Shown in pieces: positions 1-37,548 of a DNA stretch of 37,548 nt. A model generated the notes under the pieces. That model was given only the letters and a program-made list of their open reading frames with translations. It was not told the DNA's origin and did not search any database. Made by a program: the position numbers and the translations under genes. The stretch's first letter is position 1; each line of letters opens with the position of its first letter. This DNA is from Pseudobdellovibrionaceae bacterium (GTDB taxonomy: Bacteria > Bdellovibrionota > Bdellovibrionia > Bdellovibrionales > Bdellovibrionaceae): the NCBI GenBank assembly GCA_947449255.1, contig CANFQX010000024.1:1-37548 (forward strand). Direction: 5' to 3'.

Positions 1-150
1 AAGGGCGAATTAACCCTGTGGCATGTTTTTCATGGAGCTTTGGGGTTGGTGGGTCGCTTTTAGTGGGGTTATTTCTGCTGCTCTCGGTTTGACTTGATCT
101 GGCCATCCTGAGCGGCCTTCCAGAAGCGCATCGTGCGCTTCTGGGCGAAG
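1..150 (+). repeat. Left-edge fragment of the compound repeat unit (copy A)
   Basis: This is the 3' part of the unit seen complete near 878-1350. It begins inside ORF2 at the KGELTLWHVF segment and ends after the REP-like hairpin at 120-144 (10-bp perfect stem CCAGAAGCGC / GCGCTTCTGG, loop ATCGT). ORF2 here is closed early at GRF-stop because one T is missing from the T-run that the 38-residue version at 1174 reads through. The rest of the unit lies outside the window. There is no T-tract after the hairpin, so it is not a classical intrinsic terminator. Confidence 0.85.
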
Positions 151-176
151 TGTGAGGGCAATACGGCCTATCGTTT

Positions 177-419
177 TTAGGCTGCTTTTTTTATCCTGTT
201 TAATCCGTCGAGTATAAATACCCTGATTAGGACTTGGTATGGAATCCCCTGTTGTTCTGCTACCGCTTTGAGTTCTTTGATTGTTAGCTCATCAAGGGCA
301 ACGCTAGTTGGTTTTTTTGGTGAATTTTTAAATCGCTTCATAGCTGCCAAAATCTTATCAGCTTCAAGTTCAAAAGGAGCTGCATATTCTTTACGTGATT
401 TTGCGTAAGATTTCCTCAT
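177..419 (-). CDS. brnA: BrnA-type antitoxin (first BrnTA module)
   Basis: An 80-residue protein with a basic N-terminus (MRKSYAKSRKEY) and a C-terminal ribbon-helix-helix-like segment (PTSVALDELTIKELKAVAEQ, then GIPYQVLIRVFILDGL). This is the layout of BrnA, the CopG-like antitoxin that binds BrnT and represses the brnTA promoter. The reading frame extends upstream to 512, but I chose the ATG at 417-419 because AAAGGA lies 12 nt before it and the basic N-terminus begins there. The gene overlaps the end of brnT by 29 nt, as is usual for translationally coupled toxin-antitoxin pairs. Its 3' end lies 33 bp from the REP-like hairpin of repeat copy A. Family and role are known from homologues; activity here is inferred. 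Confidence 0.85.
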   Translation of the reverse strand: MRKSYAKSRKEYAAPFELEADKILAAMKRFKNSPKKPTSVALDELTIKELKAVAEQQGIPYQVLIRVFILDGLNRIKKAA

Positions 420-738
420 ATTTGAGTTTTTCCTTTCTGTGTGCAGGTCTTGCGCTAATGACTCGAACGCGACCTTCTCGGAGTACAAAAGCAATTTGCA
501 AGAGCCGTCCATTGAGAGTTGGGCCTACTAATCCAAGTCTTTGCTCGTTAGCCGGTGGTGAGACTTGAATTCCTAAGGGTAGTGCTTGGCCTGATCTAAA
601 AACGGCTTCAACTTCATCGATAGTGACCTTGTGTTTGGTGGCATTTTTGGTTTGATTTCCTGTATCCCACTCAAAATCATATTTTGAGGTTTCAAGGATC
701 CAAAACAAGAGCCATTCGACAAATTCCCATTGTGCCAC
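391..738 (-). CDS. brnT: BrnT-type ribonuclease toxin (first BrnTA module)
   Basis: 115 residues with the BrnT (DUF497) signature: FEWD near residue 22, a KHKVTIDEVEAVF helix, the strand NEQRLGLVGPTLNGRLLQIA and the C-terminal RVRVISARPAHRKEK motif. BrnT is a RelE-fold ribonuclease toxin neutralised by BrnA. The start is GTG at 736-738, with no evident Shine-Dalgarno; a large palindrome lies only 9 nt upstream. A 20-residue aromatic and hydrophobic extension (MAQWEFVEWLLFWILETSK) precedes the usual FEWD start and is matched in the second BrnT at 1606-1959, which supports this start. The antitoxin gene follows and overlaps. The order toxin then antitoxin is standard for brnTA. Confidence 0.87.
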   Translation of the reverse strand: MAQWEFVEWLLFWILETSKYDFEWDTGNQTKNATKHKVTIDEVEAVFRSGQALPLGIQVSPPANEQRLGLVGPTLNGRLLQIAFVLREGRVRVISARPAHRKEKLKYEEILRKIT

Positions 739-746
739 TCTAACAC

Positions 747-778
747 TATATAGACACTATAGCGATAGTGTCTATATA
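747..778 (-). promoter_or_regulatory. Palindromic operator/promoter of first brnTA
   Basis: A perfect 14-bp inverted repeat, TATATAGACACTAT and its complement, separated by AGCG. It sits immediately upstream of the GTG of brnT and contains TATAGT-like -10 sequences. BrnA ribbon-helix-helix antitoxins are known to bind palindromes in their own promoters, so this is the likely autoregulatory site. Its binding by BrnA is inferred. Confidence 0.7.
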
Positions 779-954
779 AAAGTCTAAAGGCACTTATTTT
801 GCGTGTGTGCAGGAAGTTTGTTTTGTCGATATCAGACTTGATTTTCGGATCTTGAATTGTTTTTTTATGTTCAAATTGAATTTAACTGGGGCATGGGCTG
901 CGACGGAAATTGCACAAGCCTAAAACTGACCTTACCAACCCTGAAACGAAGAAA

Positions 955-979
955 GACCCCCACCGATGCGATGGAGGTC
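955..979 (+). promoter_or_regulatory. Hairpin covering the Shine-Dalgarno of ORF1, copy B
   Basis: GACCCCC (955-961) can pair with GGAGGTC (973-979) with one mismatch and an 11-nt loop, so the strong ribosome site GGAGG would be buried in an RNA stem five nucleotides before the ATG at 984. The same bases occur at 2363-2387 and 3055-3079. This arrangement would limit translation of the hydrophobic protein unless the stem is opened. The pairing is read from sequence; the regulatory effect is inferred. Confidence 0.5.
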
Positions 980-983
980 AAAA

Positions 984-1106
984 ATGAACAATTTTATCTA
1001 CAGACAAGATAAGATTCGGCGTTTTTTGAAGGTAGCTAAAGTTTTTCTTGGGCTAGTTTTACTGTCCCTGAAGATCTTGAAGTTACTTTTTGAACTTTTA
1101 GAGTAG
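984..1106 (+). CDS. Small hydrophobic single-helix protein, repeat ORF1 copy B
   Basis: A 40-residue protein with a polar, basic N-terminus (RQDKIRRFLKVAKV, residues 7-20) followed by a hydrophobic helix (FLGLVLLSLKILKLLFELLE). GGAGG lies ahead of the ATG with ideal spacing. I do not recognise the family. Compared with copies at 2392 and 3084, the differences from residue 7 onwards are mostly synonymous (ctt/tta, ctg/ctt, aag/aaa twice) or conservative (F/L, S/A), and the one indel is a whole codon, so the frame appears to be under selection. Likely location is the inner membrane. Size, basic-plus-helix layout and the sequestered ribosome site resemble type I toxins in style only; no antisense RNA can be shown from sequence. 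Confidence 0.6.
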   Translation: MNNFIYRQDKIRRFLKVAKVFLGLVLLSLKILKLLFELLE

Positions 1107-1173
1107 GGCGCTTTTGGTGCGTTTTGAGTTTGTACGATTTTGGATGTTTTGTTTTTTTGCAGGACTTTCTTAA

Positions 1174-1290
1174 ATGGATATTGAACTCGACCAGCGGAAG
1201 GGCGGATTAACCCTGTGGAATGTTTTTCATGGAGCTTTGGGGTTGGTGGGTCGTTTTTTAGTGGGGTTATTTCTGCTGCTCTCGGTTTGA
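1174..1290 (+). CDS. Small membrane peptide, repeat ORF2 copy B (intact)
   Basis: A 38-residue reading frame, MDIELDQRKGGLTLWNVFHG followed by a hydrophobic stretch ending LVGLFLLLSV. The N-terminal third is charged and the rest would form one membrane helix. The ATG follows AGGA at a long spacing of about 9-10 nt. The gene starts 67 bp after ORF1 in the same direction, so both could be on one transcript. Copies at 1 and 3271 stop after 28 residues owing to one lost T, and the copy at 2581 is interrupted, so only this copy keeps the full helix. I do not recognise the family, and it is possible that the 28-residue form is the ancestral one. Confidence 0.45.
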   Translation: MDIELDQRKGGLTLWNVFHGALGLVGRFLVGLFLLLSV

Positions 1291-1406
1291 CTTGATCTGG
1301 CCATCCTGAGCGGCCTTCCAGAAGCGCATCGTGCGCTTCTGGGCGTAGTTTGGGGATTGTTTGGGGATTTTTTTGGGTGTAGGCTAGGCCTATGGCTGGC
1401 TTTATT

Positions 1407-1640
1407 TTAGGCTGCTTTTAATTTTTTTAGACCGTCTGCGATGAGCAGTCTCATTAACACTTGATAGGGGATGCCTTTGTTTGCAGCGATCTCTTTGAGC
1501 TCTTTTAGCATTTCTTCTTCTAAGGCAATGCTGGTGGGTTTGCGGCGGGCACCTTTGAGGCGGCTGAGACCGGCAATTATTTCTTTCGAGTCGAAATCGA
1601 TGCGGTCATAGGCTTTTAAGCGTTTTACTGATTTTTTCAT
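1407..1640 (-). CDS. brnA: BrnA-type antitoxin (second BrnTA module)
   Basis: 77 residues, starting MKKSVKRLKAYDRIDFDSKE and ending with the ribbon-helix-helix-like segment PTSIALEEEMLKELKEIAAN followed by KGIPYQVLMRLLIADGLKKL. The ATG at 1638-1640 is preceded by AAAGGA at good spacing; the frame is open further upstream to 1751 but that part lies inside brnT. It overlaps brnT by 35 nt. It is clearly related to the BrnA at 177-419 in its C-terminal half (shared PTSIALxE and GIPYQVLxR) while the N-terminal parts differ, so this is a diverged module and not a recent duplicate. Role, by family, is antidote and autorepressor. Confidence 0.85.
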   Translation of the reverse strand: MKKSVKRLKAYDRIDFDSKEIIAGLSRLKGARRKPTSIALEEEMLKELKEIAANKGIPYQVLMRLLIADGLKKLKAA

Positions 1641-1959
1641 ACAAAGTCCTTTCTTTTCGGCTGGCGGCTCTTCCGCTGATAGGGCGCACTCGTCCATCTC
1701 GCAGTGTAAATACAACTGACAGCATTCGGCCTGTCTCTGTAGGTCCAACAATACACAGACGCTCTTCGTTAACAGCAGGTGTAATTTGCCGACCCACCGT
1801 TACGGCTAATTTCATTTCAAAAACAGACTCAATTTCATTCAATCCAACATCATGCTTATGGGTGCTTTTCTTGCTGTTGCCTGCGTCCCACTCAAATTCG
1901 AAAGTTTGCGCTTGCTGATACCAATAGGCTAGCCACAGAAGAAATTTAAATTGTGCCAT
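1606..1959 (-). CDS. brnT: BrnT-type ribonuclease toxin (second BrnTA module)
   Basis: 117 residues with BrnT landmarks: FEWD near residue 22, KHDVGLNEIESVFEM, EERLCIVGPTETGRMLSVVF and RVRPISGRAASRKE. It starts with ATG at 1957-1959 after a weak GGAATTAAG site. As in the first module, an N-terminal extension rich in aromatic residues (MAQFKFLLWLAYWYQQAQT) comes before the FEWD start typical of the family; MAQ and the W-L-W spacing are shared by both copies. The module lies 65 bp beyond the hairpin of repeat copy B and points toward it, exactly as the first module does with copy A. Confidence 0.87.
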   Translation of the reverse strand: MAQFKFLLWLAYWYQQAQTFEFEWDAGNSKKSTHKHDVGLNEIESVFEMKLAVTVGRQITPAVNEERLCIVGPTETGRMLSVVFTLRDGRVRPISGRAASRKERTLYEKISKTLKSL

Positions 1960-2003
1960 CTTAATTCCGCGTGCTTTTTGTCAATCAAATTCTCTAACTG
2001 TAC

Positions 2004-2019
2004 AATATAGTACACTATA
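2004..2019 (-). promoter_or_regulatory. Palindromic operator/promoter of second brnTA
   Basis: TATAGT-AC-ACTATA at 2006-2019 is a perfect 6-bp inverted repeat, partly overlapping a second near-palindrome that starts at GTAC just before it. It lies 47 bp upstream of the brnT ATG. By analogy with known BrnA autoregulation it is the likely operator. It shares the ACTATA half-site with the larger palindrome of the first module. Confidence 0.5.
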
Positions 2020-2070
2020 CTAGATAGCAACTTTTTTATGATTGTTGGAGATTGCTGAGGTGTATTTAAT

Positions 2071-2140
2071 GCTGCCCTCGGCTGACTTAGTGTGGTCATC
2101 CTGAGCGGCTGCCTAGAAGCGCATCGTGCGCTTCTGGAAG
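2071..2140 (+). repeat. Fragment of the compound repeat unit (3' end only)
   Basis: It matches the end of the unit: a degenerate GCTGCCCTCGGCTGACTTAG, then CATCCTGAGCGG and the hairpin AGAAGCGC-ATCGT-GCGCTTCT at 2115-2135. The variant GACTTAGTGTGG is shared with the fragment near 4891 but not with copies A-D (GACTTGATCTGG), so two subtypes exist. Confidence 0.7.
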
Positions 2141-2391
2141 AAGTGGCTCTCAAACATCCACTTGGGTGGCCGGTAAGTGCAATTGTCCATCAACTAAAAT
2201 TTATTGCGGTGAGTGGCAAAAAGGTACCAAAAAGGTACGGCGTACCTGATGGATCTGGTGCTCGGACTTATGTAGGTTATCGAACTGAATTTAACTGGGG
2301 AATGGGCTGAGACGGAAATTGCTTAAGCCTAAACTGACCTTGCCAACCCCGAAACAAAGAAAGACCCCCACCGATGCGATGGAGGTCAAAA

Positions 2392-2514
2392 ATGACTAAT
2401 CTTCTCTCAAGACAAGATAAGATTCGGCGTTTTTTGAAGGTAGCTAAAGTTTTTTTAGGGCTAGTTTTACTGGCTCTTAAAATCTTGAAGTTACTTTTTG
2501 AACTTTTAGAGTAG
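2392..2514 (+). CDS. Small hydrophobic single-helix protein, repeat ORF1 copy C
   Basis: A 40-residue homologue of the protein at 984-1106, beginning MTNLLSRQDKIRRFLKVAKV and ending ILKLLFELLE. The strong GGAGG site at 2381-2385 and the hairpin that can bury it are conserved. From residue 7 onwards only one residue differs from copy B (A for S at position 28), while three codons differ silently. Predicted to be an inner-membrane peptide with a cytoplasmic basic end. Function unknown. Confidence 0.6.
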   Translation: MTNLLSRQDKIRRFLKVAKVFLGLVLLALKILKLLFELLE

Positions 2515-2580
2515 CGCGCTTTTGGTACTTTGAGTTTTGTACGATTTTGGATGTTTTGTTTTCTGGCAGGACTTTCTTAA

Positions 2581-2802
2581 ATGGATATTGAACTCGACCA
2601 GCGGAAGGGCGGATTAACCCTGTGGCATGTTTTTCATGGAGCTTTGGGGTTGGTGGGTCACTTTCTGAAATCTATTTCTAAATCCAAGCTAAATTCTAAT
2701 GCGGTGAGTGGCAAAAAGGTACGGAGTACCCGTTGCATGGAGCTTTGGGGTTGGTGGGTCGTTTTTAGTGGGGTTATTCCTGCTGCTCTCGGTTTGACTT
2801 GA
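2581..2802 (+). pseudogene. Repeat ORF2 copy C, interrupted
   Basis: The frame starts like the 38-residue ORF2 (MDIELDQRKGGLTLWHVFHG) and is intact to LVGH, then runs into inserted repeat DNA and continues by chance to a stop at 2800-2802, giving a 73-residue composite. A second partial ORF2 (from the repeated GGAGCTTTGGGG) follows in another frame with the same one-T loss as copies A and D. The composite has no continuous membrane helix like copy B, so I read it as a broken copy. Confidence 0.55.
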
Positions 2803-3083
2803 TCTGGCCATCCTGAGCGGCCTTCCAGAAGCGCATCGTGCGCTTCTGGGCGAAGCCTGGGGATATAGGGACGAGCTGTTCATTTTTATTCTGAAACAAA
2901 ATTCTAATGCGGTGAGTGGCAAAAAGGTACGGCGTACCTGATGAATCTGAAGGTCGGACTTATGAAGGTTTTCAAAATGAATTTAACTAGGGCATGGGCT
3001 GTGACGGAAATTGCTAAAGCCTAAACTGACCTTGCCAACCCTGAAACGAAGAAAGACCCCCACCGATGCGATGGAGGTCAAAA

Positions 3084-3203
3084 ATGACAAATCTTCTCAA
3101 CCAAGATAAGATTCGGCGTTTTTTGAAGGTAGCTAAAGTTTTATTAGGGCTAGTTTTACTGGCTCTGAAAATCTTGAAATTACTTTTTGAACTTTTAGAG
3201 TAG
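3084..3203 (+). CDS. Small hydrophobic single-helix protein, repeat ORF1 copy D
   Basis: 39 residues, MTNLLNQDKIRRFLKVAKVL followed by LGLVLLALKILKLLFELLE. Relative to the other copies it has lost exactly one codon (Arg) near residue 7 and carries F to L at one site, plus silent changes. The GGAGG site (3073-3077) and its possible pairing partner GACCCCC (3055-3061) are retained. Function unknown; membrane location predicted from the 20-residue hydrophobic helix. Confidence 0.6.
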   Translation: MTNLLNQDKIRRFLKVAKVLLGLVLLALKILKLLFELLE

Positions 3204-3270
3204 GGCGCTTTTGGTGCGTTTTGAGTTTGTACGATTTTGGATGTTTTGTTTTCTGGCAGGACTTTCTTAA

Positions 3271-3357
3271 GTGGATATTGAACTCGACCAGCGGAAGGGC
3301 GAATTAACCCTGTGGCATGTTTTTCATGGAGCTTTGGGGTTGGTGGGTCGCTTTTAG
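3271..3357 (+). CDS. Repeat ORF2 copy D, shortened to 28 residues
   Basis: It starts with GTG instead of ATG (VDIELDQRKGELTLWHVFHG) and stops at GRF because the T-run at 3352 is one base short of the copy at 1174. The hydrophobic tail found in copy B lies out of frame downstream. Either this is a damaged gene or the short form is also made; the sequence cannot decide. Confidence 0.3.
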   Translation: MDIELDQRKGELTLWHVFHGALGLVGRF

Positions 3358-3563
3358 TGGGGTTATTTCTGCTGCTCTCGGTTTGACTTGATCTGGCCAT
3401 CCTAAGCGGCCTTCCAGAAGCGCATCGTGCGCTTCTGGGCGAAGTGCTGGGGGGGATGCTGGAGGATGTTGATGGAGAGGCTTGGTGGTGGTTGGGCTGG
3501 TTTTCTAAAAAAACTGAATTGTTGGTGATGGATTAATTTTCTTATCTTTTATGGAAATTTATT

Positions 3564-3618
3564 TGCATAATTTCATGAAATTCTGCATAATTATTGCAGA
3601 GTTTCATGAAATTATGCA
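3564..3618 (+). promoter_or_regulatory. Two tandem 24-bp palindromes upstream of the AAA ATPase
   Basis: Two near-perfect palindromes, 3564-3587 and 3595-3618, share the core TTTCATGAAATT flanked by TGCA on both sides. Their centres are 31 bp apart, about three helical turns. A third, shorter TGCAGGATCTGCA follows at 3615-3627. They look like operator sites for a dimeric regulator acting on the ATPase gene. The binding protein is unknown. Confidence 0.6.
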
Positions 3619-3626
3619 GGATCTGC

Positions 3627-4826
3627 ATGAGAGGTGTTGGGTTGTCGAAATTTAAGCGGTGTTTAAAAATTGATGCTGTGTTGGAGCGCAAAAGTCTATT
3701 TCTGTTGGGGCCACGGCAAACGGGTAAAACAACCTATTTGGCGGACAAGTTTCAGGGGGCCTATGTTTTTAATTTATTAAAACCCGCCATCTTTTTAAAA
3801 TTTAAAACCAATCCAGGACTCTTGGGTGAAGAAATTGAATATCAGATTCGCAATAACAAGCAGAAGCTTTTTATTATTGATGAGATTCAGAAGGCCCCCG
3901 AACTCCTGGATGAGATTCACAATTTAATTGAAACTCATAAGTCCGTTCGGTTTATTTTAACTGGCAGCAGTGCAAGGAAGCTCAAGAAAGCTGGAGTGAA
4001 TTTATTGGGAGGTCGAGCAGCTCGATTTTACTTTCATCCGATTGTTTCCTATGAGTACGGATTTTCTAAATATGAAAAAGACTTAGTTAGAAATTTAACA
4101 TTTGGTTTTTTGCCACATATTTTGAATTCCAAGTCACCATGGGCTGACCTTGAAGACTATGTGGCTCTTTATTTAAAAGAAGAAATTCAACAGGAAGCCA
4201 CAGTGAGGTCCTTGGAGGGATTTTCGCGATTTTTAAACACGGTGGCGCTGACGAATGCTCAGCAGTTGAATTTTACCGAGCTTGGCAATGATGCGCAGGT
4301 CGCACCGCGAACGGTGCGTGAATACTATCAAGTCTTAGAAGACACGCTGGTGGGGCATATTCTGCCGGCATTTGAAAATACGGTGAAAAGAAAGGCCATG
4401 ACGACGGCGAAATTCTATCTCTTTGATCCGGGAGTCACCAATTTCCTATTGGGTCGGAAAACATTGTCGGCGAAGACACCGGAATTTGGAACCCTGCTAG
4501 AACAATCCATTTTTTGTGAGATCAAAGCCTTTCTGGATTATCACGCTATTTATGATTCGTTGTTTTATTGGCGGAGCACTTCGCTGATCGAAGTTGATTT
4601 TGTGGTGAAGGACACCAAGGGGGAGTGGCTGGGTATTGAAGTCAAGGCTGCAGAAGAGCCGCAACGAAAAGATTTTTCCGGGCTGCTAGCGCTTGAGGAA
4701 GATTTGCCGCTGAAGAATAAAATAGTCGTCTGCCAAACGAAAACGCCGCGAATAAACAAAGACAATATCGAAATTTTACCTGTTCGAAAATTTCTTGAGG
4801 ACCTTTGGGCGCGGAAGTGGATTTGA
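3627..4826 (+). CDS. AAA_14 / DUF4143 ATP-binding protein
   Basis: 399 residues from the ATG at 3627. Walker A GPRQTGKT (residues 28-35), Walker B KLFIIDE (80-86), sensor-like FILTGSS (109-115) and a C-terminal DUF4143 region ending in a PD-D/ExK-like patch (EVDFVV then WLGIEVKAA). This is the widespread AAA_14-DUF4143 family, often found near toxin-antitoxin and mobile genes, with no firmly assigned role. The frame is open from a TTG at 3594, but that lies inside the second palindrome; ATG 3627 has AGG ahead, and TTG 3642 has GAGAGG at 7 nt and gives the N-terminus most like relatives, so the true start is 3627 or 3642. It is flanked by repeat hairpins at 3414 and 4934, like a cargo gene. 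Confidence 0.85.
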   Translation: MRGVGLSKFKRCLKIDAVLERKSLFLLGPRQTGKTTYLADKFQGAYVFNLLKPAIFLKFKTNPGLLGEEIEYQIRNNKQKLFIIDEIQKAPELLDEIHNLIETHKSVRFILTGSSARKLKKAGVNLLGGRAARFYFHPIVSYEYGFSKYEKDLVRNLTFGFLPHILNSKSPWADLEDYVALYLKEEIQQEATVRSLEGFSRFLNTVALTNAQQLNFTELGNDAQVAPRTVREYYQVLEDTLVGHILPAFENTVKRKAMTTAKFYLFDPGVTNFLLGRKTLSAKTPEFGTLLEQSIFCEIKAFLDYHAIYDSLFYWRSTSLIEVDFVVKDTKGEWLGIEVKAAEEPQRKDFSGLLALEEDLPLKNKIVVCQTKTPRINKDNIEILPVRKFLEDLWARKWI

Positions 4827-4890
4827 GGTTTGGGATTTAGGGAGTAATTTTTGTTTGAGCTTCGGTGGTTTTGAATTGGTGTTGATTGCA

Positions 4891-4965
4891 GCTGCTCTCG
4901 GTTTGACTTAGTGTGGCCATCCTGAGCGGCCTTCCAGAAGCGCATCGTGCGCTTCTGGGCGAAGT
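4891..4965 (+). repeat. Fragment of the compound repeat unit (3' end only, copy E)
   Basis: Only the last part of the unit is present: GCTGCTCTCGGTTTGACTTA, GTGTGGCCATCCTGAGCGGC and the hairpin at 4934-4958. It belongs to the GACTTAGTGTGG subtype, like 2071-2140. About 50 bp later the GCGGTGAGTGGCAAAAAGG element recurs. Confidence 0.8.
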
Positions 4966-5033
4966 GGTGGGGAAAAAGGGATGGTCTGCTCTGCTCTTTT
5001 TTATTCTAAACTAAATTTTAATGCGGTGAGTGG

Positions 5034-5058
5034 CAAAAAGGTACGGCGTACCTTTTTG
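5034..5058 (+). terminator. Palindromic terminator (GGTAC element)
   Basis: An 11-bp perfect stem, CAAAAAGGTAC / GTACCTTTTTG with a GGC loop, ends in a five-T run in both directions, fitting a bidirectional intrinsic terminator. It is the end of the dispersed GCGGTGAGTGGCAAAAAGG element that also precedes repeat copies C and D, where the T-run has been replaced by CTGATG. It would close the AAA ATPase transcript and separate the island from rfbA. Confidence 0.6.
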
Positions 5059-5130
5059 CTCAATTTTTTGTGTGATACGGTTAGAAATGCTGGTGGGGTA
5101 AGAGTTTATTGGCTTTTGCTTTGTTTTTTG

Positions 5131-5158
5131 TTGAACTTATAAAATGCAAAATTATCTT
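5131..5158 (+). promoter_or_regulatory. Possible sigma-70-type promoter of rfbA
   Basis: TTGAAC (5131-5136), a 16-bp spacer and TATCTT (5153-5158) resemble -35 and -10 boxes in an AT-rich stretch upstream of rfbA. The match is moderate and no other support is available. Confidence 0.3.
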
Positions 5159-5160
5159 TA

Positions 5161-5192
5161 AAAATAAAAAGTTGAATTCAAGTTTTTATTTT
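5161..5192. repeat. 32-bp AT-rich palindrome in the rfbA leader
   Basis: AAAATAAAAA-G-TTGAATTCAA-G-TTTTTATTTT is symmetric except for one G opposite G on either side. It lies between the candidate promoter and the rfbA ribosome site and could act as an operator or a weak terminator/attenuator. Confidence 0.45.
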
Positions 5193-5213
5193 TTTTAAAA
5201 AAGGGGCCTTGGT

Positions 5214-6089
5214 ATGAAGGGAATTGTGTTGGCGGGTGGATCAGGAACGAGACTTTATCCTGCTACAACTGTCGTCAGCAAACAGCTTTTGCCGGTTTAT
5301 GATAAGCCCATGATTTTTTATCCCCTGACCACCCTGATGTTGGCCGGCATAAAAGATATTTTAATTATTTCAACACCCCAAGATACACCCCGCTTTGAGC
5401 AGCTCTTAGGAGATGGATCTCAATGGGGCATTCGAATTTCATTTGCTGTGCAGCCTTCGCCAGATGGCTTGGCGCAGGCCTTTATTATTGGCGAAGAATT
5501 TATTGGTCAGGATCCTTGTGCCCTGATTCTTGGAGATAATATTTTTTATGGCAATGGATTGATTCAGTATCTTCAGGAGGCTTCAAAAATAAAATCAGGC
5601 GCCAGTGTCTTTGCCTATAAAGTTCGTGATCCTGAGCGGTATGGTGTTATTGAGTTTGACCGAGATGGTAAAGCCAAATCCGTCGAGGAAAAACCACAAA
5701 AGCCAAAATCCCACTATGCGGTGACGGGCCTGTATTTTTATGACAACAAAGTTGTAGAGTATGCAAAAGCTCTAAAGCCCTCATCGCGAGGTGAGCTTGA
5801 GATTACGGATTTGAACCGCGTCTATCTTGAAAAAGGTGAACTGAATGTCATAACCATGGGACGGGGTTATGCTTGGCTGGATACGGGGACTCATGAAAGT
5901 CTTTTAGAGGCCGGTTTGTTTATTCAAACGATTGAACATCGTCAGGGCCTTAAGGTCGCAGCCCCCGAAGAAGTCAGCTACCGCATGGGATATATTTCGA
6001 AAGAGCAGGTTTTGAAATTGGCTGAACCTTTAAAGAAAAGTCACTATGGAAAGTATCTTCTGCAGATGGTGGAAGAGGAAGTCTTTTAG
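5214..6089 (+). CDS. rfbA: Glucose-1-phosphate thymidylyltransferase (RmlA)
   Basis: 291 residues, the usual RmlA length. It makes dTDP-glucose from glucose-1-phosphate and dTTP, the first step to dTDP-rhamnose and related sugars, in the cytoplasm. The N-terminus holds the nucleotidyltransferase signature [11 protein letters not shown] (8-18) and [12 protein letters not shown]; further on are [19 protein letters not shown] and the [13 protein letters not shown] segment typical of RmlA. The ATG follows AAGGGG at suitable spacing. Unusually, rmlB, rmlC and rmlD are not beside it and none is visible in the window, so they must lie elsewhere or the dTDP-glucose feeds another branch. It reads into the O-acyltransferase genes downstream. 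Confidence 0.95.
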
Positions 6090-6179
6090 AGTTCGAAAAA
6101 AATGGTCTTTCGCACAAAGCAACAGCACCAGCAAAAGCTCTAGTAACGCAGTATAGACAAAATTTAAACCTCAGCATGT

Positions 6180-6211
6180 CGGCAAGTCCTTTTGGTTAGA
6201 CAGTCTTGCCG
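6180..6211. terminator. Inverted repeat downstream of rfbA
   Basis: CGGCAAG and CTTGCCG form a 7-bp stem with an 18-nt loop between rfbA and the MBOAT gene. No T-run follows, so termination is doubtful; it may be a processing or weak regulatory hairpin. Confidence 0.25.
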
Positions 6212-6231
6212 GAATCTATTATGTCATTATA

Positions 6232-7644
6232 ATGCTGTTTAATTCATATCCTTTTATTTTGGTTTTTTTGCCGATCACGTTATTGGGTTATTACCTGATT
6301 TCTAAAAAAAAGTTGCAGTTGTGGTTTTTGCTTTTAGCAAGTTTGTTTTTTTACTGCTACTGGAGCACAACTTATGTTTTCTTGCTGCTGTTTACTGTCA
6401 TTCTTGATTTTTATATAGCAAAGGGAATTTATAAAGCCACCACGCAAATTAGGCGCAAGCAGCTCTTGCTGACCTCGGTGATTTGCAATCTGACAATTCT
6501 GGGATTTTTTAAATACTTCAATTTTTTTGCTGAATCGATCAATGGACTTTTCTCGATGATGGGTTCGCAGGGCCCATTGCCTTACTCGCATCTGATCTTG
6601 CCCATTGGGATTTCATTTTACACCTTTCAATCGATGTCCTATGTCATTGATGTCTATCGCAGGCAGTCCGATGCCCATGCCAATCTCTTAGAGTTTGCTG
6701 GATATGTGACCTTGTTCCCGCATCAAATTTCTGGACCCTTGGTTCGTCATAATGTGATCGTGCCGCAATTGGAAGCTGCGAAAACTTATCTTTTCAATGC
6801 GGATAATTTTTGGCGAGGCTGCTATTTCTTCATTTTTGGATTATCGAAAAAAATGTTGATTGCGGATCGGATTGCGTTGGTAGTGGATCCGTTGGTTCGT
6901 AGCATGTCATTTGCATCCAACTTGGAAGCTCTATTGGCAATGGTTGGTTATACAATCCAATTGTATTTTGATTTCAGTGGCTACTCTGATATGGCGGTTG
7001 GATTGGGTCTGATGATGAATATCGAGTTCCCGCAGAATTTCAATTCACCCTATAAATCGCGTTCAATCACAGAGTTTTGGCAACGCTGGCATATTTCATT
7101 ATCCTCATGGCTCAAGGACTACTTATATGTTTCTATGGGGGGGAATCGACAAGGAGCTCTAAAAACCTATCGGAATTTATTTTTAACCATGGCGATCGGG
7201 GGGTTGTGGCATGGAGCCAACTGGACTTATTTGGTCTGGGGATGCTTTCATGGCTTTCTCTTGTTGACGGAGCGTTTTGTGATGGGCCGAGGGTTGAATA
7301 AAAAAATACTGTCCTTTGCAAAGTGGCCTTTGACATTCGGTCTAGTCAATTTAGGCTGGGTTTTTTTTCGTTCACCCAATCTTGAAACTGCAATTTTATG
7401 GCTTAAAAAAGCACTTTTTTTAACCAGCCAACGAAGTCTTGATATGACCTTAATTATGGATCGTCACAAAGATCGCTTTTTTGTTGCATTAATTGTTGGA
7501 TTTTTATCGGCGCTATACTTGAAAAATACTTGGCAATTTTCATTTATGCCATCCAAAGGGCGCGCGCTGCTTTTAGCTTTCCTATTGTCGCTGTGCTTGA
7601 TGTATATGGGCGAAGAGTCGCCATTTTTGTATTTCCAATTTTAA
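6232..7644 (+). CDS. MBOAT-family O-acyltransferase (AlgI/PatA-like)
   Basis: A 470-residue polytopic membrane protein of the MBOAT family. It carries the family core TEFWQRWHISLSSWLKDYLY (about residues 280-300) and the catalytic histidine motif GGLWHGANW (about 323-331). AlgI-type proteins move acetyl or other acyl groups across the inner membrane for O-acylation of a polysaccharide. The next gene, 12 bp downstream, is an SGNH-like protein, the usual periplasmic partner. The ATG at 6232 lacks a clear Shine-Dalgarno. The target is presumably the local O-antigen or another exopolysaccharide; that is inferred from context. Confidence 0.92.
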   Translation: MLFNSYPFILVFLPITLLGYYLISKKKLQLWFLLLASLFFYCYWSTTYVFLLLFTVILDFYIAKGIYKATTQIRRKQLLLTSVICNLTILGFFKYFNFFAESINGLFSMMGSQGPLPYSHLILPIGISFYTFQSMSYVIDVYRRQSDAHANLLEFAGYVTLFPHQISGPLVRHNVIVPQLEAAKTYLFNADNFWRGCYFFIFGLSKKMLIADRIALVVDPLVRSMSFASNLEALLAMVGYTIQLYFDFSGYSDMAVGLGLMMNIEFPQNFNSPYKSRSITEFWQRWHISLSSWLKDYLYVSMGGNRQGALKTYRNLFLTMAIGGLWHGANWTYLVWGCFHGFLLLTERFVMGRGLNKKILSFAKWPLTFGLVNLGWVFFRSPNLETAILWLKKALFLTSQRSLDMTLIMDRHKDRFFVALIVGFLSALYLKNTWQFSFMPSKGRALLLAFLLSLCLMYMGEESPFLYFQF

Positions 7645-7656
7645 AGGGTTCCGACA

Positions 7657-8709
7657 ATGAATGATTCTATGCAAGATATTGAAAGTAAATCTCACGGTAA
7701 AGCACTGAAGAATATCTTTTTTTTCGCAGGTTCGTTTCTCGTGATGATGGGACTTGTGGCCCTATTTAATTTAACATTGGACCCCATGTGTTATTATCGC
7801 TGTGAGACGGTAGATTTAGATAGAAAATCTCAAAATGTCTATTATCGTTCGGCGCAAACAGCTGCTGCTAATCCTGATGCAGAGGTTTTAATTGTGGGGT
7901 CATCCCGCGGTGAGCGGGTTTCCCCGCGCTGGGTGGAATCTGTAACAGGATTAAAGGCAATCAACTTGTCGCAGGGTGGTGCTGATGTCTTTTTGAAGAT
8001 TGCGCTTATCAATATCGCACTCGCAAAAAATTCAAATGTAAAAAAAATTATCTGGATGGCTGACTATTTCGAGTTGGTTCCCATATCTACAGATATAAAA
8101 ACCCGACTAACACCTGTTCTTCTTAAATATTCGGGGTTGCAGTCAAGCGGACTTTCTCGGGGTGGATTGTTTGAGCAAATTCAAGGAATCATTGATCACC
8201 GAACGCTCGAAGCAGGCCTGGATTTATTGGGTAAGAATTCAGCAGAAACTTTTAGAAAAGCAGGCAATGGCAGTGAAATTGATTATTTAAAGTGTCTAGA
8301 TCCTAATTTTGTCGGACCTACCTCAGCTGATAAAATGAACAAAGTCATTGGCGAGGGGTTCGCGAGTTTTGCTGGTGGTTGGGCAGGAGTGCAGGTGCCA
8401 CACTATTGGGATGTATTTGAAAAAGAAATTCGCAGCCTTAGCGAACGAGGCATCGAAGTGATTATAAACCTTGCACCTTATAATCCAATCATGTTTGAAA
8501 GAGTGATGAGAGAAATTCCTGTTTCAATAAAAAATAGGAAAACTTGGTCCGAGAGAATCCAAAAATTAGCTGGTCCTAAAATCAAAGTTCTGCGTTTTGA
8601 AGAGGGGATTCCTGGTGATGATGGCGGGCCTCGTTTTTGGGAAGATGGAGCACATCCCACCTGTTTTGGAGTAATTGAAATGCTTAAATTTGGGCTATTA
8701 AGTAAATAG
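7657..8709 (+). CDS. SGNH-like (AlgX/AlgJ-type) acyl transfer partner
   Basis: 350 residues with one N-terminal membrane helix (about 20-42) and a periplasmic domain. A GSSRGERV motif (81-88) fits block I of an SGNH hydrolase fold (nucleophile Ser), and WEDGAHPT near residues 328-335 supplies the Asp and His of the C-terminal block. Proteins like this often follow an MBOAT gene and take the acyl group to the sugar in the periplasm, as AlgX/AlgJ do for alginate. The sequence is too divergent to name the exact subfamily. It runs toward the phosphomutase gene and ends only 7 bp from that gene's stop, so transcripts converge. Confidence 0.7.
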   Translation: MNDSMQDIESKSHGKALKNIFFFAGSFLVMMGLVALFNLTLDPMCYYRCETVDLDRKSQNVYYRSAQTAAANPDAEVLIVGSSRGERVSPRWVESVTGLKAINLSQGGADVFLKIALINIALAKNSNVKKIIWMADYFELVPISTDIKTRLTPVLLKYSGLQSSGLSRGGLFEQIQGIIDHRTLEAGLDLLGKNSAETFRKAGNGSEIDYLKCLDPNFVGPTSADKMNKVIGEGFASFAGGWAGVQVPHYWDVFEKEIRSLSERGIEVIINLAPYNPIMFERVMREIPVSIKNRKTWSERIQKLAGPKIKVLRFEEGIPGDDGGPRFWEDGAHPTCFGVIEMLKFGLLSK

Positions 8710-8716
8710 CAAAATC

Positions 8717-10135
8717 TTATTTACTGAGGGCCGTCAAAATATCTTGGCAAAGTGCATTTGCTACCTTAACCTCATCGGCCTCGATATAACAGCGAAACTC
8801 TGGGGCATTTCCAGAAGGGCGTAGGTGAATAATCAAGTTCTCGATGAATTGGCATCGAAGTCCATCTTGATTATTGACGCTAGACAAAGTTAACTTCCAT
8901 TCTGGTAAAATTTGCCTAAAATATTCAGATGGATCTTCTGAGACGCTTTCAATGAGGGCCTGACTTTTCTCGTTAGCATAATTTCTAATGAGACCACTTG
9001 AAGTGTGTTTTCCTGCTAAGAGGTTAGTTACTTTTGATGTGCTGACAGAAATCTGTTTGGCGAGAGCCAAAGTGCAAATTACTGGTAATACAGCATCTCG
9101 AGTGGGAAGTTTTTTAAGGAATCTTCCTTTTTTATGTATATCAGATTGTAATATAAATCCTCCATTGGCTTCAAAACCTCCGATCAAAGAAAACTCCGTA
9201 GCGAGCTGATTTAGAGCATTCACGACATAGGGCGAGCCAATTTTGGTTGTGACAACCTTTTTGAATGAAGGACAAGATAAAATCCCTGAATTACAACTAA
9301 TTGGCATTGCAATGGCATCTAATTCTAAATAAATAGCTGTCAATGCACCCAGCTTATCTCCTGGCAGAATGGCGCCCAGCTGATCAATAAAAAGGGGGCG
9401 ATCTGCATCACCATCTGTGGTTATCAAGCCATGTGCGCCAGCTTCTTTAATCCAAATTTTAAATTGGTCAACTGCCTGCACTGCCTCAGTGTCTACAGGA
9501 ATAAAAATATCAGATCGGCCACGAAGTAGCACATCAGCACCTAGTGCCCTAAGTATTTCTGGAAAAAGTTCTCGAGCAACAGAGGAATGTTGGTAAAATA
9601 TAAATTTATAACCTGTAAGTGTATGGGGCGGAAAGTAGTTTAGATATCTATCTAGATATAGCTTGCGAGCGTCAGTAGATGCGTTATCAATGTGGCCCGT
9701 ATGGATTTCTCTAAAGGAAGGCGGATTTGTTTTTAAATTTTCATATATATTAAAAATTGCATGATCATCAGATTTAAGAGTCTCACCTGACTGTAAGTAA
9801 AACTTAAGTCCATTTCTGTCAGCTGGAATATGACTACCTGTAATAACGATTCCAAGGCATTTTTTTTCTTGAGCAAAATAAGCCAAAGCAGGTGTGGGAA
9901 GCGTATCACAGTCAAATATATTGCATGAAATTCCACGGGTGAATATCTGAATAGCCTCAATTGCTGAGTTTTTCAGGGTTGGACTACTTTCGCGAAGGTC
10001 CATGGCAATAGCTATATTAGTTAGTTGCCCCACATTTTTTGCGTGCGTTAAAAATGCCCAGATGAATAGGCAAATCTCTTTATGAGTAAACTCTACTACG
10101 AGGCCACGAACGCCACTTGTTCCAAATTTAAGCAT
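8717..10135 (-). CDS. Phosphomannomutase/phosphoglucomutase (alpha-D-phosphohexomutase)
   Basis: 472 residues, the normal length for the family. It starts MLKFGTSGVRG as these enzymes do. The phosphoserine loop is TGSHIPADRNG with the catalytic Ser at 101 (more often TASHNP in relatives), the Mg-binding loop is DGDADRP (241-247) and the C-terminal phosphate loop is RPSGNAPEFR (about 442-451). The enzyme interconverts hexose 1- and 6-phosphates and could supply mannose-1-phosphate for the GDP-mannose branch used by Gmd, or glucose-1-phosphate for RfbA; the sequence does not settle which. It is the last gene of a minus-strand group with the polymerase/ligase and the GT4. Confidence 0.9.
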   Translation of the reverse strand: MLKFGTSGVRGLVVEFTHKEICLFIWAFLTHAKNVGQLTNIAIAMDLRESSPTLKNSAIEAIQIFTRGISCNIFDCDTLPTPALAYFAQEKKCLGIVITGSHIPADRNGLKFYLQSGETLKSDDHAIFNIYENLKTNPPSFREIHTGHIDNASTDARKLYLDRYLNYFPPHTLTGYKFIFYQHSSVARELFPEILRALGADVLLRGRSDIFIPVDTEAVQAVDQFKIWIKEAGAHGLITTDGDADRPLFIDQLGAILPGDKLGALTAIYLELDAIAMPISCNSGILSCPSFKKVVTTKIGSPYVVNALNQLATEFSLIGGFEANGGFILQSDIHKKGRFLKKLPTRDAVLPVICTLALAKQISVSTSKVTNLLAGKHTSSGLIRNYANEKSQALIESVSEDPSEYFRQILPEWKLTLSSVNNQDGLRCQFIENLIIHLRPSGNAPEFRCYIEADEVKVANALCQDILTALSK

Positions 10136-10152
10136 ATTAAGTCTTCATATCT

Positions 10153-11409
10153 TTAGAGAGTGAGTTTATAAAGTTGTTTTGTTTTAATACTAGCATTTAA
10201 GATAATAGCCCAAATAATAAGTAATAAAAATCTGGCCAGTGGCATCTCAAAATTGCATTCAGCCAGGCCGCCAACAAGAAATCCAACTTGAATGCCAAGG
10301 CAGGTCCACAGCAGCCACTTTTGTTCAGCATAGAGCGAAGATTTAAGTGCACTAATATTTTGTATTAGGAACCAAACCCAAATAGCCAGATAGAATGTAA
10401 GACCAACTAGACCTGTGCCTGAAAGATAATTTATATACTGGTTATGGGCATGCGCTTTGAATTGGCTGTCTGGTACACCATATTTTTTATAATAAAGTGA
10501 CAAGTCTCTAACATTTTCATAGTAACCGACCCCAAGAACAGGGTGCTCTTTGAAAATTTTAAAGTTGATGTCCCATAGAACAAGCCGTTGCGAATCATAG
10601 GTTTTCGTAGGATTGAGTGAAAACATGATACGCTCTCTAAAATGTACAAGATCAAACGCAAAGAAAATCGTAATTGCCAGAGCGAATGCAATTAAAATCG
10701 GAATGACTTTGCGTTTTAGAATTCCAGTAAGAATGATAAACCCACCAATGGCAGCTCCAGCCCATGCCATCCGAGTAAATGTCAAATAAGTAGAGCCTAT
10801 TGAAATTAAAGCAAGTGCTGTCACGAAAGTATATTTTTCTTTTTTAATATAAATTGAAAAAATAGCTATTCCCAAAAGTGCAAGGCAAATGACCATATTT
10901 GAGTGACCTAGGTCATTGGGATTTGGGAAGAAGCCACTCATGCGATTAGTATTGGAATCCATAAAAACCCAATCTTTTTTTGTAAAATACAGGACCCAAT
11001 CGCATATATATATTAACAGAATGGAAATTGAAGTGGCCTTGATAAATAATTGACTGAAAGTAGTTTTTCGAAAAAATAATGCAAATATATAGACTAGCAA
11101 AATCCAACGGTGCTCTATAATTTCATTGATCTGAACGGATCCAAGCTTTTTGTTGGCCACATACCCTAATAACATAAAACTTAGCCATGAAATCCAAAAG
11201 ATATTAATTTTGCCATATTTTTGGAAAAGATTTGCAAAAGACCATTGATCTATTTTTTTTGCACACAAAAAAAGACACCAAATCGCTAGGATACCACTGA
11301 AATAATTTGCAGCTGACCTTGAAGTCATAAAACTTAATAGCAGGCAAAATAACACAATCTGATTTACATTATTTATTAACTTAATATTAAGCTTAGGTAA
11401 AGTAGGCAT
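10153..11409 (-). CDS. O-antigen ligase/polymerase family membrane protein (WaaL/Wzy-like)
   Basis: 418 residues with 10 or more predicted membrane helices. The large loop and Wzy_C region hold EHPVLGVGYYENVRD and the signature AHAHNQYINYLSGTGLVGLT (about residues 320-340), the histidine-containing motif shared by O-antigen ligases and some polymerases. Family homology cannot separate ligase from polymerase; given the local Wzx flippase and initiating transferase, either role fits. The gene ends 17 bp before the phosphomutase start, so the two are likely co-transcribed. Confidence 0.85.
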   Translation of the reverse strand: MPTLPKLNIKLINNVNQIVLFCLLLSFMTSRSAANYFSGILAIWCLFLCAKKIDQWSFANLFQKYGKINIFWISWLSFMLLGYVANKKLGSVQINEIIEHRWILLVYIFALFFRKTTFSQLFIKATSISILLIYICDWVLYFTKKDWVFMDSNTNRMSGFFPNPNDLGHSNMVICLALLGIAIFSIYIKKEKYTFVTALALISIGSTYLTFTRMAWAGAAIGGFIILTGILKRKVIPILIAFALAITIFFAFDLVHFRERIMFSLNPTKTYDSQRLVLWDINFKIFKEHPVLGVGYYENVRDLSLYYKKYGVPDSQFKAHAHNQYINYLSGTGLVGLTFYLAIWVWFLIQNISALKSSLYAEQKWLLWTCLGIQVGFLVGGLAECNFEMPLARFLLLIIWAIILNASIKTKQLYKLTL

Positions 11410-11739
11410 TGTCAGGTCTCTCGATATTATTGTGAAGTTACTCTATATATGCAAATTACTGATTTTCATAAAAGCGCCTAAAATAAAAGAATAAAGTTAA
11501 TTACAAATAATCTGTACAATTATTTTAAATATACAGCGTGGGGTCAATTCGGGGAGCTTTTCTAGAGGAATTTAAGGTGGCACCTCATTTGAATATAAAT
11601 AGCAGCGACATGTATTAAGTGATTGAAACTGTCCTATTCTTTAAAGAAGTTATCCAAGTATGAGAGCGGGGGGCAATTCAGATTCGTGATCGCAGGAAAG
11701 TCCATGCCTGTATGTGCAACAGGTGCGCGCAGATGTAGG
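11410..11739. other. 330-bp spacer without a recognisable gene
   Basis: AT-rich in its right part of the ligase promoter side (11410-11540) and somewhat more GC-rich at 11540-11740. I find no reading frame with a ribosome site and no clear terminator. A short AGGAAAGTCC string occurs near 11694 but nothing around it supports a known RNA. Confidence 0.5.
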
Positions 11740-12915
11740 TCAAAGCATATTTAGTAGGTAATTATATTCTGCCATTTGTAGGTCTGAAATAATATTGAAA
11801 TTGAACTCAGTCGTCGCTCTCAATTGTGCCTGTCGTGAAAGTGTCCCTCGCAGATTATTATCGTCACAAAGCAGTTTCATGGCGTTGGCGAGTTCTGCTG
11901 TATTCCTAGCAGGAACGAGCAGTCCCGTCCTTTTATCACTGATTGCATCACGAAGCCCCGGTATATCAGTTCCAAGAGCGCATATTCCAGCAGCAGCAGC
12001 TTCGATGACAACGGTCCCAAAGCCTTCGCGATAACTAGGAAGACAAAGAAAGTCACTTGTCATCATATAGAACGCCGGATTTTTTTGAAATCCGAGAGAC
12101 CTGATGCGTGGGTGATTTGTAATTGTTTGATAAAGTTCTTGGTCTTTCTTAGAGATTAGTCTTTCTGCTGTGCCCACTAATAAAAGATATGCATCAGTGG
12201 TTATTGCGACGATTAAAAAGGCCTCCACTAATTCATGGATGCCTTTATCTGGAGTGATTCGACCCACAAATAGAATGCGTTTGGCGGATTCAGGGATTTC
12301 TAATTGCTTAGCAAGTGAGTATCTTAACTCATCAATATTTGAAAGTTGGAATTTTTTTGGTTCAATTCCTCCAAGCGAGCCCAAGTTCAAACAGTGTACA
12401 CGTCCCACTTTTGTGACGCCCTCATCGATCAGGTATTGAATTTGACTTGGACTGTCAGCGTAAGTCCTTGTGTTTATTAAAATAATAAATTGGTCAATTT
12501 TTTTTTGAATCCATCGCAAAGGTCCATTTAAATTTGCCCAAACTTGTCCTGTGAACGTATGGATGCGAACTGGTGTTCGTGCCAAAAATCCAGCGATCGC
12601 TACAACAAGGCCAGCCTTGGGTGTAGCCGAATGAACAATATCGTACTTTTTTTTCTTGAAATGGATAAAGAGATTCCAAATGCTTTCAAGATCTTTAAAT
12701 AATGAAATATCACGCGCAATTTCAATTTCAATAATATTAAAACCATAATTTTCACGCAGATAGGCGCTATATTCATGCTTACTTGTGATCAGCGTTACTT
12801 CAAAATCGCCTTGCTGATATTTTTGAATATTATTAATCAGGTGAACAAAGAAACTTGGTACGGTTGCGACCAGAGCCAATTTTATTTTGTTCATGTTTTG
12901 CATTGAGTTATTCAT
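11740..12915 (-). CDS. Glycosyltransferase family 4 protein
   Basis: 391 residues with a GT-B fold. The N-terminal half contains HSATPKAGLVVAIAGFLA and the R-IHTFTGQVWA acceptor-side motif typical of GT4 enzymes that act early on lipid-linked O-units. The donor half contains ILFVGRITPDKGIHELVEAF (about 214-233) and the E-x7-E motif in YREGFGTVVIEAAAAG. It probably adds a sugar to the undecaprenyl-linked unit on the cytoplasmic face. Several ATGs lie at the start (residues 1, 5 and 8); I kept the first, while the conserved fold begins at about residue 10 (KIKLALVAT). Confidence 0.88.
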   Translation of the reverse strand: MNNSMQNMNKIKLALVATVPSFFVHLINNIQKYQQGDFEVTLITSKHEYSAYLRENYGFNIIEIEIARDISLFKDLESIWNLFIHFKKKKYDIVHSATPKAGLVVAIAGFLARTPVRIHTFTGQVWANLNGPLRWIQKKIDQFIILINTRTYADSPSQIQYLIDEGVTKVGRVHCLNLGSLGGIEPKKFQLSNIDELRYSLAKQLEIPESAKRILFVGRITPDKGIHELVEAFLIVAITTDAYLLLVGTAERLISKKDQELYQTITNHPRIRSLGFQKNPAFYMMTSDFLCLPSYREGFGTVVIEAAAAGICALGTDIPGLRDAISDKRTGLLVPARNTAELANAMKLLCDDNNLRGTLSRQAQLRATTEFNFNIISDLQMAEYNYLLNML

Positions 12916-13642
12916 TTTCTAGAATTGTACAGTATGCGCCGTATTGGCTGTCAACCTAATAGAGGTAATAAATTCAAGTAAAATGTAAAAATTGGTGGTT
13001 GTTCCTTTGATGTAAAAAAGTATGTCAACTTAATATTTTATTTTCCAGTTTTAAAAAATTGAGGAATTTTTTATTTTTGTCTAGTTAGATTAGTCGATAA
13101 AAATGGCATGTTTGCATTAGCATTTTTGGCCAAGTTAGATTTCTGATTTTGAAGGCATTGAAAAGATCTTTAGGGATAATTTTAAGGACTAGCATTTTTT
13201 TTGGTTGAAATTTGAAGCTCTCTAGTGGGGTTGCAGTTTATGGTTTAAGCTGTTAGTTGCAGAAAGGCGATTTTGAAATTCTTGAAAATAGATGATTGCT
13301 TCGCAAGAAATTATAGAAGCAGATCCTAGCTAATTCAGTCGTGGAGAAAATATAATATCCCATTATTCAAAAAGATCGTAGGAGTTTCAGCTAACCTGGA
13401 TTTTTATTTAAATTCCCATGGGATCATCTTGGTGTTTTGTTTTCAATTCGATTCAAGCCTAATCCAAAATGATTGCTGCTCAGATTGGACTGAAAATATA
13501 GTCCTAGGTTAGAAATCATAAGAAGCAGAGGGTTATTCTTATGTTATTGTGTTAATATTGTTGACCAGTTCCCTTCTGCCGCTGCAAATTCACAACTCTA
13601 TCTTTTTGTGCATTTTAAATACGATTTTGGGAATCTAATTCT
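12916..13642. other. 727-bp AT-rich spacer between divergent gene groups
   Basis: It lies between the start of the minus-strand GT4 and the start of plus-strand gmd, so both promoters should be here. It is strongly AT-rich, with many stops in all frames. I see no complete gene, no clear transposon end and no RNA motif. It may be the remains of deleted O-antigen genes. Confidence 0.5.
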
Positions 13643-14674
13643 ATGATGAAAGCTTTTATAACGGGCGTGACAGGACAAGATGGTTCATATTTGGCTGAGC
13701 TTCTGCTTGAAAAGGGTTACGAAGTTCACGCAATTTTAAGGCGATCGTCTGTTTTTACAACCCAGCGCATAGAGCATTTTTTTGCCCATCCGCGATTTAA
13801 AACCTACCACGGTGATCTGACTGACTCGAGCAATCTGCATACTTTATTGGCAAAAATTCAGCCGGATGAAGTTTATAACTTAGGTGCGCAATCTCATGTG
13901 GCGGTATCCTTTGAAGTTCCAGAATATACAGCCGAAGTTGATGCTGTTGGGACAATCCGTTTGCTAGATGCAATTAAAGATCTGGGGATGAAGCCTCGTT
14001 TCTATCAGGCCTCAACTTCAGAGCTTTTTGGAGGTTTGCCGGAGACAGCTCCACAGAACGAGAAAACGCCTTTTTATCCAAAATCACCTTATGGGGCGGC
14101 AAAGCTTTATGCTTTTTGGGTGACAGTTAATTATCGTGAGTCGTATGGGCTTTTTGCCTGCAACGGGATTCTCTTTAATCACGAATCACCACGTCGTGGC
14201 GAGACTTTTGTTACGAAGAAAATTACCAAGGCCGTTGCCAAAATCCACAAAGGACTGCAAGAGGTTATAAAGCTTGGAAATCTCGATGCCAAAAGGGATT
14301 GGGGCTATGCCAAGGACTACGTTGAGGCGATGTGGTTGATGCTTCAACAAGACTCACCACAAGATTATGTTATTGCAACGGGGGAGACCTGCTCAGTTCG
14401 CCAATTTGTTGAATATGCCTTTGCTGAAGTTGGTAAGAAAATTATCTGGAAGGGTGTGGGAGTTGATGAAAAAGGTTTCGATTTTGAAAGCGGTAAGATT
14501 TTGGTGGAGGTTGATCCGCGTTACTTCCGACCAGCAGAAGTTGAATTATTATGGGGTAACCCAGCAAAGGCCAACAAAGAGCTTAACTGGACGGCTAAAA
14601 CTAGCATTCGTGAACTTGTGAAGATTATGGTGCAGTACGATCTTAAGTACGATAATTATGGAGGACAAGAATGA
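13643..14674 (+). CDS. gmd: GDP-mannose 4,6-dehydratase
   Basis: 343 residues, the expected size. It converts GDP-mannose to GDP-4-keto-6-deoxymannose with bound NADP. Visible are the Rossmann motif [14 protein letters not shown] (residues 8-21), the NADP-recognition [24 protein letters not shown], the catalytic STSE near residue 130 and the Y-G-A-A-K pair in [12 protein letters not shown], then [18 protein letters not shown]. The product can be reduced (fucose or rhamnose type) or aminated (perosamine), and candidates for both follow in the same operon. The stop overlaps the next start in ATGA. Confidence 0.95.
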
Positions 14675-15591
14675 TCCTTGTTACAGGAGCGACTGGATTT
14701 CTTGGTAAACGAGTCTGTAGAAAATTAGATACCTTGGGTTTGAAATATACTCGAACCTCCTTATCTTTGGGTGTTGACCTAAGGGATCGAGCTGCAACAC
14801 AAAAATTATTTGAATCTGTAAAGCCTCATTATGTATTGAATTGTGCCGCTTATGTGGGTGGTATTCAATTTGGACAAAAGCATCCTGTGGAGTTGTTTCA
14901 AAACAATTTGCAGATGTCCCTAAATCTGTTGGAGTGTACTCAAAAGTACGGCGCTCAAAGAATGGTCAACCCTATTTCGAATTGCGCCTACCCAGGCAAA
15001 GCCACTTTTTTTAAAGAAGAAGAGTTTTGGGATGGCCCCCTGCATGAGTCTGTTTTGGTATATGGCTTTGTTAGGAAAGCCTTTTGGGTGGGTTCGTGGG
15101 CATATCAAAAACAATTTGGTACAGATATTGTGAATATTATTTTATCAAATATGTATGGTCCCGAAGATCATTTCGAGGAAGAGCGTTCGCATGCCCTCGG
15201 GGCTTTGATCATGAAATTCGCCAAGGCTAAAAAGGAAAATGCTCCCCATGTTGTTGTTTGGGGTACGGGCTCTCCTGTTCGAGAGTGGCTCCATGTGGAT
15301 GATGGCGCAGAGGCTATGGTTAGAGCTATGGAAATTGCGCCGTATGGCGATCCTGTCAATGTAGGTGTAGGTCATGGTATTTCAATCAAGGATTTAGCAT
15401 TGATGATCAAAGAAATAGTTGGTTATTCCGGCCAACTTATTTTTGATACTAGTAAGCCAGACGGGGCACCTTATAAGACAGTTGATGGCAGCACAGGTAA
15501 GAGGCTTCTTAACTGGGCGCCAGAAACTGATCTTCTGTTGGGTATTTCTGCCGCTGTGGAGTGGTACAACACTAATGTTGACCATTTCTAA
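14671..15591 (+). CDS. NAD-dependent epimerase/reductase, GDP-fucose synthase-like
   Basis: 306 residues of the extended SDR family. It shows the Rossmann motif [11 protein letters not shown] (5-15), [19 protein letters not shown] typical of Fcl/WcaG enzymes, [29 protein letters not shown] and [14 protein letters not shown]. It overlaps gmd by 4 nt, so its substrate is probably GDP-4-keto-6-deoxymannose, which Fcl epimerises and reduces to GDP-fucose. Odd point: the usual YxxxK catalytic pair reads Y-G-F-V-R-K, with Arg in the Lys position and Lys one residue later. Whether this subfamily always has this, or the enzyme has changed function, cannot be told from one sequence. Confidence 0.85.
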
Positions 15592-15910
15592 GATATAAAA
15601 TTCGTTCGTAGATGAATATGGGCCCGGGGCAACAATTAATTATGCGACGAGAGAGTCAATGTCCGGGTGGCTCCGGAACTCTTAATTGGGATTCTGTAAT
15701 GGAATTATTGTGGTGGCTATATTTTTTATTAAGTAGTTATTCAAAGGCAAATACCACCCTCGTATGTTATTTTTCGAGGATATTAACGCTAATGGTTATT
15801 TGTATTCAATTGCAATAGTGCTTTGAAAGTCACCTGAGATGTAATAAAATTTAGGTTTAGCCTTATACGCTCTGGTTGGCCCCAAAATAAGTATATGAGG
15901 GAGAATTACA
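15592..15910 (+). other. Spacer with a small coding remnant
   Basis: 319 bp without an intact gene. At about 15612-15680 one frame reads DEYGPGATINYATRESMSGW then LRNS-stop, which looks like a C-terminal piece of a protein (style of a SAM methyltransferase tail, uncertain). The frame has no start and closes upstream at once, so I read it as debris. The rest, to the AGGGAG site of the acyltransferase, shows nothing I recognise. Confidence 0.3.
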
Positions 15911-16471
15911 ATGGGTCCGCATTATGAAAAAAGTTTACTTAAGTCTTGCGGTGAAGACACCATTATTAGTGGAAATGTAGAAATACGCCGACCGCATCTG
16001 TTTTCAATTGGATCACATTGTGCAGTCGACACTGGTTTTTACTGCACGACAGCTGTTGAAATGGGTGACTACATTCATATTCCTCCATATGTAACGGTCA
16101 TAGGTGGAGCTAGGGGTTTTCTTAGGATGGATCATTTTTCAGGGGTCTCTGCGGGATGCAGAATTATTTGTGCTAGTGAAGAATTTCTCGGGGAAGGTCT
16201 TATTGGACCTACTATTCCACATGAGTTTAAAGATGACATTAAATGTAAACCAATTATTTTTGAACGTTTTGCAAATACTGGCGCTAATGTCGTTATTATG
16301 ACAGGTATCACACTCGGTGAAGGGTGTGTGGTAGGAGCAAATTCTCTCGTTACAAAATCCACTGAACCATGGACTGTGTATGTGGGGTCCCCAGCGCGAC
16401 CGATTAAAACAAGACGCAAAGACAAAATGATAGAGTATGCAAAACGCCTAGGATATGAACCCATTATATAA
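15911..16471 (+). CDS. Left-handed beta-helix acyltransferase
   Basis: 186 residues built almost wholly of hexapeptide repeats (for example ISGNVEIRRPHLFSIGSHCA, MGDYIHIPPYVTVIGGA and the C-terminal ITLGEGCVVGANSLVTKS), followed by VYVGSPARPIKTRRK, the normal end of LbH O- or N-acetyltransferases. The start follows GAGGGAG at good spacing. In an operon with gmd, a cupin and a DegT aminotransferase, it most likely acylates the amino sugar made next door, like the N-acyltransferases of perosamine pathways, but an O-acetyltransferase is also possible. It lacks the extra N-terminal nucleotide-binding domain of PerB/PglD types. Confidence 0.85.
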   Translation: MGPHYEKSLLKSCGEDTIISGNVEIRRPHLFSIGSHCAVDTGFYCTTAVEMGDYIHIPPYVTVIGGARGFLRMDHFSGVSAGCRIICASEEFLGEGLIGPTIPHEFKDDIKCKPIIFERFANTGANVVIMTGITLGEGCVVGANSLVTKSTEPWTVYVGSPARPIKTRRKDKMIEYAKRLGYEPII

Positions 16472-16483
16472 GGATTGATTAAA

Positions 16484-16894
16484 ATGAATCAGGTTAAAGA
16501 AGTAAAAGAAGGTGATATTGTTTTGGCTCGGCATGTACCCGCAGCTGTCGCATGGGCAGGCGGGCTGAACTTCTTTTCACAAGATCAAGAGTTCATCCAG
16601 GCTGGCACTTGGGGATATGGTGCAGGCAAAAAATTGCTTCCACATATTCATAATGAAGTTAAACGAGAAGTACTGTGGACGCAGGAAGTGATTTTTGTGA
16701 AGAAAGGTTCCATCATGGCGCATGTTTTCAATACTCGCGAAGAGAAAATCGCTGATGTTGAAGTAAAAGAAGGTGATCTTATCATCTTACTTCGCGGTGG
16801 ACATGGCTACACAATAATTGAGGATGACACTCAAGTTTTAGAAGTTAAAAATGGACCTTATGTTGGACCAGATTTAGATCGTAGAAGATTTTAG
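16484..16894 (+). CDS. Cupin-domain protein of the sugar operon
   Basis: 136 residues from the ATG at 16484, which has AGGA at 9 nt; the frame can also start at TTG 16475 but without a site. The core LLPHIHNEVKREVLW with two histidines, EVIFVKKGSIMAHVFN and EGDLIILLRGGHGYTI form a cupin barrel with possible metal ligands. Small cupins in O-antigen clusters can be sugar isomerases or epimerases, but this one lacks the FdtA/QdtA signature and I cannot assign a reaction. It lies between the acyltransferase and the aminotransferase with about 10-bp gaps, so it is very likely part of the same pathway. Confidence 0.7.
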   Translation: MNQVKEVKEGDIVLARHVPAAVAWAGGLNFFSQDQEFIQAGTWGYGAGKKLLPHIHNEVKREVLWTQEVIFVKKGSIMAHVFNTREEKIADVEVKEGDLIILLRGGHGYTIIEDDTQVLEVKNGPYVGPDLDRRRF

Positions 16895-16904
16895 GGATTT
16901 ATAT

Positions 16905-18002
16905 ATGCAACGTGAATTTATAATGCAGATGCAGCCATGGTTTGGTGATGAAGAAAAAAGATCTATTTCGGCCTACATGGATGAAAATGGATTCATGACT
17001 GAGTTTAAACGCACTGAGCAGTTCGAGAAAATGATCGCTGAGTACACTGGCGCTAAGCATTGTATAGTGGTCAATAATGGAACCATAAGTCTGACACTGG
17101 CGGCCCTTGCTTTGAATATTGGCGTCGGTGATGATGTGATCGTTCCGAACTTTACGATGATTGCGACACCGAACTCGGTCAAGATGATTGGAGCAAGTCC
17201 TGTTTTTGTCGATGTTGAACCGGAAACACTTTGTCTAAATATTGAATTAGTCAAGAAAGCCATCACCCCAAAAACCAAGGCGATCATGCTGGTTTCTGCT
17301 AATGGTCGATACCCATTAGCAGGGGTGGAAGCCTTTGTAGCTTTAGCAAATGAAAAAGGTTTGTATCTCATTGAAGACTCAGCCCAATCTCTTGGATCAT
17401 ATTATCCAAATGGCAAACATATTGGGACTGTTGGTGTGCTCGGAAGTTTTTCATTTTCTGCGCCCAAAATTATTTCAACGGGGCAGGGTGGTTGTCTTGT
17501 TACTAATGATGATGATGTTGCTTTTAGACTTCGCCGTTTAAAAGATTTCGGCAGATCTGGTGGCGGAAACGATATCCATGACTGGATTGGTTACAATTTC
17601 AAATTTACCGAACTTCAAGCCTGCCTCGGCATCGAGCAAATGAAAAAGTTAGCTGGGCGAGTTGAGGTTAAGAAGATTATGTATCGTCGGTTTCAGGAAG
17701 GTCTTAAGGCCGTGCAAGGCATCAGATTGTTTGATCATGATCTAAATAACACCACTCCTTGGTTTGTGGATTCATTTGCTGAACGGCGTGAAGAATTGCA
17801 GGCTTTTTTGAAGGCGCATCAAATTGGAACCAGGATTATGTATCCTCCAATTAATAAGCAGAAGGCATATGGAGTTGCTGGGGAGCATCCTATTTCAGAT
17901 CTAGTTGGCCAAAAGGGACTGTGGTTGCCCTCAACGACGCAGTTGCCATTAGAAGATGTTGATTATATTTGCGAAAAAATCAGAAGCTTTTATGGTGCAT
18001 AA
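16905..18002 (+). CDS. DegT/DnrJ/EryC1/StrS aminotransferase (perosamine synthase-like)
   Basis: 365 residues of the PLP-dependent sugar aminotransferase family. Landmarks: NNGTISLTLAALAL, DVIVPNFTMIATPNSVKMIG, LIEDSAQSLGSYY (PLP-binding Asp and Gln), and FSFSAPKIISTGQGG, whose Lys should hold the PLP. The C-terminal half has GYNFKFTELQACLGIEQ. With gmd upstream, the best guess is amination of GDP-4-keto-6-deoxymannose to GDP-perosamine (Per); the exact substrate is inferred from context only. The ATG follows AGGG at about 8 nt. Confidence 0.88.
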   Translation: MQREFIMQMQPWFGDEEKRSISAYMDENGFMTEFKRTEQFEKMIAEYTGAKHCIVVNNGTISLTLAALALNIGVGDDVIVPNFTMIATPNSVKMIGASPVFVDVEPETLCLNIELVKKAITPKTKAIMLVSANGRYPLAGVEAFVALANEKGLYLIEDSAQSLGSYYPNGKHIGTVGVLGSFSFSAPKIISTGQGGCLVTNDDDVAFRLRRLKDFGRSGGGNDIHDWIGYNFKFTELQACLGIEQMKKLAGRVEVKKIMYRRFQEGLKAVQGIRLFDHDLNNTTPWFVDSFAERREELQAFLKAHQIGTRIMYPPINKQKAYGVAGEHPISDLVGQKGLWLPSTTQLPLEDVDYICEKIRSFYGA

Positions 18003-18030
18003 GTACGCAATAATTTAATAGGATATTGAA

Positions 18031-18282
18031 TTGGGAATATTAAGAGTTTCATTAGCACTGTTTGTATTATTTTCCCATGCTGGGCAAATTTTCGGCACGA
18101 GAAATTATTATGATGGCAATATCACGCATGTTTGGGCTCTCTACCTTCTAAAGGCTTTAAAAGTTCAAAATCTTCCTATATATACATTGGTAATTTCTAT
18201 TGCTGCATCTTTCTTTGAGCTCTATTTTGTGAATAAACCATTAGAACGGCTTCGGAAGGTTTATGGAGCCAGAACCCAATAA
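18031..18282 (+). pseudogene. Acyltransferase-3 family gene with its middle deleted
   Basis: An 83-residue frame that joins the two ends of an OafA-like acyltransferase 3: the first helix (GILRVSLALFVLFSHAGQIF, with the family's R and H positions) and the last helix plus tail (LPIYTLVISIAASFFELYFV then NKPLERLRK, like the usual C-terminal E-K-P-F motif). Normal members have 330 or more residues, so about 250 are missing, but the reading frame is kept. The start is TTG with AGGA upstream. The product could not have the enzyme fold and is probably non-functional. Confidence 0.7.
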
Positions 18283-18320
18283 AAATTATAATTTGGTGAA
18301 TATAAAAAAACGAGTAAAAA

Positions 18321-19121
18321 ATGAAAAACATTGAAAAACCAGATTTAGCGGTTGTAGTCTTGTCGTGTGATCGATATGCCGACTTGTGGAAACCATTTTT
18401 CGATTTATTTTTTCGAAATTGGTCGGATTGCCCGTTTAAAGTTTACTTGTTTGCAAATGAGCAAAGTTATTCTGATTTGCGGGTCATGACCGTCTTATCC
18501 GGAAAGGATAATGACTGGTCATCCAGTGTGAAGGCTTGTGTTCAACAAATTCCAGAGAAATACCTGTTGTTGTTTTTTGATGATGCTTTTTTAGATAAGC
18601 CTGTTAATAATTCTGAATTATTCAAATTGCTTTCCTACTTAGAAGGTCACGCGGCAGAATATCTACGCTTCAGGCCAGTTCCTTTGCCAGATGAGAAAAT
18701 TGATCATGTCATAGGAAGGTACAAAGCGGATACTCTTTATCGGACTGCTGTATTTGGAATTTGGCGCAGGGATGTACTTTTGGATGTATTTAAGGAAGGT
18801 GAAAGCGCTTGGGATCTTGAAACCAAGGGAGTTCCTCGGTCAGCAAAATACACAAATTTTTTTGGGGTCTACAAGGAGTACTTTTCATACATTCATGGTG
18901 TTGAAAAGGGTCAGTGGTATAGGTCGGCAGTAAGGAAGATATTAAAATTAGGTATTGAAATCGATGAAAAAAGCAGATCCAGGAAGTCACTTTTGGAACA
19001 ATTCCAAAGTGATTTTAGATTATTTCGTGCTGAAATTTTAAATCTTGCGCCAAGCCGCTTAAGGCCGAGGCTCATGGCGTTATCTAGATTTGTGCGAAAG
19101 TTTCTCTTTAAAAGATGGTAG
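18321..19121 (+). CDS. Putative glycosyltransferase of the O-antigen cluster
   Basis: 266 residues. It opens DLAVVVLSCDRYADLWKPFF, the first strand and helix of a GT-A fold, and has LLLFFDDAFLDKP near residues 92-104, where DD would bind the metal and nucleotide sugar. The middle (YRTAVFGIWRRDVLLDVFKE) and SAWDLETKG resemble acceptor-site segments seen in hypothetical sugar transferases. I cannot place it in a CAZy family with confidence. Its position between an aminotransferase and the Wzx flippase supports a role in assembling the repeat unit. Confidence 0.6.
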   Translation: MKNIEKPDLAVVVLSCDRYADLWKPFFDLFFRNWSDCPFKVYLFANEQSYSDLRVMTVLSGKDNDWSSSVKACVQQIPEKYLLLFFDDAFLDKPVNNSELFKLLSYLEGHAAEYLRFRPVPLPDEKIDHVIGRYKADTLYRTAVFGIWRRDVLLDVFKEGESAWDLETKGVPRSAKYTNFFGVYKEYFSYIHGVEKGQWYRSAVRKILKLGIEIDEKSRSRKSLLEQFQSDFRLFRAEILNLAPSRLRPRLMALSRFVRKFLFKRW

Positions 19122-19224
19122 GGATATTTAAGGATTGAACTATAAGGTAAAAAAAATTATGTCTGCATTAATTTTATGAGTTGATTAATTGTGAATTTAA
19201 GAAAAGGAGATAATTTCAAAGAAT

Positions 19225-20532
19225 ATGATTAAATTGATATACAAAAGTATTTTTGATTTAAAAAATAAAGAGCACACAGCTAATATTCTTTCTGGATTAT
19301 TTCTCAAACTATTTACAGCTGCTGTATTTTTTGTAGCTATCCCATTTGCTATCCGAAAGTTTGGGGCACAAAGTTATGGTATAGTCTCTTTTTTTGTCGT
19401 TTTTCAGGGCTATATAATTTTGCTAGATACTGGTTTTAGCTATGGCCTGGGTGTTCTTTATGGACGAAGTCTCGCTGACTCATCACCGAGTGGTTCTCTG
19501 CTTCGGATGGGAAGTTTTTTTTATCTTGTTATTGCTACAGTATTTGGTTTGGCTATGTTTTTCTTGGCACCATTAATTAATTCAATATCTTTTAACAATA
19601 TCGATTGCACCAGCATTTTTAGAATTTTTGCGGGAATTAGTTTTATCGCAGTTCTTGATTCGTATTTTACGGTTCTGCTTCAAGCCCACAATAAAATATA
19701 TAAGATCAATATCACTCGCTTTGCATTGGATTTGGTAAGGGCCCTAGGATTGTTTATTGGTGCTACATACGGAAGTATAAGTTTTGTCATTATTAGCTTA
19801 TTGTTGGGGTATATCTTAAAGCTTGGGCTTTCTATAAATTATGTGAGGCCTATTATACCACTGGTGGAAATCAGTCCTCGTTTTTCCTCAGACAGCTTTC
19901 GTAGTCTTTTGATATTGAGTGCTCCCTCTGTCGGCGTCGCAATAATGACGCTTTTGCTAAGTTCCTTTGATAAGATATTTGTTAGTGGAAAGTTAAGTTC
20001 AGTGGATTTTGCCCATTATTCCTTTGCATTTGATATTAATACGAAAGTCTATTTCCTTCTTTATGCTGTAAGTTCTGCATTTTATCCAACTTTAGTAAAA
20101 AGATTTCATATTGGGGCGCCTATCACTGGTCTAATCAGTGTTTGGCTTTGGGCTCTGATTGCAGTGGGCTTTTGCTACTATTTGCCAATGGGTCTTTTTT
20201 CTGAAAAAATAATTGCGCTATTGGTTTCGCAAGATTTTGCAATCAAGGCTGCACCCATATGCAGAGCCTTTGCTTTATCTTCAATTATTTATCTTTGCTT
20301 TAATTTTTTCGAAAACTTGCTAAATGCCTCGGGTCGTGCTCATCTGTGCTTTATCTCATATTTGTCTGGTTTATTTTTCTTAGTGGTATGGTATTTTTCG
20401 CCTGCAAATTCAAATAATACGGCTGTCAGTATGTCACATCTAGTGGTGGGTGTTAATATTGTCATGTTACTAGTAGCTAGCCTCAGCTTTTTTTTGAGAA
20501 GGCAAAAGAGTATAGGCAAAAAAATATCTTGA
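19225..20532 (+). CDS. O-antigen flippase (Wzx-like polysaccharide transporter)
   Basis: 435 residues with about 12 hydrophobic helices and the N-terminal layout of MATE/Wzx flippases (SGLFLKLFTAAVFFVAIPFA, then IRKFGAQSYGIVSFF and DTGFSYGLG). Such proteins move the undecaprenyl-linked repeat unit to the periplasm. AAGGAGAT lies 14 nt before the ATG, a longish gap. The DNA here is noticeably AT-rich with frequent ATA and TTA codons, unlike wbpM-like 25194-27098, consistent with transfer of the O-antigen core region. Confidence 0.85.
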   Translation: MIKLIYKSIFDLKNKEHTANILSGLFLKLFTAAVFFVAIPFAIRKFGAQSYGIVSFFVVFQGYIILLDTGFSYGLGVLYGRSLADSSPSGSLLRMGSFFYLVIATVFGLAMFFLAPLINSISFNNIDCTSIFRIFAGISFIAVLDSYFTVLLQAHNKIYKINITRFALDLVRALGLFIGATYGSISFVIISLLLGYILKLGLSINYVRPIIPLVEISPRFSSDSFRSLLILSAPSVGVAIMTLLLSSFDKIFVSGKLSSVDFAHYSFAFDINTKVYFLLYAVSSAFYPTLVKRFHIGAPITGLISVWLWALIAVGFCYYLPMGLFSEKIIALLVSQDFAIKAAPICRAFALSSIIYLCFNFFENLLNASGRAHLCFISYLSGLFFLVVWYFSPANSNNTAVSMSHLVVGVNIVMLLVASLSFFLRRQKSIGKKIS

Positions 20533-20576
20533 AATCTTTTTTGTTTTGATTGTTAGAATAGTGGAGGGCTTTCTCA

Positions 20577-21962
20577 GTGAATACATCAAAAAAAATATTG
20601 GTGAGTTTAGTCCTTGTGCTTGGCTATTCAATTATAGCAATGTTGTTGTTTCGACTTGTTCTTATTCCCAAATTTACCGCAACCAAGTATGGTGAAATTC
20701 CAGGTGATTCGCTGATTTATGCCGAGCTAGCTCTAAAAAATGCTGCTAACATTTCGACTTATGGCATAGGGGCTTTCGAGCTTAAGCCGGAGGGGCAAGG
20801 TCCTGCTGGTGTTGCGACTTTGGTTTATTTGATGACTGGGCAAATAGGATTTATTGTTATTATCAATGCTCTGTTGCACATGTTAGCTTCATGGGCGCTC
20901 TTTGGGATCCTTAGGATTTGGTTTGGGGTCAGGGAATCTTTTATTGGTGTTTTGCCTTTTGTGTTGTCGGTCTGCATGATGTTTTGGTTTTCCCAAACGA
21001 ATAAAGAGTCATTTTGTATTGCAGGGATATTTATTTTCATGTGGGGATATCTAATAGAATTTACAAATTTATGTCATAAAAAGCATAAATTTTTTTGGAA
21101 AGATTCATTGTTACGGTACCTGGGACTTGTCATTGGTGTACTGCTGATATATTTGGTGAGGCCCTATGTCGCAAAAATATTATTGATCTCTGTCCTTCCT
21201 GTTTATCTTATAAGCGTAATAATCAGCCATAACTTGCGATTGAACATGCGCTTTCATTTTTTTACAGGTTTTGTAGTATTTATTCTGATGTTTTCATCAA
21301 GTGATAAAGGGTCCGGACGAACTCTTGCGCTGTTAGATGATATTGATGCTAATTGTGCTGTAATCGGTTGTGATGGATCCAGATCGACAAGTGTCATGAA
21401 TCGTTGTTTTGCGCAACTTAAGAGTGGTGTTTGGAATTCAGATGGAGTTCCTGAGTTCATTAATAAAAAAATTATAATGCTATTGGGGCAGCGATGTTTA
21501 AATTTGTCTGTCCTGGATAATAATCCAAATAAGACAGTTATTTTTTCAACTGTTGATCCTGATATTGTTTTTAATGGTCCAAAAGATGCAGCTCTATATT
21601 TATTTCGTGCAGCCCAGATAGGTATTTTTGCGCCATGGCCAAGCCATTGGCCATCTATGGCACTTGAAAGATTATCTGTTCCTTACAGAATCACTGCGAT
21701 TGAAGCGTTTTTTGTTTATGCATGCTATTTATTTTTGGTGTTTGGCTTATTTTTTGCTCAATTGCGGTTTGATATTTTATTGCCAATATTTTTTGCATTG
21801 AACTCAATGTTGATAACTGGATTTTCATGCCCTTTCCTGGTGGTTACATACCGGTACCGGTATGCTTGGTGGATGTTATTGGCTTGTCTAGGATTTGCCT
21901 TCCTAACCCAATATCTCTTGGGGAATGGTGCAAAAGAAAAAAGGATGGATTCTGGTAAATAA
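20577..21962 (+). CDS. Polytopic membrane protein of the O-antigen cluster
   Basis: 461 residues, GTG start after GGAGG. There are about 10-12 hydrophobic helices with one large polar loop at roughly 240-345 (from SSSDKGSGRTLALLDDIDAN to VDPDIVFNGPKDAALY). An early GDSLIYAELALKNA segment with acidic residues and a late FAPWPSHWPSMALERLSVPY segment stand out. The O-antigen polymerase Wzy has this kind of membrane layout but no conserved sequence, and a lipid-dependent glycosyltransferase would also fit. I cannot decide between them; the ligase-like gene at 10153 is the other polymerase candidate. Confidence 0.55.
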   Translation: MNTSKKILVSLVLVLGYSIIAMLLFRLVLIPKFTATKYGEIPGDSLIYAELALKNAANISTYGIGAFELKPEGQGPAGVATLVYLMTGQIGFIVIINALLHMLASWALFGILRIWFGVRESFIGVLPFVLSVCMMFWFSQTNKESFCIAGIFIFMWGYLIEFTNLCHKKHKFFWKDSLLRYLGLVIGVLLIYLVRPYVAKILLISVLPVYLISVIISHNLRLNMRFHFFTGFVVFILMFSSSDKGSGRTLALLDDIDANCAVIGCDGSRSTSVMNRCFAQLKSGVWNSDGVPEFINKKIIMLLGQRCLNLSVLDNNPNKTVIFSTVDPDIVFNGPKDAALYLFRAAQIGIFAPWPSHWPSMALERLSVPYRITAIEAFFVYACYLFLVFGLFFAQLRFDILLPIFFALNSMLITGFSCPFLVVTYRYRYAWWMLLACLGFAFLTQYLLGNGAKEKRMDSGK

Positions 21963-22026
21963 ATATAGGATATGAAGTATGAATTATCGAATTGCGCATT
22001 GTAGATTAATTAGCTAACTTGATCTT

Positions 22027-22806
22027 ATGAAATTTGTTGACCCAAAAGTCTCAGTTGTAATGATCGTGCATCGTGATGACAATTTTCTACCTATGGCTAT
22101 TGAGAGTGTTTTAAATCAGTCATTAGTGGAATTTGAACTCATCATAGTCGAAAATGGCTGTAATGATATTTTATTTAATAAGCTTAGAAATTATAGAGAT
22201 CCAAGAATTCGCCTTTTCAGAACGAGAATACCACAGATTTCATTCAATAGAAATTATGCCCTGAATGAAGCAAAAGCAGAACTTGTTGCTGTTATGGACT
22301 CCGATGATATTTGTATGAGTCAGCGACTTTTGAAGCAGTATTCTTTTATGATTGCTAATTCCTCGGTAGATGTGCTTTCGTCCTCCTTTTTTCGGATAGA
22401 TGAGTTCGGCGCGGTTTTGAATACCGTGAATAAAAAAGGAAATAGTACAATGATCAAAAAAATGATTTGGAAGACAAATCCTATATGTCATCCAACAGTA
22501 ATGTTCAGAAAGAAAAAGATCATTGAATTAGGAGGGTATCTTGGTGGTGTTCGGTCAGAAGATTATGATCTTTGGTTGCGACTTATTTCATTGGAAGGCG
22601 TTGGATTCGCTGTTTTAGAAGAGCCATTGGTTAGTTACAGAGTTCACACAAATAGTTGTCAAAAAAACTTTGGCTCTTATTGTGAAACTGCTGGACATTT
22701 TTTGCGCGAGTTTCTCCAAAAAATGACTCTTCTTAACTTATCAGGCCTTGTTGTTTCCTGCTCAAAAGCGCTAGTGGAAAAAATAAGAGTCCTTGCTGCT
22801 CGGTAG
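22027..22806 (+). CDS. Glycosyltransferase family 2 protein
   Basis: 259 residues with the GT2 fold: KVSVVMIVHRDDNFLPMAIE at the start, LNQSLVEFELIIVENGCND, NRNYALNEAKAELVAVMDSD with the DSDD metal site (about residues 90-95), then NPICHPTVMFRKK and EDYDLWLRLI, where ED is the likely catalytic pair. Such enzymes transfer sugars to the lipid-linked unit from the cytoplasm. No strong ribosome site is visible before the ATG. The gene stops with TAG and the same frame stays open for 42 more codons, which looks like a remnant (see the spacer entry). Confidence 0.9.
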   Translation: MKFVDPKVSVVMIVHRDDNFLPMAIESVLNQSLVEFELIIVENGCNDILFNKLRNYRDPRIRLFRTRIPQISFNRNYALNEAKAELVAVMDSDDICMSQRLLKQYSFMIANSSVDVLSSSFFRIDEFGAVLNTVNKKGNSTMIKKMIWKTNPICHPTVMFRKKKIIELGGYLGGVRSEDYDLWLRLISLEGVGFAVLEEPLVSYRVHTNSCQKNFGSYCETAGHFLREFLQKMTLLNLSGLVVSCSKALVEKIRVLAAR

Positions 22807-23254
22807 TGTTACTGGTCTGATAGGGCCTTGAAAGAGTATATATCAGCTGGAATTGTTGGTAGTTCGGTAGATCTAAATAAATTGACTCCCTATCGATCAG
22901 CAATTGATTATAAACGAGACACAGATTTAGATGAGTATGGCCAATATTAGTCTTTGGTATGAAGTTCTTTAATTAGCCACATTTGGTCCCAGTATTATTC
23001 ATGTATTATTGGATTTTTAAGAATATTTTTAAGTAAAATAATGTTAAATCTGCATTGATATATCCTTGATGGGCAATTTCACTGCCTCTGGACAGCAAGA
23101 GTTGATTTTTTTTTGATGGTGATGAAAAAGTTGTCTTTGTTTTGTCAAAGGTAAAAAATAGTAATTATAATGTTCCACTTTAGACCAACCAAAGCTGTTT
23201 TTTATTCGAGTGGGCATTGAAAAATCTGAAAAATGCACCTCATATTTAGCAATC
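22807..23254. other. Spacer after the GT2 gene, with a short remnant
   Basis: The first 126 bp continue the GT2 frame past its TAG (SDRALKEYISAGIVGSSVDL and on to LDEYGQY-stop at 22950). It has a protein-like composition but no start codon context, so it may be the fused tail of another gene. Beyond 22950 I see only AT-rich DNA with scattered stops. Confidence 0.3.
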
Positions 23255-23436
23255 TTAAATTAAGGTATAGCCGGCTGGACATGAGCTGCGATATACAAAA
23301 AACGCATTGAATTGGATAAATGTGATTGCACCAATCCAATTTTCTAGTCTATCAAGTGTAGGAATGCCAGGCCATTTTAATAAAATGTCATTAAAGCAAC
23401 CCGTTGATTGAGCCTTCAATTTAATTTTAAATGGTA
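23255..23436 (-). pseudogene. Remnant of a membrane protein gene (minus strand)
   Basis: A frame open for about 60 codons without a start, reading LLKWPGIPTLDRLENWIGAI then TFIQFNAFFVYRSS. Its spacing of WP, P, L-E-R/N, I-x-FNAFFVY recalls the segment WPSMALERLSVPYRITAIEA-FFVY in the membrane protein at 20577-21962. I read it as the tail of a decayed paralogue. The likeness is short and could be chance. Confidence 0.25.
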
Positions 23437-23476
23437 TTTATGAAAGCTTCTGCCGATATGGGAAATGATATAGGCT

Positions 23477-24349
23477 TTAATTGTTCAGTAGGTCTTCCAA
23501 GCCTTGTCGGCTATTAAACTTTAAGTTAATTTCTAGAAGCTGATTCGTATTTTTACTATCTAGTGCGAGGGTGCCAAAGAGTCTAGATGAAATTTTAGGA
23601 ACGATTCTGAAAAATATATATAAAATCGGCCTTGGAACAGCAAACAAATAAATTCTCTTATTCATAACGAATGCAATTTCTTCAACCAATGTCTTTATTG
23701 AAACAGGTGCAGGGTCTTGTGGCAGAAATATGCCACCTGACTTACCTTGAATGATTAGTGCAATATACTGACAAAGGTTACCTACAAAAATAATGCTTCT
23801 TTTATTCAGATTAAAATTTAAAGGCAAAATAGGAAAATATTTTATGAGTTTTGCCAGTGAAATAATATTTCCTTTTGCGCCTTTACCATAGACCATTGGT
23901 GGTCTGATGATGGAAACGATAAAGTTTGGTGATTGAATGGAAATTAAATACTTTTCAGCTTTTAACTTGCTTTTGCCATAGGCATCTTTAGGGGCGCAAA
24001 CTGAATTCTCGCTTAAAGAAGAGTGATGATCATAAAGTTGACCCGAGTCACCATAAACGTGCGCTGTACTGATGTATACAAAGTGGCCAACACCAGTCAA
24101 TTTTGCACAGTCAGCAAATTTTTTTGTCAGCTGAAAATTAGCATAATCATAGGCCTCATCCGGTGCCCCATTCATTTGATGCACAAGAGCTGCGCAGTGT
24201 ACGATACTATCGATACCTTCATAGGAAAGATTTTCTGGCGCAGTTAACTGTAAGCTTGCTGTTTCAAAATTAAACTCATCAGCGTGCCGATTTTTAAAAT
24301 TACCGCCAACAAATCCACTAGAACCTGTAAGTAAAATATTTTTTTTCAA
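23477..24349 (-). CDS. NAD-dependent epimerase/dehydratase (UDP-sugar type)
   Basis: 290 residues of the extended SDR family: Rossmann motif LLTGSSGFVGGNF (residues 5-17), IVHCAALVHQMNG, catalytic Ser in YISTAHVYGD, YGKSKLKAEKYL as the Y-x3-K pair, and RPPMVYGKGAKGN. It resembles the UDP-N-acetylhexosamine epimerases/reductases paired with a WbpL/WecA- or PglC-type initiating transferase in O-antigen loci (WbpV/WbiG style). It starts 9 bp after the sugar transferase gene, so the two form a unit: one makes the sugar, the other loads it on the lipid. With WbpM nearby the substrate may be a UDP-4-keto-6-deoxy sugar. Confidence 0.85.
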   Translation of the reverse strand: MKKNILLTGSSGFVGGNFKNRHADEFNFETASLQLTAPENLSYEGIDSIVHCAALVHQMNGAPDEAYDYANFQLTKKFADCAKLTGVGHFVYISTAHVYGDSGQLYDHHSSLSENSVCAPKDAYGKSKLKAEKYLISIQSPNFIVSIIRPPMVYGKGAKGNIISLAKLIKYFPILPLNFNLNKRSIIFVGNLCQYIALIIQGKSGGIFLPQDPAPVSIKTLVEEIAFVMNKRIYLFAVPRPILYIFFRIVPKISSRLFGTLALDSKNTNQLLEINLKFNSRQGLEDLLNN

Positions 24350-24357
24350 ATTATTCC

Positions 24358-24921
24358 CTAATGGTGAATTCCATCCCTTACAATGACTTTTAGAGCAGTA
24401 AGGGTTAGGATTTTAAGATCAAGCAGAAAAGATCTGTTTTGCAAATAGAAGCAGTCAAATTCAACCTTCACAGGTATCGGCAATTCATCCCGCCCATTAA
24501 TTTGCGCCCAACCAGTGATGCCTGGTTTTAATTTTTCAATTCCTTTTTTTGTACGCAATTCTTTTAAATCATCTTGATTAAACAGCGCAGGTCGCGGCCC
24601 CACAAAGCTCATGTCCCCAGCAAGAACAGAAAATAATTGCGGTAATTCATCTAAACTTGTTTTTCTAATAAAGGCCCCAATAGGGGTCAAGTGCTGTGCT
24701 GGTGAAGTTAATAAATGGGTTGCGACTTGCGGCGTATTGATTCGCATGGATCTGAATTTTGGCATCAAAAAAATCTGATTGTACTGTCCAATTCTTTTGG
24801 ACCAATGCAGAGCCGGGCCTTTGGAGGTCAAGCGAACTGCCAAAAAAATGATTAGCATGGGTATTCCGAAAACAATAAATACAAACAGGCCTAAAATGAG
24901 GTCAAAGATTCTTTTAATCAT
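24358..24921 (-). CDS. Initiating sugar transferase (PglC/WcaJ C-terminal type)
   Basis: 187 residues from the ATG at 24921 (a TTG three codons earlier is possible). One N-terminal membrane helix (LILGLFVFIVFGIPMLIIFL) is followed by the bacterial sugar transferase domain: KFRSMRI, IRKTSLDELPQLFSVLAGDM, SFVGPRPALF and LKPGITGWAQINGRDELP. These are hallmarks of the monotopic phosphoglycosyl transferases that put sugar-1-phosphate on undecaprenyl phosphate and so start the repeat unit. The length matches the small PglC-like form, without the extra N-terminal domains of WcaJ/WbaP. The preceding 260 bp separates it from the divergent WbpM-like gene. Confidence 0.93.
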   Translation of the reverse strand: MIKRIFDLILGLFVFIVFGIPMLIIFLAVRLTSKGPALHWSKRIGQYNQIFLMPKFRSMRINTPQVATHLLTSPAQHLTPIGAFIRKTSLDELPQLFSVLAGDMSFVGPRPALFNQDDLKELRTKKGIEKLKPGITGWAQINGRDELPIPVKVEFDCFYLQNRSFLLDLKILTLTALKVIVRDGIHH

Positions 24922-25193
24922 AAGTTCCAAACTTCTAAACGTCAGGAGTCGCTGTGTTGGTTGACATGCACAGTGACCAGGTCTGCTGACCCTTGTATCT
25001 TTCTTAGAAGTCTATATAATATCCATTTTTTTAACAAGGCTTAGCCAAATTGTAAGATAAAAAAATAATCTTTAAAGTCTGTCTTTTATTCGTTGTGCCC
25101 AGGTAATATGAGGGTTTTAAACTGAAAAATGTCTGTTGCTGAATAACAATGGCTTGTGCAATACTCGTTTTCTAGATTAGAGGGTTTCACAAA

Positions 25194-27098
25194 ATGTATA
25201 AGAGATTAGCTTACCTTCCTCGTAAAACTAAAATCTCAATAATGCTACTCTGCGACGTAGTTCTGCTGCCCCTGGCTTTCTATTCAGCCATTTTTCTGCG
25301 ATTTGGATTCCACGACCCCAATTTTGTATCCTATTGGTGGGTTTTTGCAGTTCTGCCCTTCATCACAGTTCCAATTTTTATAAGAATGGGGTTGTATCGA
25401 GCGGTCATCCGCTTCATGGATGATCGAATTATCTTAACAGTGTTTTATGGTGTCAGCCTTTCCGTTTTACTTTTAACCGCCGTCATTCTGCTTGGCCGGG
25501 CCACGGGAATTCCTCGGTCTTCGATTGTTATCTATTGGATCATTGCGATTGCCTATATTGCTTCAAGTCGATTTATTGCCCGTGGAATTCTGCTCAGTCT
25601 TGAACGAAAAATGGATCGCAGGCAGACCGTTGCCATTTATGGGGCTGGCAGAGCGGGCTTGCAAACGGCTCTGGCATTGATGTCGAGTCCTGAGTTTCGA
25701 CCTATTGCCTTTTTTGATGATGATAAAGATCAGCATGGGACCAATGTGGCAGGAATTCGGGTTTACTCGCCCGAGGATGCAAGCGACGTCATGATTGCCC
25801 AGGATTGCCACCAACTATTAATCGCAATGCCCTCAGTCAGCCGAGCGCGCAAGCGCGAAATCATCCAGAAATTCGAAAATCAAAACTTCGTCTTAAAAAC
25901 CTTGCCCGGCATGGGCGAACTGGTCGATGGCAAGGTCCGAGTCGAAGATATTCGTGAGGTCGGAGTCGAAGATTTATTAGGCCGCGATCCAGTGCCCGCG
26001 GTCGAGAGTCTAATCACCGCGTGCATCCGAAATAAAGTGGTCTTGGTCACTGGTGCAGGTGGATCTATCGGTTCAGAGCTGTGTCGGCAGATCGCTGCGA
26101 ACCTTCCAAAGAAATTGATCCTGCTGGAACAAAATGAATTTTCACTTTATAAAATTGAACAGGAATTGTACCGTATTTATGGCAATCGGCATAATTTTGA
26201 AATCATTCCAGCCCTAGGTGATGTCCTTAATCAACAAAGCCTAGAGCAATTATTTGAAAAACACAGTGTTGAAACCATTTATCATGCGGCCGCTTACAAG
26301 CATGTTCCGCTAGTTGAATCCAATGTTATTGCTGGAATAATGAATAATGTTTTTGGAACATTGGCAGCTGCCTCTGCCGCGATAAATAAAAAAGTCCAAA
26401 CTTTTGTTCTAATTTCAACGGATAAGGCTGTTCGTCCACCAAATGTGATGGGTGCCTCTAAAAGACTGGCAGAACTTATTTTGCAAGGGCATTCATGCAG
26501 TGAAAATAACCCAAGCCCGAACCAAAATCCACAAACTAGATTCTGCATGGTGCGGTTTGGGAATGTCCTGGGTTCATCGGGTTCTGTTGTGCCTTTATTT
26601 AAGGAACAGATTCGTCATGGGGGGCCTTTGACTGTGACCCATCCCGATGTGACTCGGTACTTTATGACAATACCAGAGGCTGCGCAGTTGGTTTTACAGG
26701 CCAGCGCCATGGGTAAGGGTGGGGATGTTTTCGTCCTCGATATGGGCGAGCCGGTTAAAATTGTGGAATTGGCGCGAAAGATGATTGCGCTGAGTGGACT
26801 TTCTGTTGTTGATGTCGAAACCGGTGATGGTGATATTGGGATTGAATTCACCGGACTGCGACCGGGTGAAAAACTTTATGAAGAGCTGCTGATCGGTGAT
26901 AATGTTTCTAAAACATCACATCCACGAATCATGACTGCAACTGAAGAGTCTTTAGAATTCAATCACCTGATGAGTTCTCTGAGCTCCATGCGCGCGGCCT
27001 GTGCCCAAGGGAATACAAACGAAGTGGTTTCACTTTTGGCGATGCTGGTTAAAGAATATAAACCTCAGCACAATTTGGAAAATAGGGCGGAGGGATAA
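25194..27098 (+). CDS. UDP-N-acetylglucosamine 4,6-dehydratase-like (WbpM/CapD family)
   Basis: 634 residues, the long membrane form. Four helices fill about residues 10-125, then a degenerate Rossmann domain (VAIYGAGRAGLQTALALM, about 145-162), then the catalytic SDR domain (VLVTGAGGSIGSELCRQIA, about 282-300). The active segment is STDKAVRPPNVMGASKR with Met in place of the usual Tyr, as in WbpM-type enzymes. These make UDP-4-keto-6-deoxy-GlcNAc for QuiNAc, FucNAc or bacillosamine. It is divergent to the epimerase and initiating transferase, which probably use its product. Confidence 0.93.
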   Translation: MYKRLAYLPRKTKISIMLLCDVVLLPLAFYSAIFLRFGFHDPNFVSYWWVFAVLPFITVPIFIRMGLYRAVIRFMDDRIILTVFYGVSLSVLLLTAVILLGRATGIPRSSIVIYWIIAIAYIASSRFIARGILLSLERKMDRRQTVAIYGAGRAGLQTALALMSSPEFRPIAFFDDDKDQHGTNVAGIRVYSPEDASDVMIAQDCHQLLIAMPSVSRARKREIIQKFENQNFVLKTLPGMGELVDGKVRVEDIREVGVEDLLGRDPVPAVESLITACIRNKVVLVTGAGGSIGSELCRQIAANLPKKLILLEQNEFSLYKIEQELYRIYGNRHNFEIIPALGDVLNQQSLEQLFEKHSVETIYHAAAYKHVPLVESNVIAGIMNNVFGTLAAASAAINKKVQTFVLISTDKAVRPPNVMGASKRLAELILQGHSCSENNPSPNQNPQTRFCMVRFGNVLGSSGSVVPLFKEQIRHGGPLTVTHPDVTRYFMTIPEAAQLVLQASAMGKGGDVFVLDMGEPVKIVELARKMIALSGLSVVDVETGDGDIGIEFTGLRPGEKLYEELLIGDNVSKTSHPRIMTATEESLEFNHLMSSLSSMRAACAQGNTNEVVSLLAMLVKEYKPQHNLENRAEG

Positions 27099-27138
27099 AC
27101 CCGCCGCATACAAAAGTGCACATTTTATATTCTGCAGA

Positions 27139-27963
27139 CTACAAAATCAAATCCCCATACTTTTCAAAATTTTCCTGCAGATAAAGAGGGAAGTCCTGAT
27201 CAATCTTCACAAATTCAGAATCCAAGTCTTGCCCATAAAGACTGCCACCTTTGCGAATAATGTCTTCAATGCGCTTAGGATCTTTAAAGTCTTCAAGATT
27301 GTGTTCGGTGTGCGCGTAAGCCTCAATTTTTTCAATGACCTTTTTTACGCCCCCTAAATAACTAAAATGCCAGCCCGCTTCTGGAATAATTGTCACATTT
27401 TTAGAGTTCTTTCGTGCACCGCGAGTCAAACGCGCTTTTTGCACTGTTTTTAGATCGCGATAATTCAACATCACAGTGCCCTGCCAAGGCATATAACCAT
27501 TATAAAACTCAATCGGTTCTGGATATTTTTTGATAAAACAATTGAGATAATAATAATAAAGTCGCTGCTGAAAGACCTTGATTCCGGGCGTTGCAGCATA
27601 TTTTTGCAGCAACTCGGGGCGAGGAATTTCATCGACATCTGAAATAATAATAATGTCATCCGGTTTGCAGTTTTTTAGACCTAATTTAATTTGCTCTTTT
27701 TGATGGTCATCATAATCCCAAGTGGTGGGAACGCGCCACTTGGCGAAAAAGCCAGGATATTCATCCACGATAATATGCTCTATTTTGTGCAAAAAAGGAG
27801 CAAAACGCTCTTTGTTCTGTTCGAAAAACAAGGGCTTTTCTTTTTTCTGAAAAGTTCGAGTGGCCTCAACCAGAACAAATCGGTCGACGACTGAATTTAG
27901 AGTATTTAAGCGAATCTCCAAAAGATCCATTTCATTAAAGAATGCAAAACAGTCATAGATCAT
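27139..27963 (-). CDS. Glycosyltransferase family 17 protein
   Basis: 274 residues matching the bacterial GT17 type (named after the mammalian beta-1,4-mannosyl-glycoprotein N-acetylglucosaminyltransferase). Family segments: MIYDCFAFFNEMDLLEIRLN, DRFVLVEATRTFQKKEKPLF, DDIIIISDVDEIPRPELL with the DVDE metal site (about 98-101), and AGWHFSYLGG. It likely adds a sugar to a surface glycan in the cytoplasm; acceptor unknown. TAGGAGAT precedes the ATG. The start lies only 16 bp from the divergent GT9 gene. Confidence 0.9.
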   Translation of the reverse strand: MIYDCFAFFNEMDLLEIRLNTLNSVVDRFVLVEATRTFQKKEKPLFFEQNKERFAPFLHKIEHIIVDEYPGFFAKWRVPTTWDYDDHQKEQIKLGLKNCKPDDIIIISDVDEIPRPELLQKYAATPGIKVFQQRLYYYYLNCFIKKYPEPIEFYNGYMPWQGTVMLNYRDLKTVQKARLTRGARKNSKNVTIIPEAGWHFSYLGGVKKVIEKIEAYAHTEHNLEDFKDPKRIEDIIRKGGSLYGQDLDSEFVKIDQDFPLYLQENFEKYGDLIL

Positions 27964-27979
27964 GATAATCTCCTAAAGT

Positions 27980-29077
27980 ATGAGCCATAATATAAATAGC
28001 ACAAAATCAAAATTTCAGCAGAAGAAAATCCTTGTCATTAAAACCCGCGCCATTGGCGATACAGTGATTTGGACTTCGGCTCTGGCAAAGCTTAGGAAAG
28101 CCTACCCCGAGGCCGAGATTCATGCGCTGACCTCTAAGATGAATAAAGATATTCTTTTACACAGTCAATGCATCAATAAGTTGCATCTGGTTGACGCAGA
28201 TTCTAAGTGGGCTTTGATTAAAAAGTTTTATTCCCTTCGCCAAGAAAAATTTGATCTCTTATTGGGTTTTCATGTGTCAGGCACAATTTGCAAATTTTCA
28301 TGGCTGGTGGGTACTAAAGAAACAGCTCTTCATTATCACGGCATGGATCAGGTTCCCTGGGCTTCCACTTTTAAAGTTCCACACCATGGCCAGCTAGAGG
28401 ATGCCATCACCCGTGATTATAGGGTTTTGCAGGCCATTGGGATTGATGCGGACGTTATTACGAATGCGGTCAGTTCGGAACATGAGCCCACGCGAATTGA
28501 TTTGCTGGCCGAGGAGTTGAGCTTTGCAAAATCCCTGGCGGATCAAACCATTTTGACAGCGGGTGGTCGACCTGAACAAAAGCGCATGATCTTTTTGCCG
28601 GGCGCTTCCTATTCTCTAAAAATTTACCCCAAGGATTTATGGCTTAAATTTATTTTAAAAGTCCAAGCTGAAGGAATCTATCAGCCTTTGGTTTTGTGCG
28701 ATCCTAAACTTTCTAAAGAGTGGGAATTGCCTGAGTTGTTAATGGAAAAAAAGATCCCTCTGATCGACTCCGTCAGTTTGCGCCAGTTTATCGCCCTGGT
28801 GTCTACGGGGGATATGTCCTTGTCCAATGATTCAAGTCCTGGCCATATTTCTGTCGCCGTGGGGGTTCGAACTCATTTTCTGTTCGGTCCAACCTGCATC
28901 GGCGATTGGTTTTGCTATGATAAAACCCAGCACAGTTTCAGCCGCATCGCTGTCGATTGCCGTATCGATGGCCCAAGGGATCAAGACCAATTTCAATTCT
29001 GCAAAGTCACTGAATGCGCACATCAATCTTGTATGCGCAATTTGAGGGTGGAGGGGTTTTTGCCTATCCCTTCGTGA
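27980..29077 (+). CDS. Glycosyltransferase family 9 (heptosyltransferase-like)
   Basis: 365 residues of the GT9 family. KILVIKTRAIGDTVIWTSAL (about 17-36) is the classic N-terminal acceptor motif, and SNDSSPGHISVAVGVRTHFL then FGPT near the end is the ADP-heptose-binding region. Such enzymes add heptose to the LPS core or related units. There is no good Shine-Dalgarno before the ATG at 27980 and the divergent GT17 starts 16 bp away, so the promoter must sit within that gene. The cysteine-bearing C-terminus (KVTECAHQSCM) is typical for some GT9 members. Confidence 0.88.
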   Translation: MSHNINSTKSKFQQKKILVIKTRAIGDTVIWTSALAKLRKAYPEAEIHALTSKMNKDILLHSQCINKLHLVDADSKWALIKKFYSLRQEKFDLLLGFHVSGTICKFSWLVGTKETALHYHGMDQVPWASTFKVPHHGQLEDAITRDYRVLQAIGIDADVITNAVSSEHEPTRIDLLAEELSFAKSLADQTILTAGGRPEQKRMIFLPGASYSLKIYPKDLWLKFILKVQAEGIYQPLVLCDPKLSKEWELPELLMEKKIPLIDSVSLRQFIALVSTGDMSLSNDSSPGHISVAVGVRTHFLFGPTCIGDWFCYDKTQHSFSRIAVDCRIDGPRDQDQFQFCKVTECAHQSCMRNLRVEGFLPIPS

Positions 29078-29196
29078 ATTGGGTACTGGGTAAGGGCAAT
29101 AATCAACATCAGAATAACTTTTGACATCCACAAGGACTAGCTTCAGCCAAGGCCATTATCAGCCCAATCTGAATCCACTGTGATCATTCCCGCAAT

Positions 29197-29222
29197 AGCA
29201 CCGGCAAAAAATAAGCGGTGCT
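29197..29222 (+). terminator. Possible terminator after the GT9 gene
   Basis: AGCACCG and CGGTGCT form a 7-bp stem with a 12-nt A-rich loop, followed by GCTTT. It lies 120 bp after the GT9 stop and before the kinase operon. The T-run is short, so efficiency is uncertain. Confidence 0.35.
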
Positions 29223-29356
29223 GCTTTGTAAAAACTACAATCAAAACAACAAATTAACAAAAATCACCCAAAAACGGCTATAAGAATGACGCGCATAGCT
29301 AAGTAGCTAATATTTAATACGGATATTTCAGAGTTTTATAAAAACGAGGAGTTGAC

Positions 29357-29452
29357 GTGGTCGAAACAAATAAACATTACGATATTGAGGTCGGTTTTTT
29401 TGATTCATTTTTAGATCCCTATATGAAGTACACAAGTCAGGTCACCCCATGA
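29357..29452 (+). CDS. Small 31-residue ORF coupled to the sensor kinase gene
   Basis: GTG start with GAGGAG at ideal spacing, 31 residues (starts VVETNKHYDIEVGFFDSFLD), and its stop overlaps the next ATG as ATGA. The sensor protein gene at 29449 has no strong ribosome site of its own in this leader, so it would be translated by coupling. It could be a leader peptide or the tail of a lost upstream gene. I recognise no family. Confidence 0.4.
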   Translation: MVETNKHYDIEVGFFDSFLDPYMKYTSQVTP

Positions 29453-30711
29453 TTCAACAATTCGTTTTATTTTTCTTAATTCTTTTTGGGCTTGCAGCCA
29501 ATTCATTCGCGCAAATTGAAATTCAAAATGATCAAATCAGCAGCCATCAGATTTTAGAAAATGCGAAAATATATTTGGATACAAACCAAGCAGTAAAGGA
29601 CCACGATGGTGGCGCATTAACTGAAATTCTTAGGTCCATTCAAAATTTGCCAAGCATTGGACTTAATGAAATCAACGGTTATAAAAATTCAAAAATTTGG
29701 ATGGTCTTTGCACTAAAAAACACTTCAAACAAACCGCCAAACAGTACATTTGAAACTACAGATTTTTTTATTAGATATGCTTACCCATCGATGCAATATA
29801 TTGGGGCATTGATTTATGATGAAAATGGAAATTTAAACTCCAAGATGAGTTCAGGTAAACTTGTCCCTTTTGCCCAGCGCCCGGTCAAAGACACTGACTA
29901 TCTGTTCCCAATCAAACTTGAAAAAAATAAGCCGGTGACTGTTGTCATGAGCTTTCAGTCCAGCGGATCCATGCAGCTGCCCATTGAAATATTATCAGTT
30001 AATAAGGTCCATGAACTGACTCAGACAAAATATCTGATCTATGGTCTTTATTATGGCGTCATTTTTTTGGTTCTTTTATATACATTGTTTCTTGCTATGA
30101 CAATCAGAGGACAGCTCTATCACTCTTATCTTTTTTATATTTTGAGTGTGGTCTTTGCCCAAATGGGCCTGCACGGAATTTCTTATAGATACCTTTGGCC
30201 TGAGTTTTATGCATGGAATAAGGTGAGCACAATATTCTTTGTTGGCCTGATGTTTTGCAGTCTTTCGGTTTTCTCTGTTTTGGCCCTTGATCTTAAAAAA
30301 AATCATAAACGATTTTTTTTGATGATGAGTGTGTTTTCTGCTGTTTCTGTCATGATTTCAGTTTCGGCTCTTTTTGCTTATGGGGCTTGGTTGATTCGAT
30401 TCACTGGAATTATGACTTCTTTGCTGCCTTTGGTTATTATACCACCTGGGATTGTTGCTCTGAAAAAAGGGAATAAATTTGCTAAGTATTATCTGGCAGC
30501 AGTCGTCTTTTATATCATCGGCGCTAGTCTTTATGGATTAAAGGACGCGGGAATACTTCGTCCCACTTTTTTGACTGAAAATGGCATTCTGCTGGGTTCA
30601 CTTTTAGAAATTAGTATTTTTTCTCTAGGCATTGCACAGCATATTCAAGCAATGCAGAAAAAATCGGAGCAGTTAAAAATCGAACTTGAACGGGCAAACA
30701 TTATGGCCTAG
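29449..30711 (+). CDS. 7TMR-DISM sensor half of a histidine kinase
   Basis: 420 residues: signal peptide (MIQQFVLFFLILFGLAANSF-A), a periplasmic 7TMR-DISM sensor domain (about 25-185), then seven membrane helices (about 190-385) and a short coiled region (MQKKSEQLKIELERANIMA). It ends at a TAG directly before the kinase domain at 30712. Both frames are the same, so the two parts are one gene split by one stop codon; CAG (Gln) to TAG is the simplest origin, since related kinases read without a break up to the H-box. Alone, this protein would sense but not signal. Confidence 0.8.
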   Translation: MIQQFVLFFLILFGLAANSFAQIEIQNDQISSHQILENAKIYLDTNQAVKDHDGGALTEILRSIQNLPSIGLNEINGYKNSKIWMVFALKNTSNKPPNSTFETTDFFIRYAYPSMQYIGALIYDENGNLNSKMSSGKLVPFAQRPVKDTDYLFPIKLEKNKPVTVVMSFQSSGSMQLPIEILSVNKVHELTQTKYLIYGLYYGVIFLVLLYTLFLAMTIRGQLYHSYLFYILSVVFAQMGLHGISYRYLWPEFYAWNKVSTIFFVGLMFCSLSVFSVLALDLKKNHKRFFLMMSVFSAVSVMISVSALFAYGAWLIRFTGIMTSLLPLVIIPPGIVALKKGNKFAKYYLAAVVFYIIGASLYGLKDAGILRPTFLTENGILLGSLLEISIFSLGIAQHIQAMQKKSEQLKIELERANIMA

Positions 30712-32106
30712 GTGGCTTCCCAAGTGAGCCACGATATTCGAAGCCCACTCTCGGCATTGAATTTACTGATGGCGCATATATCTGAACTGTCAGAGGAGAA
30801 AAGAATCTTGGTGCGTAATGCGATCAACAGGATCACCGACATTGCCAATAGTTTGCTCGAAAAAAGTAAACCCCACAGCACCGAAGCCACCTTGGATGAT
30901 AAAAAAGACAATCTAGAGACAACTTTGCTGGCAGCCCTTGTGGATTCTGTGATTTCAGAAAAACGCATTCAGATTCGAGAAAATTCAAGTGTAAACATTC
31001 AGGCTTATCTTGAAGAAAGCTATGGCCTCTTTGCCAAAATAAATCCCACCGAATTAAAGCGAGTCTTGTCAAACACCATCAACAATTCCATAGAGGCCTT
31101 TGATACCTTGCGGGGCGGGTGCATTGATGTGTTTTTAACTGCTGATGCCAACAGCGTGATTTTGAAAATAAAAGACAATGGCAAAGGCATTCCACAACAC
31201 ATTTTGGATCAATTGGGTCAAAGAGGCGTCAGCCATGGTAAAGAGGGCACCCAATCAGGTTCAGGGCTTGGGGTCTATCACGCCAAAAAAACTATCGAAA
31301 GTTTTGGTGGTCTTTTTGAAATTGAAAATAATAAGAGCGGGCAAGGTGTGACCATTTCTTTGTCATTGCCAAAAGCTCAGCCCCCTGAATGGTTCGTGCA
31401 AGAGTTGAAAGTGACAGAAGGGCAAGTCATCGTCGCCGTAGATGATGACAATTCGGTTCTCGAAGTATGGCGGCAACGGTTAAATAGTTTTATCAATTCC
31501 TCTCGATTGAGTTTGGTCACTTGCACATCCAGCGCTTGTTTAGCTGATTGGCTCCAAAAAAATCCTGAGCTGATGAGGTCGGCCATTTATTTGATGGATT
31601 ACGAACTTCTTGGACAGAAAAAAAATGGCCTCGACCTTATTGAAGAACATCATATTTCACAAACAGCGATTCTTGTTTCAAGTCGTTATGAAGAGCCTCT
31701 GATTAAAAAACGCTGTGCTGAACTCGGTGTCAAACTGATTCCTAAGGGCATGGCCCCGATTGTACCCATAACTGTGGACCTCAAAGCCCAGAGGTATGAC
31801 GGTGTTCTTATTGATAATGATCCCTTGGTTTTGATGGTCTGGAATCTTGGCGCTAAGGAATATAACAAGTCCGTCTTATGTTTTAATTCCGAGGCCGAGT
31901 TTAATCAAGCAGCAGCAGTCATTGATAAGTCGAGCCCCGTCTATGTGGATGTTGATCTTGGCCAAGGTATTCAAGGTCAAGATGTGGCAGCCAGGATCTC
32001 TGCCAGTGGCTTTAAATTCATACATCTCGCCACCGGCTTTGAGGCCCAATCTATTGCAAAGCCAGAATTCATCGCTTCGGTTGTTGGTAAGGACTTTCCT
32101 TTGTGA
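30712..32106 (+). CDS. Histidine kinase with two receiver domains (C-terminal half)
   Basis: 464 residues, in frame right after the TAG, with GTG as first codon but no ribosome site. The H-box SHDIRSPLSAL has its His at residue 7. The ATPase part shows NTINNSIEAFD (N box), DNGKGIP (G1) and GSGLGVY (G2). Two receiver-like domains follow: one with VAVDDDNSVLEVW and YLMDYELLG (phosphate Asp) and IPKGMAPI (Lys), the other with GVLIDNDPLVLMVW, VYVDVDLGQ and VVGKDFP. It would phosphorylate and relay signals to an unknown partner. Expression depends on readthrough or reinitiation at the TAGGTG junction. Confidence 0.8.
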   Translation: MASQVSHDIRSPLSALNLLMAHISELSEEKRILVRNAINRITDIANSLLEKSKPHSTEATLDDKKDNLETTLLAALVDSVISEKRIQIRENSSVNIQAYLEESYGLFAKINPTELKRVLSNTINNSIEAFDTLRGGCIDVFLTADANSVILKIKDNGKGIPQHILDQLGQRGVSHGKEGTQSGSGLGVYHAKKTIESFGGLFEIENNKSGQGVTISLSLPKAQPPEWFVQELKVTEGQVIVAVDDDNSVLEVWRQRLNSFINSSRLSLVTCTSSACLADWLQKNPELMRSAIYLMDYELLGQKKNGLDLIEEHHISQTAILVSSRYEEPLIKKRCAELGVKLIPKGMAPIVPITVDLKAQRYDGVLIDNDPLVLMVWNLGAKEYNKSVLCFNSEAEFNQAAAVIDKSSPVYVDVDLGQGIQGQDVAARISASGFKFIHLATGFEAQSIAKPEFIASVVGKDFPL

Positions 32107-32152
32107 TTCTTGGGGAGGGGATTGACACTGACACTGCTAATCACCCTCAGCC

Positions 32153-32476
32153 CTAACCACCACCAAACCAAAACACCCGCTCGGTGACAATCCGAGCACG
32201 ATACTCTGCCAGGCAGGTTTGGTTCGTGAGGACGTCAACTTTGATCGGGAGCTCTGAATTTTCAAAATCTTCCCTTAAACTTGAAATTTCGTTCGCGCTC
32301 AGTTCTGGCACAGAATCAATCCAAAGATCGAAGTCTGAATACTTTCTGTTTTTGTTTTTAGCCCGTGAACCAAAAACATAAACTTCAAACTTTGATTTAT
32401 CAGTCAGAAATTTTTTTAATATATTTACAATCAGTTGGAGATTGTCTTGAGAAAGTCCCCAATTGGCTTCACTCAT
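32153..32476 (-). CDS. MNT-type nucleotidyltransferase domain protein
   Basis: 107 residues from the ATG at 32474-32476, chosen because the gene before it (32469-32606) overlaps there by 8 nt; the frame itself is open to 32515. The pol-beta nucleotidyltransferase motif VYVFGSRAKNKNRKYSDFDL (GS, then D-x-D) is followed by KVDVLTN, the third Asp. Minimal nucleotidyltransferases of this sort usually pair with a HEPN protein as MNT/HEPN toxin-antitoxin modules. Here no complete HEPN is visible; only a 45-residue ORF lies upstream. It converges on the kinase gene. Confidence 0.85.
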   Translation of the reverse strand: MSEANWGLSQDNLQLIVNILKKFLTDKSKFEVYVFGSRAKNKNRKYSDFDLWIDSVPELSANEISSLREDFENSELPIKVDVLTNQTCLAEYRARIVTERVFWFGGG

Positions 32477-32606
32477 TGATTTTCTCTTGAAGTGTTGTAA
32501 AATGTTTTTCGGCAAGGGGTAAGAAAACTTTTGCTAATTGATAGCTTTTCTCGGCAAGCAGCTTGCCGGACTCGCTGCTGGTTTCATTATTGTCAATCCA
32601 ACCCAT
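32469..32606 (-). CDS. 45-residue ORF overlapping the MNT gene (possible remnant partner)
   Basis: ATG-started frame, MGWIDNNETSSESGKLLAEK then SYQLAKVFLPLAEKH, all helical in character, with the stop overlapping the MNT start. Continuous frame extends another dozen codons upstream to a TAG at 32640. It could be a true small partner or the tail of a truncated HEPN-type gene; no HEPN Rx4-6H motif is present. A 55-bp stretch (32472-32526) recurs with three mismatches at 34564-34618. Confidence 0.4.
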   Translation of the reverse strand: MGWIDNNETSSESGKLLAEKSYQLAKVFLPLAEKHFTTLQEKINE

Positions 32607-32731
32607 AACCAGGAATATAATTCTCAGACCAATCCCAGACTAATTTCAGGCACAATCTGAAAATTGACAGATCAGCGCGATATTCAATCAATCACCGCGA
32701 TGTCCAATCTTTCAGCGCAAAATCAAAAAAA

Positions 32732-33859
32732 TCAGCGATCAAGATCTCTCCACCAATAACCGTGGGTTTCTTTTGTACGGAAAGTATTGTGTACTTTGCA
32801 AAGACAGCTCAAGTTGGCTTCATCATGGGAACCGCCCTGACTCCAAGCCAACTTATGATCGATTTCCAACTGATAATGACTTTCACAGCGCTTTCCATCT
32901 GAGCCAATAAATTCACAGCGGCCTTGCGCTTTTTGAAAAACAAGACGTCTTGTCTCGATCGGAATATAGCGAGAGGGTTTTTTGATTTCGCAGGGCTTCG
33001 AGGATCGGTGTTTTGTTTGAATTTTCGATCCTTTGCTGCGGCCTTTTTTGTTTTTTAAAATTTCTACGCTCTCTTTAGAGATTTTTTTCAATATTTTGCT
33101 TAAGTCCCCGTCGGGGATCTCATGACTCAAAAGACTTTTAACTTCTTGCAAAAGCTGCAAAGTTTCTTGATCGACAGTCACTTGCAACAAGGTGTGATTT
33201 GCAGTGAGAGGCTTTTCTTTATTGGCAGGAAGTGCTGCCGTAGGATTTAGAGTGACAAAAGCTGCTTGCGCCTCTTTTTGAGTTTTGCCTTTGACGGTAT
33301 CAAAAATGTCTTTTTTCTCTTGAAAACTTAAAACTGCTTTTTTTTCTGATTCAAGTTTGCGAATAAAGCCCTGAGTGGCCGCCATGGTGGACAGGTTAGT
33401 TTCCCCCGAAACAAGTGCAGCTCTGGCTTCGGGAATAGATTGAATCAACTTCATGGCGTTGATGCGCTGATAGGCCGAGGATTCACTGAGATGAAAATAT
33501 TTAACTAAAAATTCAAAAAGACTTCCGTAACCAAGCTGCGCATAGATTCTTCTGGAATTCATTTCTTGCAAATTTAGCAAGATCAAATCGCCCAAGCGTT
33601 TTTCACGCAGAATAAGATTTTTAAATCCTTCAATCAGAGCCGCATCGCTGAGTTTTTTGAGGTTGTTTAATTCGACTGCTTCTGACTTTGAGAAACTTAA
33701 AATGTTCGTATTCGTATTCATATTCATATTCGTATTCGTATTCGTATTCATATTCATAGACATGTTCGTATTCATATTCGTATTTGTATTTATGGACATG
33801 TTCATATTCGTATTTGTATTTGTATTTATGGACATGTTCATATTCGTATTCATCCTCAT
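32732..33859 (-). CDS. HNH endonuclease family protein with a repetitive N-terminus
   Basis: 375 residues. Residues 1-52 consist of Asn-Thr/Asn-Met dipeptides encoded by a hexanucleotide repeat. A helical domain follows (NSRRIYAQLGYGSLFEFLVK, then YQRINAMKLIQSIPEARAAL), similar to DUF222/13E12-like endonuclease N-termini. The C-terminal HNH domain shows CEFIGSDGKRCES, LEIDHKLAWSQGGSHDEANL and SCLCKVHNTFRTKE, giving the H-N-H residues and four Cys. GAGG lies about 6 nt before the chosen ATG. A paralogue is at 36913-37548. Function (defence, homing or genetic exchange) is unknown. Confidence 0.88.
   Translation of the reverse strand: MRMNTNMNMSINTNTNTNMNMSINTNTNMNTNMSMNMNTNTNTNMNMNTNTNILSFSKSEAVELNNLKKLSDAALIEGFKNLILREKRLGDLILLNLQEMNSRRIYAQLGYGSLFEFLVKYFHLSESSAYQRINAMKLIQSIPEARAALVSGETNLSTMAATQGFIRKLESEKKAVLSFQEKKDIFDTVKGKTQKEAQAAFVTLNPTAALPANKEKPLTANHTLLQVTVDQETLQLLQEVKSLLSHEIPDGDLSKILKKISKESVEILKNKKGRSKGSKIQTKHRSSKPCEIKKPSRYIPIETRRLVFQKAQGRCEFIGSDGKRCESHYQLEIDHKLAWSQGGSHDEANLSCLCKVHNTFRTKETHGYWWRDLDR
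33704..33859 (-). repeat. Hexanucleotide microsatellite in the HNH gene
   Basis: About 26 imperfect copies of a 6-nt unit (ATGAAT, ACGAAT and variants such as ATAAAT) occupy the first 52 codons. Because the unit is six bases, gain or loss of copies keeps the frame and changes only protein length. The complementary strand and the +1 frame are also open here for trivial reasons. Confidence 0.9.
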
Positions 33860-34190
33860 CCTTCGCCTCTTTGATTGGCTTTGGTCTAACCTGTGAAAGT
33901 GTTATATCACGGAATTTGAGAGACAAAAGAAGCGCCCCAAGAGGGGATTCTGGCGGTCTTAAATTCATTCTTGAGATCCTTGGTTGAATTCAAGAAAACG
34001 CTCTTTATAATTGAGATTTGATCCCGAGCGGGCGTATTTAAACCCCTATTTAGGGCAAGGACTGTTTTAAAAAAAAACCTTCATTTTTTGTCGCAAATTA
34101 AAAATTCTTAAAAAGACATTTTATATCGCAACGCTTCTCCGATCGGAGGTCGATCTTTGATCTGAGCTTATAAAAAAATAGGAATTGGAA
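33860..34190. other. 331-bp spacer between HNH gene and STAS-like remnant
   Basis: No gene is apparent. It holds an A-run near 34070, a 12-bp palindrome CTCCGATCGGAG at 34136-34147, and AT-rich DNA that may contain the divergent promoters of the HNH gene and the former STAS-like gene. Confidence 0.45.
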
Positions 34191-34511
34191 ATGAGAAGGC
34201 AAAAAGTAAAAATGATTATAGCAGTTAAAAAAATTGGGGATATTTTAACCTCAAGGCCAGCAAGGCCAGCAGGGCGAGAAGCGGCATTGATTTGTCTCGC
34301 CTATTTTAAAGGCGTCAGTACTGCAACGGACCTCAGTCTAGATTTTGCCCATTCCTGAATTTTAAAGGCGTCGAAGTCATGACGCCTTCTTGGCTTCAGT
34401 GAATTTATTCAAACTTTGCAGGAGAAGGGGATTCCTGAACCTCATTTTTTGCCCAGTGAAAATCCCACAGTGAATTCTTCGATTGAATTTATTGCGCCGG
34501 AAATTGATTGA
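34191..34511 (+). pseudogene. Decayed STAS-like (DUF4325-type) gene
   Basis: ATG at 34191 after AGGAATTGGAA begins a 55-residue frame with ILTSRPARPAGREAALICLA and YFKGVS; it stops at 34356. In other frames the protein resumes: FKGVEVMTPSWL (from about 34363) and EFIQTLQEKGIPEPHFLPSE to a stop at 34509. Read together this matches the STAS-like layout: a TSRPxGR-type strand, then L-D-F-x-GV-x-x-x-TPSWL-x-EF. Two frameshifts, a duplicated TTTTAAAGGCGTC (34308 and 34364) and a 9-bp tandem duplication giving RPARPA show decay. Confidence 0.5.
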
Positions 34512-34563
34512 TGAGGCTAAGCCCCGAGCAGAGCAGAGCTTTCACAGAAGCCTGTGGCAGGTG

Positions 34564-34618
34564 CTCATTGATTTTCTCTAGAAGTGTTGCAAAAAGTTTT
34601 TCGGCAAGGGGTAAGAAA
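34564..34618. repeat. 55-bp copy of the sequence at 32472-32526
   Basis: It differs from the other copy in three of 55 positions. In the first copy the sequence encodes the end of the 45-residue ORF before the MNT gene; here it lies just past the AbiEii stop. All three differences would change amino acids in the shared frame, so the match seems to be a DNA relic and not a conserved protein. Confidence 0.7.
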
Positions 34619-34640
34619 CCAGCTTGTGAGAAATGATATA

Positions 34641-35480
34641 CTACTTGGGATCTAAAAATCCCGCTTTACGAAAAGCTCTTCTTACCTCACGGAAAACTTC
34701 GTCATACTCTGGAAGTGATGTCATTTGTTTTGAGAGCCGGGTTTCCCATGTCTTTTTCAATCTTTGTGTTTTTTTATCAAACTCGCCTTGGCGTTGTTGG
34801 AGCGAAGCTCCTTTGAATGTCATTTTTTGTTCAATCTCAGAGCTTAAACTCGAAATATCCAGCCCCTTTTCTGTGATTAAACTATACATATCAAAAAGAT
34901 CTCTCGGTTCATTTCTATTTGCTGAAAAAAGAGCGCAAGTTTTTTCAATGGCTACTTCCTCTAACGAATAGACCCAAATCTTAGCGTCACTTAAAAAGTC
35001 TGTGTACTCTTCATAAGTTTTAATGATTTCTTTTTCAACAACTGGAGTGATGATGTTTTCTTTGAAAGTCACATCAACTTTAACTTCCTTTGCTGTCCCC
35101 GGTAGGGGCCCAATATAAGAAATATAAAATGTATAGGTATTTTCGGATTGAGGGTCCTGCCGAACGTGCTCGAACATAATCCCTGATTCTTCTTTGACCC
35201 ATGCAAATATCTTTGAAAATTCAGACAAAATAACGGTTTGCGGAAATTCTTTAGTTAATGAAAAATCTAGGTCTTCAGAAAATCGGTAGTCTTGAAAGTG
35301 ACATCGTCTTAGCGCAGTACCACCCTTAAAGATAATTTTGTCTTTAAAATCGAGGTGTGCGAGTCCAAATAGAAACCAAGCAATACAGTAGTCACGCTCG
35401 ATAATTGATTCCGGAACCTTATTGCCGCCACTTTGTTTTGTTTTATTTGAAATTTGAGAGATCTTCTTTTGTTCTATCAT
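34641..35480 (-). CDS. abiEii: AbiEii nucleotidyltransferase toxin
   Basis: 279 residues with the AbiEii/AbiGii motifs: ESIIERDYCIAWFLFGLAHL, IIFKGGTALRRCHFQDYRFS and SEDLDFSL (the G-G-T and D-x-D metal site), and VKVDVTFKENI (third Asp). AbiEii is a nucleotidyltransferase whose overexpression halts growth and which aborts phage infection together with AbiEi. It follows abiEi without a gap (TAA directly before ATG), with GAGGA inside the antitoxin gene end. Length is near normal, so it looks functional. Confidence 0.92.
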   Translation of the reverse strand: MIEQKKISQISNKTKQSGGNKVPESIIERDYCIAWFLFGLAHLDFKDKIIFKGGTALRRCHFQDYRFSEDLDFSLTKEFPQTVILSEFSKIFAWVKEESGIMFEHVRQDPQSENTYTFYISYIGPLPGTAKEVKVDVTFKENIITPVVEKEIIKTYEEYTDFLSDAKIWVYSLEEVAIEKTCALFSANRNEPRDLFDMYSLITEKGLDISSLSSEIEQKMTFKGASLQQRQGEFDKKTQRLKKTWETRLSKQMTSLPEYDEVFREVRRAFRKAGFLDPK

Positions 35481-36335
35481 TTATGTCCTCAGTATCGCCA
35501 GAAGTTCTGCTTCTGAAATATTTAATCTCAGCTTCCATTTTGCTAAATACTTGCCCTCGTTAATTTGGGTAGGGTCAAGAATTTGGTAGGATGCAGTCAA
35601 TTTTTTTTGAAGGCTTATAAGTTCTTGTTCCGTGGCCATTTTATACAAATCAAGCAGATATCCAAGTCTTCTGTAGACAACGCCGCTGTTCATTTTTTCA
35701 GCGTATTCGATTAGTTTTTTTGCGCTCAATTCTTTTCTTTTAATCCAAAGTCCTTTTGCCACCTCAGTCATGCCGCCGCAATATTCGGGAAGCTTAAGGC
35801 CATCAATAATCGTTCGCTCTAAATCGCTAATTAGGATGGATTCGGACTTACTCACCCAGTGCTTTTTAAAGCCAAAGAAATCTTTCTTTTTGGTTGTGAC
35901 AAAATGAAAACTCATCCCTTGAATACTGATTCTTCCCTTAATTTGTTTTATAGTTGTTGCGTAAATATCCATTTGTGGCTGAGTCACCATTTGATGCAAA
36001 TCAAACGCCGACGCGTGTGAAATAAAATATTGGGGTTGATTTGATTTTTGCTTCCAGCGGACGACTTCACGAGCGACAACATAGGGATTGCCCATAAATT
36101 GCGTCGTGTTGCCTAACTCAAAAGGCACTATCGTATAAAGTCCTGTGATGAGCCGATTTAAAATTCCTTTTTTTATTAGTGGGCTTAAAAAATTCTGCAA
36201 GCCTTGACCTTCAAGTTTTAAATATTTCGAAGCTTCATCAATGGTGAAAATTGTTTTGCCGTCATCATACAAAGACAGAATAAAGTTTGCAGATTTTGGA
36301 CCCAGTGTTTTAGAGTTTTTAGTATTTATATCCAT
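35481..36335 (-). CDS. abiEi: AbiEi antitoxin/transcriptional repressor
   Basis: 284 residues. The N-terminal winged helix (FILSLYDDGKTIFTIDEASK, about 18-37, then YLKLEGQGLQNFLSPLIKKG) is followed by GLYTIVPFE and the C-terminal antitoxin domain (YFISHASAFDLHQMVTQPQM, then ILISDLERTIIDGLKLPEYC). Those are the hallmarks of AbiEi proteins, which repress their own promoter and counter AbiEii in type IV toxin-antitoxin fashion. AAAGGTG lies close before the ATG. It is first in the two-gene operon, between the two HNH genes. Confidence 0.9.
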   Translation of the reverse strand: MDINTKNSKTLGPKSANFILSLYDDGKTIFTIDEASKYLKLEGQGLQNFLSPLIKKGILNRLITGLYTIVPFELGNTTQFMGNPYVVAREVVRWKQKSNQPQYFISHASAFDLHQMVTQPQMDIYATTIKQIKGRISIQGMSFHFVTTKKKDFFGFKKHWVSKSESILISDLERTIIDGLKLPEYCGGMTEVAKGLWIKRKELSAKKLIEYAEKMNSGVVYRRLGYLLDLYKMATEQELISLQKKLTASYQILDPTQINEGKYLAKWKLRLNISEAELLAILRT

Positions 36336-36351
36336 TTAAACACCTTTGCAT

Positions 36352-36398
36352 ATAATTTAGATAGATATAAAACCTAACTAAAATTATGTTTCTTATCT
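36352..36398 (-). promoter_or_regulatory. Inverted repeats in the abiE promoter
   Basis: ATAATTTAGATAG (36352-36364) and CTAACTAAAATTAT (36374-36387) form an imperfect inverted repeat, and CTTATCTAATTTTAAC follows as a further related half-site. AbiEi proteins are known to bind inverted repeats ahead of their operon, so this is the likely autoregulatory region. Binding is inferred. Confidence 0.45.
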
Positions 36399-36566
36399 AA
36401 TTTTAACTGTATCTGAAGGTATTAACAAGATATAAATTATAACTCTTCGTTCAGCGTAAAAAATGGTCTCAATTTGATATTCATTCATGATTATAGATAG
36501 TTATGAATTTGGCCGCATTTAGGTTGTTACCTTCTAAAGCTGCTGGATGGGGATATGGCACGAAAC

Positions 36567-36670
36567 GGGCACCATCAAGTTGCAAAAGTGGGATCCACCC
36601 GATTTGCATGATCGGGATCCACTGAATTGCACGTTTGGGATCCGCCCGATTGCATAAACGGGCACCATCT
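36567..36670. repeat. Five 23-bp direct repeats, IS21-end-like
   Basis: Units begin with GGG at 36567, 36590, 36614, 36637 and 36660 (spacing 23-24 bp) with consensus GGGATCCACC, 3-4 bases, TTGCA, 4 bases. First and last units have GGGCACCATC instead. Arrays of about 20-bp transposase-binding repeats at element ends are characteristic of IS21-family insertion sequences, but no istA/istB gene is present, so this would be a solitary remnant end. Confidence 0.55.
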
Positions 36671-36760
36671 CTGGAAAAATATGTAGTTCTCCAAGGTGAG
36701 AATCAGCGCTTTGATTGGATAATGTTTACTCCGCCCTTATCGATTCCCAGAAATATAATT

Positions 36761-36837
36761 CTCAGACCAATCTCAGACTAATCTCAGACTAATTGCAGAC
36801 TAATCTCAGACTAATTGCAGACTAATTTCAGACAAAC
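36761..36837. repeat. Seven 11-bp tandem repeats
   Basis: CTCAGACTAAT and variants (TGCAGACTAAT, TTCAGACAAAC) are repeated head to tail seven times downstream of the second HNH gene. The equivalent flank of the first HNH gene (about 32623-32655) has only two to three units, so copy number has changed. A 7-bp stem TTTCAGA/TCTGAAA closes the array. Confidence 0.85.
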
Positions 36838-36912
36838 TCTGAAAATTGACAGATCAGCGCGATATTCAATCAATCACCGCGAAGTCCAATCTTTCAGCGA
36901 AAATCCAAACAA

Positions 36913-37548
36913 TCAGCGATCAAGATCTCTCCACCAAAAACCGTGGGTTTCTTTTGTACGGAAAGTATTGTGAACTCTACAAAGACATCTCAAGTTGGTT
37001 TTATCATGCGAACCGCCCCGACTCCAAGCCAACTGATGATCAATTTCCAACTGATAATGGCTTTCACAGCGCTTTCCATCTGCGCCAATAAATTCACAGC
37101 GGCCTTGCGCTTTTTGAAAAACAAAACGTCTTGTCTCGATCGGAATATAGCGAGAGGGTTTTTTGATTTCGCAGTACTTCGAGGATCGGTGCTTTGTTTG
37201 ATGATCAGCCTCGTGAATTCTTGGATCCATCTTTCTGAAATTATATTCTTGGATTGAGTGTTGAAGATCTGCCCCGCAACATTGCTGGTCGGACCCTTTA
37301 GCTTGGCAATCTGTAGTTTTGCGTTGATGGTTTATCATATTCATTTTATTTTCTGTGTTGCGCCCTTTTTTGTTTTTTAAAATTTCAAGACTCTCTCTAG
37401 AGATTTTTTTCAATATTTTGCCTAGGTCCCCGTCAGGGATTTCATGACTCAAAAGACTTTTAACCTCTTGCAAAAGCTGCAAAGTTTCTTGATCGACAGT
37501 CACTTGCAACAAGGTGTGATTTGCAGTGAGAGGCTTTTCTTTATTGGC
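36913..37548 (-). CDS. HNH endonuclease family protein, second copy (5' end outside window)
   Basis: The frame is open to the window edge, so only the last 211 codons are seen. It is nearly identical in large parts to the protein at 32732-33859 (LLQEVKSLLSHEIPDGDL, KKPSRYIPIETRR, LEIDHQLAWSRGGSHDKTNL, HGFWWRDLDR). A linker of about 37 extra residues after KNKKGRN (MINHQRKTTDCQAKGSDQQC and on) separates the helical and HNH domains. The HNH and Cys residues are kept. The two copies and their shared 3' flanks enclose the AbiE module. Confidence 0.88.
   Translation of the reverse strand, partial: ANKEKPLTANHTLLQVTVDQETLQLLQEVKSLLSHEIPDGDLGKILKKISRESLEILKNKKGRNTENKMNMINHQRKTTDCQAKGSDQQCCGADLQHSIQEYNFRKMDPRIHEADHQTKHRSSKYCEIKKPSRYIPIETRRFVFQKAQGRCEFIGADGKRCESHYQLEIDHQLAWSRGGSHDKTNLRCLCRVHNTFRTKETHGFWWRDLDR

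Follow-up and report, generated by a model that had tools for sequence, protein, structure and literature searches.

Organization of the locus

The window, the whole 37,548-nucleotide stretch that was analyzed (contig CANFQX010000024.1, here C24), carries three forward-strand copies of a short open reading frame, ORF1, at 984-1106, 2392-2514, and 3084-3203. Each encodes a peptide of 39-40 residues (40 in copy 1; copy 3 is one codon shorter) and has GGAGGTCAAAAATG. The initial annotation claimed these three copies, all of which are present, and its count of the changes from residue 7 onward is exact: four silent codons, the replacements F/L and S/A, and one codon deletion.

The same annotation described a tandem array. 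The units are indeed repeated, but they do not form a simple tandem repeat, as other genes lie between them: BrnTA twice in the window, and Fic and nucleotidyltransferase-like genes on contig C33. The adjoining BrnTA genes had been named correctly, with Pfam identifying the BrnT toxins (PF04365, E-values of 1e-17 and 5e-17) and giving weaker matches for the BrnA/CopG antitoxins. As judged from gene context, these neighbors are not part of the element, because its homologs elsewhere sit in unrelated surroundings. Nor is the proposed repeat unit a single element. Part of it is an unrelated dispersed repeat with the palindrome CCAGAAGCGCATCGTGCGCTTCTGG, which has about 40 copies in the host genome and is found in the window at 90-153, 1288-1351, 2083-2146, 2795-2858, 3384-3447, and 4904-4967.

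The 3.21 Mb host genome contains about eight ORF1 copies. Six are close to the reference and are located on C24 and C33; the remainder comprise a divergent copy at C33:716, a truncated one at C33:3-89, and one on contig C7. The window starts inside the trailer of a further unit (1-60, forward strand), which is cut by the contig end, and the end of C33 falls inside a leader, probably that of the same unit. The two contigs are therefore probably neighbors, with one unit lost in the gap.

The ORF1 peptide family

ORF1 is a genuine, selected gene for a cationic hydrophobic helix of 39-40 residues. Of 100 relatives, 35 give a match when the cutoff is loose (E ≤ 1), and the family profile detects ORF1 in 38 of the 340 phylum genomes searched (E ≤ 1e-5). 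All homologs in those 340 genomes are confined to one order, Bdellovibrionales. Many genomes hold multiple copies, up to 13, though some of the weaker matches in that copy survey may not be true members. The set comprises 90 distinct homologs, which are related, so that counts over them are not independent. They follow the pattern M-x(7-16)-RRF-L-x3-K-x-[IV]-L-x-L-[VI]-L-L-x-L-[KE]-[IV], and nearly all are 32-48 residues long (extremes 29 and 60). The family has a maximal 15-residue mean hydropathy of 2.4, a net charge of +5.5, and a single helix; the AlphaFold model of copy 2 is likewise one helix, with a pLDDT of 95. These are small (<60 residues) hydrophobic peptide genes of the kind that marks type I toxins.

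The pN/pS ratio is 0.52 over 340 pairs and 0.40 in the 3′ half of ORF1, where no other constraint is seen. Together with the homologs in the relatives and the phylum, this purifying selection places ORF1 above chance and bears out its description as a maintained protein. Frameshifts throughout ORF1 in other genomes, named at the outset as evidence against such a protein, were not found; the copies are mostly intact, and a few decayed ones with one in-frame stop occur among them.

No matching family was detected in Pfam, NCBIfam, or the PDB. In particular, 56 family members gave no Pfam match (E ≤ 1) to type I toxin families, including hok (HOK_GEF), and Rfam covariance models gave none at the gathering threshold in the window or the relatives' loci. 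Plasmid and phage searches for the element also returned no matches. A degenerate leader pattern run over all species genomes was set aside, as it recovered Bdellovibrio-type records along with scattered unrelated ones that are probably due to chance. No family member is detectable in the model strain; we take the relative genome used here to be that of B. bacteriovorus HD100 and, by kinship, the host to be of the same genus. Another relative's genome, probably that of the cultured B. bacteriovorus Tiberius, has a single copy, located at 3649112.

The sense promoter

The leaders of the family share a box that resembles a promoter of the alternative sigma factor σ54, whose −24/−12 signature is GG-N10-GC. 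In 70 leaders aligned on A[AT][AT]TGC, GG is found exactly 10 nt upstream of GC (83/83%). The letters of the alignment box were fixed by the search, whereas GG and the AAAA that follows were not. A T precedes the GG, and nothing is conserved farther upstream. The transcription start expected 12-14 nt past the GC coincides with the beginning of the 5′ pairing arm described below, and RpoN is present in the host genome and in 119/129 of the order. A σ54-type sense promoter is thus supported for the family from its aligned leaders. The window copies keep the position of the box at 899-913, 2308-2322, and 3000-3014 (forward strand) and read TGN-N10-TTGC, with TGN in place of TGG, the second G being missing. 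Because of this weak match, σ54 control of the window copies is uncertain.

Pairing between the ends of the predicted mRNA

At most loci, complementarity links the opening 15-25 nt of the predicted mRNA with a stretch that lies 70-155 nt beyond the stop codon. The arms have a different sequence at each locus, and the leaders and trailers of the relatives otherwise diverge freely. Leaders score 30.4 with their own trailers versus 18.9 (SD 3.6) with swapped ones (p = 2e-39), and the own pairing ranks in the top 1% for 50 of 88 members. Trailers were swapped only between members below 50% protein identity, because the members are related and not independent. By this comparative test, the 5′ end of the predicted mRNA pairs with its own 3′ end, with heavy covariation. 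The test was used in place of an RNAalifold consensus, as MAFFT alignments yielded no consensus fold because the paired arms of varying sequence are misaligned. An earlier energy-only duplex test was dropped as too permissive.

The window copies have CTGACCTTRCCAACCC and GGGGTTGGTGGGTC as their arms. On the forward strand they occupy 926-941, the predicted mRNA 5′ end, and 1239-1252 in copy 1, 2334-2349 and 2646-2659 in copy 2, and, by comparison of copies, 3026-3041 and 3336-3349 in copy 3. The minimum free energy fold of copy 2 (2334-2664) forms both the panhandle and a hairpin over the Shine-Dalgarno sequence (z = −4.7). The single-sequence fold of one relative's mRNA was no better than its shuffles (z = −0.23).

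The hairpin lies at 955-979, 2363-2387, and 3055-3079; it covers the Shine-Dalgarno sequence on the forward strand and is intrinsic terminator-like on the reverse. The “excellent ribosome site” of the initial annotation falls within this predicted hairpin. Across the family, a start codon with a Shine-Dalgarno sequence is found in all leaders scored, and its occlusion exceeds the control by no more than a modest margin (84% of leaders versus 66%). It is through the 5′-3′ pairing that the structured mRNA with an occluded ribosome-binding site, typical of type I toxins, is recognized here.

A predicted antisense gene with a FliA-type promoter within ORF1

The ORF1 codons from the start to +15 of the invariant Arg are under strong synonymous constraint (z down to −26), with about none thereafter. 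The Arg codon is CGN in 90/90 members, with a T immediately preceding it in 99%. Read on the reverse strand, the constrained letters give TTTAG-N16-NCGAA, similar to the published FliA consensus of B. bacteriovorus, TTAAG-N16-CCGATA (PMC3627812). We note that this likeness was recognized after inspection of the logo and not predicted beforehand; the match averages 7.72 of 11 against 6.02 ± 0.12 on synonymous codon resampling, and 16 is the best spacer among the 12-20 tried. A σ70 antisense promoter (TATAAT) was considered and rejected, as no consistent site exists in ORF1 and the FliA form fits instead.

In the window, CTTTAG-N16-CCGAAT lies on the reverse strand at 1014-1041, 2422-2449, and 3111-3138. 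This sequence occurs six times in the host genome, always within ORF1 copies, and exact FliA-type patterns genome-wide show no enrichment there over a reversed control. The HD100 genome contains a related site, TTTAG-N16-CCGAAA (1338752-1338778). Its hexamer begins 14 nt upstream of the published 5′ end of APsRNA6, an RNA listed with a FliA promoter (PMC3627812). At that distance, the ORF1 family has T (81%) followed by a purine (97%). These comparisons support a FliA/σ28-type antisense promoter in the 5′ half of ORF1 that would constrain its synonymous codons.

Downstream of this promoter, an antisense-strand hairpin of at least 7 pairs is found in 69 of 70 members. The reverse-strand hairpins average −19.1 kcal/mol versus −8.6 for shuffled sequences, and most are followed by TTTTTGCATTTT. 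GNRA loops were dropped as a strand marker, since only 9 of 34 four-base loops are of this type. An antisense intrinsic terminator that overlaps the sense promoter is thus supported; its inverted repeat would act only in the antisense RNA because the 5′ arm of the repeat is upstream of the predicted sense start. This canonical terminator is absent from the window copies, where the Shine-Dalgarno hairpin with TTTCTTYGTT appears to take its place. The ORF1 mRNA would accordingly be overlaid by a putative cis-antisense gene whose opposite-strand promoter and terminator signals are conserved and whose predicted RNA has a median length of 100 nt in the family. From promoter to terminator, the putative window RNAs would span 945-1005 (about 60 nt), 2353-2413, and 3045-3102 on the reverse strand. 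HD100 APsRNA3 was also considered as an orphan antitoxin and rejected, as its similarity to the family is limited to 11 nt (TGTACACGTTG) and nhmmer lends it no support.

A type I toxin-antitoxin-like model

We consider it probable that the units are type I toxin-antitoxin-like loci, each combining a σ54 mRNA, a panhandle, and a FliA antisense RNA. The reading frame, the 5′-3′ pairing, both promoter signals, and the terminator are supported by comparison of the copies and homologs. We infer the RNAs themselves, activation by 3′ trimming, and neutralization by antisense RNA, as well as the toxicity of the peptide, which is suggested by its type and the layout of the locus.

By analogy with AapA/IsoA (PMC6733600), the σ54 promoter would give rise to an mRNA of roughly 250-330 nt encoding a cationic, mostly hydrophobic single-helix peptide of 32-48 residues, which would insert into the inner membrane. 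Local hairpins would keep the nascent mRNA closed, the 5′-3′ pairing and the Shine-Dalgarno hairpin would render the full-length mRNA inert, and trimming of the 3′ end would make it translatable. The FliA (σ28)-type promoter on the other strand, in the 5′ half of ORF1, would produce about 100 nt of antisense RNA. This RNA would overlie the ORF1 start together with the ribosome-binding site and 5′ pairing arm and would end at the terminator over the sense promoter; in the window copies, it would be about 60 nt long and end at the Shine-Dalgarno hairpin. It would act on the trimmed mRNA, blocking or destroying it.

The initial annotation instead envisaged a two-peptide unit, with a second hydrophobic peptide (ORF2) besides ORF1. 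Only its ORF1 half stands. The ORF2 frame is open in 6/8 copies, but its starts in the three window copies are ATG, ATG, and GTG and its ends fall at 38, 73, and 28 codons; the C7 copy has no start codon, and the divergent copy at C33:716 has no frame. ORF2 moreover overlies the structured 3′ pairing region of the ORF1 mRNA, and no second conserved frame is seen in the trailers of the relatives. ORF2 is thus not a gene, and a two-peptide system is almost certainly the wrong description. Scarcely more credible is the view that the units are a structured non-coding RNA, whether a repeat or a mobile element, and that ORF1 is incidental. Strong RNA pairing, synonymous constraint, and multiple copies are what such an element would display, yet pN/pS is 0.4 in the half of ORF1 that is free of antisense constraint, the peptide pattern is kept over 90 sequences in frames of 29-60 codons, and every leader scored has a start codon with a Shine-Dalgarno sequence.

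If its promoter signals are read correctly, the element seems to be coupled to the two sigma factors in charge of flagella, and this σ54/FliA pairing hints, speculatively, at a link with the predatory cycle. The peptide could then be a life-cycle regulator or membrane effector, not a self-toxin, with opposing σ54 and FliA RNAs limiting it to one predatory phase. The flagellar cascade uses promoters of both types, B. bacteriovorus has FliA as its attack-phase sigma factor (PMC3627812), and the signals are conserved across the order. Against this, the family is patchy, missing from HD100 as well as from many close relatives, and its high copy number and decayed copies resemble an addictive or selfish module more than a core developmental gene; we regard a regulator as unlikely. 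The toxin-antitoxin-like reading may itself be tied to the predator life cycle, in that leaving the attack phase would remove the FliA-dependent antitoxin and arm the σ54-dependent peptide, a proposal that we consider less likely than not.

Comparison with known systems

On sequence evidence, the ORF1 element is an unnamed family that occurs across predatory Bdellovibrio relatives and is laid out like a type I toxin-antitoxin system. The initial annotation's idea of a new small-protein or type I toxin-like system has held up well, given conserved antisense signals, structured mRNA, multiple copies, and no known family. If the reading is right, this is a new type I family that is widespread in bacterial predators, for which we came across no description of type I systems.

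In hok/sok, the two ends of the mRNA, 5′ and 3′, are paired with each other, the leader adopts a metastable structure, and an antisense RNA covers the leader. These are features that the ORF1 element would share. It differs in that ORF1 has no Pfam match to known type I toxins and no overlapping mok-like frame is seen. Hok has itself been compared with AapA (PMC6733600). The attack-phase RNAs of B. bacteriovorus (APsRNA1-7 and merRNA) resemble the element in their FliA-type promoter, and APsRNA6 does so down to the TTTAG-N16-CCGAAA form and the start distance; nhmmer finds no relation to the element at APsRNA1-5 (best E-value 5.6).

A further close parallel is AapA/IsoA of Helicobacter (Epsilonproteobacteria), which has several chromosomal copies, a membrane peptide of 30-40 residues, an mRNA kept inert through 5′-3′ pairing, and an IsoA-type antisense RNA, about 80-100 nt long, that is transcribed from within the toxin ORF (PMC6733600). 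The ORF1 element shares the multiple copies, predicted small membrane peptide, and end pairing, and it would also share an antisense RNA of that kind with its promoter in the ORF. It is found in a different order, and its peptide, which has no Pfam or NCBIfam relative, is to that extent a different one. In the ORF1 element, the antisense promoter may dictate the codons and perhaps residues of the putative toxin, as the invariant Arg is always CGN. The predicted antisense terminator further distinguishes the element from AapA/IsoA by overlapping the sense promoter, as do promoters that look σ54-type (sense) and FliA-type (antisense); this unusual wiring appears to place the putative toxin under one alternative sigma factor and its antitoxin under another.

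Gene context and repeats of the peptide units

The genes interspersed with the peptide units (window 177-738, 1407-1959 and 3594-4826; 2578-3537 and 4309-5192 in the extracted locus L029) form a toxin-antitoxin or defence cluster. BrnTA occurs twice among them, and a Pfam match identifies an AAA_14/DUF4143 ATPase. Judged by eye only, a Fic-like protein gene and a regulator paired with a nucleotidyltransferase-like gene also lie among the units; glycosyltransferase and rfbA-like genes adjoin the cluster. The DUF4143 ATPase gene is directly preceded by a near-perfect 24-nt inverted repeat (TGCATAATTTCATGAAATTCTGCA / TGCAGAGTTTCATGAAATTATGCA, window 3564-3618), possibly an operator.

The dispersed repeat TGACTTGATCTGGCCATCCTGAGCGGC..CCAGAAGCGCATCGTGCGCTTCTGG, present at window positions 90-153, 1288-1351, 2083-2146, 2795-2858, 3384-3447 and 4904-4967 and in about 40 copies across the genome, is separate from the peptide element. 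A second repeat, AATTCTAATGCGGTGAGTGGCAAAAAGGTACGGCGTACC, contains the palindrome GGTACGGCGTACC and is frequently found behind the peptide units (window 2192-2227, 2687-2722, 2895-2930 and 4994-5052; L029 4229-4268, 5894-5933 and 7433-7472). Elsewhere in the window, tandem arrays are observed at 33705-33851 (period 36 nt, 4.1 copies) and 36760-36833 (period 22 nt, 3.4 copies).

The peptide element is also repeated in other genomes, with four copies spaced by approximately 455-504 nt in locus L097 (G039:C129:130700-134000), three in L031 and two in L105.

APsRNA3, the published attack-phase sRNA of B. bacteriovorus HD100 (G005), lies at 561854 (locus L153) and opens with TGTACACGTTG; the complementary motif CAACGTGTACA occurs in the trailers (mRNA 3' of ORF1) of some family members, a match too short to establish kinship.
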